DNA from: Microcoleus vaginatus PCC 9802
GTDB lineage: Bacteria > Cyanobacteriota > Cyanobacteriia > Cyanobacteriales > Microcoleaceae
Direction of reading: 5' to 3'
Length of the DNA: 64,000 nucleotides
NCBI GenBank assembly: GCA_022701275.1
Contig: CP031740.1
Span: 1,623,001-1,687,000, forward strand
Positions 1-64,000 of this stretch are shown one piece after another. How positions within the stretch are numbered: the stretch's first letter is position 1; each line of letters starts with the position of its first letter. The translations under genes and the position numbers were made by a program. The notes under the pieces were generated by a model. It was not told the origin of the DNA and did not search any database. It saw nothing but the letters and a program-made list of their open reading frames with translations.

Positions 1-75
1 AGAAACAGATGTTAACCTTTACGGGATAATGCAAGCTCGCAATTTTTTGACAAAATCCGAAGAAAATCTGTCCTT

Positions 76-106
76 AGTCAATAGTCATTAGTCATTAGTC
101 ATTAGC
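76..106. repeat. Heptad tandem repeat (GTCATTA)n
   Basis: Three to four copies of the heptamer GTCATTA lie in the otherwise gene-free left edge (1-250). A degenerate inverted counterpart (ACTAATGACTACTGACTAA) follows at about 231-256. Short heptad repeats of this kind are common in intergenic DNA of filamentous cyanobacteria. I see no gene in 1-250. Confidence 0.7.
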
Positions 107-250
107 TATGACTTCTCTCTTATGAGTCAGTCAGGGCCAAATTAGAGATTGGGCGAGGGGTAAAGTTTATATTACAATTAACCCGCCCTGACACTCATTA
201 GTAAGTGTCCGAAAACCAGCCACTAAGGACTAATAACTAATGACTACTGA

Positions 251-967
251 CTAATTAAGATTTAGCCATTTTTGAGCGTTAAGCCGCTGGACGACACCAA
301 ACACCATGAGGTCTAGTGTTACCTTGCGCTCATCTATCAAAAAAGGCTCTAAAGTGCTAGTTTTGGTATTATTGTCAGCGCAGGAAAACGCCCTTTGACT
401 TTGAATATTTTCTTGAGGAAAATATAGGTTAAATTGGCGCTGACCTTCTTGGAATTTCCCAATTACCTGCCAGCAATCCCCGGCGGAACTCATGCCCGCA
501 ACTGGGAGTTTTTGCTTTGCCAAACTCACCTCTAAATCCTTAACGCCCTGCTTACTCAAAGCAGTTTGCAAAGCGGGCAAATAATCTTGTTGAATAAATT
601 CCGCAAAGGGCTTGTCTTCAACAGCAGGTGTTTTTTCCTTTTTAGCTTTAGCTGGGGGCTTGTCGCCTTCGGCCTTGGCTGCGGGCTTTTTAGCAGCCGC
701 CTGGGGCTTGTCAGTGCTGGGTAAGTCGGTTGTCTCGGGTTCGTCGGAACTCGGGGCGTTCTCGATCGCAGCACTGGGAGTTTCCGATTCGCCAGCGGTA
801 GGATTTTTCGGTTCTTTCTTGGCTGCGGGTTTTTTAGCAGTCGGCTGAGGCTTGTCAGTGCTGGGAAAGTCGCTTGTCTCGGGTTCGTCGGAACTCGGGG
901 CATTCTCGATCGAAGCAGTAGGAGTTTCGGATTCTCCAGCGGTAGGATTTTGCGGTTCTTCTGGCAT
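251..967 (-). CDS. Hypothetical protein with duplicated disordered N-terminus
   Basis: The 238-residue product is not recognised as a named family. Residues 1-120 are rich in Pro, Ala, Lys, Glu and Ser and contain a direct duplication of about 48 residues: NPTAGESETP occurs at residues 7 and 55, followed each time by IENAPSSDEPET and DKPQ..AKKPAAK. This half is probably disordered. Residues 125-238 look folded (FAEFIQQDYLPALQTALSK..., later LDLMVFGVVQRLNAQKW) and may be the conserved domain. The ATG at 965-967 is preceded by AAGGAAG. There is no signal peptide or membrane segment. A lone gene followed on the same strand by another unknown gene; no function is inferred. Confidence 0.75.
   Translation of the reverse strand: MPEEPQNPTAGESETPTASIENAPSSDEPETSDFPSTDKPQPTAKKPAAKKEPKNPTAGESETPSAAIENAPSSDEPETTDLPSTDKPQAAAKKPAAKAEGDKPPAKAKKEKTPAVEDKPFAEFIQQDYLPALQTALSKQGVKDLEVSLAKQKLPVAGMSSAGDCWQVIGKFQEGQRQFNLYFPQENIQSQRAFSCADNNTKTSTLEPFLIDERKVTLDLMVFGVVQRLNAQKWLNLN
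676..949 (-). repeat. Direct 144-bp duplication inside the coding sequence
   Basis: Two consecutive copies of a 144-bp unit (949-806 and 805 to about 676) encode the two Pro/Ala/Lys-rich blocks of the gene at 251-967. They match closely at the nucleotide level, so the duplication looks recent or is kept similar by recombination. Confidence 0.7.
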
Positions 968-1147
968 TAACGCTTCCTTTTAAAAGTGATGGTAAAAGGA
1001 GTTGTGAGTGCAGGTGCGGGCGATCAACTTTTGCGATCGCCGAAACTTTTTATCGAAAACCAACCTGAGAAAATTGCGATTCAAAAAAATTTGAACTTAA
1101 CACACTCAGGACGATCGCCGACCAATATCACAACTCCTTTGGTTATT

Positions 1148-2035
1148 CTAAATCTCAGCGACAGCTCGTTCAATCAAACGGCGGGCGAGAGTTTGAACAC
1201 CAGTGTGTTCGTAGTAGTTGGTAGTCATGTCGAGGAATGCGCCCACGTAGTCCACCTTGTCTGCTGAAATATCTACAAAATTCTGCAAGTGGCCGAGTAC
1301 GTTTTGCGGAGTCAAACCTCGATCGCCCACAAAAGAGCTCATCCAGCCAGAAACCGAGTTAAAGCTTTCGCCAATAAAGCCGAGTTGGCCGGCGGGAGAG
1401 CCCCCTGGAATCATGCCACCGATAGCATTAAATGACGGATTGGATTGCAAATCACTAGGAGAGAGCTTTTGAATCCAAGACTGGGCGGCGAGGATAAAGT
1501 CTGGCCCCAAAGGAATCAAACCGTCAAAACAAACCAAAGCAGCCATCCGCATCAGGGATTCGCCGCCGTAGTCGCCCAAGGATGCAGCAAAATCGCCGAT
1601 GCTGTCGCCGGGAATGCCGTTGATTTGGCAAAAAGCGAGCAACTCAGTGACTAACTTCAGAGAAAGGTCGATCGTTTGAGCTTTTTCTGCCTTGGGAGTG
1701 ATATTGCCCAGCATGGACAAAAACGGCACATTTTGGGCGACTTTGTTAGCGAGGGCGGCAGTGCCCAAAGCCTTGTCGGCGTTGTCAATAGTTTGGTAGA
1801 GCCAGAGAGCGCGCTGGTAGCCCTCAGATTTATCGTTGTAGAGGTAGATGGCGCGCTCGCCAATTTGCTGAATCAGTTCTTCGTCAGTTTCGCCTGTAAC
1901 GGTGCGAATGGTATTTTCAAAGCCAACTAAATTGTTCCACTCGCCGGGAACCACAAAGTCAAGCGCTCGCAGGGCTTTGACAGTCATGTTGTCTTGAGGC
2001 AGTTGATCGACTAATTCAAAGACTGTTTTGCTCAC
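1148..2035 (-). CDS. Conserved protein of unknown function (295 aa)
   Basis: A soluble, mostly helical-looking 295-residue protein without signal peptide or transmembrane segment. I do not recognise a named domain; it resembles proteins annotated only as hypothetical in cyanobacteria. The central part is rich in Gly, Ser and Asp (residues 140-235). The start is GTG at 2035, chosen because the sequence upstream has a strong Shine-Dalgarno (AGGAG, about 6 bases before GTG). It is about 180 bp from the gene at 251-967 on the same strand. No function is proposed. Confidence 0.75.
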   Translation of the reverse strand: MSKTVFELVDQLPQDNMTVKALRALDFVVPGEWNNLVGFENTIRTVTGETDEELIQQIGERAIYLYNDKSEGYQRALWLYQTIDNADKALGTAALANKVAQNVPFLSMLGNITPKAEKAQTIDLSLKLVTELLAFCQINGIPGDSIGDFAASLGDYGGESLMRMAALVCFDGLIPLGPDFILAAQSWIQKLSPSDLQSNPSFNAIGGMIPGGSPAGQLGFIGESFNSVSGWMSSFVGDRGLTPQNVLGHLQNFVDISADKVDYVGAFLDMTTNYYEHTGVQTLARRLIERAVAEI

Positions 2036-2172
2036 AAAAAACTCCTTATACTGGAACGAAAATCAAAGGTATTACTTTTGGCAGATTGCAAAACTTCACA
2101 GTCTCATTGTGGCAGACTTAGTGATGATAGCGCCAGACTTGAGTCGGGCGCGGAGTTTGACAAAAGAGATTG

Positions 2173-2727
2173 CTACTTGAGGCGGGCGAGGCCACCCAGG
2201 TTAAATTTTGACAGCCAAGCTTCCCTATCGCTAGCGGTAAAAGAGGTAGTGCGGGATTGAACTTTCACCTGATAGCGATTTGCCACTAAAACAGCGGTAC
2301 CATTAGCACCCTGATTAACGGCGGGATAGCCACTGATTTGCTTGGTACTTTGCTTAAATTTTGCACCTGCGTTGGGGTTGCCGGCGATGTCGTTAATCGA
2401 GAGAACCGCGACATTTTTACCGCCTTTGTTCAGCTTAGCTTCAGCAAAACCGGATTTTTCTTGAGCAAAAACGCGATCGAATCCACCGCCAGAAGAGGGG
2501 AAATATTTATTTAACTTACCGCCGGCAACTGCCTTCTTGGGCAGGTTTTGATTACTAGCACTTGATTTGTCAGCAGTTGTCTGCTTGGCTTTAGCAGGTT
2601 TTTGGGTGCTTTCCTGCTGGGCTTTGTCCCAGCGTGATTCGGTTTGGGTTTGACCGCAGGCGGTCACTAACAGCAATACCGAGATCAGGAATGGAGCTAA
2701 GATGCGGCGTGCGGGGGAAAATTGCAT
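2173..2727 (-). CDS. Putative lipoprotein, unknown function (184 aa)
   Basis: The start is placed at ATG 2727, where GAGGAGA precedes it and a lipoprotein signal follows (MQFSPARRILAP..LLLVTACG, lipid-attachment Cys at residue 24). A longer frame to 2781 exists but lacks a ribosome site and would bury the signal. After the Cys comes a Lys/Gln/Ser-rich linker, then a small domain (residues about 65-184) with AGGKLNKYFPSSGGGFDRVFAQEKSGFAEAKL-type sequence split by Gly/Asn turns. It is likely anchored in the inner or thylakoid membrane. The family is unknown to me. Confidence 0.75.
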   Translation of the reverse strand: MQFSPARRILAPFLISVLLLVTACGQTQTESRWDKAQQESTQKPAKAKQTTADKSSASNQNLPKKAVAGGKLNKYFPSSGGGFDRVFAQEKSGFAEAKLNKGGKNVAVLSINDIAGNPNAGAKFKQSTKQISGYPAVNQGANGTAVLVANRYQVKVQSRTTSFTASDREAWLSKFNLGGLARLK

Positions 2728-2815
2728 CGCTGTCTCCTCATTAGTAGGTTTCCATAACAATTGTGGCTTAGAATTTGGCAATTTGTGTGCTCTGATCGGA
2801 TGATTTGTCTTCTTT

Positions 2816-2855
2816 GCAAAAAAATCCTCTGCCTGCCGACAGAGGATTTTTTTGC
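2816..2855. terminator. Bidirectional rho-independent terminator
   Basis: A perfect 16-base inverted repeat (arms GCAAAAAAATCCTCTG and CAGAGGATTTTTTTGC, 8-base loop) has a T-run on either strand. It lies about 210 bp downstream of psaI and upstream of the lipoprotein gene, so it most likely ends the psaL-psaI transcript. The rest of 2728-3064 holds no gene that I can see. Confidence 0.85.
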
Positions 2856-3064
2856 AATTACGAGTTTTGAAGGAAGAAAACTGAAAGATTGCTCCACAGA
2901 TAAATTCTGGGGATGGGGGTAAAGAAACTAAGTTTTCGGATAGCCAGCAATCTCAAAACAATTTTTGCTGATTTTCTCTAGATTTATCTAGAAATTTCAG
3001 AGCAATTGTTCGTCAATTGTCTTACTTCGGCTTTCCAACTTAGGTCTTACTTTAGGGGTAAGGA

Positions 3065-3181
3065 TCAGGCGTCGCTTTCAATGTAGATAAACAACAAACC
3101 CATTACCACAACCGGCATCAGCCAGGTGATTAGCGGAATCATGATCCAAGGCAAGAAAGAAGCAGCGTAGGAACCTGTCAT
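3065..3181 (-). CDS. psaI: Photosystem I subunit VIII (PsaI)
   Basis: This 38-residue frame is read directly from the minus strand. It begins [17 protein letters not shown] and ends [12 protein letters not shown], which matches the PsaI signature: one transmembrane helix and a conserved IESDA C-terminus. PsaI sits next to PsaL and helps PSI trimerise in the thylakoid membrane. The gene lies 57 bp downstream of psaL on the same strand, so the two are probably cotranscribed. Confidence 0.95.
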
Positions 3182-3238
3182 ATCAAATTCTCCAAACTAA
3201 AGTTAGTGTGTTCCAACAGGGATATTTGGGAGTCGAGT

Positions 3239-3748
3239 CTAATTATTGACTAAACCCCGGAAAATGGCATCGAGGCCATTAAAGTTTTCGAGTAAGAAGT
3301 AGGCAAGAAAGACGCCGCCCATCCCGCCAATGAAGAAACCAGCGGTATACTGGCTCCACCCTTCAGAATTTCTGAGGGCATCGGGGGTCATGGGATTAGC
3401 GCTAGGGTAGCTGGTGTTGTCTTGTTTGAAAGAGACTAAACCGTAAAGAGACAGACCTATTGTGCCAAGCAGAACTAAGACGAGGGCTGTATATAATCCG
3501 CCGAGATTAGCTGCTTCTCCATAATCCCGCAGGGGTCCGAAGACGATTTGGGGGCCGATGAGGAAATAACCGTGTGCCAAACCGATTTCTAGACCTCGAA
3601 CTAGGGGCGAGAGTCCTTTGCGGTAGATGGGCAAGTTCCCAAGGTATGCTTTTGTGAAATCAGAAGCACTGATGGGGGTGGCTAGATGACCCGTGAAGGG
3701 GTCGCCGTTAAAGGGTTTAATAAGCTCTGCATCTCTGGGATCGGGCAT
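3239..3748 (-). CDS. psaL: Photosystem I reaction centre subunit XI (PsaL)
   Basis: PsaL is a thylakoid membrane subunit needed for PSI trimer or tetramer formation. The protein shows the family core: GDPFTGHLATPISAS, NLPIYRKGLSPLVRGLEIGLAHGYFLIGP, GPLRDYGEAANLGG, and the C-terminal EGWSQYTAGFFIGGMGG helix. Three hydrophobic helices are visible. The frame extends to a TTG at 3790, but ATG 3748 is preferred because GCGAGGA lies about 10 bases upstream, giving 169 residues. It forms a psaL-psaI unit with the gene at 3065. Confidence 0.95.
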   Translation of the reverse strand: MPDPRDAELIKPFNGDPFTGHLATPISASDFTKAYLGNLPIYRKGLSPLVRGLEIGLAHGYFLIGPQIVFGPLRDYGEAANLGGLYTALVLVLLGTIGLSLYGLVSFKQDNTSYPSANPMTPDALRNSEGWSQYTAGFFIGGMGGVFLAYFLLENFNGLDAIFRGLVNN

Positions 3749-3862
3749 ATTCTGTTTGTCCTCGCAGTTTAATAAAGTTGAGGCGTTCAAGTCATATTTT
3801 ACGCAGGGAGGTGTTTCCTATTTGCATAATTGGCAGCAAGCTTTAGAAAAGTTCACTATTCT

Positions 3863-4579
3863 TTAGTTTTTGGAAGAATTTTTCTTTTGCCTCTTATACC
3901 AGAAAGCGAGTCGATCGGGCGACACTCCTAGGAAATAAGCGATGATTACTATTTGATTAATGGCGGTGGTTTTGATGACCCCAAGCTGCTGCCAGCGACG
4001 GGCGGAGGTCTGCACTGGCTGGGGTACTATTTCAATGCGGCCTTGTTTTTTCAATCGGCGCACGAATTCAAAGTCTTCCATGAGGGGCAAGTCGGGAAAA
4101 CCGCCGATTTTCTCAAAGGTAACTGCGTGGAGGAAAATAGCTTGGTCGCCGTAGGGCATTTCCAAAAAGTTCGATCGCCAGTTTACCCCTGTTTCTACCA
4201 GCCGGAGGCTGAGCCTGCAGGCGTCAATCTTGAGTTCAAAGGCACCTGCTACAGCAGACGGGTTAGCTAGTACCTGACGCGCGCTATCGTCGTACCCGCG
4301 AGGCAAAAGAGTGTCTCCGTGGAGAAACAGCAGTATATCTCCAGTAGCTGCCGCAGCACCTGCATTCATTTGGGTGGCGCGGCCTGGGGCGGTGGAGATA
4401 ACTCGCACGCCCAAAGATTTTGCTATATCTGCTGTACCGTCGCTGCTGCCGCCGTCGGCGACAATTATTTCGACATTTTTGGCCTCAAGGGCGGTGGAGA
4501 TGACTCGGGCAATTGTAGGTGCTTCGTTTAAGACTGGAAGGATAATGGAAATTGTGAGATTGGGATTTTCTGGCGACAT
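3863..4579 (-). CDS. Family 2 glycosyltransferase, TIGR04283 type
   Basis: A GT-A fold glycosyltransferase of 238 residues. Visible motifs: ISIILPVLNEAPTI at the N-terminus, IIVADGGSSDGTADIA (nucleotide-sugar site), FLHGDTLLP (DxD-like metal site), and PYGDQAIFL with MEDFEFVRRL later. This pattern fits the TIGR04283 family (rSAM/selenodomain-associated or arsenosugar-associated transferase 2). The TIGR04282-type partner lies at 4988-5620 on the same strand, separated by a block of tandem repeats. A radical SAM partner is not in the window, so the substrate remains inferred. The C-terminus is hydrophobic and basic and may touch the membrane. Confidence 0.8.
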   Translation of the reverse strand: MSPENPNLTISIILPVLNEAPTIARVISTALEAKNVEIIVADGGSSDGTADIAKSLGVRVISTAPGRATQMNAGAAAATGDILLFLHGDTLLPRGYDDSARQVLANPSAVAGAFELKIDACRLSLRLVETGVNWRSNFLEMPYGDQAIFLHAVTFEKIGGFPDLPLMEDFEFVRRLKKQGRIEIVPQPVQTSARRWQQLGVIKTTAINQIVIIAYFLGVSPDRLAFWYKRQKKNSSKN

Positions 4580-4603
4580 ACAGAATTAAGCAGCCCGTGA
4601 GAG

Positions 4604-4835
4604 AGGGCGGGTTTTGTACAAAGCTTATCTGTTATTTAGCCAATTTTTTACGCCGGGTTCGCCCCTACATTGGGCCTTAAGATGGGAGGGCGAGTTTTGT
4701 ACAAAACAGAGCTGTTAGTTGCTAATTTTTTACGCCGGGCCCGCGCCTACATTGGGCTTTCCTCTGCCAGGGCGGGTTTCGTACAAAGCAGAGCTGTTAG
4801 TTGCTCATTTATTTGCTAATTTTTGGCTTTTTATC
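4604..4835. repeat. Three degenerate tandem repeats of about 82 bp
   Basis: Units start at 4604, 4687 and 4769 (period 83 then 82). Each starts AGGGCGRGTTTYGTACAAA and continues with CTGTTAGTTGCTAATTTTTTACGCCGGG..CGC.CCTACATTGGGC; the third is truncated. They fill the gap between the two glycosyltransferase genes (4580-4987), where I see no coding sequence. Confidence 0.75.
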
Positions 4836-4987
4836 GCGCCTGGGACTATTGTCCCAAGCGCTGCCTAACCACTACTGATATTCAGCATTTGGTTAGACAA
4901 ATACACTTACTATATTATGATCTTCTGGTTTAATAATCAAGTATTTTTCTCAAATTATATATGACAATTCCTAATAAGTGAGAAACC

Positions 4988-5620
4988 TTAAATAGACTTT
5001 AGTTCTTTCAATATATTAATATCTAAACCGAGGAGGTCTTCTGGTAGATCGATATCTGCAAGAGTGGGAAGATAAGCAATATTGAGGTCTAGCTTTTGCG
5101 CGATCGCCCGCGTACAAGCAAATACTTCACTGGTTCCCCAGTGAATGCCAGCGAACAATTCCGGTATCGATCGCCGCAACCCTATCAGATAATAACCTCC
5201 GTCTTGGGCGGGGCCCAAAACTAAATCATGTTGGCTCAGTTTCTCAAAAGCTTGTGCCATGATTTCTGCCTTCAAATCAGGACAATCTGTACCGATTATT
5301 GCAGTTTTTTCCGCCCCTGAATTAAAAGATTTTTCAAACGCTGCTGTCATTCTTGCGCCCAAATCGCCGTCTATTTGATTTTGACAAATAATATCAGTTC
5401 CCAACCAGTCTTGCATCAGTTGTTCGCTGCCGCCGGCTCGGTGAATTTCTACCGATAATCGGCGGGATTTTTCGAGAGAGAGAGCGCAGGCGATCGTCCG
5501 TTGGGCCATCAAGCGGTGAAGGTTGGCAGCGCCTGTTTTCCCCAGCACCGGAATAAGTCGAGTTTTGGTTGTTCCCGGTTCGGGATAGCGGGTGAAAACA
5601 ATCAGTTTTTCGGACATCAT
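4988..5620 (-). CDS. TIGR04282/DUF2064-type glycosyltransferase-like protein
   Basis: A 210-residue nucleotidyl- or glycosyl-transferase-like protein. Motifs: LIVFTRYPEPGTTKTRL (start of the nucleotide-binding fold), GDLGARMTAAFE, AIIGTDCPDL (acidic metal site) and LVLGPAQDGGYYLIGL, all characteristic of the DUF2064/TIGR04282 family (arsenosugar-associated transferase 1). Two ATGs stand in tandem at the start; either may be used. It is paired with the family 2 glycosyltransferase at 3863-4579, as commonly seen, and would be transcribed first. Confidence 0.85.
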   Translation of the reverse strand: MMSEKLIVFTRYPEPGTTKTRLIPVLGKTGAANLHRLMAQRTIACALSLEKSRRLSVEIHRAGGSEQLMQDWLGTDIICQNQIDGDLGARMTAAFEKSFNSGAEKTAIIGTDCPDLKAEIMAQAFEKLSQHDLVLGPAQDGGYYLIGLRRSIPELFAGIHWGTSEVFACTRAIAQKLDLNIAYLPTLADIDLPEDLLGLDINILKELKSI

Positions 5621-5716
5621 TTATAGTTATTCATGAGTTTTAAAGGCACAAGCCCCAGAGACGCATAGGAAGAGAAGAGAAGGAGTGGACAACTGATTCA
5701 CAGATTGCCGATCGAT

Positions 5717-5767
5717 GTTGGTGGGTTAGGCAATGATTTAATTTAATCGCCGCGCCCAACCCACCAC
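5717..5767. terminator. Long stem-loop downstream of nadA
   Basis: GTTGGTGGGTTAGGC pairs imperfectly with GCGCCCAACCCACCAC across an AT-rich loop. It lies 30 bp past the nadA stop and may act as its terminator. The sequence also resembles a dispersed cyanobacterial palindrome, so its role is not certain. Confidence 0.5.
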
Positions 5768-5797
5768 ACAATAAATTTACTTAAAAATAGCCAGCGG

Positions 5798-6766
5798 TTA
5801 GCTCATTTCTAGCATTCGCTGGATCGGCTGCAAGGCTGCTAGTTGAATATCTAGGGGCATGGTAATTTCGGGGGTTTGATTTTTTAGGGAGAGATACAAT
5901 TTTTCCAAGGTATTTAATCTCATGTGCGGGCATTCGTTGCAAGCACAGTTATTATTGGTTGAAGGAGCGGGGATGAAGCGTTTGTGCGGAGCTTGCTTTT
6001 GCATTTGGTGAATGATTCCCGGTTCAGTCGCGACAATAAAAGCTTGGCTGGAAGAGGCTTGAGAATATTTGAGCAAAGCGGTGGTGGAGCCGATGTAATT
6101 AGCGTGGCGCAGCACAGGAGGTTCGCATTCTGGGTGGGCAATTATTTCGGCTTCGGGATTTTCGATTTTGAGTTGAACTATCTTTTTTTCTGAGAAGTTT
6201 TCGTGGACGATGCAGGCTCCTTGCCAAATCTCCATGTTTCTACCGGTTTGCTCCATGACGTAGCGGCCGAGATTGCGATCTGGCCCAAAAATTATCGGCT
6301 GATTTTTCGGAATTTGGTTGACAATTTTAACAGCGTTAGAACTGGTGCAAATTATATCGCTCATTGCCTTAATTGCGGCGGTACAATTAATGTAGGAAAT
6401 TACTAAATGTCCTGGTCGATCGGCTTTGAAAGCTGCAAAGGCTTCGGGAGGGCAACTGTCGGCGAGGGAACACCCAGCATTTAAGTCTGGCAACAATACT
6501 AATTTGTCGGGATTGAGAATTTTTGCGGTTTCCGCCATGAAATGAACTCCGGCAAAAACTATGACATCGGCGCTGGTGTTGGCGGCTTTGCGGGCAAGTT
6601 CTAGGGAGTCGCCAATGAAGTCTGCGATGTCTTGAATCTCGGAGTCTTGGTAATAGTGAGCGAGAATGACGGCGTTCAACTCTTGTTTGAGGGCGTTAAT
6701 GGCTGCAAACAAGTCGTTGGGCAGTCGGGTTTGAGTGAAGTTCGGAGCAGGTGCGGTGGTAAACAC
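5798..6766 (-). CDS. nadA: Quinolinate synthase (NadA)
   Basis: NadA condenses iminoaspartate with dihydroxyacetone phosphate to quinolinate, the entry step of de novo NAD synthesis; it needs a [4Fe-4S] cluster. The 322-residue length is typical. Motifs: [19 protein letters not shown] with GDSL following, [30 protein letters not shown] (first cluster Cys region), [19 protein letters not shown] (second cluster Cys) and [14 protein letters not shown] (third). The start is a GTG at 6766. It stands alone on the minus strand, without nadB or nadC nearby. Confidence 0.96.
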
Positions 6767-6977
6767 AGTTAGAATATTCCGGGGAAGGTGGCGAAGACAG
6801 CTAAAGTGTATTTTGAATTATAGTTGAATTCACCAAAAAGTGCTGGCTGTTCAGTGGAGCCCATCTAATATCTCAAATCTAAAATCCAAAATATGCTGCG
6901 GGAGAGTGCAAAAATTGGTCGCTGTTTCTTATGCTGAGTAAGAAGGGGCTAGGGATCGATCGCACATAACAAATGAA

Positions 6978-7895
6978 ATGAATAAAGCTAAATCTATCAA
7001 AATTGCGGTGGTGGGGGACGTTCACGATAGCTGGGAACCTGAAGACGGCGAGGCCCTGAAGCATCTGGGCGTTGATTTGGTGCTGTTTGTGGGGGATTTT
7101 GGCAATGAGTCGGTGGAGGTGGTGCGGGCGATCGCCCAATTGGACATTCCGAAAGCAGCGGTGTTTGGGAACCACGACGCTTGGTACACCGCGACAGAGT
7201 GGGGCCGCAGTCAGTGTCCTTACGATCGCGCTCAAGAAAATTGGGTACAACAGCAGTTAGATTTAATGGGAGAAGCTCACGTCGGTTACCGGAAGCGTGA
7301 TTTTCCAGAATTGGGCGTAACAGTCGTGGGAAGCCGCCCGTTTACTTGGGGGGGATCGGAGTGGAAGTACGCGGATTTTTACTCGGAGTGGTTTGGGGTA
7401 GAAAGTTTTGAGGAGTCGGCGCGGCGCATAGCAGGGGCTGCGGCTCTGGCGGACTGCGAAAATGTGATTTTTTTGGGTCACACGGGCCCGACGGGGTTGG
7501 GAGAGGCTCCTGAAGACCCCTGCGGGCGAGATTGGAAGCCGCTGGGAGGGGATTGGGGCGACCCAGATTTTGCCGAGGCGATCGATCGAACTCGTACCAC
7601 AGGAAAGCACATACCGCTGGTAACTTTTGGTCATATGCACCACAAACTGCGGCACACGAAGCACGAGTTGCGGAAGTCGGTGGAGGTGAGTGCGGAGGGT
7701 ACAGTTTATTTGAATGCCGCCAGCGTACCGCGAATTGTGGAGAAAGACGGCTCGAAACTGCGGAATTTCTCGATCGTCCTGCTGGAAAATGGAGCAGTGT
7801 CGGAAGTGTCTCTGGTTTGGCTGGGGGCAGATTTCGCGGTGGCCTTAGAACAAATTCTTTATCGGGGCGCTGAATCTGCGGCTATTTGTAGTTAG
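6978..7895 (+). CDS. Calcineurin-like metallophosphoesterase, TIGR04168-like
   Basis: A 305-residue phosphoesterase with the dinuclear metal site motifs in order: VVGDVHDSW (D-x-H), LFVGDFGNE (GD), FGNHDAW (GNHD), IFLGHTGP and TFGHMHHKL (GHxH). The pattern and length fit the TIGR04168 family of cyanobacteria and plastids. The physiological substrate is unknown. It is a single gene just upstream of tRNA-Ser on the same strand. Two overlapping start candidates exist (ATG at 6973, out of frame, and 6978); 6978 is in frame. Confidence 0.85.
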   Translation: MNKAKSIKIAVVGDVHDSWEPEDGEALKHLGVDLVLFVGDFGNESVEVVRAIAQLDIPKAAVFGNHDAWYTATEWGRSQCPYDRAQENWVQQQLDLMGEAHVGYRKRDFPELGVTVVGSRPFTWGGSEWKYADFYSEWFGVESFEESARRIAGAAALADCENVIFLGHTGPTGLGEAPEDPCGRDWKPLGGDWGDPDFAEAIDRTRTTGKHIPLVTFGHMHHKLRHTKHELRKSVEVSAEGTVYLNAASVPRIVEKDGSKLRNFSIVLLENGAVSEVSLVWLGADFAVALEQILYRGAESAAICS

Positions 7896-7929
7896 AGACA
7901 ATTGCTGGTATGATAAAATGAATGCGCCC

Positions 7930-8014
7930 GGAGAGGTGGCAGAGTGGTCGAATGCGCCTGACTTGAAATCAGGTGAACCGCAAGGTTCCGTGGGTTCAAA
8001 TCCCACCCTCTCCG
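7930..8014 (+). tRNA. tRNA-Ser (anticodon TGA)
   Basis: An 85-base type II tRNA. Acceptor GGAGAGG pairs with CCTCTCC followed by discriminator G. The anticodon arm is CCTGA-CTTGAAA-TCAGG, giving anticodon TGA. A variable arm (GAACCGCAAGGTTC) and T-arm (GTGGG TTCAAAT CCCAC) are clear. CCA is not encoded. T-rich sequence follows directly. Confidence 0.97.
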
Positions 8015-8042
8015 TTTTTGAGAACTAGCAAAAAGAACTGGC

Positions 8043-8066
8043 AAAAAAAACACCCCCGCAGGGGTG
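8043..8066 (-). terminator. Rho-independent terminator of the repeat-protein gene
   Basis: On the minus strand, CACCCCTGCGGGGGTG forms a GC-rich hairpin followed by eight T. It lies 37 bp beyond the stop of the gene at 8103-8543. Confidence 0.85.
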
Positions 8067-8102
8067 CTGTTGCTTACCAGGTAATTTTTCTAGCCAACTG
8101 AG

Positions 8103-8543
8103 TTAACTAAAGCCTTCTTCATCCGCCGGGTCGCCGTAGGGGTCTTCGCTCGCGGGGATCACATTGCCGAACATTCCAGCATCCGCTACGTAGTCTGCCG
8201 GGTCGCCGTAGGGGTCTTCGCTGGCGGGAGTCACGTTGCCGAACTGTGCGTAGTCGGTACCGGCGTCGTCTGCGGGGTCGCCGTAGGGGTCTTGGCTGGC
8301 CGGGGTCAGGTTGCCGTACTCTCCGTACTCAGCCGGGTCGCCGTAGGGGTCTTCGCTTGCCGGAGTCACGTTGCCGTACTCTCCGTACTCAGCCGGGTCG
8401 CCGTAGGGGTCTTGGCTGGCTGGAGTCACGTTGCCGTACTGTCCGGGATTTGAGGCATCTTCGTAATAGCCGTCAGGATCGACTTGCTCGCCGTCTGGTC
8501 CGACGATCGCATCTTTTAACTTCCGCAAAAATCCGTCTACCAT
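8103..8543 (-). CDS. Acidic repeat protein with five GNVTPAS-x-DPYGDPA units
   Basis: 146 residues. After a short basic start (MVDGFLRKLKDAIVG) the protein consists of five near-identical units with core YGNVTPASEDPYGDPA, spaced by 18-27 residues. It is very acidic, Tyr/Gly/Pro rich, without membrane segment, and probably unstructured. Similar sequences in cyanobacteria carry no reliable function; annotations as initiation factor fragments are compositional. The start ATG at 8543 has GAGGAAC in front. The coding DNA is visibly GC-richer than its flanks. Confidence 0.8.
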   Translation of the reverse strand: MVDGFLRKLKDAIVGPDGEQVDPDGYYEDASNPGQYGNVTPASQDPYGDPAEYGEYGNVTPASEDPYGDPAEYGEYGNLTPASQDPYGDPADDAGTDYAQFGNVTPASEDPYGDPADYVADAGMFGNVIPASEDPYGDPADEEGFS

Positions 8544-8651
8544 GATAAAGTTCCTCTTTTTTATGTGTGGAAAAACGAGTGTTTTAGATTGAGAATCCCA
8601 GATTTAATTGAAAGTCACGGAACCTGCAATCTAAAATCTCAAATGCTTAGA

Positions 8652-9155
8652 CTACTGTGCGGGAACAGGACTTGTAGCTTCCGGCAAGGTAGTAAGGTCT
8701 CGACCGGTATTTTGGTTGTTGTACCCCTGGAATTCGCGGTAACGCGCTGCCTCGGACTCCGGAACTTTAATTCCTTCAGACGGGGGCGTTACCCAGACCG
8801 CGCGATTCTGGGCATCGCGGTAGTAAACGCGACCGTTTTTGGAAAGGTAATGTTTTCCCTGCGGCCCCTTTTCTTGTTTATTTTTGTGCTGATTGTAGAT
8901 GTAGTAAAGGGCGGCTGCTCCTGCTAAAGTAATCCCTACTTTTTGAGCATTGTTCAGTCCTTTTTTCGCTTGTGGGGAAGGAGTAGGGCGGCGATTAGTT
9001 TGCACTCCTCCAGCGCGAGTGTTGTCAACAGGAGGCGGGCTAGCGGAATTTGGCTCGCTAGAACCGCAAGCACTCACAAATGGAAAGGTCAGCAGCGTTG
9101 TCAGCAGCAGAGCCATGAAGCGCGATCTTTTGGGTTCGGGTTTGATTGTGTTCAT
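8652..9155 (-). CDS. Putative lipoprotein with a single membrane-like segment
   Basis: 167 residues. The N-terminus is a lipoprotein signal (MALLLTTLLTFPFVSACG, lipid Cys at residue 30). A Pro/Ser/Arg linker follows, then a short hydrophobic stretch (VGITLAGAAALYYIYN, about residues 70-85) and the segment GKHYLSKNGRVYYRDAQNRA with VWVTPP, which looks like the conserved part. The C-terminus is Thr/Pro rich. ATG 9155 is preceded by CGGAGC. It lies 108 bp from the repeat-protein gene on the same strand. Function unknown. Confidence 0.75.
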   Translation of the reverse strand: MNTIKPEPKRSRFMALLLTTLLTFPFVSACGSSEPNSASPPPVDNTRAGGVQTNRRPTPSPQAKKGLNNAQKVGITLAGAAALYYIYNQHKNKQEKGPQGKHYLSKNGRVYYRDAQNRAVWVTPPSEGIKVPESEAARYREFQGYNNQNTGRDLTTLPEATSPVPAQ

Positions 9156-9667
9156 TGCCGCTCCGAATTGTCGGGATTACAGGTAGGGTGTGTTCTGGCG
9201 AGGTTGAGGAACCTGAGCTGCTGCCAACAGTTTTTAGAGTAAATTAATTTCTCAAAGCAATTTTGACAAAAGTAGTTGCTGAGAACTTAACAGCGCAGGT
9301 ACGGTATTGCCTTTGTATTTAATCATCCTCAAGTCTCTCGAAAATTGGCTCATTCCAGGGATATAAATAAAGTTTCTTTTATTTCAGTCTGGAGGTATAT
9401 GCAAATGCGCGCCTTCGGGTAAGAATAAATTCCGTTTGTGGACTGCTCACAGCAAAGTGAAGCAGACGGACGGGACGAGTCCGAAACTCAAAGCAGCACT
9501 GGCGAGGGAAAAAAGGCGGGATTTATAAGTCCGGCGGTGTTTAATTGCGCCAGACTGCTTGTGGGAGATGCCGACAATTTTGTTGTGGAAATTCTGGAGA
9601 GGTCGATCGCAGTATTGTAGAAATCTATTACCCGCGAGAGAAAGCTGCCGAAGCTTTTCAGATATTT
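9156..9667. other. Gene-poor intergenic stretch
   Basis: About 510 bp between divergent genes. It should contain the promoters of the lipoprotein (minus) and the pentapeptide gene (plus). No RNA gene, clear hairpin or convincing coding sequence was seen; the two plus-strand frames here are short and unlike known proteins. Confidence 0.5.
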
Positions 9668-10186
9668 ATGAAATTAAAGAATTTATTTACTGCTAGATTG
9701 TCCATCGCAGTTGTATTTACTGCGGCTAAATATCTAACTTTTTCAAATCAACCAAACCAAGTCAAGGAATTGCTGCAAACCAAACAGTGTCCCGAGTGCA
9801 ATTTCAGCAAGGTCCACCTAACAGGATTAGACTTGCAAGGAGTCAACTTGCAGGGAGCCAACCTAGAAGGTGCTAACTTATCAGGAGCAAAATTGACCAA
9901 TGCCAACCTCAAAAATGCCAACTTAAATAGAGCCACCCTGACGGGAGCTGATTAGGGCTGTGTCGGCATCACCTTCAACCTTGAGGCTAATGAAAAAGAA
10001 GCAAATATGGATTTTAATGTCACCGCTGTTCCACAGCAGAATGACCCAGAAAATGCAGTAGTTGGTTTCAATATGAAAGCAACGGATCGAGGAGGGACAA
10101 TGGGTTTTAACCTCATGGGATGCGCTGACTTCTTGAATGCTAGCTTGCAAGAAGCTAAAATGCCTGATGGCAAAATTCATCCTTAG
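9668..10186 (+). pseudogene. Pentapeptide-repeat protein interrupted by an in-frame amber codon
   Basis: The frame opens at ATG 9668 with a hydrophobic N-terminus (residues 1-25), then QTKQCPECNFSKVHL and A(N/D)LxG pentapeptides. A TAG at 9953-9955 ends it after 95 residues. The same frame continues without another stop to TAG 10184-10186 and ends EAKMPDGKIHP. Including the amber position the total is 172 residues, almost equal to the 173-residue paralogue at 28533-29054, which shares KTKQCPACDLS and the IMPDGTIKN end. A single base change (for example TTG to TAG) would explain the break. Part of the continuation (about residues 97-150) departs from the pentapeptide pattern. Readthrough cannot be excluded. 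Confidence 0.75.
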
Positions 10187-10217
10187 TAAGGCCAGCGAAT
10201 ACTGTTTAAATCAAAAG

Positions 10218-10250
10218 AAAACCGCCGCCTGACAAACAGCCAGCGGTTTT
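10218..10250. terminator. Bidirectional terminator between convergent genes
   Basis: AAAACCGC and GCGGTTTT form a stem around a 17-base loop, with A/T runs on both sides. It separates the pentapeptide gene (plus) from the 40-residue gene (minus). Confidence 0.75.
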
Positions 10251-10276
10251 TTAAGAAATGAACTGCCCGCCTAAAA

Positions 10277-10399
10277 TTAGTGAGCAGAACCGTTGCCGTG
10301 ATACTTGTCAGTATCGTAGAATCCGTTTTTTGTACCGAAGAACAGACAGCAAACTGTGAAAACTGCTGTCAAGACTGCTAAAACTAACTTAACGTCCAT
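10277..10399 (-). CDS. Small single-helix membrane protein (40 aa), possibly NDH-1 subunit P
   Basis: Too short for usual ORF calling. Translation gives MDVKLVLAVLTAVFTVCCLF, one transmembrane helix, followed by FGTKNGFYDTDKYHGNGSAH, a polar tail. AGCAGG lies 7 bases before the ATG. A terminator (10218-10250) follows it. The tail pattern (KNGFYD, YHGNGSAH) looks strongly conserved in cyanobacteria as I recall it, and may be the small NDH-1 subunit NdhP, but I cannot verify this. It is divergent from the DNA glycosylase gene, with only 20 bp between the starts. Confidence 0.75.
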   Translation of the reverse strand: MDVKLVLAVLTAVFTVCCLFFGTKNGFYDTDKYHGNGSAH

Positions 10400-10419
10400 A
10401 ATTTACCTGCTGTTGTTGA

Positions 10420-11031
10420 GTGAGTGCAAATACTCAGATTGTAGAATCTTTTTGGCTGGCGCGGCCATCTACCAGCGTAGCGCCAGATTTGCTGGGCTGT
10501 ACTCTGGTGCGGCAGTTTCCGGACGGCGAGACGATTCGGGGAATTATTGTCGAAACCGAAGCTTACGGCCCAGGAGACCCCGCTTGTCATGCTTACCGAC
10601 AGCGAACTCCTCGCAATGAGGTGATGTTCGGGCCTGCGGGTATGAGCTACGTTTACTTAATCTACGGGATGTATCACTGTTTTAACGTGGTGACGGATGC
10701 AGAGGGAGTTGCTAGTGCTGTGCTGGTTCGAGCTTTGCAGGTAGATGCAGTTCCCCAACAATTCGCTGGAATTCCCGAGAAGAAGCGATCGCGCCTCGCC
10801 GCCGGGCCTGGGAAACTGTGTAAGGTGCTGGATATCGATCGAACTTTAAGCGGTTTTCCCTTGGGTGCAGGCCAACCGCTGCGGTTGGAACACCGGAGCG
10901 AGAACTTTCAGCAAGCTGTGGAGGAGGGTACAATAAATTTTGTCCAAACTACGCGGATCGGGATTTCTCAAGGAATTGATTTGCCTTGGCGGTGGTATGT
11001 AGGGAACTCTACTGCTGTGTCACAACTCTAG
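10420..11031 (+). CDS. DNA-3-methyladenine glycosylase (AAG/MPG family)
   Basis: Removes alkylated purines (3-methyladenine, hypoxanthine) from DNA in base-excision repair. The 203-residue protein shows the family pattern: DLLGCTLVRQF near residue 23, GIIVETEAYGPGDPACHAY with the catalytic Glu, RNEVMFGPAGMSYVYLIYGMYHCFNVVT, and VLVRALQ. The GTG start at 10420 is the farthest supported start; it overlaps the promoter region of the divergent 40-residue gene. Length is typical. Confidence 0.92.
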   Translation: MSANTQIVESFWLARPSTSVAPDLLGCTLVRQFPDGETIRGIIVETEAYGPGDPACHAYRQRTPRNEVMFGPAGMSYVYLIYGMYHCFNVVTDAEGVASAVLVRALQVDAVPQQFAGIPEKKRSRLAAGPGKLCKVLDIDRTLSGFPLGAGQPLRLEHRSENFQQAVEEGTINFVQTTRIGISQGIDLPWRWYVGNSTAVSQL

Positions 11032-11080
11032 TAATGTCAAAGGTGTCAGTGTAAATTTTGTCGCTTATCTTAGTGAAATT

Positions 11081-11380
11081 ATGGCTTACTCTTCTGAAAA
11101 TCCGATCGTACAACTCAAAAAATGCCTAAGCCTGGTTCAGGATGTTAGCACTCACACCGAAGCCAACCGGGCTTTCGAGCAATTGTGTGGGATTATCGAT
11201 GCTGAGAATCCAATGGCGGCGCAACTTTTGGAGATGCTGTGGGAAGAGGCAATTATGGCGAGGCGATCGGCTTTATTTTGGCAACAAATGAGCGATGTTG
11301 AGAAAGATATGGCTAATAGAATGATGGAAAATATGACGCAGATGCGGCAGAATTATTTGCGGTTGATGCAAGAAATGTAG
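11081..11380 (+). CDS. Small helical protein of unknown function (99 aa)
   Basis: A short soluble protein predicted to be all-helical, with a Met-rich C-terminal helix (VEKDMANRMMENMTQMRQNY). No known domain is recognised. It starts 49 bp after the DNA glycosylase stop on the same strand and may be cotranscribed. The composition and codon use are like neighbouring genes, so it is probably real. Confidence 0.7.
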   Translation: MAYSSENPIVQLKKCLSLVQDVSTHTEANRAFEQLCGIIDAENPMAAQLLEMLWEEAIMARRSALFWQQMSDVEKDMANRMMENMTQMRQNYLRLMQEM

Positions 11381-11407
11381 GCAGTAATTGGTAAGTCTGT
11401 GTTTGTA

Positions 11408-11425
11408 GTGAGGACTTTAGTCCTC
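11408..11425. repeat. Palindrome GTGAGGACTTTAGTCCTC
   Basis: A short palindrome (GAGGACTTTAGTCCTC). Related copies lie at about 44654-44669 and 45925-45939, always intergenic. Confidence 0.6.
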
Positions 11426-11450
11426 TCTTTATCAATAAAGTTTTCTAGAT

Positions 11451-11512
11451 GTAGGGTGCCTCAGCGCTGATATTTGAGGAGGCTCAAACAGTTTGTTTCC
11501 GAGGCGCCCTAC
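11451..11512. terminator. Imperfect inverted repeat between convergent genes
   Basis: GTAGGGTGCCTC pairs with GAGGCGCCCTAC (one G-T pair) around a 38-base loop. It lies between the 99-residue gene and the 3' end of the GH57 gene and may end transcription from either side. Confidence 0.5.
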
Positions 11513-11523
11513 AATAAATTCTG

Positions 11524-13020
11524 CTACTTCATTAAAGCAGCGCCGCGGTTGTAAAGTTCCCGCGCATAATCAGTCCAAGTTCCCTGTCCCCAATAGCGGA
11601 AACAGCTTGTTTGTAGCAGCAAGTTGTAAAGCAAAGCTTGCTGGTATTCCAACTGCTTGGTAACTGAAGCATCTTGCTGCACCAGGGGGTCGTATTTTCT
11701 GTGAAATGCAGCGCTGAGTAGATTCATCGGTTCTAACACGTTTTCGTAGCCTTTTACCCAACTCAAATCGTTAGTCCAAGAAGCACCATCCATGTGAAAA
11801 TTATGGTCGGTTTGCTTGAGTTGGGCGATCGCACTTTCCACTTTTTCCGGTGTCGCACTATCAGGATCGACTAGGTGCCACATTTTGTGCTGGTTAATCC
11901 CCTGACAAATCGGATAATCTTCAGGATTAACGCCCGCCGCTTCAATTATCTCCAAATATTCAGTGCCGTTTAAACCAACAACGCCGGATTTTCCCCCGCC
12001 TTGTTCGCGGTTTTCGTGCCAAGCTTTGACAAAGGCGCTGGGAAATTCATTCATCATCACGCCGCCATTTTCGCCGTCGGCAATCTGAGTGACTAAAGAA
12101 GGAATTGTAATATTGCCAATTTGCTGTTTATTGCGTCCTTTCGCTTCGTAATAAGGCTGCATTTGACCGACCAATTTCGTATCCGAACCTTGGGTTTTAA
12201 TCAAAGCCGTGATGCTGATTGTTTCGCCGTGAGAGTTGCGGGCGACTAAACGGTTGGGAATATATTTTTGGTCTTGCGACAATCCCGAACCGTCGGGATT
12301 TTCTACTGAATGTTCCTGCACCATCAGCCAGCGATAGCCGCATTCTTTCAAAGCTTTGATGTATTCGTAAAGTGTATCTGGGTGATTTGGAAAGTGCATT
12401 TCCGGGGGCGAAAAACCTTTAACGCGCTTCAGGGCATCAATGCCAAAAATTGCCGCAAAATGATGTTGCCATGCTTGAATTTGGAGTTTAATGTCGGGAA
12501 TGGGAGTTGAGGGAATGACGGCGTGACTCCACATTGTCCCCAGCCATTCTACGTGGGGTTGATATTGAGGATCGCAGGTAATCCGCTTGAGATTATCAAA
12601 GATATCGTCGCGTCCCATTTGGCGCAATCCCCACAATAAATTGCCCGAATAGTCGAGCATAATTCGCGGGTTGCAGCCTTCGGCAATCAGTTGTGGGATG
12701 AATTCCCCCATGCGAGAATAGCACCAAGCAAACACTCCGGCATTGTGGTTATCTCCTTGGTTGGGATGTTCAAACATATTCTGGAGATTGCTGATCAGTT
12801 CGCCGTTTGCACCTGCAGGAATTGTCGGTTGGTGCATATGGAGGGCGCAGGCGAATCCGGCTTGAATGTTTTCCAGGCGCAGATTTGTGGTAGGTAGAAA
12901 GACAGGCTCGTTGCTATTGGCTGCGGCACTGATTTCTGCTTCCGAGCCGCAAATATTGGGCAATCCTGAGTTGATTTCTTGTAAAATCGGTAAATTGGGA
13001 GATTGTGCGATCGCAGGCAT
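11524..13020 (-). CDS. Glycoside hydrolase family 57 protein
   Basis: A 498-residue protein with GH57 features: CALHMHQPTIPAGANG near residue 57 (family HxHQP motif), AGVFAWCYSRMGEFIPQL, ILDYSGNLLWGLRQMG-type sequence, WLGTMWSHAVIPSTP, GFSPPEMHFPNHPDTLYEY (acidic region expected to carry the nucleophile) and NGGVMMNEFPSAF. GH57 enzymes are alpha-amylase or branching-type glycosidases acting on alpha-glucans. Shorter than the 4-alpha-glucanotransferase and branching enzyme classes, so the exact reaction is open. No signal peptide. Confidence 0.85.
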   Translation of the reverse strand: MPAIAQSPNLPILQEINSGLPNICGSEAEISAAANSNEPVFLPTTNLRLENIQAGFACALHMHQPTIPAGANGELISNLQNMFEHPNQGDNHNAGVFAWCYSRMGEFIPQLIAEGCNPRIMLDYSGNLLWGLRQMGRDDIFDNLKRITCDPQYQPHVEWLGTMWSHAVIPSTPIPDIKLQIQAWQHHFAAIFGIDALKRVKGFSPPEMHFPNHPDTLYEYIKALKECGYRWLMVQEHSVENPDGSGLSQDQKYIPNRLVARNSHGETISITALIKTQGSDTKLVGQMQPYYEAKGRNKQQIGNITIPSLVTQIADGENGGVMMNEFPSAFVKAWHENREQGGGKSGVVGLNGTEYLEIIEAAGVNPEDYPICQGINQHKMWHLVDPDSATPEKVESAIAQLKQTDHNFHMDGASWTNDLSWVKGYENVLEPMNLLSAAFHRKYDPLVQQDASVTKQLEYQQALLYNLLLQTSCFRYWGQGTWTDYARELYNRGAALMK

Positions 13021-13200
13021 AAATTTTTCTCAACAATTGTGGAGGGGCGTTGTCTGCTATTGCTAAGATAGCTAGATACTTTAACAGTAGCAGAGGAAGT
13101 CTGCAAAAGATAAATTTCACAAGATAAGTCCGGGAGCGTGGAAGCCCCAAATCACGGGTCAAATGTTTAACACATTTCAAGTAAATAGGCGAGGTATATT

Positions 13201-13929
13201 ATGAAATACGAAATCAAGGTTTTGGAGCCAACGGATTTGTGGTACATCCAAAATAACATCAATCCTGAAACCAATAAATTTTACCATCCCACTAAAAATA
13301 TTCCGTTGGTTCAGCAAGCGGAAATTAACTTGAACAATTCGGGAGTGATCATTCAAAAAGGTGCGCTGCATTGGTGTATGGGAAAATTGACTTCCGGTGT
13401 TTATAAAACGGATAACCGTTTGAAAGATATGTGGGTATCTTTGACAACGGAAATGGACTACAACGCTCCCGTATATCAAGGGACTGGTACGGTGAAACTG
13501 GAACCGAGACAAAAAGGCCATTTCCTGCATTATACGCCGATCCAGCTTTCGGATGCGGAGCAGTGGGAGTTTGATGACGGTATCTTTCAGTTTTGTTCGG
13601 ACAATGTAGTTATCGGTGCTAAAAAACTGAAATTCCGACAAGTGGCTGCTTCTAATGACGGTAGGTGGAGAATTGCTGTTACAGCTTTGCGCGATCAAAA
13701 AGCTACTGTTGTAGCAGCTACAAATTCACCGGCTAAGGTTGTCGAACTCAGACAAGGTGAAACTTTGATAGCTGATTGTGATTTGGTTAAAGGATTTACC
13801 AAGGGGATTGAAGAAGATTATCGAAAATTAGGTCATTTTGGCAAAGGGGGTGGAGAGGGTTATGTTTGGTATTATCAGGGGAAAGGTAAATTATTAGTAT
13901 GTGAAAATGATGCTATGGGTTTGGGTTGA
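13201..13929 (+). CDS. AIM24-like protein
   Basis: 242 residues, beta-rich, soluble. Sequence such as GALHWCMGKLTSG, GTGTVKLEPRQKGHFLHY and WEFDDGIFQFCSDNVVIGAK recalls the AIM24/TIGR00266 beta-helix family, in which a glycine-rich GGGEGYVWYYQGKG motif near the end is usual and is present here. The family's function in bacteria is not established. GAGG lies about 9 bases before ATG 13201. It stands alone. Assignment is by pattern only. Confidence 0.65.
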   Translation: MKYEIKVLEPTDLWYIQNNINPETNKFYHPTKNIPLVQQAEINLNNSGVIIQKGALHWCMGKLTSGVYKTDNRLKDMWVSLTTEMDYNAPVYQGTGTVKLEPRQKGHFLHYTPIQLSDAEQWEFDDGIFQFCSDNVVIGAKKLKFRQVAASNDGRWRIAVTALRDQKATVVAATNSPAKVVELRQGETLIADCDLVKGFTKGIEEDYRKLGHFGKGGGEGYVWYYQGKGKLLVCENDAMGLG

Positions 13930-14106
13930 GTTGTTTCATTTTTAAAGTAGAGGTTGCTGGAGCAGGGATCGCGGAATTTTATTGGGCAAATATACTAAAA
14001 AAATTACGCGAAACTATAGACGCTAGCATAAAAAATCTGGCAACATTATTTTCAGGGTGCAGTTGGAGCGAACTGAGATTTTACACCTCTACTTGGCGGA
14101 TATTTT

Positions 14107-14913
14107 ATGAATGTAACAAAACTGCTCCTACAGCAGGCGGCGCTTAATGTGCTTGTTGCTTTAACAATGGTTCAACCTGGATTGGCAGCGATGCTCGCTG
14201 ATTCATCATCGGGGGAACCGAATTTGCTGCCACAGGTACTCGCATACGAGCCGCCCGCGCGCGGAGCTCCGGGCGATCGCAAAGACGCAGGCAGCCGCGA
14301 TCCTCACAACTTTTTAGCTTTGATTCCCGCTACAAATATAGGGTTGACAGCGATCGCACATCCGACTTTTTGGCTATACTTGCCGGCTTCATTGCCCGAT
14401 AACATTCCCTTTGAGTTTGTGCTGCGCGACGAACAGCAAGAAGTAGTTTTCCGAACAGTTTTTGAGCTAGAAAAAGCAGCGGGAATTGCGAGTTTTTCCT
14501 TGCCGCCCAATTCACCTCCTCTGGAAATTGGCAAGAAGTATCAGTGGTGCTTTTTCTGCGGGAATATCTCCCGCCAGGGGTGGGTTGAGCGGGTGGCAAT
14601 GAAACCAGAAATTTTGGTTCAGCTAGAAACAGCAGCGCTGAGGCAGCGCGTTTTGCTGTTTGCTAAACACGGTTTGTGGTACGAAACTCTCACAGAATTA
14701 GTTGCACTGCGCGGCAAACTGTTGAGCCAATTACACGCAGCTACTTTAGAGGAGAGGCTGCTAATTTATGCTGAAAATGATTTGCGGTATGAAGCGCTAG
14801 CAGAGCTATCTGGATTTGAGAAAATATCTTCTCTGGCGACTTTGGATGCTGACTGGGAGGCTTTATGGGAGCATCCGTTTGTGCGCTTGCACGGGATAGT
14901 TTCACCACCGTAA
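14107..14913 (+). CDS. DUF928 domain protein, exported
   Basis: 268 residues with an N-terminal hydrophobic signal-like segment (MNVTKLLLQQAALNVLVALT). After an Arg/Gly/Pro-rich part, the domain shows LALIPATNIGLTAIAHPTFWLYLP, PFEFVLRDEQQEVVFRTVF and PPLEIGKKYQWCFFCGN, which is the DUF928 pattern of cyanobacteria. It probably acts in the periplasm. DUF928 genes often stand next to CHAT-domain genes; here a LamG-TPR-CHAT gene follows 111 bp downstream on the same strand. No function is known for the domain. Confidence 0.85.
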   Translation: MNVTKLLLQQAALNVLVALTMVQPGLAAMLADSSSGEPNLLPQVLAYEPPARGAPGDRKDAGSRDPHNFLALIPATNIGLTAIAHPTFWLYLPASLPDNIPFEFVLRDEQQEVVFRTVFELEKAAGIASFSLPPNSPPLEIGKKYQWCFFCGNISRQGWVERVAMKPEILVQLETAALRQRVLLFAKHGLWYETLTELVALRGKLLSQLHAATLEERLLIYAENDLRYEALAELSGFEKISSLATLDADWEALWEHPFVRLHGIVSPP

Positions 14914-14916
14914 CAC

Positions 14917-15007
14917 GCAAGATGCCTGTTCCACAAAGAGTAAGTTTTTTTGTGGCCCTTTTCTTAGCCCGCCCATCAGGAACAGGCAAGATGCCTGTTC
15001 CACAAAA
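14917..15007. repeat. Two copies of a GCAAGATGCCTGTTCCACAAA repeat
   Basis: One copy at 14917-14937 and a second at 14986-15007. The second is part of a palindrome, GGAACAGGCAAGATGCCTGTTCC (14979-15001 region). A related palindrome lies at 59594-59626. They sit between the DUF928 and CHAT genes. Confidence 0.75.
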
Positions 15008-15024
15008 ATGAAGTCAACTAAGCC

Positions 15025-18000
15025 ATGAAACACTCGATATTAAGCGTCTATACCACTTTCAATACAGCGCCGATCGCCCATTGGTCATTTGATGAAGCAG
15101 GCAACTTGACGAGCGATCGCCCGGATCTCCCTCCGGCACGCCTAATTGACAGTGTTTCCTGTGCTGTTGAGCCACTCCAAAACGGGCCGCAGCAAAGCCT
15201 CTTGCTGACTGGAGGTTGCGTTACTTTCCCAGTTAGTCCTTTACTGGATATAGGCAAAGAAGACTTTTCTATTTGTGCGTGGATTCGCACGGAAGATTAC
15301 GGAATTGTCAAGATTATCGATAAGCGAATTGAAAATTCTGGCCCTATGCTGGGCTGGTCTTTCTTTATTTATCAAAGCAAAATTAACCTGCAAATAGCGG
15401 ATGAAAAAGGTTGGCTAAACTGTGGTTTAAACCATATAGAAAAAATTCTTCCTTTCCCAGTTGTCAGCGACAATCAATGGCATCACGTTGCGGTTGCTGT
15501 CGATCGCGATCGAGTGGATGGAGGGCGCTGGTATGTCGATGGCAAGGAAGTAGGTTTGCGGTTCAACCCAACACACACACAGGCGTCTCTCAGCAATAGT
15601 GTTCCCCTGACTATTGGCAGACGCTCGGACGATTTGGGGGGCATTTTTCTGGGCAATATTGGGGATATTCGGCTCTACAAACAGGCGCTGTCGGCAGCAG
15701 ATGTGCTGTTGATTTACCGAGCGATTCAGTCTCCTGTTAGTAATAAAATTGTTGTTCCAGATAAAATGAGGAAAATACCAGCAAGACGGCCCCGCGAGAA
15801 AGATTCCTTCCGGGCAGTGCTATATAGTTCCCTGGAAAGATACTCGCAGGCGATCGAATACTATAAGCAGTCGCTAAATATTCATAGAGACACCGGCAAC
15901 TGCTACGGAGAAGCGAAATCTCTGAACTATCTAGGCAATTTTTACACGTTGCGGGGGGACTACTCGCAAGCAATTGACTATCACCAGCAATCGCTAAATA
16001 TGCAGCGAGACACTGGCAACCGCAGCGCGGAAGCTGTTTCCCTAAACGCTTTGGGCAATATTTACGATGCCCTGGGGGAATACTTGCAAGCAATTGAGTG
16101 CCACCAGCAATGCCTAAATATTCAGCGGGAAACCGGCAACCCTCACGGAGAAGCTACTTCCTGGCACAATTTGGGGAGTGCATATCATGCCATCGGGGAA
16201 TACCAGCAGGCGAGCGATTGCCAGCAGCAGTCCCTAGATATGGCGCGAAAACTCAATTCTTGGAATAGAGAAGCGAACTCGTTGAACGTTTTGGGCAATA
16301 CATACGTTTCCCTGGGGCAATATCAACGGGCGATCGAATACTCTCAAGAGTCCCTGACTCTTGCACAGAAAGTCAACAACCGTTATGGGGAAGCGAATTC
16401 CTTGGTGACTCTGGGCAATGCTTACAGTAATTTGGGGAATTACTTGCGGGCGATCGAATTCTACAAACAGTCCTTAGATATTCAGCAGGAAATCGGCGAT
16501 CGCTCTGGGCAAGTTACTTCCTGGCGAAATCTGGGCAATGCTTACCGCTGTTTGGGGCAATGCCAGCGGGCAATCGAATACACCCAGCAGAGTTTAACGA
16601 TCGCGCGATCGATCGGCGAAATGGCGTCTGAAGGGGCAACTCTCAACAATTTAGGACTGGCTTTCTTTGACTTTGGCAAGTTTACAGAAGCTGAAACAGT
16701 CCTCCGCAATGCGATTCAAATTTGGGAATCGCTTCGAGGAAGATTGGGCAAAAACGATAACTTTAAAGTATCTATTTTTGAAACCCAAGCAGCAACTTAC
16801 CGCCACCTGGAAAAAGCCCTGCTCGCCCAGTCAAAAACAGAACAGGCGCTGGAAATTTCCGAGCGGGGGCGGGCGCGGGCTTTTGTGGAGTTACTGACTG
16901 CTCGGTTATCTGCTAATTCAGATGCGATACCCGATATTAAGCCGCCTAACATTGAACAAATTAAACAAATTGCTAAAGCACAAAAGGCAACTTTTGTCGA
17001 ATATTCGATTTCTTTTTTAGAAGAACTTTTTATTTGGGTAATTAAGCCGACGGGCGAAATTGCATTTCGCCAAGTTGACCTCAACTATCAACATACTCCG
17101 CTCAAAGACTTGGTTTCCGACTCTCGCGAGGCGATCGGCATCAGGAATCGCGACTTCAATCCAACCCTAAAAATTGACCCAGGCGATTTAGTTAAACTCC
17201 ACGACGATGCCCCTAATTGGGAACCTTGGCAAGTCATATCTGTTGATGAAACTCACAGAATTCTCTCGCTCTGGCAATCTTCTTTTCCCGAAGGATTGAC
17301 TATTCCCCGACCTGCAATTGATGTAACAGCAAAAGTGCAATCGAGTCGCACCAATCACCCGCGCTTGCAAAAACTCCATCAACTGTTAATCGAACCGATT
17401 GCTGATTTGTTGCCGACAGATCCACAAGCCAGGATTATCTTTATTCCTCAAGGCGAACTATTTTTCGTTCCCTTTCCTGCCCTGCAAGATGCTGCGGGTA
17501 AATTCTTAATTGAAAAACATACTATTCTGACTGCTCCTTCGATTCAAATTCTGGAATTAACCAGCCAAAAACGACAAGAGATTTCTGATGGGGCTGGGGA
17601 CATTCTAGTAGTAGGAAATCCGACTATGCCCGAAGTTGCTCTAGTACCGGGAAAACCCCCGCAGCAGTTATCTGCTTTGCCGCATTCAGAAACCGAAGCT
17701 AACGCGATCGCCCAATTATTCCAAACTCAAGCCCTGACTGGCAAATCCGCTACCAAAGCTGCTGTACTTCAGCGGTTGCCAAACGCCCGCATCGTCCATT
17801 TTGCCACCCACGGATTGCTCGATAACATTCGCGGGCTAGGCAGCGCGATCGCCTTTGCACCCGATCGCACCGATAGCGGTTTGCTGACTGCGGAGGAAAT
17901 TTTGAACCTGCACCTCAACGCGGATTTGGTAGTTTTGAGCGCGTGCAATACCGGCATGGGGCGGATTACCGGCGACGGCGTTATCGGTTTGTCCCGCGCT

Positions 18001-18207
18001 TTAATTTCGGCTGGTACGCCCAGTGTCATTGTGTCTTTGTGGGCGGTGCCGGATGCTCCTACAGCCGATTTGATGGTGAAATTTTATCAAAATCTCGATC
18101 GAACGGGCAACAAAGCTCAAGCCCTGCGAAACGCCATGCTGGAGACAATGCAGCAGCATCCAAATCCCAGAGATTGGGCGGCTTTCACGCTCATCGGCGA
18201 AACATGA
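15025..18207 (+). CDS. LamG-TPR-CHAT protein
   Basis: 1,060 residues. A LamG/concanavalin-like domain covers about residues 18-235 (AHWSFDEAG, FSICAWIRTED, NQWHHVAVAVDRD, GNIGDIRLYKQALSAAD). About eight 40-residue TPR units follow (about 270-620; A(I/S)EYxxQSL.. and GEANSL..LGNAY). The C-terminal CHAT domain (about 640-1060) is caspase-like, with H929 in IVHFATHGLL and C974 in VVLSACNTGMG, so it appears catalytically complete. A segment at about 715-765 (DPGDLVKLHDDAPNWEPWQ) looks like an insertion in the CHAT region. There is no signal peptide. It follows the DUF928 gene. TPR-CHAT proteins are proteases or regulators; the target is unknown. Confidence 0.9.
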   Translation: MKHSILSVYTTFNTAPIAHWSFDEAGNLTSDRPDLPPARLIDSVSCAVEPLQNGPQQSLLLTGGCVTFPVSPLLDIGKEDFSICAWIRTEDYGIVKIIDKRIENSGPMLGWSFFIYQSKINLQIADEKGWLNCGLNHIEKILPFPVVSDNQWHHVAVAVDRDRVDGGRWYVDGKEVGLRFNPTHTQASLSNSVPLTIGRRSDDLGGIFLGNIGDIRLYKQALSAADVLLIYRAIQSPVSNKIVVPDKMRKIPARRPREKDSFRAVLYSSLERYSQAIEYYKQSLNIHRDTGNCYGEAKSLNYLGNFYTLRGDYSQAIDYHQQSLNMQRDTGNRSAEAVSLNALGNIYDALGEYLQAIECHQQCLNIQRETGNPHGEATSWHNLGSAYHAIGEYQQASDCQQQSLDMARKLNSWNREANSLNVLGNTYVSLGQYQRAIEYSQESLTLAQKVNNRYGEANSLVTLGNAYSNLGNYLRAIEFYKQSLDIQQEIGDRSGQVTSWRNLGNAYRCLGQCQRAIEYTQQSLTIARSIGEMASEGATLNNLGLAFFDFGKFTEAETVLRNAIQIWESLRGRLGKNDNFKVSIFETQAATYRHLEKALLAQSKTEQALEISERGRARAFVELLTARLSANSDAIPDIKPPNIEQIKQIAKAQKATFVEYSISFLEELFIWVIKPTGEIAFRQVDLNYQHTPLKDLVSDSREAIGIRNRDFNPTLKIDPGDLVKLHDDAPNWEPWQVISVDETHRILSLWQSSFPEGLTIPRPAIDVTAKVQSSRTNHPRLQKLHQLLIEPIADLLPTDPQARIIFIPQGELFFVPFPALQDAAGKFLIEKHTILTAPSIQILELTSQKRQEISDGAGDILVVGNPTMPEVALVPGKPPQQLSALPHSETEANAIAQLFQTQALTGKSATKAAVLQRLPNARIVHFATHGLLDNIRGLGSAIAFAPDRTDSGLLTAEEILNLHLNADLVVLSACNTGMGRITGDGVIGLSRALISAGTPSVIVSLWAVPDAPTADLMVKFYQNLDRTGNKAQALRNAMLETMQQHPNPRDWAAFTLIGET

Positions 18208-18353
18208 TTGGTTAAATTTTGTAAACAATTGCCAAAACTGCGAAAAAATTAGTCTTTTAGCTGAAAGCTCCACAGAAACTCGATCGTGCCAGGAGCGATA
18301 AGTCATGTGTCGATTTAATTTCTTCAAAAAAGTCACGCTTGCGATTGAAATCC

Positions 18354-18380
18354 GGGCAACCACGGGGGGATTGCCCCTAC
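18354..18380. repeat. Dispersed palindrome GGGCAACCAC..GGATTGCCCCTAC
   Basis: A 27-base imperfect palindrome in the spacer after the CHAT gene. Its near-identical counterpart (reverse orientation) lies inside another CHAT coding sequence at 63167-63194. Confidence 0.75.
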
Positions 18381-18466
18381 TGCACAAACTTTAGTCCACT
18401 CCTAGCGGACTAAACAATAAAGACTGTTTTCATACACTTTCTCGCTTTCCTAACTTTGCACCCTTA

Positions 18467-18600
18467 ATATCGTTTCCGGTTGCATTGGAATAATAAAATC
18501 GAGTCAAAAGTTAACAGTCAACCATTCAGTTTTTCGACCCGCCCGTCAACAGTCAACAGTCAACAGTCAACAATCATTCCGGTGCAACCGGAATTGATAT
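18467..18600. mobile_element. MITE-like palindromic element, copy 1
   Basis: Terminal inverted repeats are ATATCGTTTCCGGTTGCATT at the left and the complement of ATATCAATTCCGGTTGCACC at the right. The left 74 bp match 50662-50735 at 70 positions. The interior holds four GTCAACA heptads. No coding capacity. It lies directly upstream of the first response-regulator gene; the remaining part of 18208-18619 is otherwise gene-free. Confidence 0.75.
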
Positions 18601-18619
18601 AACAATAAAGTCAAAAATT

Positions 18620-19348
18620 ATGACAATATCTGCCGATCGAAAAGCCAAAATTCTGGTTGTAGATGACGACGACTCTATCCGCACTCTCATCTACCGCTTT
18701 CTAAATCAAACATATCAAGTACAATTTGCCGCAGACGGCCAAACTGCTCTCGAAATTTTTGAAGATTTTAACCCAGTCCTTGTCATTTTGGATTGGAATT
18801 TGCCCGATACTACTGGCTATAAACTTTGCCAAGAAATGCAGAAGCGCACTAATGTTTTAGTCGCGATTCTCAGCAGCCGCACCGCCCAAGAAGATCGAAT
18901 TAAAATCATGAAAGCAGGTGCCGATGATTTTATGTGCAAACCCTTCTGTCTTGAAGAATTGGCAGTTAGAGTAGAAGTCTTGTTGAGGCGGGCGAGATCC
19001 GTCACTCCGCCCAACCTTGTATTCGGTCAATTAGCGATCGATTTACTGAGTAGGGAGGTGAGATTGAAGGAGCAAATTCTAACGCTGACAGCCTTAGAAT
19101 TTGAAATATTGTGTTTTTTGGCAACTCATTCGGGTAAAGCTTGCAGCCGCCAACAGCTAATCGAAAAAGTTTGGGGGTGGAAATCCAATTATGGAGCAGA
19201 AGAGCGAGTGGTGGACGTGCATATCGGCCAAATTCGCAGGAAAATGGCTAAAGTTGATGCCGCTGTTCCGAATTTTATTCAAACTGTTCGGGGATACGGT
19301 TACACTTTCGCTCCGATCGCTCGCAGGGACAGGGTAGTTGGTAATTGA
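18620..19348 (+). CDS. OmpR-family response regulator
   Basis: 242 residues. An N-terminal receiver domain (about 10-125) has the acidic pocket in ILVVDDDDSIR, the phosphoacceptor Asp in LVILDWNLPD, Ser in ILSSRT and Lys in MCKPFC. A C-terminal winged-helix DNA-binding domain (about 140-235) shows LTALEFEILCFLATHSG, QLIEKVWGWK and VDVHIGQIRRKM. It is likely a phosphorylation-dependent transcription regulator; no histidine kinase is adjacent. It is closely related to the next gene, so the pair is a tandem duplication. Confidence 0.93.
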   Translation: MTISADRKAKILVVDDDDSIRTLIYRFLNQTYQVQFAADGQTALEIFEDFNPVLVILDWNLPDTTGYKLCQEMQKRTNVLVAILSSRTAQEDRIKIMKAGADDFMCKPFCLEELAVRVEVLLRRARSVTPPNLVFGQLAIDLLSREVRLKEQILTLTALEFEILCFLATHSGKACSRQQLIEKVWGWKSNYGAEERVVDVHIGQIRRKMAKVDAAVPNFIQTVRGYGYTFAPIARRDRVVGN

Positions 19349-19583
19349 ACAATCATCATAATTACGACTGGTTCCTAGATAGAGCGCGCGGACCAGTTAA
19401 TTCGCTATTGTCCCACGCCCTACTCCTCTTTTTAAAGGGAGTAGGGGTTGAGTAGGGGGCAAGCTAAGGGGGCATCTACGGGGAAATAAAACACGCCCTA
19501 TAGGAGATCGAGGGGCTAATCAAAAGACAGCATACCTACTCGATTTTCTAAAGTTTGAACCATTAACAAGAGAGTCAAAAATT

Positions 19584-20315
19584 ATGACGATATCTACCGA
19601 GCAAAATTCCAAAATTCTGGTTGTAGAGAATGACGCCCCCGTCCGTAATTTCATCGACGGCTATCTGAATCAGACATATCAAGTACAATCTGCTGCAGAC
19701 GGAAAAACAGCTTTAGAAATCTTTGAGGAATTTAACCCAGTCCTCGTAATCTTGGATGGCAATTTGCCCGATAAGATCGGCGTTAAACTTTGCGAAGAAA
19801 TGCAGAAACGGAAGAATGTTTTTTTACTCGTGATTTTCAGCAGCGTTACAGGCGAAGAAGCTCGAATTAAAATCATCAAAGCAGGTGTTGATGATTTTAT
19901 CGGCAAACCGTTCAGTTTTGAGGACTTGGCAGTTAGAATAGAAATCTTGTTGAGGGAGATGAAAACCGTCACTCCGCGCAATCTTGTCTTCGGTGAACTA
20001 GGGATCGATTTAATGAGTAGGGAGGTGAGATTGAAAGAGACAACTTTAGCTCTGACGGCCTTAGAATTTCAACTCTTGTATTTTTTGGCAACTTATCCAG
20101 GTAAAGCCTGGAGCCGCCAACAGCTAATCGAAAAAGTTTGGGGATGGAAATGCAATGACGCACGAGACGAGCAAGTGGTGGACGTGTATATCCGTCTGAT
20201 TCGCAGGAAACTGGCTAAAGTCGATTCGGCTGTTCCGAATTTTATTCAAACTACTCACGGATACGGTTACACTTTCGCTCCGATCGATCGCAATAACAAG
20301 GTAGTTTCTAATTGA
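19584..20315 (+). CDS. OmpR-family response regulator, diverged receiver
   Basis: 243 residues, paralogous to the gene at 18620 across the whole length. The receiver keeps the phosphoacceptor Asp (LVILDGNLPD), Ser (FSSVT) and Lys (IGKPFS), but the acidic pocket reads VVENDAP where the copy upstream has VVDDDDS. The position equal to CheY Asp13 is therefore Asn, which should weaken Mg2+ binding. The winged helix is intact (LTALEFQLLYFLATYPG, VDVYIRLIRRKL). It may signal without phosphorylation or act as a partner of the first regulator. 235 bp separate the two genes. Confidence 0.92.
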   Translation: MTISTEQNSKILVVENDAPVRNFIDGYLNQTYQVQSAADGKTALEIFEEFNPVLVILDGNLPDKIGVKLCEEMQKRKNVFLLVIFSSVTGEEARIKIIKAGVDDFIGKPFSFEDLAVRIEILLREMKTVTPRNLVFGELGIDLMSREVRLKETTLALTALEFQLLYFLATYPGKAWSRQQLIEKVWGWKCNDARDEQVVDVYIRLIRRKLAKVDSAVPNFIQTTHGYGYTFAPIDRNNKVVSN

Positions 20316-20459
20316 ATAGCCTGGGGAGGGTGAAGCATTTGGGCATAAAATCAAAGGTGGGAAACATGAATTGTCGCCCAAATGCTCCACCTCTACATCT
20401 CTCGAATGGCTTGAGATTATTGCTTGGCGATGTCATCTAACGATTGCCAATTGATATTG

Positions 20460-22775
20460 TCATTTCGGCCGAAAAGTAAAAACGATCGCAATTACACCCG
20501 CTGCTACCATTGCCAAAGCTGAGGGTACCAAAGGCACCCACCAGCCCCCGATTAGCAAAAACCAGCAAACCCCGCACAAAATCCCCGCAGATCCGATCGC
20601 CCCCGACACCACGTGCAGCCTGCGTCGGCTGACAATCGCGATCGCGCTACCAACTGCTGCCCAACCCACAATCCACAGCATTTGGGCCCATTCAGGAGCA
20701 ATTTGCAGCAGCGGGCGCCGATCCAAAACAGCGCTGATAATTTGACTCGACATTTGCGCTTGAATTAACACCCCCGGCATTTTCTGGGAAGGTGATTCTC
20801 CCGCACTGTAGGGCGTCAAAAAATAATCTGGATTGGAAATCGGCGCCGTCACGCCAATAAATATAATTCGGTCTTTTATCAAATTGGGATTGACTTTTTC
20901 TTCTAACAGTTCCGCCAGCATGACTCGGCGAACAAAATTTTTGGGTTGTCGGTAATTGAGCATCATTTGAAAACCGCGCTCGTCCAAGTTGTGATAAGCG
21001 CCTGTACTGCCGTGAATCGGTGCAAAAACTGCATTGCCCAGCCTTATCTTATCTCTGGGAAGAGATTCCGCTTTGATGCCTTTTGCTGCTAGGTAATGGA
21101 GGGCAGCCCTCGCGCTCAAAGAGTGCTCTGTAGTACAAGGATCGCTGCTGTGCGGCTGCATAAACAGCAAGTGGCGGCGGAGAATGCCGTCGGGATCTGC
21201 CACCACATCGCTGAACCCGAGGCGCTCTTTTGGCAGTGCGGGCGGCGGTTTGATGCCGCATTTGTTGGGTTTGCCGGTTTCTTTGACGCTGCACAAACCA
21301 ATTAAATTTCGATCGCCCTGAAAGCGAGCGGCTAATGCTGCATAACCGGGTTGTAAAGGGCGATCGCGGAAGATATCCAGGGCGATCGTTTGCGCCCCAT
21401 ACTGTGCCAATTTTCCCACTGCTTTTGCGATCGTCGCATCCGGCAGCGGAAAGCCGTATTTGTTGATATCCCTTTCCGTCGCCTCCACCACCAGCAAACG
21501 CGAGTCTGAGCTTTCAGCAGGACGCAGCCGCATCAGTTGGTCAAAAGCTTGCAATTCCCATATCTGGAGCAAGCCCAGCGATCTCGCTCCCATGACAGAA
21601 ACAGCAGCAGTTGCGATCGCCAACAGCCCGACCTGAAAGCGGCGCAGCCGAGATAAAGATGGCGGATTGCTGACAGTTTCCGGCTCGGCTTTGTGCAGCA
21701 ACTCTTGCCAAGTTGGCGGCTTGGATGCCGGATTTTGACAAATAATCGGCAGCCAATCCGCACCGGGAATTTCTGACCCTAATTCTGCCAATCTTTGCCT
21801 CGCGAGGCGCACTGCCACATACAAAGGTTCCCCGCTGCAAAAAGCTTGGAGAAAATATTTTAAAAAATCTTGGGCAGCTCGATCGGACACGGGTTCCCGC
21901 ATTACGATAGTTTGCGGGAGGCCCAAATCTTCAAGCTGTCGTCCTATTCCCAATCCATCGCAGGAATTCAAAATGGCCAACTGCAAGCCGCTGCTAACCG
22001 CTAGCTTGAAACCGTGTTTCAGTTCTTCTACTGTTAAACTCTCGGTTTGATTGATATAAAATTTACCCGAGCGGCCGTCGCTGCGGGTGGAACTGTGTCC
22101 GGCAAAAAATAAGATATCCCAGCTTTTTTCCCAAAGCTGATCGCCGATTTGGCAGCGGCTTGGTTCTACTAAAAAAGTAACTTCTGCTGAGGGCAATCCT
22201 GCAAGTATAATTCGATCTTGCTCAATATCAATTTTTTGACTGTTTCCCAAAATTGCTAAAATTTTTACGCAGCCTTTAGCGGGATTTCTGTTGGCGATAG
22301 CCGGTTTTTTATAAGTTGCGGGGCTCAAAGCAATTTCGGCTTTCGGGTAGCGCTCAAAAATATCCCAACAGTACCAAGGCAGCCGCCGCAAATCGATGTC
22401 GTCAGTTTTGATTAAAAATCGAATGGTGTCCGACGGCATTAATTGTTCGAGCAATGTTTCTTTGAGTTTGCGAAACGGTTCGGAGTTGAGCCAGCTATTG
22501 ATTTGCTGGCTTAACTGTTCCCGCAACAAGCGGCATTTGGACAACTGTTCCGCACGAGAGTCCTTAATGCTAATTTCGATCGGCTTAATGCGGAAATCTC
22601 CCAAACTGCGGTAGGTTGACTGCCAGCGATCGTAGTGTTCCGCTATTTCGGGTTTCGGAGGCAGGAAGGCTTGGATTTCCACTGCGGGCCACTCTCCTTC
22701 CGCGCCGATTTCCAGAGAAACTCGCACCCCTTTTATCAAGTTATCATCTAGCTTCAAAACAACTAATTTCGGCAT
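20460..22775 (-). CDS. CHAT-CHASE2 transmembrane sensor protein
   Basis: 771 residues from ATG 22775; the frame is open to a TTG at 22871, but MPKLVVLKLDDNL is the usual start of this family. A beta-rich N-terminal part (1-150) precedes a CHAT protease-like domain (about 160-370) with H227 (FFAGHSST) and C272 (AILNSCDGLG). After a membrane helix near 380-405 comes an extracytoplasmic CHASE2 sensor domain (about 410-665; FDQLMRLRPAES, TIALDIFRDRPLQPG, IFIGVTAPI), then three C-terminal membrane helices. It likely links an external signal to cytoplasmic proteolysis. Downstream member of a sigma-like factor, DUF1822, CHAT-CHASE2 row on the minus strand. Confidence 0.88.
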   Translation of the reverse strand: MPKLVVLKLDDNLIKGVRVSLEIGAEGEWPAVEIQAFLPPKPEIAEHYDRWQSTYRSLGDFRIKPIEISIKDSRAEQLSKCRLLREQLSQQINSWLNSEPFRKLKETLLEQLMPSDTIRFLIKTDDIDLRRLPWYCWDIFERYPKAEIALSPATYKKPAIANRNPAKGCVKILAILGNSQKIDIEQDRIILAGLPSAEVTFLVEPSRCQIGDQLWEKSWDILFFAGHSSTRSDGRSGKFYINQTESLTVEELKHGFKLAVSSGLQLAILNSCDGLGIGRQLEDLGLPQTIVMREPVSDRAAQDFLKYFLQAFCSGEPLYVAVRLARQRLAELGSEIPGADWLPIICQNPASKPPTWQELLHKAEPETVSNPPSLSRLRRFQVGLLAIATAAVSVMGARSLGLLQIWELQAFDQLMRLRPAESSDSRLLVVEATERDINKYGFPLPDATIAKAVGKLAQYGAQTIALDIFRDRPLQPGYAALAARFQGDRNLIGLCSVKETGKPNKCGIKPPPALPKERLGFSDVVADPDGILRRHLLFMQPHSSDPCTTEHSLSARAALHYLAAKGIKAESLPRDKIRLGNAVFAPIHGSTGAYHNLDERGFQMMLNYRQPKNFVRRVMLAELLEEKVNPNLIKDRIIFIGVTAPISNPDYFLTPYSAGESPSQKMPGVLIQAQMSSQIISAVLDRRPLLQIAPEWAQMLWIVGWAAVGSAIAIVSRRRLHVVSGAIGSAGILCGVCWFLLIGGWWVPLVPSALAMVAAGVIAIVFTFRPK

Positions 22776-22907
22776 GGCTAACAACTGATAAGCCGAGGCG
22801 CATCTAAATTTTACAGTCACGGCGCGATGAAATTCTTGTGGGCTGGGCATCCTGCCCGCCCGAAAGTTCAATTTCCATGCTGAACAACTTATGGCAAGCG
22901 AGCCGCT

Positions 22908-23903
22908 TTAGGCGGCAAAATTCTCTGCAATACAGAGTTCTTTCAGTTTTACCACAACGCTGAAACATTCTCCGCGATCGGCGGCAAATTCTAGAGTCAT
23001 GTAGCCGTTACCGCTGCCGGCGCAAGCTTCCATGACAGTTTTTCCCTCGCCGTCGATGACTTTCAGAGTCAGATTGAGCGGCAAGCTGTCTGCCCCGCCG
23101 GCGGGATGCACCTGTACTTTAATATTAGTTTCAGTATCGGTTTTTGGTTCGATCGCCACTAGCAAAGCTACCGATCGGGCTGGTTCTCTTACACCCCTCC
23201 ATAAATTAGGTTTTTCTTGAAAACCATCGATGGTTGCGGATGCTTTTTCCGCGATATCTGCTGTCAGATTGATTATCTTGCCCCGCACGACTGCGCTGCT
23301 GTAACGAAAAGCTAAATGAGGTTCTTGTGGCACTAAAATATCTTCTACAGACTGCCAGCCAGCCTCAAAAATATTGTGCAACCACTGGCGCAGTTTTACA
23401 GTTTTTTGGCGGTGCTCCAGACAATCTAAATGTTGGAGAAGTTTGTCAAAACTTTGCAATTTATCAATAGCTAAATCGCCAGCGCTTGCAGTTTTCATAA
23501 ATCCCAGCAAAGTAGCTTCTTGTCGCTTTATATCGATCTCAACTGCTACTAAACCAATGCGATCGTCCGGTATTTCCAACGGAATGTAACAAAACTTGCC
23601 AGACTTCAGAGGTCGGCATTCCAAATGGCCTAGTTGAGTTAATTTCAAGTCTGCTGCATCGGTGTACAGGCGCATGGCCGCGTTCCAACTGTCGCTGGCA
23701 TTCAAGTCTGTGGGAATGTCCATCATTTCCATGTAATCTTTCACTGCACATACAGCTAAAGTGTTGAAATAAACTTGCTCTTTTTTTTCCGGGGATGTCA
23801 CTCCGTCAAGATTTGAAAACTTCTGTGCCAGCCGCATCGCTGCTGCTGTAATGGGTAGGGGAATAGATTTTTCTCTGATATTTTCGATGCTGTTATTCAT
23901 CAC
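22908..23903 (-). CDS. DUF1822 protein
   Basis: 331 residues, soluble. The N-terminal half carries PLPITAAAMRLAQKFSN and EQVYFNTLAVCAVKDYMEMM, then a middle part with RIGLVAVEIDIKRQEATLLGF, which fit DUF1822. The C-terminal part is beta-rich (VALLVAIEPKTDTETNIKVQVHP). Two tandem ATGs start the frame. Its stop is 132 bp before the CHAT-CHASE2 start and its start is 48 bp after the sigma-like gene, so the three are likely an operon. DUF1822 proteins recur with CHASE2/CHAT genes in cyanobacteria; their function is unknown. Confidence 0.85.
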   Translation of the reverse strand: MMNNSIENIREKSIPLPITAAAMRLAQKFSNLDGVTSPEKKEQVYFNTLAVCAVKDYMEMMDIPTDLNASDSWNAAMRLYTDAADLKLTQLGHLECRPLKSGKFCYIPLEIPDDRIGLVAVEIDIKRQEATLLGFMKTASAGDLAIDKLQSFDKLLQHLDCLEHRQKTVKLRQWLHNIFEAGWQSVEDILVPQEPHLAFRYSSAVVRGKIINLTADIAEKASATIDGFQEKPNLWRGVREPARSVALLVAIEPKTDTETNIKVQVHPAGGADSLPLNLTLKVIDGEGKTVMEACAGSGNGYMTLEFAADRGECFSVVVKLKELCIAENFAA

Positions 23904-23951
23904 GGTTTTCCTTTTTGACAGATGTTTTTGAGGACAGGAGTTGTCCTGCCT

Positions 23952-24632
23952 TTATTCCAGATATCCTTGATTTTTGGCAAAATTTCGCAAGCGGGGCAGA
24001 CATTCTCTTTTATAAAAATTGGGGGCGGTTGACGGCGGCAAGTTAAATTCAAGAGCAATGTTTTTCCAGGGAGTCTCCGGGGGAAGACGCCTCAGAATTA
24101 AGGTTTGGCAAGTGACATCGGGGCGTTCTTTGATGTGAACGCTTCTCAATTCCCCCTCCGGATCTGCCCGCACCCATTTTTTTGTCTCTTCTAGGATGGC
24201 TAGCGGACTGTCAGAATAAGTCGGCGGGTTTTCGATATTATTGATCAGGTTAATTTCTGCTGAGTCTTCTGAAATCAACGGTAAATCACGTCTAACTTTT
24301 TCCTGCGTTCGTTCGAGAGTAAAGTCTTTCAGTCGCATCTTGAGATATTTGTCCAACCAAGTAATGACGCTGCCCAGATTGCGATCGTAAGGTTTGTTTG
24401 CGGTGTTCGCTTCGCAAACATTGCGACAAAAATACACCCAAGTTTGCTGTAAAGCATCGTTGTAATGAGGCGTGTCTTCTTGCCAAAGTTTGCCGGATTT
24501 TACAATCAGCCTCACTATCTCGCTGAGTTTTTCTCGCCGCATCAAGCTTTTGGGCGGATGCGAACAGGCTTCAGCAACTAGATGTTGCAGTTGTTGGTTT
24601 AAATTGTTTTCCTTATCGTTGGTGTCGGGCAT
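23952..24632 (-). CDS. Sigma-70-like (ECF-type) factor
   Basis: 226 residues from ATG 24632; the frame extends to 24791, but a consensus AAGGAGG lies 9 bases before this ATG. The middle resembles sigma region 2 (YNDALQQTWVYFCRNVCEA, SVITWLDKYLKMRLKDF) and the C-terminal part resembles a helix-turn-helix region 4 (TPWKNIALEFNLPPSTAPNFYKREC). Sequence identity to classic sigma factors looks low, so it is called sigma-like. It is the first gene of the row with DUF1822 and CHAT-CHASE2, and may control genes in response to that sensor. Confidence 0.75.
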   Translation of the reverse strand: MPDTNDKENNLNQQLQHLVAEACSHPPKSLMRREKLSEIVRLIVKSGKLWQEDTPHYNDALQQTWVYFCRNVCEANTANKPYDRNLGSVITWLDKYLKMRLKDFTLERTQEKVRRDLPLISEDSAEINLINNIENPPTYSDSPLAILEETKKWVRADPEGELRSVHIKERPDVTCQTLILRRLPPETPWKNIALEFNLPPSTAPNFYKRECLPRLRNFAKNQGYLE

Positions 24633-25173
24633 CGGCGAGGGCCTCCTTAAGAGTCTCTGGATGAATGCTGGACACGGCATTTGCTGGTTTAAATTCCAAG
24701 ATAGAATCCCTAATTTGATTAGTCCTAGACGCATTTCAAGGTAATTGTCTCCTTGGCAAGTGAAACGAAGAATCTCAAACCCTTGTAACACCGCCCTTGA
24801 ATGCGTAAGTCCTGTTGATGTTTGGCAACCGAACAGGTGCTCTGTGCCAATTAGTTATCAGCATCGTGCGAGAAAATTTCGCGCAAATTAGGCAAAAATT
24901 TTAAAAATATTTAGTTGACAAATGGCAGCAAATGGGGTATTAAATCGATTTTAGATTGAAGCCATGGATGCGTTTTCTGCCTCCTCTGCGGTTTAAATAA
25001 TTCAGATCTGAGCGGAAACGATATCACCAATCGCCCGAATCTCCCCCAACATCCGCTCGCTGTGCGTATTTTCCTGTATTCCCAATGGCCTACTTGCTTA
25101 TTTGCCGAGAACTCATATACTTTGTCAAGTTAAGAAAATATTTTTTTGATTCATCCAGGAGCGAGAAAAAAAA
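24633..25173. other. Intergenic region between divergent sigma-like and glgA genes
   Basis: About 540 bp expected to hold both promoters. I see no RNA gene. A minus-strand frame at about 25010-25090 ends in MLGEIRAIGDIVSAQI and looks like a possible gene remnant, but it is too short to call. GGAAACGATATC at about 25014 resembles an end of the MITE-like family by chance or descent. Confidence 0.4.
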
Positions 25174-26650
25174 ATGTACATAGTACAAATTGCCTCGGAG
25201 TGCGCCCCCGTCATCAAAGCAGGAGGTTTGGGCGACGTAGTTTACGGCTTGAGTCGGGAGTTAGAGAATTCCGGCCACTGCGTCGAGGTTATTCTACCCA
25301 AGTACGACTGCATGAGGTACGACCACATTTGGGGACTTCACGAGGCCTACCGGGATTTGGCTGTGCCCTGGTACGGCGGCGAAATCCTCTGTGATGTCTT
25401 GTGCGGCTGGGTGCACGGGCAGTTGTGTTTTTTCATCGAACCTCGCTCTCAAGATAACTTTTTTAATCGGGGCTGTTATTACGGGTGCAATGACGACAAT
25501 ATGCGGTTTGCATTTTTCAGCAAAGCCGCTTTGGAATTTTTGCTCAGAAGCAACAAGCGTCCCCGATGTGATTCACTGTCATGATTGGCAAACTGGTTTG
25601 GTTCCAGTCATGCTGTTTGAAATTTACAAATACAATTGGATGGAAAATCAGCGAGTCTGCTATACCATTCACAATTTCAAACATCAAGGCATGGGAGGTG
25701 GCGATATTTTGCAAGCCACGGGTTTGAATCGAGATGATTATTATTTTGAGTACGATCGCCTCCGAGATAACTTTAACCCTTTTGCTATCAACTTTATGAA
25801 AGGCGGCATTGTTTACTCGAACTTTGTCACCACGGTTTCGCCACACCACGCCTGGGAAGCTCATATGGGCGAGTTCGGCTACGGTTTGGGCCACACTTTG
25901 CATTTATATCAAGAGAAGTTTCGCGGCGTGCTCAACGGCATTGATTATGATGTGTGGAACCCCGAGAGCGATCGCTACATTCCACAGCACTACACTAAGG
26001 AGGATTTGGCAGGAAAAGCCAAAACTAAAAAAGCTTTGCGCGATCGGCTGTTACTGCGCGATACTGACAAGCCTATTATTACCTTTATCGGTCGTTTGGA
26101 CGACCAAAAAGGCGTTCATCTCGTCCACCATGCAATTTATTACTCTCTGAGTAAGGGAGCACAATTCGTGCTTTTGGGTTCCGCGACGGAAGCGGGAATT
26201 AACGCGCATTTCCAGCATGAAAGACAGTTTTTAAATGATAATCCAGACTGCCATTTAGAGCTAGGTTTTAATGAGGAACTGTCGCACTTAATTTACGCCG
26301 GTGGGGATATGATTGTGGTTCCCAGTAATTACGAACCCTGCGGGCTGACTCAGATGATCGGGTTGAGGTACGGTACTGTTCCTGTGGTGCGGGGAGTGGG
26401 CGGTTTGGTGAATACTGTGTTCGATCGAGATTACGACACCCGCCACCTCCCGGAAGAACGCAACGGTTACGTGTTTTACCAAACAGACTACTCGGCTTTA
26501 GAGTCGGCGCTCGATCGGGCGATCGGATTGTGGTATGACTATCATGATGAATTTGAAAAACTCATGATTCAAGGCATGAATTGTGACAATTCGTGGAAAT
26601 ATCCAGCTAAAGACTATGTGGAAATTTACGACCTAATTCGACACAAATAA
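25174..26650 (+). pseudogene. glgA: Glycogen synthase (GlgA2-like) with a frameshift
   Basis: The N-terminal frame (25174 to about 25563) reads MYIVQIASECAPVIKAGGLG, the GlgA ADP-glucose site, and continues to KAALEFLLRSNKRP. The rest is in another frame (to 26650): DVIHCHDWQTGLVPVM, VCYTIHNFKHQGM, TTVSPHHAWE, FIGRLDDQKGVHL and VPSNYEPCGLTQMIGLRYG. The break falls in a C4 run (25561-25564); deleting one C restores a continuous 491-residue enzyme with all motifs. The start pattern is that of cyanobacterial GlgA2. A sequencing error is quite possible; otherwise this copy is inactive. Confidence 0.85.
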
Positions 26651-26697
26651 TCCGTAGGATGCCAGTGTGCACCTTATTAACTCTAGGGTTCGCACTG

Positions 26698-26934
26698 CTA
26701 GCCCGCTTCTTGGTGGCTGTTGAGCCTGGTCGCGAAGTCTGACAGTTGATACATGGCGGTGACGCGAATCGCTTGGGAGATGGCTCTTGCTTTGTTTTTG
26801 GGAGCGCGAGGTTGTTTAAGGAATCTTTTTAAATTTACCCTGTGGGCCAAATCTAATAAAACCTCTGGAAGTTGTGGTCGCTCGCAATTAGTAAAAGCAC
26901 TGTCTGCCCTTTGATGGCAGACAGTCAGAAACAT
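26698..26934 (-). pseudogene. Possible transposase C-terminal relic
   Basis: A 78-residue frame with LDLAHRVNLKRFLKQPRAPK, a basic pattern that recalls C-termini of IS4-type transposases. No N-terminal part, catalytic residues or terminal repeats were found. The rest of 26651-27417 holds no gene I can support. Confidence 0.35.
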
Positions 26935-27417
26935 ATGGGGGATAGGGCTTGGGAGTTTTTGGAGATGTCTATTGCCAACAAAGGTTGTGATACCTATTCA
27001 CCAAAAATCTTTGTCATAAATACAGTCCAGGACGCATCCAGACCTTCATAAGCAAATTTTTGGGCGTTGCATAATAGCGACATGATTTTGATTTTTTTTG
27101 TGGATGGGCCCATAAGCCCGAAGGCGTGTATTTTCACAGCAGGCGGGACACCCTACAATAATCATCCTCAAATTGAGCAACGCCAAGTTTTTTACCTAAT
27201 CTGCGGGCTCCAATAAAGTCTTTTTGTAAAAAAAATTGCCGGTTGAGCGAAGTCGAGACCGGATTTCTGACCACGGGTGCGTCACCCCTAAAATAGTTAC
27301 GCTCTCGATCATCAAATAAGAATTACTTGCATTAATATAGTAAAGCAATGACTATAGATGGCTGTAGATACACCATCGTGTCAATTACCAGATGAAAAAA
27401 TCTATTATTATAGAACA

Positions 27418-28467
27418 ATGAGCATTTCTCGGCGTATTTTTCTTGCCAGCGGTACAGCAATGGCTGTCGTCGCAGTGGGGGAACTCAGCAAAAAAGCCCC
27501 AGTCCTAGCCCAAACGGGCACCGTCAACCTTTATTCAGCACGTCACTACGACACTGATAATCAGTTGTACCAAAGCTTCACGAAAAAAACTGGCATCAAG
27601 GTTAACCTCGTTGAAGCGGAGGCTGACCAACTAATTGAACGGATCAAAAATGAAGGTGCAAATAGCCCCGCTGATGTTTACCTCACCGTTGATGGTGGGC
27701 GTTTGTGGCGGGCGAAACAAGCAGGTATCCTACAACCTGTGTCTTCACAAGTGCTGACATCGGCAATTCCAGCAAGTTTGCGAGATCCTCAAGGTTTCTG
27801 GTTTGGTCTATCGCGTCGGGCACGGGTGATTGTTTATAACAAAAGCAAGGTGAACCCTGCCCAGTTGTCAACCTATGAGGCGCTGACAGAACCTCGGTGG
27901 AAAGGCAAAGTTTTAGTGCGATCGTCCACTAATATCTATAATCAGTCTCTGGTTGGAGCTATGTTAGCGGTTCATGGAGAGCAAAAAACAGAAGCTTGGG
28001 CGCGAGGATTGGTGGCTAATTTTGCGCGTCCTCCAGAGGGGAATGATACAGCGCAAATCAAGGCGGTTGCTGATGGGGTAGGCGATATTGCCATTGTTAA
28101 TACCTATTATGTAGCTCGCTTAATGAAATCGAAAGATCCAGCAGAACAGGCGGTGGCGGCGAAAGTAGGTGTATTTTTCCCCAACCAGCGCGATCGCGGT
28201 ACCCACGTCAATATTAGTGGTGCCGGTGTAGTCAAAACCTCCCGTAACAAAGCAGCGGCGATCAAATTCTTGGAACACCTAGCCACTAAGGAATCTCAAC
28301 AAATTTTTGCTAGGAGTAATTACGAATATCCTGTGATGTCAGGTGTGGCGATCGATCCTGCAGTTGCCAGTTTTGGTACATTCAAATCTGACCCTCTTAA
28401 CCCTGATGTGTTTGGGAAAAATAACGCCGAAGCTTTAAAGATTTCCGATCGCGCCGGATGGAAATAG
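27418..28467 (+). CDS. Fe(III) ABC transporter substrate-binding protein (FutA-like)
   Basis: 349 residues from ATG 27418; the frame begins at 27358 but the extra residues precede the signal. The N-terminus is a twin-arginine or Sec-type signal (MSISRRIFLASGTAMAV). The mature part starts VNLYSARHYDTDNQLYQSFT, the iron-binding protein hallmark, with the further YNKSKVNPAQLSTYEAL, VNTYYVARL and RGTHVNISGAGVVKTSRNK regions; Tyr residues probably coordinate iron. It delivers iron to the permease and ATPase encoded at 29084 and 30932. The pair of genes flanks a pentapeptide lipoprotein gene. Confidence 0.92.
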   Translation: MSISRRIFLASGTAMAVVAVGELSKKAPVLAQTGTVNLYSARHYDTDNQLYQSFTKKTGIKVNLVEAEADQLIERIKNEGANSPADVYLTVDGGRLWRAKQAGILQPVSSQVLTSAIPASLRDPQGFWFGLSRRARVIVYNKSKVNPAQLSTYEALTEPRWKGKVLVRSSTNIYNQSLVGAMLAVHGEQKTEAWARGLVANFARPPEGNDTAQIKAVADGVGDIAIVNTYYVARLMKSKDPAEQAVAAKVGVFFPNQRDRGTHVNISGAGVVKTSRNKAAAIKFLEHLATKESQQIFARSNYEYPVMSGVAIDPAVASFGTFKSDPLNPDVFGKNNAEALKISDRAGWK

Positions 28468-28497
28468 AAGCTTTTTGAACAAGAAGCTACTCTTTGT

Positions 28498-28523
28498 GAT
28501 TCGGCGGTTGAAACCGCCGAATC
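28498..28523. terminator. Perfect inverted repeat between convergent genes
   Basis: GATTCGGCGGTT and AACCGCCGAATC pair perfectly around a GA centre. It is 30 bp beyond the FutA-like stop and 10 bp from the end of the lipoprotein gene. No strong T-run follows, so it may be a dispersed palindrome; similar GGCGGTTGAAACCGC cores lie at 34456-34470 and 49909-49922. Confidence 0.6.
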
Positions 28524-28532
28524 CAACCAACT

Positions 28533-29054
28533 TTAATTTTTAATTGTACCATCCGGCATTATTGCCCCTTTCAGGTTTGCCCCTTTCAGGTTTGCCCCTG
28601 TCAAATCAGCACTATTTAAGTCAGTTTCACTTAAATCGGCGTTACTAAGATTGGCATTATTCAGTTTTGCGCCTCGCAAAAAAGCCCCCTTGAGATTTGC
28701 ATTACTCAAATCAGCATTTGTGAGATCGGCCCCAAATAAACCTGCTTTTTCCAGAGAAGCAGCTTTTAAATTTGCACCTTTGAGATTGACGCTATCGAGT
28801 AAGGCTTCATTAAGTTTGACCTTTTCTAGCACAGCACCTTCCAACTTAGCACCATTGAGATTAGCGCTTGTTAAATCAAGGTTGCTTAACTTAGCGGCAC
28901 TCAGATCGCATGCTGGACATTGCTTAGTTTTTTGTAATGTTTCGAGGGGACTGGCCTCCTGTTTTTGGCATCCAAACGTGACAAAAATAGTAAGTAGTAA
29001 GAAAGAGATTGTCCCAGTCGTGCGGGTAAACATTGCTAATTTTTTATTAATCAT
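28533..29054 (-). CDS. Pentapeptide-repeat lipoprotein
   Basis: 173 residues. A lipoprotein signal ends in FVTFGC with lipid Cys near residue 29. KTKQCPACDLSAAKL follows, with a CxxC pair, and then about twenty A(N/D)LxG-type pentapeptides that should form a right-handed quadrilateral beta-helix. The C-terminus is IMPDGTIKN. It lies between the FutA-like gene and the permease gene, which it precedes only on the map, being downstream of the permease on the minus strand. An amber-interrupted paralogue lies at 9668-10186. A link to iron uptake is only positional. Confidence 0.88.
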   Translation of the reverse strand: MINKKLAMFTRTTGTISFLLLTIFVTFGCQKQEASPLETLQKTKQCPACDLSAAKLSNLDLTSANLNGAKLEGAVLEKVKLNEALLDSVNLKGANLKAASLEKAGLFGADLTNADLSNANLKGAFLRGAKLNNANLSNADLSETDLNSADLTGANLKGANLKGAIMPDGTIKN

Positions 29055-29083
29055 CTTGATTTGTAAAGGGATAATTTTAACCT

Positions 29084-30805
29084 TTAACTGTTAACCGTTA
29101 ACTCTGTTGAAGACTTGCGCGATCGCGCAATTTTCCAACTTAATAAAATTACCGGTAACATTCCCACTAAAACAATTGCCAATGCTGGGCCAGAAGCTTC
29201 AGCCAATCGTTCATCTGAGGCAAGTTGATAAGTTCGCACCGCCAAAGTATCAAAGTTAAAAGGTCTAATAATTATAGTAGCCGGTAACTCTTTCATCACA
29301 TCAACGAATACTAACATCATGGCAGTTAGTAAACCTCCGGTCATCATTGGTGTATGAACTGTAACCAAAGTTTGCATCGGACTATAACCCAAACTTCTCG
29401 CCGCATCATCTAAATTAGGCTTGATTTTGCTCAAACTTGACTCCACCGCATTTAAAGAAACAGCTAGGAAGCGAACTATATAGGCAAATACCAAAGCTGC
29501 GATCGTACCGCTTAACAACAAACCTGTTGAAATCCCCAAGTTTTCACGCATCCAACTATCCAATAGATTGTCAAATTTTCCAATGGGAACCATAATCCCC
29601 ACTGCTATCACAGAACCAGGTACAGCATAGCCCATTGCCGCAACTCTCGTTCCTAACTGCACTCCTACATTAGGATATAACCGTAAACCATAAGCCATAA
29701 TCAAGGCAATAATTACCGCTAAAATGGCTGTCAGGGTGGCCAAAATTAAACTATGACGGGCAAAGATCCAAAAGCGTTCATCTAAGGTTACTTGCCAATT
29801 CGCTAATGTCAATTTGAATAAAAGACCTGCTGGCAATAAAAAACCCAAAAATAGCGGAATCAAACAAGCCATTACCGCTAAAATTTCCCGGATTCCTTTA
29901 AGTTGATAAGTTTGCAGTTGGCGATAGCGACTGCTAGCTTGATAATATTTAGTCCGACTGCGCGACCAGCGTTCTACTAAAATTAAACCTAAAACAAATA
30001 ATAATAGCAGGGCAGCTAATTGATTTGCTGCAATTCGTTCTCCCATGCCAAACCAAGTCCGATAAATACCTGTGGTAAAAGTATCAACTCCAAAATACTG
30101 AACAGTGCCATAATCGTTGAGAGTTTCCATCAAAGCCAGTGCTAAACCTGCAACAATTGCGGGTCTTGCCATTGGTAAGGCAACTGTAATAAAACTCTGC
30201 CAAGGACTACAGCCAAGTATTCTACTAGCTTCTAGGGTACAAGTGGATTGCTCCAAAAATGCAACTCTTGTTAATAGGTAGACGTAGGGATATAAAACTA
30301 AGATTAGCATTAATATTGCTCCAGGGAGCGATCGCACGTTAGGAAACCAATAGTCTCCATAACTCCAGCCAAAAATATAACGCAAAGCAGTTTGAACTGG
30401 GCCGGAAAATTCTAAAAAGTCTGTATAAGTATAAGCTAGCACATAAGCTGGGGCAGCTAAGGGTAACAGTAATGCCCATTCAAATACGCGACTGGCCCGA
30501 AAGCGACACATTGTTACTAGCCACGCACATCCTACGCCAATCACGACAACACCACAGCCGACACCGATCGTTAACAATAAAGAGTTGACGATATAACGGG
30601 TTAAAACTGTATCGGTTAAATGTTGCCATGTATCTTTAGCTTCAAAAAAGATACTGGATAAGACACTGAGAACTGGTATGGCGATCGGCAATGCTAAAGC
30701 GATAACAGCAAGTGTCCAGCCACTAGCCGATAGACCGCGTAAGGTCGAGAGCCATTGGATTGTCCTGATTCCTGTTTGCTGTAGTGATTGTTTGGAATTT
30801 TTCAT
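29084..30805 (-). CDS. Fe(III) ABC transporter permease, fused two-domain (FutB-like)
   Basis: 573 residues with about twelve membrane helices, consisting of two homologous permease halves. Each half shows an EAA-type loop: LEASRILGCSPWQSFITVALP in the first and LDDAARSLGYSPMQTLVTVHTP in the second, where the ATPase docks. This matches FbpB/FutB-type iron permeases. It is divergent from the ATPase gene (30932), with a 126-bp intergenic region, and the substrate-binding protein lies downstream in convergent orientation. Intergenic spacing from the lipoprotein gene is 29 bp on the same strand. Confidence 0.93.
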   Translation of the reverse strand: MKNSKQSLQQTGIRTIQWLSTLRGLSASGWTLAVIALALPIAIPVLSVLSSIFFEAKDTWQHLTDTVLTRYIVNSLLLTIGVGCGVVVIGVGCAWLVTMCRFRASRVFEWALLLPLAAPAYVLAYTYTDFLEFSGPVQTALRYIFGWSYGDYWFPNVRSLPGAILMLILVLYPYVYLLTRVAFLEQSTCTLEASRILGCSPWQSFITVALPMARPAIVAGLALALMETLNDYGTVQYFGVDTFTTGIYRTWFGMGERIAANQLAALLLLFVLGLILVERWSRSRTKYYQASSRYRQLQTYQLKGIREILAVMACLIPLFLGFLLPAGLLFKLTLANWQVTLDERFWIFARHSLILATLTAILAVIIALIMAYGLRLYPNVGVQLGTRVAAMGYAVPGSVIAVGIMVPIGKFDNLLDSWMRENLGISTGLLLSGTIAALVFAYIVRFLAVSLNAVESSLSKIKPNLDDAARSLGYSPMQTLVTVHTPMMTGGLLTAMMLVFVDVMKELPATIIIRPFNFDTLAVRTYQLASDERLAEASGPALAIVLVGMLPVILLSWKIARSRKSSTELTVNS

Positions 30806-30931
30806 CGCTAGTAAATTGTCTAGCTTGCTACTTTATCAGTATGTGTAAACATTTGTCAAGTCTTTATGACAATTAATATCACTAAACTGGTTTATTGTAG
30901 AATAGTAAGTTGTTGATTATTTATAGCAATA

Positions 30932-32020
30932 ATGGCTCGACCTATAATTCTGCATTTGGATGGAGTAACAAAACAGTATTCTCAAGCAGCATCACCTGCG
31001 GTGGCATCTGTCACCCTGACATTACATCAAGGAGATATACTGGGGTTGTTGGGGCCATCGGGTTGTGGGAAAACAACGTTGCTGCGGTTAATTGCTGGTT
31101 TTGAACAGCTACAAGCAGGGACGATCGCTCTAGCAGGAAAAACTGTAGCCAGTGTTAATATGTCAGTTCCGCCGGAACAGCGAGACATTGGTATGGTGTT
31201 TCAAGACTATGCACTATTCCCCCATTTGACAGTCGCGAAAAATGTAGCTTTTGGCTTGACGCATCAAGGAAAAGAGTCAAAGCATAATATTCAGAAAGGT
31301 GTCACCGAAGCATTAGCGCTGGTGGGATTAGAAGGATTGGAAAACCGTTATCCCCATGAATTATCCGGGGGTCAGCAACAGCGAGTGGCGCTGGCCCGTG
31401 CTTTAGCCCCTAGACCTGCGGTTATTTTACTAGATGAACCGTTGAGTAATTTAGATGTACAAGTACGGTTAAGATTGCGCCAGGAAGTCCGCGAGATTCT
31501 CAAAGCAACGGGAACCTCTGGTGTATTTGTCACGCACGATCGCGAAGAAGCACTTTCGATTTCAGATTGGGTAGCGGTGATGCGTCAAGGCCAATTAGAA
31601 CAGTTTGGCACTCCAGAGGAAGTTTACCGAGAACCAGCATCTCGATTTGTGGCTGAGTTTGTGACGCAAGCTAATTTTGTTTCTGCATCGCTGAAGCAGG
31701 ATTTTTGGGAAACAGAAGTAGGTTGTTTTGCTATTAAAAAAGATTCAGTTGTAAAAGTTCCTTGTGATGTTTCTACTGAAGGAGAATTGATGATCCGGCA
31801 GGAAGATTTAAGTTTATTCTTAGATGAAGATTCGGCTGTTGTGGTTTGCGATCGCCAATTTTTAGGCAGAGAAAATCGTTATTGTTTAAAGACTCCTTCT
31901 GGAGAAAAAATATATGCACTCACAACCACAGGAAATGTTTTTCCCATTGGTTCTAAAGTTCGGTTATCTTGTGGTGATAATTCTCCCTTAGCTTTCTTTG
32001 TCGGTAAGCCTAGACCATAG
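30932..32020 (+). CDS. Fe(III) ABC transporter ATPase (FutC-like)
   Basis: 362 residues. Walker A GPSGCGKTTL, Q-loop FQDYALFPHL, signature LSGGQQQRVALARALA, Walker B ILLDEPLSNLD, and switch FVTHDREEA are all present. The C-terminal part (about 245-362) is a TOBE-like domain with GELMIRQEDLSLF. It energises the permease at 29084. The gene is divergent from the permease. A Fur box was looked for in 30806-30931 but none was convincing. Confidence 0.93.
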   Translation: MARPIILHLDGVTKQYSQAASPAVASVTLTLHQGDILGLLGPSGCGKTTLLRLIAGFEQLQAGTIALAGKTVASVNMSVPPEQRDIGMVFQDYALFPHLTVAKNVAFGLTHQGKESKHNIQKGVTEALALVGLEGLENRYPHELSGGQQQRVALARALAPRPAVILLDEPLSNLDVQVRLRLRQEVREILKATGTSGVFVTHDREEALSISDWVAVMRQGQLEQFGTPEEVYREPASRFVAEFVTQANFVSASLKQDFWETEVGCFAIKKDSVVKVPCDVSTEGELMIRQEDLSLFLDEDSAVVVCDRQFLGRENRYCLKTPSGEKIYALTTTGNVFPIGSKVRLSCGDNSPLAFFVGKPRP

Positions 32021-32212
32021 CTAATGACTAATTGCTAATAGACCTCTCCGAAAAAGAATCTAAAACCGTTGCCCTATGTAGAAAAGGTTATTTGCAGCCA
32101 CTCAACAGGAAGGTTACATTTTTTCCCGACAGGTGAAACCCGATCGCCTGCAACTCCTTCCGATCACTCGTCCTCTTCCACTATCCTAGAAAAATACAGC
32201 CACCACTAAAGA

Positions 32213-32377
32213 TCAAATCTGATCCGGATCGATCGCCTGCGATCGCCAATATGCCGCCAACCCCCTCAGCAAACAATTCCCCTCGCTATCCCACCAGTCT
32301 AACCATTGCTGAGTCTGATTTTGATAAATGCCTTCCCACAGGCCCAATTGTACTCCTATAAGTTTGCTCGGGTAGTG
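32213..32377 (-). pseudogene. Uma2-family (DUF820) endonuclease C-terminal relic
   Basis: An open minus-strand frame of 54 codons ending in TGA at 32213 reads YPSKLIGVQLGLWEG, then WLDWWDSEGNCLLRGL, which is the characteristic middle-to-C-terminal part of Uma2 proteins. It has no start and no N-terminal half. At its upstream edge it meets GGAAACGATATTAC (32380-32393), an end of the MITE-like family, so an insertion or deletion there probably destroyed the gene. 32021-32212 is without a recognisable gene. Confidence 0.65.
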
Positions 32378-32398
32378 AAGGAAACGATATTACAAAAT

Positions 32399-32445
32399 AA
32401 AAGCCTTTCATCCCCGGACTAAAGTCACCGGGATGAAAGGCTTTT
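32399..32445. terminator. Strong bidirectional terminator
   Basis: AAAAGCCTTTCATCCCCGG and CCGGGATGAAAGGCTTTT pair over 17-18 bases, with A or T runs on both strands. It lies 72 bp beyond the TerC gene and between it and the iron ATPase gene. Confidence 0.85.
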
Positions 32446-32516
32446 GCACGTTTTAACCTGCCTTCAATCTTGTTGGTTTTACAGATTTAAGCTACTTTTA
32501 TTCAGATGAAAGTATG

Positions 32517-33287
32517 TTAAATTTCGGACTTCTGTCCTTGCGATTCCGGCAGTGCCACTTCTGAATCCGGCTGATTGAGAGAAATTTCTAGAGATTTTGC
32601 AATCTCGGCTGGCTCGGGAGTGCGCTTAGAAAATCCCCACACAAACATCAAGACGATACTGGAAACTAGCAGCCATTGCGGAGGCACTAAATCCGGATTA
32701 ATTACTTTCACCAACAATCGCATTCCCACGAACCCAACTGTGATGTAACCAGCACTTTCTAGGTGAACGTATTCATCCAGCCAGCGGATGAACAACCCGG
32801 CCATGAATCGCAGGGCAATAATTCCAATAGTAGCGCCGCTTACGACGATAAAAGTGTTGTCAGAAACAGCGATCGCAGTAGTAACGCTATCCAAGGAAAA
32901 CGCTAAATCCGTAAAAGCAATCATGGGAATTGCTTGCCACACAGAGGCAAATCTCGGCCCGTGATGTTCTCCTTCGGAGTCTGTATCTGAAGTAAAATGT
33001 TGGAAAACAAGCCACAGCAGGTAGAGAGCACCAAGCAGTTCAAACTGCCAGTATTGGATCACCCAAGTAGCCGTTAAAATTAGTAAGATACGCAGTACAA
33101 AAGCAATTATCAAACCCAAGTTGAGAGCTTTTTGCTGAGCCTTGGCATCTTCCAAACCTTTAGAAATAGACGCCAGGGCGATCGCGTTGTCAGCCGAAAG
33201 TACAGCCTCCAAAGCCACCAAAACCAACAATAATAAAAAGCCGTCAAGTCCAACATTGGGCGAAGCGTCGAGAAATTGATCTATCAT
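32517..33287 (-). CDS. TerC-family integral membrane protein
   Basis: 256 residues with about seven membrane helices. The TerC pattern is clear: ALEAVLSADNAIALASI near residue 28 (acidic metal-site residues), and TDLAFSLDSVTTAIAVS near 125, each carrying conserved Asp in a helix. TerC proteins are implicated in metal (Mn or Ca) handling and thylakoid membrane protein insertion. The C-terminal tail after residue 225 is polar. Single gene on the minus strand, with a strong terminator behind it. Confidence 0.9.
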   Translation of the reverse strand: MIDQFLDASPNVGLDGFLLLLVLVALEAVLSADNAIALASISKGLEDAKAQQKALNLGLIIAFVLRILLILTATWVIQYWQFELLGALYLLWLVFQHFTSDTDSEGEHHGPRFASVWQAIPMIAFTDLAFSLDSVTTAIAVSDNTFIVVSGATIGIIALRFMAGLFIRWLDEYVHLESAGYITVGFVGMRLLVKVINPDLVPPQWLLVSSIVLMFVWGFSKRTPEPAEIAKSLEISLNQPDSEVALPESQGQKSEI

Positions 33288-33534
33288 TAACTATTTTGTG
33301 CACCTAAGATTGGCAAGGGTCGAGCGCAGCGCAAATTACCCGCTCTGTCTCAAATTAGTGTCACCTTCACTTAAATCTTAACCTAATGCGGTAATTCTGC
33401 ACTACTGCGATCGTCGGAACGAAGAAAGTTGGGCAACGCATTCGCTTGCTTCGCTTGGTTCGGATGTAACGGAGATAAGGGATGGATGTGGAGGTAAGAG
33501 GGTACAAAGAAGAGGGAAAAAGCAGGATTTCTCC

Positions 33535-33608
33535 CACTCGGACACTCGGACACTCTCCCCATCTCCGACTCCCCCACTCCCCCACTCGGACACTCGGACA
33601 CTCCTCCC
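33535..33608. repeat. CACTCGGA heptad/octad repeats
   Basis: Several copies of CACTCGGA and CCCACT in a row (for example CACTCGGACACTCGGACACT). The spacer 33288-33712 otherwise holds no gene; the small frames here come from the repeat. Confidence 0.7.
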
Positions 33609-33712
33609 GGGACGCACCAAATTTATTTCAAGTTGTAACAAATGATTCCCAAAAGCGCCAATTTGTCTGAAATTGGTGAAAGCTCGTGCCCGCGAAAAGG
33701 AGTTTTCCCAAT

Positions 33713-33808
33713 ATGTCTTTAACAGATACCCAAGTCTACGTAGCGCTCGTAATTGCTTTGATTCCCGGAATCATGGCTTTCCGGCTCGCAACTGAACTGT
33801 ACAAGTAG
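33713..33808 (+). CDS. psaM: Photosystem I subunit XII (PsaM)
   Basis: A 31-residue protein, MSLTDTQVYVALVIALIPGI followed by MAFRLATELYK, that fits PsaM exactly in length and pattern: one membrane helix and a conserved RLATELYK end. PsaM helps form the PSI trimer in the thylakoid membrane. AAGGAG lies about 10 bases upstream of ATG 33713. Monocistronic, with terminator-like hairpins behind it. Confidence 0.96.
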   Translation: MSLTDTQVYVALVIALIPGIMAFRLATELYK

Positions 33809-33869
33809 TTTCCAGGCACCAGCCGCGAACCGCTCGATCGCCTGCCCAAGTAGTTAACTCTCTCGCATT

Positions 33870-33941
33870 ACAGACAATTGCTGCCTCACTGGAGTAAATT
33901 GTCTGTGGTCCGCCAGACGAGCCTGCAAGGGCAGGCATTTT
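33870..33941 (+). terminator. psaM terminator region (two hairpins)
   Basis: ACAGACAATT pairs with AATTGTCTGT (33870-33906). A second hairpin GCCTGC-AAGG-GCAGGC (33921-33936) is followed by ATTTTTATT. The second is the likely transcription end. Confidence 0.75.
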
Positions 33942-34662
33942 TATTGGGAAATTCCGTCATCAGGCGTCACAAGAGCACCCCCAGAATGCCCCCGCCACAG
34001 CGCAAGCTTGTTGCTAATAGAGGAATGGGGACGAAGGAGGAGTCCCACCCCGCTCGTCTATTTTGAGCTGAGTGAGAACAGGCCACGGGTGGGCGACGAC
34101 TGAGTAATTAAGTCTTGGATTGGGACGATTAATGTCATATTTGACAACTCCCCATGCCTCGCATAGGAGGAAATTCATAAGACCATAATTAAGCCTTACA
34201 GGTGGTGACAAATCATCTCTACACGATCCAAAACCACTACCAGTAAGATTCGTATTGCAATTGCGCTTACTTTTATCTTGTTTTGCTTTCGGAGTCTATC
34301 ACAAGGCCCCTATGGGTAAGCTGCGTGTCCACCATTGCTTGTGTACCCCGGCTTATGTCATGCCGATCCGAGATGCAATCAGAGGGGTTGCTGCCTAAAC
34401 ACTTCAATGCTACGCCTGGTTATTCTTACTGGCCGATTAGTTCTAGCATATTGACGGCGGTTGAAACCGCAACCGCGTTCCTCCCCATGTCCGTAGCTTG
34501 GGGCTTCCCACTCGTTCTTCGGCGATCAAATATATGGTATGAACCTCTTGGAAAAGTCATGCTAAAAGGTTGAGTTCGTAGTTATAGATGCCCGCAATCA
34601 GGTTGAAGTGTAAGCCAAATCAGCAGACGTGCGATCCCAATTCCTTGAGTACAAAGCTATAG

Positions 34663-34863
34663 GTGCTAGGCTTGAAGTTCGCTATCAATTCCCGCTACAC
34701 GAGTCTAACCTGCCATAAATGTCTGCACATCCATCCGGCTAGGGGTGAATCCTATCTGAGCGGGAAAAGTTTTAAATGCCGACATTGTGGCTGGCCGGGC
34801 GATGCTGATTTGAATGGTGCGAAGATGATTAAATTATTCGGGTCGTCTGTAAACCAACCTTAA
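34663..34863 (+). pseudogene. TnpB (IS200/IS605) C-terminal relic
   Basis: The frame contains the TnpB zinc ribbon, YTSLTCHKCLHIHPARG and SFKCRHCGWPGDADLNGAK, with two CxxC pairs and the last RuvC Asp (GDADLNGA). The N-terminal nuclease part is missing, and the sequence upstream (about 34000-34660) is decayed and gives only fragmentary frames. The protein is surely inactive. It fits the end of an old IS605-type insertion between psaM and the gene at 35060. Confidence 0.75.
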
Positions 34864-34865
34864 GG

Positions 34866-34946
34866 CAACAAGCTATTCTTTAGCTTGAGAGCTGTTGAAA
34901 GCCTGCGCTAACGGCTAACCGCGTTTAGCGGTGGGTAGTTTACTCA
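34866..34946 (+). repeat. Probable right end of the IS605-type relic
   Basis: Just after the TnpB stop come two small hairpins, AAGCTATTCTTTAGCTT and ACCGCGTTTAGCGGT, and then GGGTAGTTTACTC. This resembles right ends of cyanobacterial IS200/IS605 elements, which carry subterminal hairpins and often specify the guide RNA of TnpB. The left end could not be placed. Confidence 0.5.
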
Positions 34947-35059
34947 CTTTCAAAAATTGGGGCTGTCAGCACCCTGACAAACCGGGGCGGGTGTGCGTTA
35001 AGCTCAGAATTTGCTCTTTAGAGTTCTAAAACCTCAGTTTCAGGTATTTGAAAAAAATT

Positions 35060-35476
35060 ATGCAAGCGATTCAACCCACCGTTACTCCACTGCGTCCTGT
35101 AAAAAACTCCCCTCGAGTTACTCCTCGTCGCAGCAGCAGCCGCCAGCGTTCCTACCCTCACCAAACCCTCGCGGCTGAAACAGGAGTCAAATTCGCAGTC
35201 AACATTGTACTTTCAGTCTGTGCCACTTCTGCTTTGGTTCAGCTTTGGCCTCACTACCGGGCGGTGCAAGAAAAATTGCACGAAATCCAAGCTGAAGTCA
35301 ATCTTACCCAAGGGCGAGTAAATCAGTCGCGATCGGACTTTAACCGCTACTTTGACCCCAGCCTTGCTAAAACTGTGATGCAAGAGCAAAGCAACCGAAC
35401 TGACCCGCAGCAGCGTCCGGTAATTTTGCAGGAAGCCGAGGCACCCGAAGCCGAAGAATCAACCCCCCAACCTTAA
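35060..35476 (+). CDS. Single-pass membrane protein of unknown function (138 aa)
   Basis: The N-terminal 35 residues are basic and Ser/Pro rich. One hydrophobic helix follows (about 40-60, VKFAVNIVLSVCATSALVQL), then a coiled-coil-like region (about 62-100, YRAVQEKLHEIQAEVNLTQG) and an acidic tail. The N-terminus is likely cytoplasmic. TTG 35048 is also in frame, but ATG 35060 is preferred. I do not recognise the family. It lies alone between the IS605 relic and ctpA. Confidence 0.7.
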   Translation: MQAIQPTVTPLRPVKNSPRVTPRRSSSRQRSYPHQTLAAETGVKFAVNIVLSVCATSALVQLWPHYRAVQEKLHEIQAEVNLTQGRVNQSRSDFNRYFDPSLAKTVMQEQSNRTDPQQRPVILQEAEAPEAEESTPQP

Positions 35477-35500
35477 GGGAACAGCAGTTTTGGGTTTTGA

Positions 35501-35580
35501 TATCACGTCCGATAGCATCATTCTTGTATGTCATTGCTTCATACAGCGAACAATGACAGAGGAATCAGTCGGACGTGATA
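35501..35580. mobile_element. MITE-like element with 12-bp perfect inverted ends
   Basis: TATCACGTCCGA at the left and TCGGACGTGATA at the right enclose 56 bp. The left end, ATATCACGTCCGATAGCATC, matches the ATATCGTTTCCGGTTGCATC ends of the elements at 18467 and 50662 at 15 of 20 positions. No coding capacity. Confidence 0.7.
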
Positions 35581-35705
35581 TAACTTTTGAGTTAAAGAGT
35601 TTTTAGGATCATTCTTGTCTGTCCTTGGCAGCAAAACGCCGAGACAGATTCAGACCTCTGTATCGACAGACGCCCTGCAGCAAGCTCAAAACTTCAAACT
35701 CCGGC

Positions 35706-36944
35706 TTATACTGACTTTGCCAGCACGGTTGTTTCTTTCAGTAGTTGCAGTGCAGCTTGATATTGTAAGTCTGCTGCGGTGCCAATTTGATCGCGCGTAA
35801 TAGGTTCCAAAGGCACTACACGATCGGGCGAAATCCCCAGCTTGTTAATATCTTTATGGTTCGGTGTCTCGTACTTAGCAACAGTCACAGCCAACCCGGA
35901 ACCGTCAGACAAATCAAACAGCGACTGAATCAGTCCTTTGCCAAAAGTATTTTCTCCTACCAGTTGAGCTCTGCCGTTATCTTGCAGCGCACCCGCCAAA
36001 ATTTCGCTAGCACTGGCAGTTCCCTTGTTCACCAAAACAATCAGCGGATCGTTTGTGAGGGCTTGTCCAGAGGCTTCAAAACTGCCGAGAATGCCTTGTC
36101 GGTTCACCGTGTAGACGATCGTCCCGGAATCGAGCCACAGGCGGGCAATTTCAATTCCAGCTTGCAACAGTCCCCCCGGGTTGTTCCGTAGGTCGAGAAT
36201 GTAGGCGGCGGCTCCTTGTTTTTCCAAGCGGTCGATCGCGCGAGCGACTTCCTCAGTAGCGTTAGCACTGAATTGACTCAAGCGAATGTAGCCCAGCGGC
36301 AAATTCTCCGACCCCGACTGCAATTGGGCGTAAACCGGATTCAGAGCAATGCGATCGCGTACTAGCTCAACTTCCTCAGCAGCCTCCCTTCCCTCGCGCC
36401 CCAAGGTCAAGGTAACGGCCGTGCCGATGCGGCCGCGCATTCGAGTTGCTGCTTCGTCTAGGCTCAATTCTGAGGTGGGAGTGCCATTAATTTTCAGAAT
36501 GCGATCGAGGGGTTGGATGCCAGCTTTATCCGCCGGTGAGCCGGCCAAAGGAGCGACGACTGTCAGGGTATTTGTCTGGGGGTCGATCGCAATTTGCAGC
36601 CCCACTCCCGTCAATTCTCCCGAAGTGTTAACCTGCAAGCTGCGGTACTGTTCGGGTTTCAGCAGTCGAGTGAAGGGGTCGTCTAGATTCGCCAGCATCC
36701 CCTGAATCGCCGTGTAAGTCTGCTGTCTGTCGTTGAGCGGTTGCTTGACAGCTTTTTCGCGAATCGACCACCAATTGTGATTGTTGAATTTGTCATCCAC
36801 ATAAGAGCGATTAACAATTCGCCAAGCTTCGCTCAAAAGCTGCTGTTCTGGAGTTAGGGCCGCCGCAGGCCCGACCCACCCGCCTAGAACGAGGGCGACC
36901 TGGAGGAAAAGTAAAATAGCAATCTGGAAAACTCGTCTGTGCAT
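35706..36944 (-). CDS. ctpA: Carboxyl-terminal processing protease (CtpA)
   Basis: 412 residues, S41 family. CtpA removes the C-terminal extension of the D1 protein in the lumen so that the water-oxidising cluster can assemble. A signal peptide (1-30, ending AAALTPEQ) is followed by WRIVNRSYVDD and a PDZ domain (about 100-190; GVGLQIAIDPQTN, MRGRIGTAVTLTL). The catalytic region shows NPGGLLQAGIEIARLW, KGTASASEILAGALQDNG (nucleophile Ser) and GENTFGKGLIQS (general-base Lys). This pattern is that of CtpA rather than CtpB or CtpC. In other cyanobacteria ctpA stands close to petBD; here about 9.5 kb separate them. Confidence 0.92.
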   Translation of the reverse strand: MHRRVFQIAILLFLQVALVLGGWVGPAAALTPEQQLLSEAWRIVNRSYVDDKFNNHNWWSIREKAVKQPLNDRQQTYTAIQGMLANLDDPFTRLLKPEQYRSLQVNTSGELTGVGLQIAIDPQTNTLTVVAPLAGSPADKAGIQPLDRILKINGTPTSELSLDEAATRMRGRIGTAVTLTLGREGREAAEEVELVRDRIALNPVYAQLQSGSENLPLGYIRLSQFSANATEEVARAIDRLEKQGAAAYILDLRNNPGGLLQAGIEIARLWLDSGTIVYTVNRQGILGSFEASGQALTNDPLIVLVNKGTASASEILAGALQDNGRAQLVGENTFGKGLIQSLFDLSDGSGLAVTVAKYETPNHKDINKLGISPDRVVPLEPITRDQIGTAADLQYQAALQLLKETTVLAKSV

Positions 36945-37548
36945 GATTGTTCTGTAAAATACCAGTAAGTATTACATTTTATGTATTTTACGTTTGTAAG
37001 CTGGGAAAGCTGTTGCAGATTTAACTCGCCTTTTGAACGATCGCGAGCCTCTCGCTGGCACTTGTAAATAAATATAAGCGATCGGTCGTCGATGATATTA
37101 CGCGATCGTCTCAGGAAGAGGGCGCGATTCGCTTGCGCCGTGGGCTGGCGCGACCAGCGAGGGATTGCTTGAAAACCTTGTTCGATTCTCCACAGAGATA
37201 CTAAAGACCGCCTGACAATTTTCATTAGTCGTGGACGCATCGGAGTTGAGAAACCGGGTTTGATGTATGAAATTACTTCGTTATCACGCGCAGATTCAGT
37301 AAAAAACCCGGTTTGTGAGTCTCGGAGTGAGTCTAGGACTATCTGTCTGGATGCAACAAGATTTACTGGCATCCGTACATCATCGATACGTTAACAATTA
37401 ATGATTATATAATTGGTTAAGTTCTCAAAAGTTATATGAATTTTTGATAACGAAAGTGGGGAAAAAAAATATTTTTTGGATAGCTGCTAAACAAAAACAT
37501 CAGTCATAGGATATCCTAATATCCTATTTTAATTTTAGCAGGTGTGTC
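36945..37548. other. Intergenic region with inverted repeats
   Basis: About 600 bp between divergent ctpA and the giant gene. GAGAAACCGGGTTT (37248-37261) and AAAAAACCCGGTTT (37301-37314) form an inverted repeat. Nearer the giant gene, AGGATATCCT (about 37507-37516) is a perfect 10-bp palindrome followed by another ATATCCTAT. No gene is supported; the minus-strand frame at 36884-37372 looks spurious. Confidence 0.5.
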
Positions 37549-40500
37549 ATGTTAAACTCAGTAACTCCACTTTCCACAAAAGCAATCGCATTTATCGATG
37601 CTGCCGTCCCCGACCCTCAAATCTTAATCAACGGTGTTATCCCTGAAACGGAGGTAATTCAATTAGAGTCAAACCGCAACGGCCTGGAACAAATTGCCGA
37701 AGCTTTGGAGGGAGAGAAATTTTCAATAATTCACATCATTGCCCACGGGCAACCCGGTTGCGTGCAACTGGGGAACGTTGAATTGAGTTGGGAAAATTTG
37801 AGAAACCGCGCGGGTAATTGCGTAGCAGCAGTCCAAGCATGGGCGCGATCGCTGACACCAAATGCCGAAATTCTCCTCTACGGCTGTAATGTTGGCCAAG
37901 GAAATATAGGCAAAGCATTTGTAAACAGCCTGAGTCAACTAACAGGGGCAAGTGTTGCTGCTTCGGAGAATCTGACAGGTTGTGCAGAAGGCGGCGGCGA
38001 CTGGGAATTGGCAGTGACAGCGGGGACAATCAAAGCTGGCATTGCATTTGGGCCAGAAGCGATCGCAGCTTACGGCCACGTTCTCAATACGTTGAAACAA
38101 ACACCTACTGGCTTGACAACAGGAAATCTCCCTACAGCTATTGTTAGCCAGGACTTAAACGGAGATGGCCTTCTCGATTTAGCCGTAGCTAACAGAAGTT
38201 CTGACAGTGTTTCGATCTTGTTGGGAACAGGTCAAGGTAATTTTGGAACTGCTACTAACTTAACCTTGGGGAGTGGAGGATCTCCCAGCGGTATTGTTGC
38301 CGGCAATTTTAATGGGGATACGCTTCCCGATTTAGCTGTATCGGTAGCAATTGGCGGCGATATAGGAGGAGGGGTTTATGTCTTTTTAGGAACAGGGCAA
38401 GGCAACTTTAGCAATCCTAACAACTTTGGCCCTGGGATCACTAAAGAGGCGATCGCTGCGGGAGATTTTAATCAAGACGGCTTCGCTGACTTAGTTGTGG
38501 CAGAAGACAACCAAGTTTCTATTGCTTTAGGCAATGGTCAAGGAACTTTTGGTAATTTTAACACTGTGGGGACTGCAACCAACCCCTTAGCGATCGCGAT
38601 CGGAGATTTTAACGCCGACAACAATCTCGATGTTGTTGCCACTAACAGGAATCCGGCTAACAGCGTTTCTATTTTTTTCGGTACGGGTCAAGGCACTTTT
38701 GGCAATCCAACCAACTTGAATGTCGGCACAAGTCCCAGCGCGATCGCAGTTGGAGATTTTAACGCTGACGGCAGATCCGATCTGGCTGTAACCAATGCAG
38801 GCAATCAGAACGTATCAATTTTATCAGGGACAGGTCAAGGCACTTTTAGCAATCCTGCTAACTTTAATGTTGGGTTAAGTCCTGAGGATATTGCCGTTGG
38901 TGATTTCAACGCTGACGGTCAACCCGATTTAGCTGTAGCGAACGTTAGTTCTAATGATGTTTCAATTTTAACTGGAACCGGTCAAGGAACGTTTAACGGG
39001 CCGTTTAATTATAATACTGGGGGAACCACTCCGAGCGCGATCGCGGTTGGAGATTTTAACTCTGATACCAGACCAGATATTGCTGTCGCCAATACCAACA
39101 GTAACAGAGTTTCAATTCTGTTGAATTTGCTATTGACAGCAAGTTTTGCTAATTCTGCGTACAGCAGCCTTGAAGGAGACGCAGATGCGACTGTTAATAT
39201 TCCTGTGACACTCGAAGACGGTTTACGCTTTACTGACTTGATTGTACCGATCGCAACTGTCTTGCCGGTTCCTGCTGGCACCTCACGAGCTACTCAAGAT
39301 TCTGACTATACTCTTTCCACTAATACTCTCACTTTTCCCGCAGGTAGTGGCAGTTCGACTCAAAATATAGCTGTCACTATCAAACCAGACAACCTTGCAG
39401 AAATAGATGAAGCAGTTGTCTTGAGTTTTGGTACAAAACCGGCAAATTCAATGCCGGTAGCCATAGGTACAATCTCTGAAACTACCCTAACAATTCCTGC
39501 GAACGATCCGATTATTTACACAGTTGGTGCTAGTGCTGGTACTGTTCCTGAAGGCAACTCCGGCACAAATCCGCTGATATTTACTGTTAGTCGCAGTGGC
39601 GGTACTGATTCAGCGGGGACTGTCGATTATGGAATTGGCGGATCTGCAACCAACGGCAGCGATTACAATAATCTCGGCGGTACTTCGGGCGCAACAAGTA
39701 CAAATGGTACTATTAATTTTGCATCGGGAGAAACATCAAAAACTGTCACCCTTGATGTATTAGGTGATGGTAGCGTTGAACCAGACGAAACTATTACTGT
39801 CATTCTCTCAAATCCCGTGACATTGCCTAATGGTGGTTTTCCCAGCGGCAGCTCAACAATTGGTTCGGCTAGTGCGACAACTACTATTACTAATGACGAC
39901 ACTGCTGGAATTGCAGTCAATCCCGATAGCGGATTAATTACAACAGAAGCAGGAGGAACAGCAACATTTACTGTCCAACTCAACTCTGAACCAAGTGCTA
40001 ACGTGAGTGTTGACTTAAGCAGTTCCAATGTTGCCGAGGGAACAGCTTCTACACCCTCGCTGACATTCACTCCCGCCAATTGGAGTGCGCCGCAAACTGT
40101 AACTATTACTGGTGTTGATGACAATATTGCCGACGGCAATCAAATTTACAATATTGTCACCGCTGCGGCTGTTAGTACAGACAGCAATTATAGCAATTTC
40201 AATCCTGCCGATGTCAGCGTTACGAATAGCGACAACGAAACTCCCGGCATTACGGTTAATCCCACAGCAGGATTAACTACAACAGAAGCGGGAGGTACGG
40301 CTAATTTCAGTGTTGTCCTCAACACTCAACCTACGGCACCTGTTACTGTCGCTTTAAGCAGTGCTAATCCGGCAGAAGGAACAGTTTCTACTAATACCTT
40401 AAGTTTCACTCCGAATAACTGGAATCAGGCGCAGACAGTAACGGTGACAGGTGTTAGCGACAATATCGCTGACGGCGATATTGCTTACACTATTGTCACT

Positions 40501-43500
40501 GAGGCTGCTGTTAGTACAGACAGCAATTACAACAATTTCAATCTCTCCGATGTCAGCGTTACTAACAGTGACAGCGATACAGTCGGCGTTACCGTTAATC
40601 CCGCCAGTACCACAGCAGCAGAAGGCGGTGCAACGGGAAGTTATACACTTCAGCTAAATTCGCAGCCAACCGCGCCCGTAACAGTCAGCTTGGACGGGGG
40701 AAATCAAATAAGTGCGATCGCCCCCATCACCTTCGACACCACTAATTGGAATATTGCCCAAACTGTAACTGTGACTGCGACGGATGACACAGTTGTAGAA
40801 GGTACTCACACAGGCACAATCAATCACGCCGTAACAAGTACCGACGCGAAATATAGCGGAATTGCGATCGGGCCTGTCACTGTCGCCATTACCGACAATG
40901 ACACGCCCACACCAACACCAACACCTTCAATTACACCGACACCAACACCAACACCTTCAATTACACCGACACCAACACCCCCAATTACACCGACCCCAAC
41001 ACCAACGCCAACACCCCCAATTACACCGACCCCAACACCAACGCCAACACCCCCAATTACACCGACCCCAACACCAACGCCAACACCAACACCAACATCG
41101 CCAATAACACCGACACCAACACCAACACCAACATCGCCAATAACACCGACCCCAACACCAACACCGCCAATAACACCGACCCCAACACCAACATCGCCAA
41201 TAACACCGACCCCAACACCAACATCGCCAATAACACCGACCCCAACACCAACATCGCCAATAACACCGACCCCAACACCAACATCGCCAATAACACCACC
41301 AATTACACCGACGCCAACGCCGACACCAACACCAACGCCGACACCAACACCACCAATTACACCAACACCAACACCGCCAATAACACCAATTACACCAACA
41401 CCAACGCCTACAGTTTTTCCGCCGACACCAACACCAACACCGTCAATTACACCGACAGCAACGCGCGCCCCCGCCAAGTGGACTTTTATGGTTTACATGG
41501 CCGCTGATAACGACTTGGAACCATTCGGCATTGAAGACTTCTTGGAAATGTCATCCGTTGGCTCTAACAGCGATGTCAATATTGTCGTGCAATTCGATCG
41601 CACTCCGGGATTTGATTCTACTTACGACAACTGGACAGACACTCGCCAGGGGTTAATCCAGGCGGGAGACCTGCCAAATTCGGGGTGGGGAACTAGCATC
41701 GGCGAAGCGAATATGGGAGACCCCAATAACCTTAAAAACTTCGTGAATTGGGGTGTAGCTAACTATCCTGCAGACAAGTACGCGATCGTGGTTTGGGATC
41801 ACGGCGACGGTTGGCGCAGTGCGACAGCAAGCAGGGGAGTTGCTCACGATTATCAGACAGGCGACTACCTGGAAAACCGCGAGGTGGAGGCTGCTTTAGC
41901 TGGGGTACCCGAAAACATGGATCTGATCGGCTACGATGCCTGTCTGATGGCGATGCTAGAAGTTGCCCACCAAGTTAAAGATGAGGGCTCAGTTTTTGTT
42001 GGTTCGGAGCAGCTAGAACCGGGAGATGGCTGGCCTTACGACCCGATTTTATCTCAGCTCAAAGCCAATCCTACTTGGACACCTGCTCAATTCGGCAGCG
42101 CGATCGCCACTACCTACGGTGCGTCTTATGGCGGTTCCCAGACGCAATCAGCTACCGACTTATCCAAGATCAACGATTTGTCAGCAGCCATGAGTGAATT
42201 CGCAAGCGCGATCGTGAGTAGTGCCACAGCAGGAGATATTGGTAAATTGCAGGTACACCGCAACAATTCCCCATACTTTCATTACTCGAATTACCGCGAC
42301 TTAGGAAAGTTTCTTGCCAATGTTGCTGGCGACTCTACAATATCCGGTAGCATTCGCACAAAAGCTCAAACAGCTCTTGATGCTTATTCTGGGGCAATTA
42401 TCCAAAATCATTCCAGTCCGTCGGAGGGTGGGACTGGGTTGTCAATTTATTTGCAATCTCGCGGTGAAGCTTTAAACCCCGATTACAACAGCACGATTAT
42501 AGATTTTGCTGCCGACACTCAATGGGATGAGTTTCTTAACTGGTGGCAAAGTCCTATAGTCAACAACCCGCCAGTTGTAAATCGTTCTGTGTTTTCTCAA
42601 AGTGCAGCGCTGGGTTTTTCTCAAACTGGTAATGCTTTTAATTTAGCAGCAAATACCTATACAGACACCGATCCGGGCGACAGCATTAATTATTCGATCG
42701 CCCTGGCAAATTTTAGCGATTTAAGTTCATCTGCATTTACCTGGGAAACCGATCTCACTGGCGGTTTGTATCGCCAACCAATTGCAGGTTCAACTTTCCC
42801 GGAAAATCCTTTGCCTTCCTGGCTAACTTTTAATTCCGCAACTCGCACGATTAATTTAGGTCCAACTCGTCCAGCATCGTTCGATTATTGGCTGAAAGTA
42901 ACGGGAACTGATGAATCTGGGGCGAGTGTTAGCGAGGTAATTCGGTTCAAGAGTAATGCCCTGGGCGGTTTTGTGATTGACGGTTATATCGCTGGTGGTA
43001 CTGTCTTTTTCGATGCTAACAAGAACGGTGTATTAGATGCTGGCGAACCTTCTGCCACTACAGCAGATAGCGGCGAATTCGAGCTCGATCTCGACTCCAA
43101 CATTTTTGACAAAAATCAAAATGGCGAACTCGATCCAGAAGAAGGCAATATTGTTGCTTTCGACGGCATTGATACAGCAACTGGTTTGCCTTTGGAAACG
43201 CCTGTCACTGCCCCGCCTTACGCTACTGTTGTCACCCTGTTAACCACTTTAGTAGCGGATTTAATTGACAAAGGAATTGACAGCGATCGCGCCGAATCTC
43301 TCGTCAAATCTTCACTTTCCATTCCCGCTAATGTTGATATAACTAGCTTAGATCCGATCGCAGCTACGGAAAACGCGATCGCGGGTGGAATAGAAACTTT
43401 GACTGCAATGGTCAAGGTACAAAACGTCATTACCCAAACTGCTGCTTTAATAGACGGTGCGTCGATTCTGGACAATACCGACACCGTAAAAGCAGTTATA

Positions 43501-44526
43501 AGTGCGATCGTTCAACAAATTCAATCGGGGACAACTCTCAATCTCAGCGATGCAAACCAGTTAGCAACCATTGTCGATCGCGCCGCCACAGCAGCGCAAC
43601 AATTTGACTCGGATTTAAACACTCAGCAATTGTTGCAAATTGCCCCGGATGCAGCTAAGGTAATGGCCGAAGCAAATCAGCGCATTGACCAAGTTGTATC
43701 GAACACTGCAACAGCTTCAATTAACCGAGAAGTTGCCCGCGTGCAAAAAGTAGCCCTAGGCGCAACCTCTGAAGACTTAAAAGCAGTCGGTACAGGTACG
43801 AAATCGATCGCCCAAGTTATTGCCGAAAATACGGGTACTGCCTTAGATACCCAAATTCAACAAACGACATTGCCCGATACACCTGCTGTTGCGGTGATTG
43901 AAGGAGAAATAGATGCGATCGCAGCTAACTCCAATCTAATCGGCACTGACGGCGACGACAGCCTCTCCGGCGACAGTGCCAGCGATACAATGGCCGGCAA
44001 ACGCGGCAATGATACTCTCAGCGGTTTGGGTGGCATTGACTGGATACACGGCAATCAAGCCAATGATTCCCTCGACGGTGGCGACGGCGATGACACTGTT
44101 TACGGCGGCAAAGAAATCGATAACTTGTTCGGCAATAATGGGGAAGATATCCTATTTGGAAATCGCGGTCAAGATAGCTTGAGTGGAGGTGAAGGCAATG
44201 ACAGTCTTTACGGCGGTCAAGCTAGCGATATTCTGCTGGGCGGTAACGGCGAGGATTTTCTCACCGGTGAAAACGGCGATGACAGTTTGATAGGAGGAAA
44301 TGGGAGCGATCACTTCTTAATTTCAGCAAATTCTGGCAGCGATATAATTTTCGATTTTGAAGCCGGCATCGACTTCCTCGCACTTGCAGACAATTTGACC
44401 TTTTCGCAACTTTCTATTATCCCTAGCAACAGTGCAACTTTAATCAGTTTGACAGCAAATGGCGAAATTTTAGCTGCTATCAATGGCGTGACAGCTAACC
44501 AAATTAGCCTCGCCTATTTCAGTTAA
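37549..44526 (+). CDS. Giant multidomain DUF4347 / FG-GAP / Calx-beta / C11 peptidase / RTX protein
   Basis: 2,325 residues. Order: DUF4347 (about 10-175; [31 protein letters not shown]); seven FG-GAP/VCBS repeats (about 180-530; GDFNADG...DLAVxN); Calx-beta and related repeats (about 535-1115); Thr-Pro linker (1120-1303); clostripain C11 peptidase (about 1306-1670) with H1418 in VVWDHGDGW and C1465 in GYDACLMAM; Ig/cadherin-like part (about 1680-1805); EF-loop-like [11 protein letters not shown] and [12 protein letters not shown]; a helical region; and C-terminal RTX calcium repeats (about 2130-2290). RTX proteins are type I secreted. Probably a large extracellular or surface protease needing Ca2+. 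Alternative: adhesin with a decayed protease; key His and Cys are present, however. Confidence 0.9.
40907..41457. repeat. Low-complexity ACACCAACACC coding repeat
   Basis: About 550 bp of CCAACACC and ATTACACCGAC units inside the giant gene encode (T/S)PTPTP(P/S)ITP linkers. The opposite strand gives a spurious 217-residue Val/Gly frame (40824-41477). Length is likely variable between strains. Confidence 0.9.
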
Positions 44527-44528
44527 AA

Positions 44529-44563
44529 CTGTAGGGACACAGGATTTGCTTGTGTCCCTACAG
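44529..44563 (+). terminator. Stem-loop after the giant gene
   Basis: CTGTAGGGACACA and TGTGTCCCTACAG form a 13-bp perfect stem around a 9-base loop, 3 bp past the stop codon. It may be the terminator, or a dispersed palindrome of the genome. Confidence 0.65.
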
Positions 44564-44782
44564 GAAATTCATTTTCTAGTAAAGACTTCAGTTTTTTGTT
44601 ACAGATTTAGGTGAATCAATACTTGCATCCCTTATTACAAAAGGTCACTCAGGACTAAAGTCTTTACAAAATCTCAAACCCAAAATTCAAAATAGAGTGG
44701 ACGGGAACAATCCAAAATCTAAAATCCAAAATCTAAAATTGAGCGACTGTACTTGTGAAATAGTTTTCAGGAGGACAAATTT

Positions 44783-45844
44783 ATGGTAGTTATATGCGGT
44801 GACAATCTCGATAATTTGCTAACCGATGAAATTGGCGATGATTCCCTGTGCGGGCTGGGAGGGAATGATACTCTATCTGGTTTGGGTGGTAATGACACTT
44901 TAGATGGCGGAGAAGGAAATGATAGTCTTGCAGGTGGAGTCGGTAGCGATCGCCTTTTGGGCTAGTCTGGTAACGACAGTCTCAGCGGTGACGAAGGCAA
45001 TGACAAACTTGAAGGAGGTGCCGGCAATGATTTTATTGAGGGTGGCGAAGGCGCGGATTTAATCAGAGGAGAAGACAATAATGATAGTATCTTGGGAGGG
45101 TCTGGTAATGACTGTCTTAACGGCGGCAAAGGCAATGATACGGCGCTCGGAGGAGATGGAGACGATCGCTTGTTTGGTGGCAGCAACAACGACTTTTTAA
45201 TGGGCGGCAAAGGTAACGATCGCCTGTTTGGAGAAGGTGGCAATGACACTCTAACAGGTGACTTAGATAATGGCTACATCAACGCCAATGCAGGAGACGA
45301 TTTGCTGGAGGGAAATCAAGGCAGCGACACCCTGATTGGCGGGCCAGGTAATGACATCATATCGGGTTACAGCTTTTCATCAACTGGAGAACAAATCGAT
45401 CATTTAATTGGGCCAAGTGAAGCTGACATATTTGTTCTCGGTTCATTAAATGCCAGTCCTTACCTCTTCTATAGCGGTGAAGGTCGCCATGTCATTATTC
45501 AGGATTTTAACCGAGGCGAAGGCGACAAAATCCAAGTCGTTGGTTTCGTACAAGATCGTAACGGTTCTCGTTTTTTCTCTTACCGATTTGAATCTTATGA
45601 AGACGGTATGAGACAGGGAACTCGGATATTGGCCGGATCGGATTTAATCGCCGATGTTGAAAATATTACTGATGTGAATCTATCAGATTGCGCGATCGTT
45701 TCGACTGGGTTTACACCGCCATCGCGAGACTTTCCACCCTTCCCGTCTCTTCCTGAAATTCCCTTTCCGATACCGCCGCTGCCCTCTCCTTTCTCGCCAA
45801 TGCTGCCACTTTTTGTGGAAAGTTTGCCTTCTTTTCAATTGTGA
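44783..45844 (+). pseudogene. RTX calcium-binding protein split by an in-frame amber codon
   Basis: The frame begins [20 protein letters not shown] and runs in GGxGxDxLx nonapeptides until TAG 44963-44965 after 60 residues. Beyond it the same frame continues through SGNDSLSGDEGND and further repeats, then a beta-rich C-terminal domain (IIQDFNRGEGDKIQVVGF) and a Pro-rich end, to a stop at 45842-45844. The total is 353 residues including the amber position. CAG to TAG is one possible single change. A GTG or ATG later in the frame could still make the C-terminal part (45092 onward). Confidence 0.75.
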
Positions 45845-46444
45845 TAGGAGTTTTTACGGATGGGGGCAATCACCGACTTTTTTTACGGAAATACGCAGGT
45901 TGCAGCCAGCAGATGCTGTTAGAAAGGACTGAAGTCCTTACTACAAAACAAGATTCGGTTGTACGATCCAACCGGTTCGGGTTACTCGACTGACATTGAG
46001 GGCGTTTGGGGCAGAAAGTGAAGTTTTATGATCGAGATGAAATTTGGCCTCTCCCGGCAAACCTGTTTCCGGCTCGGACTGCTTCCTGTAGCTCAGCCCT
46101 CCCCGCATACGAGCTTGGGCGGATGTTGAGATTCCTAAAAAAGCCTTTTAAGTGTCCAAAAAGCGATCGCGTGCGTGAAAATTGCACGGCAATTATGTTA
46201 CATTTTTTATCACAGTCTGGAATTCGATCGGGCAACGCCAGCGAGTAGGGACAAGCCACCGCTTAGTTTCCCAGGGCTTGCAGGCGATCGCACAATAGAG
46301 TTCCTTTCGTCAGCTCCAAATTTAAAAAATAGCCTCAGGCATTTGCTAGTAAAAGCAAGCTGCTCGGCGCGGGGCGACAAAAAACCTTGTGGCTGCTGCC
46401 CTGAACCTCAACCACAGCAATATTCTTTTAGGAATTCTGGCTCC
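45845..46444. other. Upstream region of petB
   Basis: About 600 bp without a supported gene. It carries the palindrome AGGACTGAAGTCCTT (45925-45939). It must hold the petBD promoter. The open frame from 46175 into petB is an accidental extension. Confidence 0.5.
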
Positions 46445-47113
46445 ATGTTTTCTAAACAAATCACCGACTCAAAAACCTACCAGTGGTTTGAGGAACGCCT
46501 GGAAATTCAGGCGCTCGCCGATGACATCACTACAAAGTATGTACCCCCGCACGTCAATATTTTTTACTGCTTGGGCGGAATTACTTTAGTTTGCTTTCTG
46601 ATCCAGTTTGCCACCGGCTTCGCCATGACTTTCTATTACCGTCCCACGGTAGCAGAAGCTTTTTCTTCAGTGCAATACCTGATGACTGAAGTCAACTTCG
46701 GCTGGCTGATCCGCTCCATCCACCGCTGGTCTGCCAGCATGATGGTACTGATGATGATTTTGCACACCTTCCGGGTTTACCTGACCGGCGGCTTCAAAAA
46801 GCCCCGTGAATTAACATGGGTGACAGGAGTAATCTTGGCAGTCATCACTGTTTCTTTCGGCGTGACCGGCTATTCGCTGCCTTGGGATCAAATTGGTTAC
46901 TGGGCGGTTAAAATCGTTTCCGGCGTCCCCGAAGCTATCCCGTTTGTCGGTTCTTTGATGGTTGAACTGCTGCGCGGCGGTGTCAGCGTCGGTCAAGGCA
47001 CTTTGACTCGTTACTACAGCTTGCACACATTTGTGTTGCCTTGGCTGATTGTAGTCTTCATGCTGGCTCACTTCTTGATGATTCGCAAGCAAGGTATCTC
47101 TGGCCCGTTGTAA
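46445..47113 (+). CDS. petB: Cytochrome b6
   Basis: 222 residues, four transmembrane helices, thylakoid cytochrome b6f complex. It carries two b hemes and the c-i heme. The haem b His residues lie in helices B and D ([21 protein letters not shown], and [20 protein letters not shown]). [18 protein letters not shown] and the C-terminal GISGPL are typical. The start is ATG 46445, giving [20 protein letters not shown]. It is followed by petD at 183 bp, so a petBD operon. Confidence 0.97.
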
Positions 47114-47296
47114 GTTTTGAGTTGTGGGGGCGGTATTTTTTTTGCCCCCCGCTGAATTTTGAGTTGAAAATTCATAATTCATCACTCATGATATTTATTT
47201 ACGGCTAACACTTCCTGCGATCGCGCCGCTGATTCAAACTAACGAATACAGCGGAATGGCAGCCCCGGGTAAAACTAAAAGGAGAACACTGTTACT

Positions 47297-47779
47297 ATGT
47301 CTATTCTCAAAAAACCTGATTTGAGCGATCCCGCGCTCCGCGCTAAGCTCGCTAAGGGCATGGGTCATAACTATTATGGCGAACCAGCTTGGCCTAATGA
47401 CTTGCTCTACGTTTTCCCTATAGTCATCATGGGAACGTTTGCTCTGTGCGTCGGTTTGGCCGTACTAGACCCGGCTTTGGTTGGGGAACCGGCTAATCCT
47501 TTTGCTACTCCGCTGGAAATTCTGCCGGAATGGTATTTGTGGCCTGTGTTCCAACTCCTGCGCGTTTTGCCTAACAAATTGTTGGGTATTGCTTGCATGG
47601 CTGGCGTTCCCGTTGGCTTGATTTTGATTCCGTTCATTGAGAGCGTTAACAAGTTCCAAAATCCGTTCCGCCGCCCTGTTGCTACTACTGTTTTCCTCTT
47701 GGGAACTGCGGTAACTCTGTGGTTGGGTATTGGTGCTATTTTCCCGATCGACAAATCTTTCACACTGGGTCTTTTCTAA
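47297..47779 (+). CDS. petD: Cytochrome b6f subunit IV
   Basis: 160 residues, the classical length of PetD, which completes the quinol-oxidising site with PetB. Motifs: [36 protein letters not shown], and [21 protein letters not shown], containing the PEWY motif of the Qo site. Three helices. A Shine-Dalgarno-like AAAGGAG lies before ATG 47297. Operon partner of petB. Confidence 0.97.
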
Positions 47780-47799
47780 GATTTAAGTTTGCTGGATTT

Positions 47800-47860
47800 T
47801 GACGCCTGCGGGTTTCCTGTAAAGTGCTTTTGTACTGGTGGGAAACTTTAGCGGGCGTCA
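47800..47860 (+). terminator. Putative petBD terminator
   Basis: TGACGCC and GGTTTCC on the left pair imperfectly with GGAAAC and GGGCGTCA on the right. It lies 20 bp after the petD stop. T-rich DNA follows. Confidence 0.6.
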
Positions 47861-47864
47861 TCTG

Positions 47865-48001
47865 ATTTTAGGTTTTAGATTTTAGGTTTTAGATTTTAGA
47901 TTTTAGATTTTAGATTGAAGAATTAAGGATTGGGAATTTCAATTGGTTGAAGAATTGAAGAAGTGAAGAATTGGGGATTTGGGATTTGGGATTTGGGATT
48001 T
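47865..48001. repeat. Heptad repeats (TTTTAGA)n and (GGATTTG)n
   Basis: At least five TTTTAG(A/G) units (about 47870-47925) are followed by GAAGAATT and four GGGATTT units (about 47972-48001). No gene is seen in 47861-48449; the promoter of the P450 gene should lie nearer 48400. Confidence 0.75.
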
Positions 48002-48449
48002 TTAGCTCTATTATTTAATATTACTCAGTAATTAATTCTCTGATTTTATTCAATTAAATTCAGAAGGAGACAGAAGCCTAAAATATTATATCTAAATATA
48101 TAAACCCAAACAAAACCATAGTATTTGGTCGGGGCGAGTTCCTGTAAATATCTACGGTTAGGTGCGGGTCTCAGAGATGGGGGCCAATACTTTACATGCA
48201 GAAAGTAGATCTACTTACCAGCAATCGTTAAAAATTCCACTCAATCTCCGGGAAAAGGCTAGACTTGGGCGCAGACATATTCAGTAAAACTATATCTATA
48301 TTGCCACTGCGTTTACAAATAAAGATGGCTATAGTTATACTTACTGATTTTGGCATTTAAGTGGGATTCAATACCCGCTCAATTGCCGCTCAATACCCTC
48401 TTACTGCTAACTGCAAAGCGGGTTATGGCGAGGGATTCTCGGAGGAATT

Positions 48450-49811
48450 ATGATGAACCTAAATTTAGATACTATTTTCTCATCGCTGATGAACCCGGCA
48501 CTGAATGAGTTTCAGGCTTGGGCTTTGCAAAACCCGGAAGAAAGTCTCAGCAAAACGATGCTACCGCCGATCGCCCTGATTGAGGGTTTGATTGCCAACG
48601 AACCCACATATTTGCCACTAAAACGGCTGGCTTTCGGAGCCAATTTTTGCTGCGCCGGCCAAGTCGTGATGGGAGAGTTTGACACCCTGGAAAAAGCACT
48701 CACATCGCCCCAGGCGCGCGGATGGCGGCTTGGTACTTCTGTACTCGATCCCGATGGCGCGCCAAACCAAGATGTCGGCGGCAGAAACCTTTTTCTACTG
48801 TCTTTGTCCGATCGCGAAACTGACGGTAGCAGCAACCACGCAGCATTCCGAAGCTGTATGCAGAAATATCTCTTCAACAGTGCCACAACGGATCGCCAGG
48901 GAGACGAAATCAGCAGACGGTTGCTCGATCGGCTAGCCGCAGATTATGCCGAGATGTCGCACGGTGCGGGGGGAGCGTTTTTTAGCGATGTCAAGCGGGG
49001 TTGGATGGGATTTTTAGTCCGATATCTGCACTACGTCATCTTTGGGATTAATCCAGACGATTTAGAGTCGATCGAACTTCTCACCGAATTGCATTACACT
49101 CGCCAAAGCCCGCTGCACTACTTCGCCGTCATCGGCAACCTGCTGCAAAGCCTGAACCTGTTTGGACACGGGGATTTGTCCACTCTAATCGAGCGTGCAG
49201 CGACTATCTATGAAAATTCCCCCGCTTTAGCCGACTTCCAGGAGAGCTCGGAAAACAACGGCATGACTAAGCGGGAATTGGGGAAGCTGATGACATCGAT
49301 TATGGGGATAGCGGGACTGCAAGGCCCCCTGCACCTAGGCAACACGGCAATGGGATACCGCCGTCTCCCCGCCTATAAAGGACAGCAGACGGCCGAAATT
49401 AACCCGACTGATTTTTGGGATCAGCTCGATTTGGACGATCGCCAGTCGATCGAGCTGTTCCTCCTGGAATGCGCCCGCCTCTGGGCCCCGGTCAGCGCCA
49501 CGCACCGAGTCGCCACAGAGCCATTCACCGCAACGGTAGCGGGCAAAGAGCGCACTTTCCCTGCCGGAACCAAGGTACTGATACCGCTCAGCCTGGGGCT
49601 GCTAGACGGCAGTTTCTGGGGATCTACGGTATACGAATTCAACCCTAAGCGGGAGAATCTGTGCCCTTTTCATATGGGATTTCATTCGGTGGGCGATCGT
49701 AGCGCAGGACGGATTTGCCCGGGTAAAGACATCGCACTCAAGATGCTCGTGGATGTCGTGAGTACGGTAGGCAAAGTGCGACAAGCCTCTGAGCCTAACT
49801 TGCGGCGGTAA
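48450..49811 (+). CDS. Cytochrome P450, CYP74-like
   Basis: 453 residues, soluble, no membrane anchor. The K-helix ExxR motif is in LLECARLWAPV and is followed by HRVATEPFTATVAG and FPAGTKVLIPLSLGLL. The haem loop GDRSAGRICPGKDIALKMLV keeps RxCxG with Cys 423, but lacks the usual F-G-x-G pattern and instead resembles the CxGKD arrangement of the CYP74 group (allene oxide synthase, hydroperoxide lyase). These enzymes rearrange fatty-acid hydroperoxides without reductase. GGAGG precedes two tandem ATGs (48450 and 48453), the second with better spacing. A lipoxygenase is not in the window. Family call by motif only. Confidence 0.75.
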   Translation: MMNLNLDTIFSSLMNPALNEFQAWALQNPEESLSKTMLPPIALIEGLIANEPTYLPLKRLAFGANFCCAGQVVMGEFDTLEKALTSPQARGWRLGTSVLDPDGAPNQDVGGRNLFLLSLSDRETDGSSNHAAFRSCMQKYLFNSATTDRQGDEISRRLLDRLAADYAEMSHGAGGAFFSDVKRGWMGFLVRYLHYVIFGINPDDLESIELLTELHYTRQSPLHYFAVIGNLLQSLNLFGHGDLSTLIERAATIYENSPALADFQESSENNGMTKRELGKLMTSIMGIAGLQGPLHLGNTAMGYRRLPAYKGQQTAEINPTDFWDQLDLDDRQSIELFLLECARLWAPVSATHRVATEPFTATVAGKERTFPAGTKVLIPLSLGLLDGSFWGSTVYEFNPKRENLCPFHMGFHSVGDRSAGRICPGKDIALKMLVDVVSTVGKVRQASEPNLRR

Positions 49812-50013
49812 TTAATCCAAAAGCTCGATCGCAGATATCGGGTAGGGACTTAGGCACTCGCGGTGTCTAAAGCTGTATTTCATCCGATTGAAAACAGCTA
49901 TAAGACTGGGCGGTTGAAACCGATCCTATCCAAACTACCGATTGATCGACTAAGAAATCAAGGGGGTATCTAATAGAAACCAAAACTCAACTATTGTGAG
50001 GATAAATAATACC

Positions 50014-50559
50014 ATGTTAATCGAACAAAAGCAACTAAAAGACATCGCGAATTGGATGAAAGTGGAACATCCAGCCGAGTTACCCGAAGTCCTGCAAGGT
50101 ATCTTTTTTATGGACGGGAATGTTTTACCAGACGATTGTCTGACTATGTACAGTTCAGACTGGAATGCTGGCGAACGGACGTTATTGCTGCGCGTTTTTG
50201 ACCCTGTAATCTGGACATTTCATTCATCAATGGCAGGACGGATGTTACTTTATTTAGTCAAATTTTCTCGGATCACTTACTTGTTCCGATTCTCGGATGC
50301 AACTTTGCAGCACGGGCACATTACGCCGATAGTGTTTGGATTCTCTGTGCCGCAGTGGCTTGTAGATTTTTTGATCGATCGAGATCCGAATACTCCGAAT
50401 GGAGATATCTGGCATCGCACAAACTCGTTTTTCGGCAGACCTGCTGACAGCGGATATACACTCCGCAGGATTGTAGACAAAGATGGGAACTACACATCAG
50501 CTTTTCCAGATATGCTGTCTAAGGTTGAGAGTGATTGTTTAATTATTGCCAAAGAGTGA
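50014..50559 (+). CDS. Hypothetical protein (181 aa)
   Basis: No domain recognised. The protein is soluble with hydrophobic patches (WTFHSSMAGRMLLYLVKFS, ITPIVFGFSVPQWLVDFLID). The start is ATG 50014 preceded by GTGAGG; the frame opens at a GTG at 49996. It lies 200 bp after the P450 gene on the same strand and could be linked in function, but this is positional only. A terminator follows at 50577. Confidence 0.7.
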   Translation: MLIEQKQLKDIANWMKVEHPAELPEVLQGIFFMDGNVLPDDCLTMYSSDWNAGERTLLLRVFDPVIWTFHSSMAGRMLLYLVKFSRITYLFRFSDATLQHGHITPIVFGFSVPQWLVDFLIDRDPNTPNGDIWHRTNSFFGRPADSGYTLRRIVDKDGNYTSAFPDMLSKVESDCLIIAKE

Positions 50560-50576
50560 AAATATTTAGGAAAACT

Positions 50577-50606
50577 ACAAAACCCGCTTAATTAGGCGGG
50601 TTTTGT
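50577..50606 (+). terminator. Rho-independent terminator
   Basis: ACAAAACCCGC pairs with GCGGGTTTTGT over a short AT-rich loop, 17 bp past the stop of the 181-residue gene. A T-run is within the right arm. Confidence 0.85.
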
Positions 50607-50661
50607 CGCTCAAAGTGGGGGCGTTTGAACCGACGACCTATACCATGCCAAGTTTGATGTG

Positions 50662-50815
50662 ATATCGTTTCCGGTTGCATCGGCATAATAAAATCGAGTC
50701 AACAGTTAACACTCAACCATTCAGTTTTTCGACCCCGAGTCATATCAACTGCGGTAGCATCGGAATTAATATTACCCACCGGTTGGACAGGGCGCCGTGC
50801 AACCGAAAACGATAT
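50662..50815. mobile_element. MITE-like palindromic element, copy 2
   Basis: Left end ATATCGTTTCCGGTTGCATC; right end is the complement of ATATCGTTTTCGGTTGCACG. The first 74 bp match copy 1 at 18467-18540 at 70 positions. An additional inner end-like sequence (ATATCAACTGCGGTAGCATC, 50742-50761) suggests a nested insertion. No coding capacity. Confidence 0.75.
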
Positions 50816-50878
50816 TACTTCTGGCTCATCAGAGTTTATTTGCCATGATTATACAGCGTATTCCACGTTCATAAAGTA

Positions 50879-50907
50879 GTAGGGAAAAGGCAATGCCTTT
50901 TCCCTAC
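50879..50907. terminator. Palindrome GTAGGGAAAAGGCA..TGCCTTTTCCCTAC
   Basis: A perfect 14-bp inverted repeat around a single base. It lies in the spacer between the 181-residue gene and the 3' end of the giant minus-strand gene, about 145 bp from the latter. It could terminate either transcript. Nothing else is seen in 50816-51051. Confidence 0.6.
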
Positions 50908-51051
50908 GGGGATTCATGGATCAGGGGTTTACTTCACAAACAACCTGGAATCTGCAGTAAGATGTTTGGTTTCACCCTTTTTTTATTTGCCAACAGTCTC
51001 TTAATCCATCGTCCCTACAATATTCTCACCTAATTAATTAGCTCGATCGCA

Positions 51052-54000
51052 CTAGAGGAGTGCAAAATCTGTGGCAGTAATCACGCTTGCAGGCACATTG
51101 TTGAGAGTTGCCAAAAGTTGCCCGGAACCAGTAACTCGGATGAGAGTTGAACTATTCTCGGCAACAATGCTTAGTTGGGAGAAATCCAGACCACCCATTA
51201 AGCCGATCGAATCGATACCGTATTGAAAGTCTAAAATAGTCTCGCTGCCGAGGTCTTGACCCAACATAAATCGATCGTTTCCGGTGCCTCCAATCAGAGT
51301 ATCATTACCTTGATCTCCAAACAAGAAGTCGTCCCCAGCACTGCCAAGCAAACTATCCTCATCCTTACCGCCGTAAAGAGTATCGTTCCCGACCTCCCCA
51401 TTGACAGTATCCTGACCTTCATTGCCAAACAGGAAATCGTTGCCCAAACCGCCGCATATTTGGTCTTGTCCGCCAGCAGAACCAATGGGAAGAGGGCTAC
51501 CAATATCCCCGTACACTGTATCTTCCCCCTCGCCACCGCAGATAGTATCACTTCCTTCATCGCCAAACAGCAGGTTGCTGCCCAATTCGCCGAAAACTAA
51601 GTCATCGCCCTTGCCGCCACGCACTGTATCATCACCGTCACCGCTGGCGATCGTATCTTGATTTTTCTCCCCGCTGAGGAAGTCATCGCCCGCAAAACCG
51701 AACACCAAATCGTTGCCCGTCAAATCGGGGTCGAAGGGGTTAATAGTTCCCCCGTAGATAATATCGTTACCCTGGTCGCCAATTAAAGTATCGCTCTCCT
51801 GGTCGCCAAAAATAATGTCGTCATCTTTGCCGCCGTAAACAACATCTTCGTTCTTGCCCGCAAAGATTAAATCATCTCCAGCAACCCCGTTGAGGTAATC
51901 ATTACCCTCATTGCCAAACAGCAAGTCGCTGTCTATATCTGGGCCAACCGGGAAAGCACTGTTAAGTCCCCCGTAAATATTATCATTGCCCCGCAACCCT
52001 GCCAACAAATCCTCGCCATTAAAGCCGTTGATTTCGTCACCGTTATTAGTGGCGAGAATAGTGTCGTTGCCATTAGTACCGTTGCGCGTATTAGTGACAG
52101 AACTCGGGGCACGAACACTACCAATGCTGGGTAAAACAATTTGTTCACAAATGCAGTCAGCATCTTGTCCTTCTTGCGGTGGTAGTGGCGTTGGTGTTGG
52201 TGTTGGTATTGGTGTTGGTTGCACTTGGGCGAAGGAATTCCCAAAGTTAATATTGCTAACATTAGTGCCGCTGACAGCAATAATATCAGCAGGATTGGCA
52301 GTAGTTTGCGTCCAACCAGGTTGATTTACTTCCCGAACTCGATAAGTTCCCGGTCTTAGATTAGGGAAACTGTAGCCGCCCAAACTATCAGTTGAAGTGT
52401 TAACTTCTCCAGCATCTAAAGAGTTATTGCTGTTAGCGTCAAGGAAGATTTGCCAGTTCGGCAAGAGCGGTTCTTGAGTGTCCAAAACCCCATTGTTATT
52501 GAGGTCATTAAACTTGCTGCCGCTAATGCTAATATTTTGGAAATTGCCGAAATTAATTCCACTACGACTTTCGCCACTGCCCAGATTAACGGCCGCCGGA
52601 TTAGCAGTAGTTTGCGTCCAGCCAGTCTGCTGCACTTCCCGCACATTGTAGGTGCCGGGATTGAGGTTGTTGAAACTGTAATTACCCGAATTGTTAGTGG
52701 TAACAGTAGTTTCGCCCGAATCTAAAGAGTTGTTTCCGTTGGCATCGAGGAAAATTTGCCATCCCGAAAGACCAGTTTCCTCCGCATCCCGAGTACCGTT
52801 GCCGTTGCCGTCGTTGAATTTAAGACCGCTGATGCTGCTTTGTGGGACGGGAGTCGGAGGCTGAGGGGGAGTCGGAGGCAGAGGCGACGTTGGTGTTGGT
52901 GTTGGTGTTGGCGGGACTGCTTGGTTGCCGAAATTGGCAGTGGAAGTTTGACCTGGATCTAACGGAACCGTTCGCGGGTTAGGGGTGGTTGCCGTAAAAC
53001 CTGTCGGCACCACTTCCCCAACGTTGTAAGTGCCTGTTTGCAGGTTGGGGAAGCTGTAGCTGCCATCGGTACCGGTAGTAACTTGGGTTTCTCCAGTGTC
53101 TGAAGTGCCGTTGTTGTTAGTGTCAAGGAAAATCGTGACGCCAGGGATGCCAATTTCTCCGGTATCTTGAGTGCCGTTACCGTTGGTGTCGTTGAATTTA
53201 AGGCCAGTTATGGTACCCGTCTGGAGGCTATTGCCGAAATTAACTGTAGCAGGAGTAGTTTGACCTGCTGCCAGCGTCACTGAAACCGGATTGGGAGTAG
53301 TTGGCTGGCTGAATGACGGTACAACTTCCCGAACGTTGTAAGTGGCTGCAGGCAAGTTGGGGAAATTGAAGCCGCCGTTAGCATCGGTAGTTGCCGAAGT
53401 TTCTGTGGCATCGAGAATGCCGTCGTTGTTAGTGTCGAGGAAAACAGTGACTCCGGCAACACCAAGTTCTCCGGCTGCTTGAGTGCCGTTGCCGTCAAGG
53501 TCGTTAAATTTTATACCAGTAATGCTGCTGAGTACAGCGGGTATGGTTTGGTTGCCGAAATTCACCGTAGCAGGAGTAGTTTGGCCTGCTGCCAGCGTGA
53601 CTGTAACTGGATTGGGAGTAGTTGGCTGGCTGTTTGGCGGCACGACTTCCCGGACGTTGTAAGTACCGGAGGCCAAGTTGGGGAAAGTGAAGCTGCCGTT
53701 AGCATCGCTGGTTGCCGAAGTTTCTGTGGCACCGAGAATGCCGTCGTTGTTAGTGTCGAGGAAAACAGTGACTCCGGGCACACCAACTTCTCCGGCTGCT
53801 TGAGTGCCGTTGCCGTCAATGTCGTTAAATTTGATGCCGGCGATCGTACTCAGCGGTACTGGTATTGCTTGGTTGCCGAAATTAACTGTAGCAGGAGTAG
53901 TTTGAGCTGCTGCCAGCGTCACTGCAACCGGGTTAACCGTAGTTATTTGGCTTCCCGCCGGTACAACCTCCCGGACGTTGTAAGTGCCGGCAGGCAAGTT

Positions 54001-56571
54001 GCCGAAAGTGAAACTGCCGTCAGCCGCGGTAGTTGCGGAAGTTTCGCCGGCACTGAGAACGCCGTCACCGTTGGTGTCGAGGAAAACTGTAACTCCGGGA
54101 ACGCCAAGTTCTCCGGCAGCTTGAGTGCCGTTGCCGTCAATGTCGTTAAATTTGATGCCGGTGATGGTACTCAGCGGTACGACAACGGGAACAGGCTGTG
54201 CGGAAAATTCCGAAGTGTTGCCGGCGGCCTCGGTTGCTGTCGCGGTGATTAATTGGCCTGCGGTGACTGCTGCTGGAAAAGTTTGATTGAAAGCAACGTT
54301 GCCTGCAGCGTCAGTGGTTACCGGGATAGAAGCAATTAAGGTTTGACCTTGGGTTCCGGGGGGATTGTTGGCAAAAAATTGGAGGGTGAACGGGGTACTG
54401 GGAGTGCTGTTGTAAGTACCCGCTACAGTGACGCTGCCAGCGCTGGCGGTAGCGGTAGTGAGTACGGGGGTGTTTTGGAGGTTGTTAGCTCCTGTGTCGG
54501 CGTCGCCTGCATCGTTGGCGGTGATGCCGTTGTTGCCGAGGTCGATGCCTAAGCCAAGGTTGGCGAAGATGGAGTTGTTTTGGATGCTATTGCCGGTACC
54601 GGAATTAACTGTGACCCCAGCTATAGCGTTATTGGCTATAGTATTCCCTAGGCCAGGTGCTGTGCCGCCGATCGCATTATTGGAAGAGTCAACCAATACC
54701 CCAGGAGCGTTATTCGCCACTGCGGTAGTGCCGTCGGTTCCGACGCCGATGAAGTTTCCCCGTAGAAAGTTACCTGTAGCCCCGGCATTAATGATGACAC
54801 CGCTACTGCTATTGCCAGAAATGACGTTGCGCTCGCCTGCCGTCGAGTCCCCGCCAATTGTATTGTTGGTGGCATTCGCAGTTATGGCAACGCCAAAACC
54901 GCCGTTGGCGATGGCTGCGGTACCTGCGCTATTGGTGCCGATGAAATTACCTCGCACAGTGTTCCCTGTGGCACCGACACCCGAGATGCTTGTGCCACTG
55001 CCAACATTGCCAGAAATAATGTTGCGAACCGCTGCTGTATTGCCACCGATGGTATTGTTGAGCGCATTGTCTATGATGACGCCTGCACCGTTGCTCAAGG
55101 CTGTTCCAGCGGCATTGAGGCCGATGAAATTGGCTTGGACAGCGTTGCTGCTGCTATTGTCAACAATGCTGATGCCGCTGTTAGCATTACCGGAAATGAC
55201 GTTGCCAGCGCCTGTTACACTACCGCCAATCGTATTATTGTTTGCGCCTCCCTGGACAGCTACGCCCACACTATTTGCCACTGCATTGGTACCGCTGACA
55301 TCTGTACCGATGTAGTTGCCTAGGAGTTGGTTGTTGATAGCTGCCGTGCCAGCAATGACTGCCCCAGTACCGTTACCAGAAATAATATTGCGGGCAGCCA
55401 CCGTGCTGCCCCCAACTATATTATTAGTTGCGTCTTGGATAACTACTCCGGCACCGATGTTGGCTACTGCCGCCGTGCCCGCTGCATTAGTGCCGATGAA
55501 GTTGCCCAGTACAAAGTTGCTCCCGCCAGCAATGATGACACCGAAAGTAGTATTGCCGGAAATGACATTGCGATCGGCCACCGGGTTAGGCCCGCCAATT
55601 ATGTTACCGGTCGCACCGGACTGAATGACGAGACCAAATACGCCGTTGGGCCTGGGCAGAGTACCCGTGGCATCCAGACCGATGTAATTGCCAGATACTC
55701 TGTTCCCATTGCTTTCAACGGAGATGCCTGCGGTGGTGAAGCCATTGATTATTAATCCCCGCACGGTGCTGCCACCGCTACCAGCAGCAAGGATCAGACC
55801 GTTTCCAACGGTATTGTTGCCAGATAGCTGGATAAGTGGGATGCCTGCAAATCCAGTCTGCGAGGTACCGTTGATGATTACGGGAGCGGTAATAGGTGGC
55901 AAGATTGAGAGGGGTGCGATCGTCTGAACGCCTGCAGCGGGAATGGCAAAGTTAATATTGTGCGGCGGTGCGGCCGCTGCATTCGCATCCGTAATCGCTT
56001 GTCGCAGCGAACCCGGCCCAGCATCGTTGATATTAGTAACAGTAAAAGTAGCCAAGGTATGCGCGTAACTTGCCATTACCTCCGGCTCGATCGCCAATCC
56101 TGTTTTAATCGCTCCCGTAGCGTATTCAAGTACCCAGTTTCCGCCTTTTTCGGCACTGCCCGTAATATCTGAAGAAGCAGCAATATTAGCTTTTGTTAAC
56201 TTGCTCAGCTTTTGTACAAAAGCCTCTCCTTTTTCACCTGCTGCTACGTTACATCCGTACAGCAGAATATCAAATCGATTTTTAATTGAGTTGACAGATG
56301 ACGAAAACCACCGTTTCAAACAGTCGCGATATGTTTCTAAATTCTCGGAATTCAGGATAGTTGGCCCTAGCTGCAAACTTCCCGATTCCCCGTGAGAAAT
56401 AATGTGAACGCTTTCTATACCTTTGCGACTCTGCAGTGCTTCGGCAATTTGTTCGATGCCGTCCCGCGTGCGATCGACTAAAATTACTTCTGTACCCGTT
56501 TTAACTCCGGCGGCCAGACTCGGCCAATCTTCAACTGCTGAATCTACGAATACTATTTGTTGGTTTTTCAT
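51052..56571 (-). CDS. Giant DUF4347 / beta-helix / SdrD-like repeat / RTX protein
   Basis: 1,839 residues from ATG 56571, with GGGG-rich sequence before it. Order: DUF4347 (about 5-165; [30 protein letters not shown]); parallel beta-helix repeats (about 175-670; NVISGN, GNFIGTNAAGT, many copies); a Big/Ig-like part (about 680-770); six SdrD-type repeats (about 780-1420; S(I/S)(T/S)G(I/L)KFND..GNGT..., with EF-like DTNNDG loops); Thr-Pro linkers; and C-terminal RTX calcium repeats (about 1520-1760). It is a likely type I secreted surface protein. The same N-terminus and C-terminus architecture occurs in the protein at 37549. No protease domain was seen here. Confidence 0.9.
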   Translation of the reverse strand: MKNQQIVFVDSAVEDWPSLAAGVKTGTEVILVDRTRDGIEQIAEALQSRKGIESVHIISHGESGSLQLGPTILNSENLETYRDCLKRWFSSSVNSIKNRFDILLYGCNVAAGEKGEAFVQKLSKLTKANIAASSDITGSAEKGGNWVLEYATGAIKTGLAIEPEVMASYAHTLATFTVTNINDAGPGSLRQAITDANAAAAPPHNINFAIPAAGVQTIAPLSILPPITAPVIINGTSQTGFAGIPLIQLSGNNTVGNGLILAAGSGGSTVRGLIINGFTTAGISVESNGNRVSGNYIGLDATGTLPRPNGVFGLVIQSGATGNIIGGPNPVADRNVISGNTTFGVIIAGGSNFVLGNFIGTNAAGTAAVANIGAGVVIQDATNNIVGGSTVAARNIISGNGTGAVIAGTAAINNQLLGNYIGTDVSGTNAVANSVGVAVQGGANNNTIGGSVTGAGNVISGNANSGISIVDNSSSNAVQANFIGLNAAGTALSNGAGVIIDNALNNTIGGNTAAVRNIISGNVGSGTSISGVGATGNTVRGNFIGTNSAGTAAIANGGFGVAITANATNNTIGGDSTAGERNVISGNSSSGVIINAGATGNFLRGNFIGVGTDGTTAVANNAPGVLVDSSNNAIGGTAPGLGNTIANNAIAGVTVNSGTGNSIQNNSIFANLGLGIDLGNNGITANDAGDADTGANNLQNTPVLTTATASAGSVTVAGTYNSTPSTPFTLQFFANNPPGTQGQTLIASIPVTTDAAGNVAFNQTFPAAVTAGQLITATATEAAGNTSEFSAQPVPVVVPLSTITGIKFNDIDGNGTQAAGELGVPGVTVFLDTNGDGVLSAGETSATTAADGSFTFGNLPAGTYNVREVVPAGSQITTVNPVAVTLAAAQTTPATVNFGNQAIPVPLSTIAGIKFNDIDGNGTQAAGEVGVPGVTVFLDTNNDGILGATETSATSDANGSFTFPNLASGTYNVREVVPPNSQPTTPNPVTVTLAAGQTTPATVNFGNQTIPAVLSSITGIKFNDLDGNGTQAAGELGVAGVTVFLDTNNDGILDATETSATTDANGGFNFPNLPAATYNVREVVPSFSQPTTPNPVSVTLAAGQTTPATVNFGNSLQTGTITGLKFNDTNGNGTQDTGEIGIPGVTIFLDTNNNGTSDTGETQVTTGTDGSYSFPNLQTGTYNVGEVVPTGFTATTPNPRTVPLDPGQTSTANFGNQAVPPTPTPTPTSPLPPTPPQPPTPVPQSSISGLKFNDGNGNGTRDAEETGLSGWQIFLDANGNNSLDSGETTVTTNNSGNYSFNNLNPGTYNVREVQQTGWTQTTANPAAVNLGSGESRSGINFGNFQNISISGSKFNDLNNNGVLDTQEPLLPNWQIFLDANSNNSLDAGEVNTSTDSLGGYSFPNLRPGTYRVREVNQPGWTQTTANPADIIAVSGTNVSNINFGNSFAQVQPTPIPTPTPTPLPPQEGQDADCICEQIVLPSIGSVRAPSSVTNTRNGTNGNDTILATNNGDEINGFNGEDLLAGLRGNDNIYGGLNSAFPVGPDIDSDLLFGNEGNDYLNGVAGDDLIFAGKNEDVVYGGKDDDIIFGDQESDTLIGDQGNDIIYGGTINPFDPDLTGNDLVFGFAGDDFLSGEKNQDTIASGDGDDTVRGGKGDDLVFGELGSNLLFGDEGSDTICGGEGEDTVYGDIGSPLPIGSAGGQDQICGGLGNDFLFGNEGQDTVNGEVGNDTLYGGKDEDSLLGSAGDDFLFGDQGNDTLIGGTGNDRFMLGQDLGSETILDFQYGIDSIGLMGGLDFSQLSIVAENSSTLIRVTGSGQLLATLNNVPASVITATDFALL

Positions 56572-57105
56572 AATTACTGTTCCCCCCTGCACCTAGTTAG
56601 GTTTTCAAAATGTTGTTTTCGTGCGATGATAGTCGCCACTTCAATTCACCACAAATACGGCTACCACAAAACCCGCCTTCAACTTAGTAAAAGAGTTGTA
56701 CAGACAAAGCTTTACAATTATCTATTTTTGTGATTCTTGTAAATCTGTTGGAGCTGGAAACTTACTCGATCGCACTTTTTCATTCTCAACTTAAAAAAAG
56801 CAGACCCCAGGTACAGCTAGCTTGTTCCCGATTACGTAAATTTTTCAAAAAACGTAAGTATAATTTACACAACTTAATGTTCGGTTTTTTACTAAGTACA
56901 CTTTTGTGAAAAAGAATCCAACTCTGTATAAGTTCCAAACCCAGAGAGTGGTAGGTATCCAGCAATTCTTCAATCTCAAATCTCCAGTCTCGAATCTCAA
57001 ACCGCAGGAATGGGATTTTGGCAAATTCAGCGTGTCCCTCATAACATAGAGGAATAGTCGCCTTCATGGCATCATAGAAACTTGTCCCTCACATCATTGA
57101 AATCG
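56572..57105. other. Intergenic region between the giant gene and mtnA
   Basis: About 530 bp with the divergent promoters. AATCTCAAATCTCCAGTCTCG-type short repeats (about 56970-57000) belong to the dispersed heptad class. No gene or riboswitch was recognised. Confidence 0.45.
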
Positions 57106-58167
57106 ATGACCCCTCAAAACTCCCCTGTTTCCCCCGTCACTTGGAAAGAAGACAGAGTTCTGCTAATTGACCAAAACCGACTCCCGAAAGAATACGGTGT
57201 AGTCGAAATTAGCCGCTGCGAAGATATGGCTGAGGCGATTAAAACTATGATAGTCCGAGGTGCTCCGGCGATCGGGGTAGCAGCAGCCTACGGGATGTAT
57301 TTGGGGGCGCGAGAAATCGAAACCGGCGATCGTACTGAATTTCTCGCTAAATTAGAACAAGTTGGCGAGTTATTGCGTTCCACTCGTCCCACGGCGGTTA
57401 ATTTGTTTTGGGCAATATCGCGAATGCTCAAAACTGCCGAGAGAACTAGCGGTTCTGTCGAACAAGTGCAAAAAACTTTGTTAGAAATGGCTAAAACCAT
57501 TCAAGCAGAAGACTTGCAAACTTGTAAAGATATCGGGGACAAAGGTTTAGAAGTTCTGCCAGCCACACCCGAAAAACTAAACTTACTAACTCACTGCAAT
57601 GCAGGTGCGTTGGCAACAGCAGGCTACGGTACTGCTTTAGGTGTATTTCGTTCTGCTTGGCGAGAAGGAAGACTCGGAAGAGTTTTTGCAGACGAAACTA
57701 GGCCGCGTCTCCAAGGTGCAAAACTGACCACTTGGGAATGCGTGCAAGAAGGAATTCCCGTCACATTAATAGCCGACAATATGGCCGCTCACTGCATGAA
57801 ACTCGGCATGATTCACGCAGTAGTTGTCGGTGCCGACAGAATCGCTGCTAACGGCGACGCCGCCAATAAAATTGGCACTTACAGTTTAGCAATTGTTGCC
57901 AAAGCTCACAACGTCCCGTTTTTTGTCGCCGCTCCTCTGTCAACAATTGATTTTGAACTTTCCGACGGCAGCAAAATCCCCATTGAAGAACGCGATCCAG
58001 TTGAAATGTATCAAGTTGGAACTACGCGGATTTGTCCTGTGGGAGTCGAATTTTACAATCCCGCTTTTGACGTAACTCCGGCGGAATTAATCTCAGGAAT
58101 TATTACAGAACACGGCACGGTTGCTCCTTGGGCGTTGAAACAGTTTCAAGCAAAACAATTAGTTTGA
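57106..58167 (+). CDS. mtnA: Methylthioribose-1-phosphate isomerase
   Basis: 353 residues from ATG 57106 (TTG 57082 is in frame). MtnA converts 5-methylthioribose-1-phosphate to methylthioribulose-1-phosphate in methionine salvage. Motifs: [40 protein letters not shown] (catalytic Cys), [34 protein letters not shown] (catalytic Asp) and [20 protein letters not shown]. First gene of a tight unit with a pilin-like gene 4 bp downstream and a rhodanese gene, so the three are surely cotranscribed. No other salvage gene is seen in the window. Confidence 0.94.
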
Positions 58168-58171
58168 TTGT

Positions 58172-58693
58172 ATGTTGCTCAACCGCTCATTCCACCTGTT
58201 GCCTGTGACATTAAGCAGGATTCCTAGCAGCCGCAACTGGCAGCTCAAAGTTGCGATCGCAGCTCTAACTCTGCCAGTTGTTTTCAGTCCTGTCTCGGAA
58301 GCTCAAGTGTCACAAACGCTTAAAGCTAAGGAATCACAAGCGAAAAAATTTGTGGGTTCGATGAATAAAGCTCAGCAACTTTACTATGCTGAAAAAGCAG
58401 GCTTTACAAGTTCTGTTTCCAATCTATTGGTTTATCTCGGTCTCCAAGTTAAACCTAACTCAGCCAGTTACAGCTACTCGATCGGCATGGTGAAAAAAGG
58501 TGCTGTATTTAACTACGGAGTATCGAAGCAAGCTAATCTCAAAAGTTTTGTGGGGGGAGTCTTTTTGGTGGGAAATAAGACCCAAACAATCTTGTGTCTA
58601 AATGCTGCTCCTGGCAAGACTAAACCAGCTAATCCAACTAATACCAAAGGGGTTTTAGAATGCGCTGCTGGTACAGCAAAAATTGCTCAATAA
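58172..58693 (+). CDS. Type IV pilin-like G/H family protein without prepilin signal
   Basis: 173 residues. The C-terminal part (about 58-125, FVGSMNKAQQLYYAEKAGF, SYSYSIGMVKKGAVF) has the GSMNKAQQ..Y pattern of cyanobacterial type IV pilin-like (pilin G/H) globular domains. The N-terminus, however, has a Sec-type signal (IAALTLPVVFSPVSEAQV) and no GFTLxE prepilin motif. It is probably periplasmic or exported and not a pilus subunit. It overlaps the mtnA to rhodanese operon, with 4 bp to the gene before and 3 bp to the gene after. Confidence 0.65.
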   Translation: MLLNRSFHLLPVTLSRIPSSRNWQLKVAIAALTLPVVFSPVSEAQVSQTLKAKESQAKKFVGSMNKAQQLYYAEKAGFTSSVSNLLVYLGLQVKPNSASYSYSIGMVKKGAVFNYGVSKQANLKSFVGGVFLVGNKTQTILCLNAAPGKTKPANPTNTKGVLECAAGTAKIAQ

Positions 58694-58696
58694 ATT

Positions 58697-59566
58697 ATGT
58701 CTAATTTACTTTGTAATTTAGGGTATAATTTGGCAGATAATTGGATAGTAAGCGCCGATTTAGCTAAGCAATTGCTGGAACAAGGAGCTACTTTGCTTGA
58801 TGCTCGCCAACCTATTTTAAAGTGGTTTGGCCGTCTCCCGCCAGCTATTCCCGTAACTTGGCAGGAATTCTCTCAATCGCACTTTCCCCACAAGGGAAAA
58901 ATTATCGAAAATAACACACTTTTAACTCAAAAACTGCAAGCAATTGGCATCTGTCAAGACAAACCTGTCATAGTCGTTGCCGATTCGGTGAAAGGGTGGG
59001 GCGAAGACGGGCGAATTGTTTGGATGTTGCGGACTTTGGGACACGAAAAAGCCGTTTTTGTAGATGGAGGATATTGCGCTTTAATCAAAGCTGGAATTGA
59101 TCGAGTAAAATCTGCAAACAATCCACCGAAAACCGGAGATTTTATCGTATCTCGCCGCTCGAATTGGGAAATTGAGCAGGATGAATTGAAAGCGATTTTA
59201 GGCAATGCTAATTTAGCAGTTATTGATGCTAGAACACCGCCAGAATATGCAGGTAAAACGCCTTACGGAGAAAAGCGAGGCGGCCACATTCCCGGTGCGA
59301 TTCACCTCTACTACAAACAGTTAATGGACACACAGGGACAACTGCTGGCTCGCGGGGAAATTGTGGCTATTTTGCAGCAGAAAGGAGTTTCGCAATCCAC
59401 TCAACTTGTGAGTTATTGCTCCGGGGGAATTCGCTCTGCATGGTTGACTTCAGTGTTGACAAATGCGGGATTTAATGCTAAGAATTATGCAGGTTCAATG
59501 TGGGAATGGTCGGCGTCGCCTGCAGATAGTTATCCTTTGTCAGTAATCCTTTCAGGGGCGGGCTAG
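58697..59566 (+). CDS. Two-domain sulfurtransferase (rhodanese)
   Basis: 289 residues. Two rhodanese domains (about 15-140 and 165-285). Only the second has the active-site loop with Cys: SYCSGGIRSAWLTS. The first is the inactive type. VIDARTPPEYAGKT and RGGHIPGAIHL (second domain) are typical. Reaction: sulfur transfer from thiosulfate or 3-mercaptopyruvate to an acceptor such as cyanide or a thiol. The loop CSGGIRS is neither canonical CRKGVTA nor CGSGVTA, so the donor is uncertain. Third gene of the mtnA operon. Confidence 0.9.
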   Translation: MSNLLCNLGYNLADNWIVSADLAKQLLEQGATLLDARQPILKWFGRLPPAIPVTWQEFSQSHFPHKGKIIENNTLLTQKLQAIGICQDKPVIVVADSVKGWGEDGRIVWMLRTLGHEKAVFVDGGYCALIKAGIDRVKSANNPPKTGDFIVSRRSNWEIEQDELKAILGNANLAVIDARTPPEYAGKTPYGEKRGGHIPGAIHLYYKQLMDTQGQLLARGEIVAILQQKGVSQSTQLVSYCSGGIRSAWLTSVLTNAGFNAKNYAGSMWEWSASPADSYPLSVILSGAG

Positions 59567-59593
59567 AAGCCCACCCCACAAGAAAATTTAATG

Positions 59594-59626
59594 TTTGTGG
59601 AACAGGCCGGAAAGCCTGTTCTTGAG
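59594..59626. repeat. Palindrome GAACAGGCCGGAAAGCCTGTTC
   Basis: GTGGAACAGGC and GCCTGTTCTT form a stem-loop 30 bp after the rhodanese stop. It is related to the palindromes at 14979-15001 and may serve as a terminator. Confidence 0.6.
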
Positions 59627-59683
59627 AATGGTATCTGAATTCAGATTCAACCTATTAACTACAAACGATCGAGGTTGAGATTA

Positions 59684-60031
59684 TCAACCGACTTGTTCGA
59701 TATACTGAGCGAGATCGTCGCGCAGGCGGCTGAGTTCGGCTTCGGTGGTCACGCGCACGCGATCGTCCCTAACCGTAATCAGCACTTTCGCAGCAAAAGG
59801 AGTTGGCCAGATATTCGGGTTGCAGAAAACTTCTAAAAATACATCTCCTGCATACCGATATTCCATAGGTTTTTGGGGAGAAGCTTTAGCGCCAGCGGTT
59901 TTGGCTGCTACAGCTTTCAAGCTTTCCATCAAAGCTGCGATCTCGCTTTGCAAATCCCGCGCGGCTTGCGGGGAAAAGCTAAAGGAGACAGAACCTTCGA
60001 CTAAATTCAGTGTCAGCGGAGAAATAGGCAT
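59684..60031 (-). CDS. Conserved hypothetical protein (115 aa)
   Basis: A small soluble protein. Its N-terminus is beta-rich (PLTLNLVEGSVSFSFSP), then a helical part with an Ala/Lys-rich loop, then EYRYAGDVFLEVFCNPNIWP, and a final helix (ELSRLRDDLAQYIEQVG). The family is unknown to me. ATG 60031 is used; the frame extends two codons to a TTG. Confidence 0.7.
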   Translation of the reverse strand: MPISPLTLNLVEGSVSFSFSPQAARDLQSEIAALMESLKAVAAKTAGAKASPQKPMEYRYAGDVFLEVFCNPNIWPTPFAAKVLITVRDDRVRVTTEAELSRLRDDLAQYIEQVG

Positions 60032-60272
60032 GGGCAATGAAATTTAACATACAATTGTTAATGACAAAAGATATAGTAACCCAAAAGAAGTACATTCCAG
60101 CTCAATTGGACTGCGAGAATGCTATTAATTAAAATTAATCTCAAGAAGAGCGGCTAAATTAATGAAGATAAATATAGTTGCAAGCTAGATTACGCAATAG
60201 TTTTAACCTGTTATGACTTGATAAGCTTTAAACTAGAAACCAGAAAACTTGACGGCCGATCGAGGAGATTTT

Positions 60273-61220
60273 ATGGTTGCCGATAACCGTTCCGAAGTCC
60301 GCAAGGTTTTAATAATTACTTTATTGCTAAATTTGCTGGTGATGGCAATTAAAGCAGCGGTGGGATGGCTGACAGGTTCCCTCAGTTTGCTGGCAGATGC
60401 TTTGCACAGCGTCACAGACAGCGCTAATAATATTTTAGGATTGGTAACTAATCATTATGCCAATCCGCAGCCCGATCGCGATCATCCCTACGGACACCAG
60501 AAATTTGACGCTCTCGGAGCCCTGGGAATTGCTGCGTTTCTGGGAATTGCCTGTTTTGAAATTCTCAGCGGTGCTGTCGAAAGGCTGATTAACGGGGGTA
60601 AAATTGTCAAAATATCCCCAAATGAACTGTGGATTTTGCTGATTGTACTGGGGATTAATATTTTTGTCACCTTTTACGAGCGCAGAGTTGGGAAACGCCT
60701 TGGTAGCGCGATTTTAGTGGCTGACGCTCAGCACACGATGAGCGATGTTTGGGTGACAATTATGGTCATCGGCGGGTTGATTGGTGTTTGGCAAGGGCAG
60801 GTTTGGAATATACCTCAATTACAATCCCTGGATGTGTTTTTGTCTTTTCCTGTGGCTGTTTTGGTATTTAGCAGCGGTTGGAAGGTTTTAACAGAAAATC
60901 TGCCTTGGTTGGTGGATGAAATGGCGATCGCACCGGAAGTTATTCACGCGATCGCGATCGATGTACCGGGGGTTGTCAACTGTCACTCGATCGCCTCCCG
61001 TGGCGTTGTAGGGCGTCAAGTATTTATTGATATGCACATGATTGTCGATGCTGTCGATGTAGAAACAGCTCACGGGATTACAGAAGAAGTAGAAGCCCGT
61101 TTGGAAGAACGTTTCAGCCCTGTACGCATCTTAATTCACGTTGAGCCGCCGACTTACCATTCCGACCAAATTAGCTACGATTCTCAAGAGAAGGAAAAAG
61201 TTAAGCGTGAAGTTGGGTAA
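60273..61220 (+). CDS. Cation diffusion facilitator (CDF) metal exporter
   Basis: 315 residues from ATG 60273, with GAGGAG 6 bases upstream. Six membrane helices. Metal-site helices: SLLADALHSVTDSANNILGL (helix 2, HxxxD) and VADAQHTMSDVWVTI (helix 5, HxxxD). DRDHPYGHQKFDALG is the conserved loop. The C-terminal cytoplasmic domain (about 220-305) has a ferredoxin-like fold typical for CDF proteins. Exports divalent cations (Zn, Fe, Co, Mn or Cd); specificity cannot be told. Alone in the plus strand here. Confidence 0.93.
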   Translation: MVADNRSEVRKVLIITLLLNLLVMAIKAAVGWLTGSLSLLADALHSVTDSANNILGLVTNHYANPQPDRDHPYGHQKFDALGALGIAAFLGIACFEILSGAVERLINGGKIVKISPNELWILLIVLGINIFVTFYERRVGKRLGSAILVADAQHTMSDVWVTIMVIGGLIGVWQGQVWNIPQLQSLDVFLSFPVAVLVFSSGWKVLTENLPWLVDEMAIAPEVIHAIAIDVPGVVNCHSIASRGVVGRQVFIDMHMIVDAVDVETAHGITEEVEARLEERFSPVRILIHVEPPTYHSDQISYDSQEKEKVKREVG

Positions 61221-61505
61221 CGGATGAGTGTAACGGATTTAAAGGATGTAACGGATAGACTGAAGCTGGAAGAGGATGGATGTGAAGGAGGAAATATTTA
61301 GGCTGTATTTCCAGCAAACAGCAGGTTGAGGGATGAAGGAGGAAGGCGGTTTTCGCGATCGCAATTTCTCTAATTTTTTAAATGCTATCAAGGGAATTAG
61401 AGCGATCGCACTTAATTTAGTGGCAGTTTTCCACAGGAAAAGGGGGGTTTTCCACAGAAATCGGCAAGTTTTCCACAATAACTTTGATAATTATCGAGCA
61501 AAAGA

Positions 61506-62648
61506 CTATTGGTACAAGTTCTTAGTTTTTTGGATTTCTGCCGCCCTTTTCTGTCGTAAGTCCCAAGGTAGCAAAATTTCGACTTCTGAACCCAAAGCTC
61601 GCAACCACCTCAGCGGGTAGTAGTCTGTCTCTCGGTAAGTGACTTGGTAGTAAGCATCGTCGGTTGGGCGAGACTGGAGGATTTGTAAAAGAGCCGATCG
61701 GTGTTCTGGGTGGGGAGTATATTGTTTGATTAATGTGGCGGCGCGATCGGGATCTATGGCGGTACAGGTAGAGTGAATGCTGATTCCCTGCATATAACTT
61801 TGATGAAAAGTGCGATCGAACCGCAATACCATCAGCGCAGTTTCTTTATAAAAATCGCAGCCCCAAGCTTCTTTTAACATATCGTTAACTGTTTTAGGAG
61901 TTGGCAGGTTATTTTCCTGATATTTTTCCTTGAGTAATTGCGGAACACGAGAATCTTGCCAGTCTAAGGATTCTAGACGTTGTGAAATAATGCGATCGAG
62001 CCGATATTTGTACCAATTAATTTCACCTCTGGGGGTGCTGCCGTAGGCACACAAATATTTAGCTCGATCCATAAAGTAAATACAAACAGGATAAACAACG
62101 CACTCTTTAATCTGATTTTGATGAGCGCTGCGATAAGTTAATAGCAAAGGAGCGATATTTTGAGAATCCCACATTTCCTGCAATTCGCTCTGAAATTGAT
62201 CGACAGCATCTTGCATGGGACTAGATTCGGGTACGAGATAATCAACGTACAAAAAGACGCGGTGATTATCTTCATCAACTACCTCTTCTGAAAATTGGTC
62301 GGCTAATAAAGGCAAACTTGGGTCGAGAAAACTAAACATCCCCAAAGTAGCTGCGAGATAAGCCTGTGTTTGGGGAGTCAAATTGCTGTCTGTATTGGGG
62401 TTTCCTGTTTGACTGGGAATTGGCGGTATTGTGTCAACTCGGCGGTAGTTTTTACTTCTACCCGTCACCCTGGTTAACCGTTGCAGCAAAAGCCGAGTTA
62501 CCAATAAATCGAATTCATTTTGCAGCGATTTTCGCACCTGAGCGAATAACTTTTCTGCCAAGATCTTGTCTAAATCAGCATCGGCAATAGCTATTTGTTT
62601 TTGCAAAGAATGCCGCCACTGGTTTACAGATACATTCCCTTTTGTCAA
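61506..62648 (-). pseudogene. WYL/TIGR03985-like CRISPR-associated protein, N-terminally truncated
   Basis: 380 residues from the only start available, TTG 62648. The sequence QWRHSLQKQIAIADADLD, the long basic-acidic helical region and YPVCIYFMDRAKYLCAYGST with EINWYKYRLDRI resemble the cyanobacterial TIGR03985 family (CRISPR-associated WYL-type regulators). Upstream in frame, DPNCACKKTTQQWLTKGNV also resembles a family motif (C-x-C), but an in-frame stop follows at about 62745 and the CHAT gene ends at 62778. The N-terminal HTH part is absent, so the gene is likely decayed. No CRISPR array is visible in the window. Family call is from memory of the pattern. Confidence 0.5.
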
Positions 62649-62777
62649 CCACTGTTGCGTTGTTTTTTTGCAAGCACAATTCGGGTCTGAATAGTTAAGA
62701 ATGTCTTCCTGCTTTTCAATCGATTACGTGTTTCAACAGTGCGAATTGTTGCTGGATGCTGAAAGGGGCGATCGCAA

Positions 62778-64000
62778 TTAATCCGCTTCCCCAATCAAGG
62801 TAAAAGCCGCCCAATCGCTCGGTTGAGGGTGCCGTCGCATCGTCACTAACATTGCCTGCCGCAGCGCTGCCGCTTTATCGGAATTCTGCTGCAATTGACG
62901 GTAAAATTCTGTCATCAAATCCGCTGTCGGTGCGTCGGGCACAAACCACAGCGATACTACAATACTGGAAACTCCCGCAGCAATAAACGATCGCGACAAT
63001 CCCCGCACTCCATCTCCCGAAATCGTTCCCCTACCGGTATTGCAAGCGCTCAGTACCACCAACTCCGCGTTCAGCTTCAGGTTGAGAATCTCCCCAGAAG
63101 TCAGCAAACCGTCACCTGCACCCCCCCCTGAATCGGCGGTAGTTGAAGTCATAGCCCCCCCTTGATGTAGGGGCAATCCCCCTGTGGTTGCCCCGGCTGG
63201 GGGGGTGCGATCGGGTGCAAGCGCGATCGCCCCCGGTACTCCCAAATCCATATCTTGCAATTCGTTGAGCAATCCGTGAGTCGCTAGATGAATGATTCTC
63301 GCTTGCGGCATCTTCTGCACGATCGCCCTTTCTGTAGCATCCTTGCCGACAATAGCTTGCGTTTGGAGTATTCTCGCAATTGCGATCGCTTCCTGTTCGG
63401 CCCCGGGCAAAGGACTCAAAGGTGTCGGCGCCTCATCCGGGATCGATCGAATGCTGGGCATTGTCGGATTTCCGACTACCAATAACTGCGAACTCGGGTG
63501 CGATCGCAGCCGCTGCCGGTGCTGGCGAGTTAAATCCAATACTTGAATTGAAGGTGCAATTGAGAGAGTATGTTTTTCTATTATATAATTTCCCGCTGCA
63601 TCTTGTAAAGCTGCAAATGGAATTAAAAACAGCACGCCTTGGGGGATGAAAATTACCCGGTCGCCCTCATTTTTTTGCAAAATATTGGCGAGCGGTTCTA
63701 TCAATAATTTGTAAGTTTGATGCAGGCGGCGGTTGAGTCTTCGAGTTGAAACCGCTGCCGAATTATTTGCACTTTCTGCGGCGCGGGCATCCGGTGCAGA
63801 ACCGCGAGTTCTGCCCGTAGCAGCAGCTACTAGCGTATTCCTCGCCACATCAGCCAGGGAAATATCTAAATTGCTGGTATCAATTTGGCGGAAAGCAATA
63901 TCGCCGCTTGGGGCTATCGCCCAGACATAAAGTTTTTCATCAACAATTGAATATTCAATTAATGTCGCTTTTTGCTCCGCAGCTATCCGTCTGATTTGCG
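62778..64000 (-). CDS. CHAT-domain protein, C-terminal part (runs off the window)
   Basis: The frame is open to the window edge (5' end missing); no genuine start is visible, and the first 50 codons match the CHAT region of the paralogue at 15025 (IAAEQKATLIEYSIVDEKLY vs IAKAQKATFVEYSI). Caspase-like residues are present: His in IIHLATHGLL and Cys in VVLSACNTGRG, followed by VSLWFVPDAPTADLM. Compared with the paralogue there is an insertion of about 30 residues (PPAGATTGGLPLHQGG) between APDRT and GDGLLTSGE. A TPR part is expected further upstream, outside the window. Confidence 0.88.
   Translation of the reverse strand, partial: QIRRIAAEQKATLIEYSIVDEKLYVWAIAPSGDIAFRQIDTSNLDISLADVARNTLVAAATGRTRGSAPDARAAESANNSAAVSTRRLNRRLHQTYKLLIEPLANILQKNEGDRVIFIPQGVLFLIPFAALQDAAGNYIIEKHTLSIAPSIQVLDLTRQHRQRLRSHPSSQLLVVGNPTMPSIRSIPDEAPTPLSPLPGAEQEAIAIARILQTQAIVGKDATERAIVQKMPQARIIHLATHGLLNELQDMDLGVPGAIALAPDRTPPAGATTGGLPLHQGGAMTSTTADSGGGAGDGLLTSGEILNLKLNAELVVLSACNTGRGTISGDGVRGLSRSFIAAGVSSIVVSLWFVPDAPTADLMTEFYRQLQQNSDKAAALRQAMLVTMRRHPQPSDWAAFTLIGEAD
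63167..63194. repeat. Dispersed palindrome inside a CHAT coding sequence
   Basis: GTAGGGGCAATCCCCCTGTG plus GTTGCCCC, the reverse complement of the intergenic repeat at 18354-18380 with one or two differences. It lies in frame in the CHAT gene and encodes part of the extra segment. Confidence 0.75.

Follow-up and report, generated by a model that had tools for sequence, protein, structure and literature searches.

The TPR-CHAT protein of the gRAMP/Craspase complex is a CHAT protease, and ECF sigma/anti-sigma pairs of the RpoE-RseA type use regulated proteolysis to join a membrane signal, a protease and a sigma factor. We know of no mode of signal sensing for CHASE2 receptors. The closest described relatives of the genes considered here are the EACC2-caspase proteins, which occur with DUF1822 and an ECF sigma factor and for which autoproteolytic activation has been proposed [Kaur, Iyer, Burroughs and Aravind, eLife 2021; PMC8195603]. 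They consist of an N-terminal constant domain, a caspase-like domain and a variable C-terminus, CHASE2 being among the variants.

The window, a stretch of 64,000 nucleotides from Microcoleus vaginatus PCC 9802, carries a comparable gene trio on its minus strand. It comprises a CHAT-CHASE2 membrane protein (20460-22775; Pfam CHASE2 E 8e-66, CHAT E 1.7e-14), a DUF1822 protein of 331 aa that is a candidate adaptor or anti-sigma factor (22908-23903; PF08852 E 3.3e-55) and an ECF-sigma-like protein of 226 aa (23952-24632, counted from the ATG at 24632; the longest ORF reaches 24791). With the gene starts of the original prediction, the gaps between them are indeed 132 and 48 bp. On the plus strand lie a DUF928 protein of 268 aa (14107-14913; Pfam PF06051 E 4e-45), a LamG-TPR-CHAT protein of 1060 aa (15025-18207; Pfam, CHAT 256 bits) and two response regulators with OmpR-type output domains (18620-19348, by Pfam and NCBIfam; 19584-20315, by Pfam), tandem relatives identical at 167 of 243 aligned positions. 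All seven predicted genes lie at the positions given for them, and both CHAT domains have the His/Cys pair claimed for them (His227/Cys272 in the CHAT-CHASE2 protein, His929/Cys974 in the LamG-TPR-CHAT protein). The best NCBIfam model for the first response regulator is RpaB, at a score under its cut-off, and a homologue occupies the same position at three loci of the same genus (L292, L293 and L294). Within the genus, the LamG-TPR-CHAT gene can be seen in part at the corresponding position of one locus (L295), and it is masked at three others. A starch-synthase-type gene adjoins the CHAT-CHASE2 gene in the window and in four of five same-genus loci.

The CHAT-CHASE2 protein begins with an N-terminal domain followed by CHAT, a membrane span at 379-403 and CHASE2 at about 404-695 (Pfam and hydropathy), and it ends in hydrophobic stretches at 696-717 and 719-771 that amount to two or more spans by hydropathy. 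Its start had been placed at M33 of the longest ORF, giving 771 aa, and the alignment supports this choice, as most relatives begin at the same site, ‘MxKL’. The N-terminal domain corresponds to EACC2 by position only; of the 81 sets searched, namely the window and 80 DUF1822 loci, 55 show conservation over about 180-200 residues at the N-terminus. These loci are about every second row among the matches listed, with the rows of the window's family and its own second copy, and are therefore not a strict random sample. The census holds 111 distinct CHAT-CHASE2 proteins, the window's being one of them, and the comparison set holds 22 CHAT relatives of >380 aa without CHASE2, shorter pieces such as that of L050 being left out; CHASE2 is missing from 22 of 135 proteins of this family when two duplicates are included. 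The loci L113 and L293 (both 60,060 bp) are apparently one contig, and L293 enters no pooled count. The His/Cys pair is kept in all 113 CHASE2-bearing proteins (window and two duplicates included) and in 20 of the 22 relatives without CHASE2. Sequence searches against the PDB gave no useful relatives for the CHAT-CHASE2 and DUF928 proteins, and none at all for DUF1822.

In its CHAT domain with the His/Cys pair, its C-terminal CHASE2, and its neighbours DUF1822 and an ECF sigma factor (weakly scoring here), the trio resembles the EACC2-caspase cluster. The original prediction had called the system undescribed; this does not hold, as section 9 of PMC8195603 already sets out proteins of this architecture with these neighbours and makes a nearly identical proposal. 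HetF of Anabaena is also a cyanobacterial membrane-bound CHAT protein, but as described in the passages on it in PMC8406250 it combines TPR with a single predicted membrane span and acts in cell division, and the word CHASE2 was not found in those passages. Orthology of the CHAT-CHASE2 protein to HetF was rejected, the score against NCBIfam NF045509 being 16.6 bits for a cut-off of 1200. The CHAT of Craspase is fused to TPR, whereas that of the trio is fused to a membrane sensor, and none of the seven proteins encoded here was labelled gRAMP in the Pfam, NCBIfam or PADLOC searches.

For the sigma-like protein, ECF sigma factors rank first by profile and by fold, but there is no Pfam sigma match and the statistics are weak: five ECF sigma chains head the search of the family profile against the PDB at E 0.02-0.08, and the AlphaFold2 model (pLDDT 80) has E. 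coli sigma-E with RseA as its first match in Foldseek (1or7; E 0.039, prob 0.94), with none under E 0.001. By profile it also weakly matches (46.6% probability, E 2e-4) another sigma-like family. On these weak scores the protein is a putative ECF sigma factor. Linkage of the trio across cyanobacteria, which had been named as a test, is conserved and goes beyond chance. DUF1822 lies ≤700 bp upstream of 85 of the 111 distinct CHAT-CHASE2 proteins; beyond it a sigma-like gene follows in 57 of the 111 loci, and DUF1822 stands alone in 28. As the sigma-like gene is present in only these 57, the sigma factor is not obligatory. A common substitute partner where DUF1822 is missing was considered and rejected. 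Of eight upstream genes compared with Pfam, one had no match and two encoded TPS exoproteins; the remaining five were HlyD, LacI, an ABC transporter, a PPIase and an FHA-oxidoreductase, so that no partner is common to these eight.

The grouping of DUF928 with this cluster proved the most informative part of the original prediction. Of the 111 distinct CHAT-CHASE2 proteins, 89 have the gene ≤1.5 kb downstream in the same orientation, as against 0 of the 22 relatives without CHASE2. In loci centred on DUF1822 it is found in 20 of 29 with CHASE2 and 1 of 27 without; the single exception, L050, is a broken piece with a CHASE2 remnant after it. In 30 genomes, hand-picked for the presence of DUF1822 and for few contigs, CHASE2 lies within 2 kb of 58 of 105 DUF928 genes against an expected 0.74, and DUF928 is nearby for 16 of 21 DUF1822 genes with CHASE2 nearby and for 1 of 69 without, both among the CHASE2 matches listed. 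This count took in 105 of 106 DUF928 rows (the second piece of one gene was left out), 150 CHASE2 matches listed and 90 DUF1822 rows, about 15 of the weakest being omitted. An N-terminal hydrophobic stretch is present in 143 of 152 DUF928 proteins, including that of the window, as compared with 7 of 153 DUF1822 proteins, and the two sigma-like families show it in 1 of 63 and 5 of 67 members; we infer that DUF928 is exported. Its model is an Ig-like beta-sandwich with helices (AlphaFold2 mean pLDDT 75, core strands 78-162).

DUF928 is absent within 1.5 kb of 22 of the 111 CHAT-CHASE2 proteins, a contig end accounting for few of these. At L292, of the same genus, the CHAT-CHASE2 gene reads full length, yet the 20 kb examined, including 3.2 kb of masked sequence, shows no DUF928. 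Joint loss of DUF928 and the sensor was sought in decaying copies, and the case fails: it is contradicted by this intact gene and by L295, which retains remnants of both. Two exported-looking genes of 238-242 aa that lie 3' of divergent CHASE2 forms (L101 and L112) resemble DUF928 by eye but were not counted as DUF928, their comparison with it giving E 0.1-0.9 and no Pfam DUF928 match.

The association extends to other CHASE2 outputs, and DUF928 usually flanks that end of the gene which encodes CHASE2. Where CHASE2 is C-terminal, as in the CHAT proteins, DUF928 is downstream in all 91 cases that have it within 1.5 kb (two duplicates included); where CHASE2 is N-terminal, DUF928 is upstream of 12 of 12 histidine kinases, and it is upstream of 8 of 9 cyclases. 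The rule is broken by CHASE2 proteins of unclassified output, in which CHASE2 is N-terminal and DUF928, on the same strand, is downstream in eight and upstream in two. Among the CHASE2 proteins examined, DUF928 accompanies none of 10 with GGDEF output and 1 of 17 with Ser/Thr kinase output, counts that suggest rather than establish the proportions. DUF928 and CHASE2 might form an exchangeable input cassette, in which DUF928 would be exported and serve a large cyanobacterial class of CHASE2 receptors as co-receptor or ligand-binding subunit. The outputs to which the cassette is joined would be the CHAT protease with sigma factor, histidine kinases and adenylate/guanylate-type cyclases, with GGDEF proteins excluded; we put this forward tentatively, with somewhat more doubt than belief. 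It is unlikely that DUF928 instead serves TPR-CHAT proteins and two-partner-secretion exoproteins as an accessory at the surface or in secretion, co-regulated with CHASE2 modules but not in contact with them. Some DUF928 genes do lie beside TPR-CHAT (8 of 152) or TPS exoproteins (3 of 152) and not CHASE2, 16 more have none of these, and CHASE2 is absent within 2 kb of 47 of the 105 DUF928 genes in the 30 genomes, again among the matches listed, so CHASE2 is not the sole context of DUF928. An accessory of this kind, however, leaves unaccounted for the preference for the CHASE2 end, the absence or near absence beside GGDEF and Ser/Thr kinase outputs, and a divergence that tracks CHASE2 specifically.

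This divergence is split along the CHAT-CHASE2 protein. At 37 loci the partial r of DUF928 is 0.71 with CHASE2 and 0.32 with CHAT, whereas that of DUF1822 is 0.28 with CHASE2 and 0.75 with CHAT; the sigma-like protein follows the CHAT half, as DUF1822 does. The neighbour at the CHASE2-coding end is DUF928, and the one upstream, at the CHAT-coding end, is DUF1822; co-divergence could partly stem from recombination of neighbouring DNA. That swapping of the 3' half with adjoining DNA yields both the split and the end rule, with no physical partnership, is nevertheless improbable, as at all seven loci where DUF928 is displaced, by 1.5 to 7 kb and in six cases onto the other strand, it still tracks CHASE2 more than CHAT. 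These include close relatives (the window and L113; L167 and L180), and the displacements could be recent. The window's own displaced DUF928 has a partial r of 0.57 for CHASE2 and 0.01 for CHAT, and in the tree it is nested among DUF928s linked to CHAT-CHASE2 (SH-aLRT 81/92/96).

The view of Kaur et al. is one of immunity or programmed death, in which sensing by the variable C-terminus sets off autoproteolysis of CHAT and, driven by sigma, a response against invaders. On that reading DUF928 would be no more than a frequent neighbour. Besides the shared architecture and neighbours, it is favoured by patchy distribution in the genus, where 4 of the 17 other genomes carry close orthologues (73-80% identity over their length, with an insertion in one case) and one further genome has a 162-residue piece. 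It is also favoured by the occurrence of relatives on plasmids, in 58 records of which 14 are predicted to be conjugative. The defence role raised in the original prediction found no positive support, however, the trio and DUF928 having no match in PADLOC and the phage collection yielding none. For the LamG-TPR-CHAT protein and the response regulators, only TPR and receiver parts of PADLOC models match (e.g. SduA, E 1.8e-6). The CHAT-CHASE2 gene and its starch-synthase-type neighbour stand in no visible defence island, and the pairing of DUF928-CHASE2 with kinases and cyclases looks like general signalling. Patchy presence and plasmid copies are compatible with defence, but it is not the leading reading, and we consider it rather unlikely.

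The whole is best explained, with confidence falling a little short of even, as a transmembrane signalling module running from DUF928 through CHASE2, CHAT and DUF1822 to the sigma factor. Exported DUF928 would bind periplasmic CHASE2 or present a ligand to it, and CHASE2 would alter the state of CHAT, the cytoplasmic protease on the same polypeptide. CHAT, by conjecture, might then cut itself or DUF1822, the presumed link between CHAT and sigma, and the cut would free or activate the ECF-like sigma factor and switch on its target genes. That the sigma branch is subject to regulated proteolysis, as originally suggested, is plausible. As in RpoE-RseA systems, a membrane signal, a protease and a sigma factor would be combined, and sigma-E with RseA tops the fold ranking; here, however, a cytoplasmic caspase-like protease is on the sensor itself and DUF1822 takes the place of the anti-sigma factor.

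To the known EACC2-caspase cluster we add a candidate exported, sensor-linked partner in DUF928, the rule of the CHASE2 end and the split co-divergence. The role of DUF928 appears unrecognized, the word ‘DUF928’ being absent from the main text of PMC8195603 in a full-text search. If the partnership is real, it would give DUF928 a function, and a dedicated exported partner would provide a direct handle on CHASE2 sensing and on what the partner carries. It would also make the predicted pathway from a bacterial caspase-like protease to a sigma factor testable from its input side.

Seven genes lie between positions 14107 and 24632 of the window, with DUF928, LamG-TPR-CHAT and two response regulators on the plus strand and a trio of sigma-like factor (23952-24632), DUF1822 (22908-23903) and CHAT-CHASE2 (20460-22775) on the minus strand. 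An ORF and Pfam check agrees with the original prediction on their positions and domains. The CHAT-CHASE2 start codon it chose matches most relatives in alignment and leaves 132 and 48 bp between the genes of the trio, and both catalytic pairs it had claimed, His227/Cys272 and His929/Cys974, are present. The trio cannot be called undescribed, as it matches the EACC2-caspase neighbourhoods of PMC8195603 (Kaur et al., eLife 2021). That paper describes a constant N-terminal ‘EACC2’ with a caspase domain after it and a C-terminus that varies, CHASE2 being one form; it reports an ECF sigma factor and DUF1822 in most neighbourhoods without TRADD-N, and proposes autoproteolytic activation with a transcriptional response. 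The window trio fits this arrangement, its N-terminal domain being a putative EACC2 by position.

Linkage of the three genes, the absence of which had been named as refuting, is conserved across cyanobacteria. DUF1822 scores above cut-off in 180 of 291 genomes of the phylum, and the window's own profile found the N-terminal region of the CHAT protein at 55 of 81 loci (80 fetched DUF1822 loci and the window). The linkage was also counted in an independent collection of 78 named loci from cyanobacteria, chosen solely by similarity to the CHAT-CHASE2 protein: 53 have DUF1822 no more than 400 bp upstream, and 37 have a sigma-like gene within 3 kb. The window and all other sets together give 111 distinct CHAT-CHASE2 proteins, of which 57 are accompanied by DUF1822 and a sigma-like gene, 28 by DUF1822 alone and 26 by neither. 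The catalytic His/Cys is kept in 113/113 CHASE2 forms (two duplicates included) and in 20/22 others. One locus (L054:4145-14442) carries two back-to-back DUF1822/CHAT-CHASE2/DUF928 sets, with one sigma-like gene seen between them.

DUF928 is a fourth member of this neighbourhood. In 63 of the 78 named loci it follows CHAT-CHASE2 directly, on the same strand and no more than 600 bp away, and is thus commoner there than upstream DUF1822. In all sets together it lies within 1.5 kb downstream of 89/111 distinct CHAT-CHASE2 proteins and of 0/22 CHAT relatives longer than 380 aa with another C-terminus. The DUF1822-centred loci alone give 20/29 with CHASE2 against 1/27 without, the single exception (L050) being a fragment with a CHASE2 remnant behind it. 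Thirty genomes were chosen for DUF1822 presence and a low number of contigs; of their 105 DUF928 genes, 58 have CHASE2 within 2 kb among the CHASE2 matches listed, against 0.74 expected at random. Among the same matches, DUF928 is found within 6 kb of 16/21 DUF1822 genes with CHASE2 within 5 kb and of 1/69 without (90 genes; Fisher p 1.5e-12, uncorrected for relatedness). PMC5587647 notes a single gene cluster, in Nostoc punctiforme, that encodes both a CHASE2 and a DUF928 protein, and refers to published evidence that Sll1891, a DUF928 protein, responds to acid stress; a general DUF928-CHASE2 link was not found in searches of mainly open-access literature.

DUF928 accompanies CHASE2, not CHAT as such. 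Sorted by output in the same genomes, it adjoins 12/13 CHASE2-histidine kinases, 8/15 cyclases, 2/3 CHAT proteins, 0/10 GGDEF proteins, 1/17 Ser/Thr kinases and 13/23 unclassified proteins; these ratios are no more than indicative, the sample being 36/39 CHASE2 places near DUF928 and away from DUF1822 plus 44/89 without DUF928. The position of DUF928 mostly follows the end of the gene that encodes CHASE2. In CHAT proteins CHASE2 is C-terminal and DUF928 is downstream in all 91 having it within 1.5 kb, as it is for the one Ser/Thr kinase accompanied by DUF928, also with C-terminal CHASE2; for histidine kinases, which carry CHASE2 at the N-terminus, DUF928 is upstream in 12/12, and for cyclases it is upstream in 8/9. 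Unclassified outputs with N-terminal CHASE2 on the same strand are an exception (eight downstream, two upstream), and four further unclassified cases have DUF928 on the opposite strand. This group apart, DUF928 is at the CHASE2-encoding end in 112/113. At loci L203, L210, L223 and L226, DUF928 is near two-partner-secretion exoproteins, and L226 also has a CHASE2-histidine kinase and a TPR-CHAT protein.

Among named loci where DUF928 and DUF1822 are both neighbours (37), the partial correlation of DUF928 distances is 0.71 for the CHASE2 half and 0.32 for the CHAT half of the same protein, whereas DUF1822 shows the reverse (0.28 and 0.75). Where sigma is present too (21 loci), DUF928 correlates at 0.82 with CHASE2 and 0.24 with CHAT, DUF1822 at 0.06 and 0.77, and sigma at 0.08 and 0.50. 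A similar pattern could arise from recombination of adjacent DNA. At seven loci where DUF928 is displaced, including the window, its CHASE2 correlation still exceeds that with CHAT in 7/7, the loci being partly non-independent (window 0.57 vs 0.01; weakest, L067, 0.20 vs -0.08). The window's DUF928 is encoded on the opposite strand to the CHAT-CHASE2 gene, at a distance of 5.5 kb. A tree built from 152 DUF928 proteins nests it and that of L113 among those adjoining CHAT-CHASE2 (SH-aLRT 81, 92 and 96), so it is most likely a displaced mate.

Same-genus loci L293 and L294 read DUF928, 3.2 kb of N, response regulator, CHAT-CHASE2, DUF1822, sigma and a starch-synthase-type gene; L291 stops at a contig end beyond CHAT-CHASE2. 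L292 and L295 are copies in decay. L292 has full-length CHAT-CHASE2, with the sigma gene and the DUF1822 gene both in two pieces; neither DUF928 nor the starch-synthase-type gene was found in the 20 kb fetched. In L295, DUF1822 and sigma remain, CHAT-CHASE2 is reduced to its first 162 residues, and DUF928 is whole in length in two frames. Decay thus gives no sign of the sensor pair being lost together. L113 and L292-L295 have a stretch of N (about 3.2 kb; 0.8 kb in L295) at the place of the window's LamG-TPR-CHAT, so conservation of this gene is seen just partly, in L295. The response regulators of the window (18620-20315) are an RpaB-like tandem pair, identical at 167 of 243 aligned positions; L292, L293 and L294 have a single one there, and the pair is probably an expansion in the window's lineage. 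Beside the trio, the starch-synthase-type gene (25174-26650) reads as a 136-aa and a 419-aa ORF that overlap in different frames, each matching Glyco_transf_5; it is a single 491-aa ORF in L291, L293 and L295, and is apparently broken in this genome or affected by a sequencing error.

The window's sigma-like protein has no Pfam sigma match. A PDB profile search with 32 family members returned ECF sigma chains as its first five hits (E 0.02 to 0.08). With the predicted structure (mean pLDDT 80, pTM 0.47), the best Foldseek match is E. coli sigma-E (E 0.039, probability 0.94), nothing reaches E 0.001 and query TM-scores are at most 0.30. ECF-type sigma factors, identified by title or by the PDB profile search and with AlgU counted as one, make up 13 of the 16 best matches; the remaining three (9a4r, 9n9q, 9a7s) belong to transcription complexes. 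The profile and structure searches agree in suggesting an ECF-sigma likeness, either score being weak by itself. The sigma-like gene ahead of DUF1822 belongs to one or other of two families. One is the window's kind; the other is larger, with two of three tested members above the Pfam cut-off for sigma region 4 and the third without a match, and its profile retrieves PDB sigma factors at E 5e-10. At L034, L035, L037 and L039 the larger family and DUF1822 are followed by genes without CHAT-CHASE2; DUF1822 may therefore partner this sigma class more generally. The window's genome has a second sigma-like (386 aa) and DUF1822 (287 aa) pair (L033:5036-7059; contig C1, about 4.20 Mb), followed by a 344-aa protein with repeated motifs, CHAT-CHASE2 being absent from the stretch read.

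In CHAT-CHASE2, hydropathy predicts a single span ahead of CHASE2 and at least two behind it, separated by about 290 residues. This layout would place the CHAT half in the cytoplasm and CHASE2 outside, where the descriptions in PMC8195603 and PMC5587647 locate it. By a crude criterion, 143/152 DUF928 proteins have an N-terminal hydrophobic stretch and one has a further membrane-like stretch; the DUF928 model (mean pLDDT 75) is a beta-sandwich followed by helices and matches Ig-like domains in Foldseek at low TM-scores. We propose that exported DUF928 would meet CHASE2 outside and CHAT would meet DUF1822 inside, sigma being the likely output where present. A conjectural cleavage by CHAT might target DUF1822, the CHAT protein itself or the sigma factor. 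Orthologues at 73-80% identity over their length occur in 4 of 17 other genomes searched in the genus (one with an insertion) and a piece in one more. Whole or partial relatives occur on 58 plasmid records, 10 covering at least 80% of the protein, and none was found in a search of a phage collection. Such a patchy, sometimes plasmid-borne presence is compatible with conflict systems and equally with accessory signalling genes.
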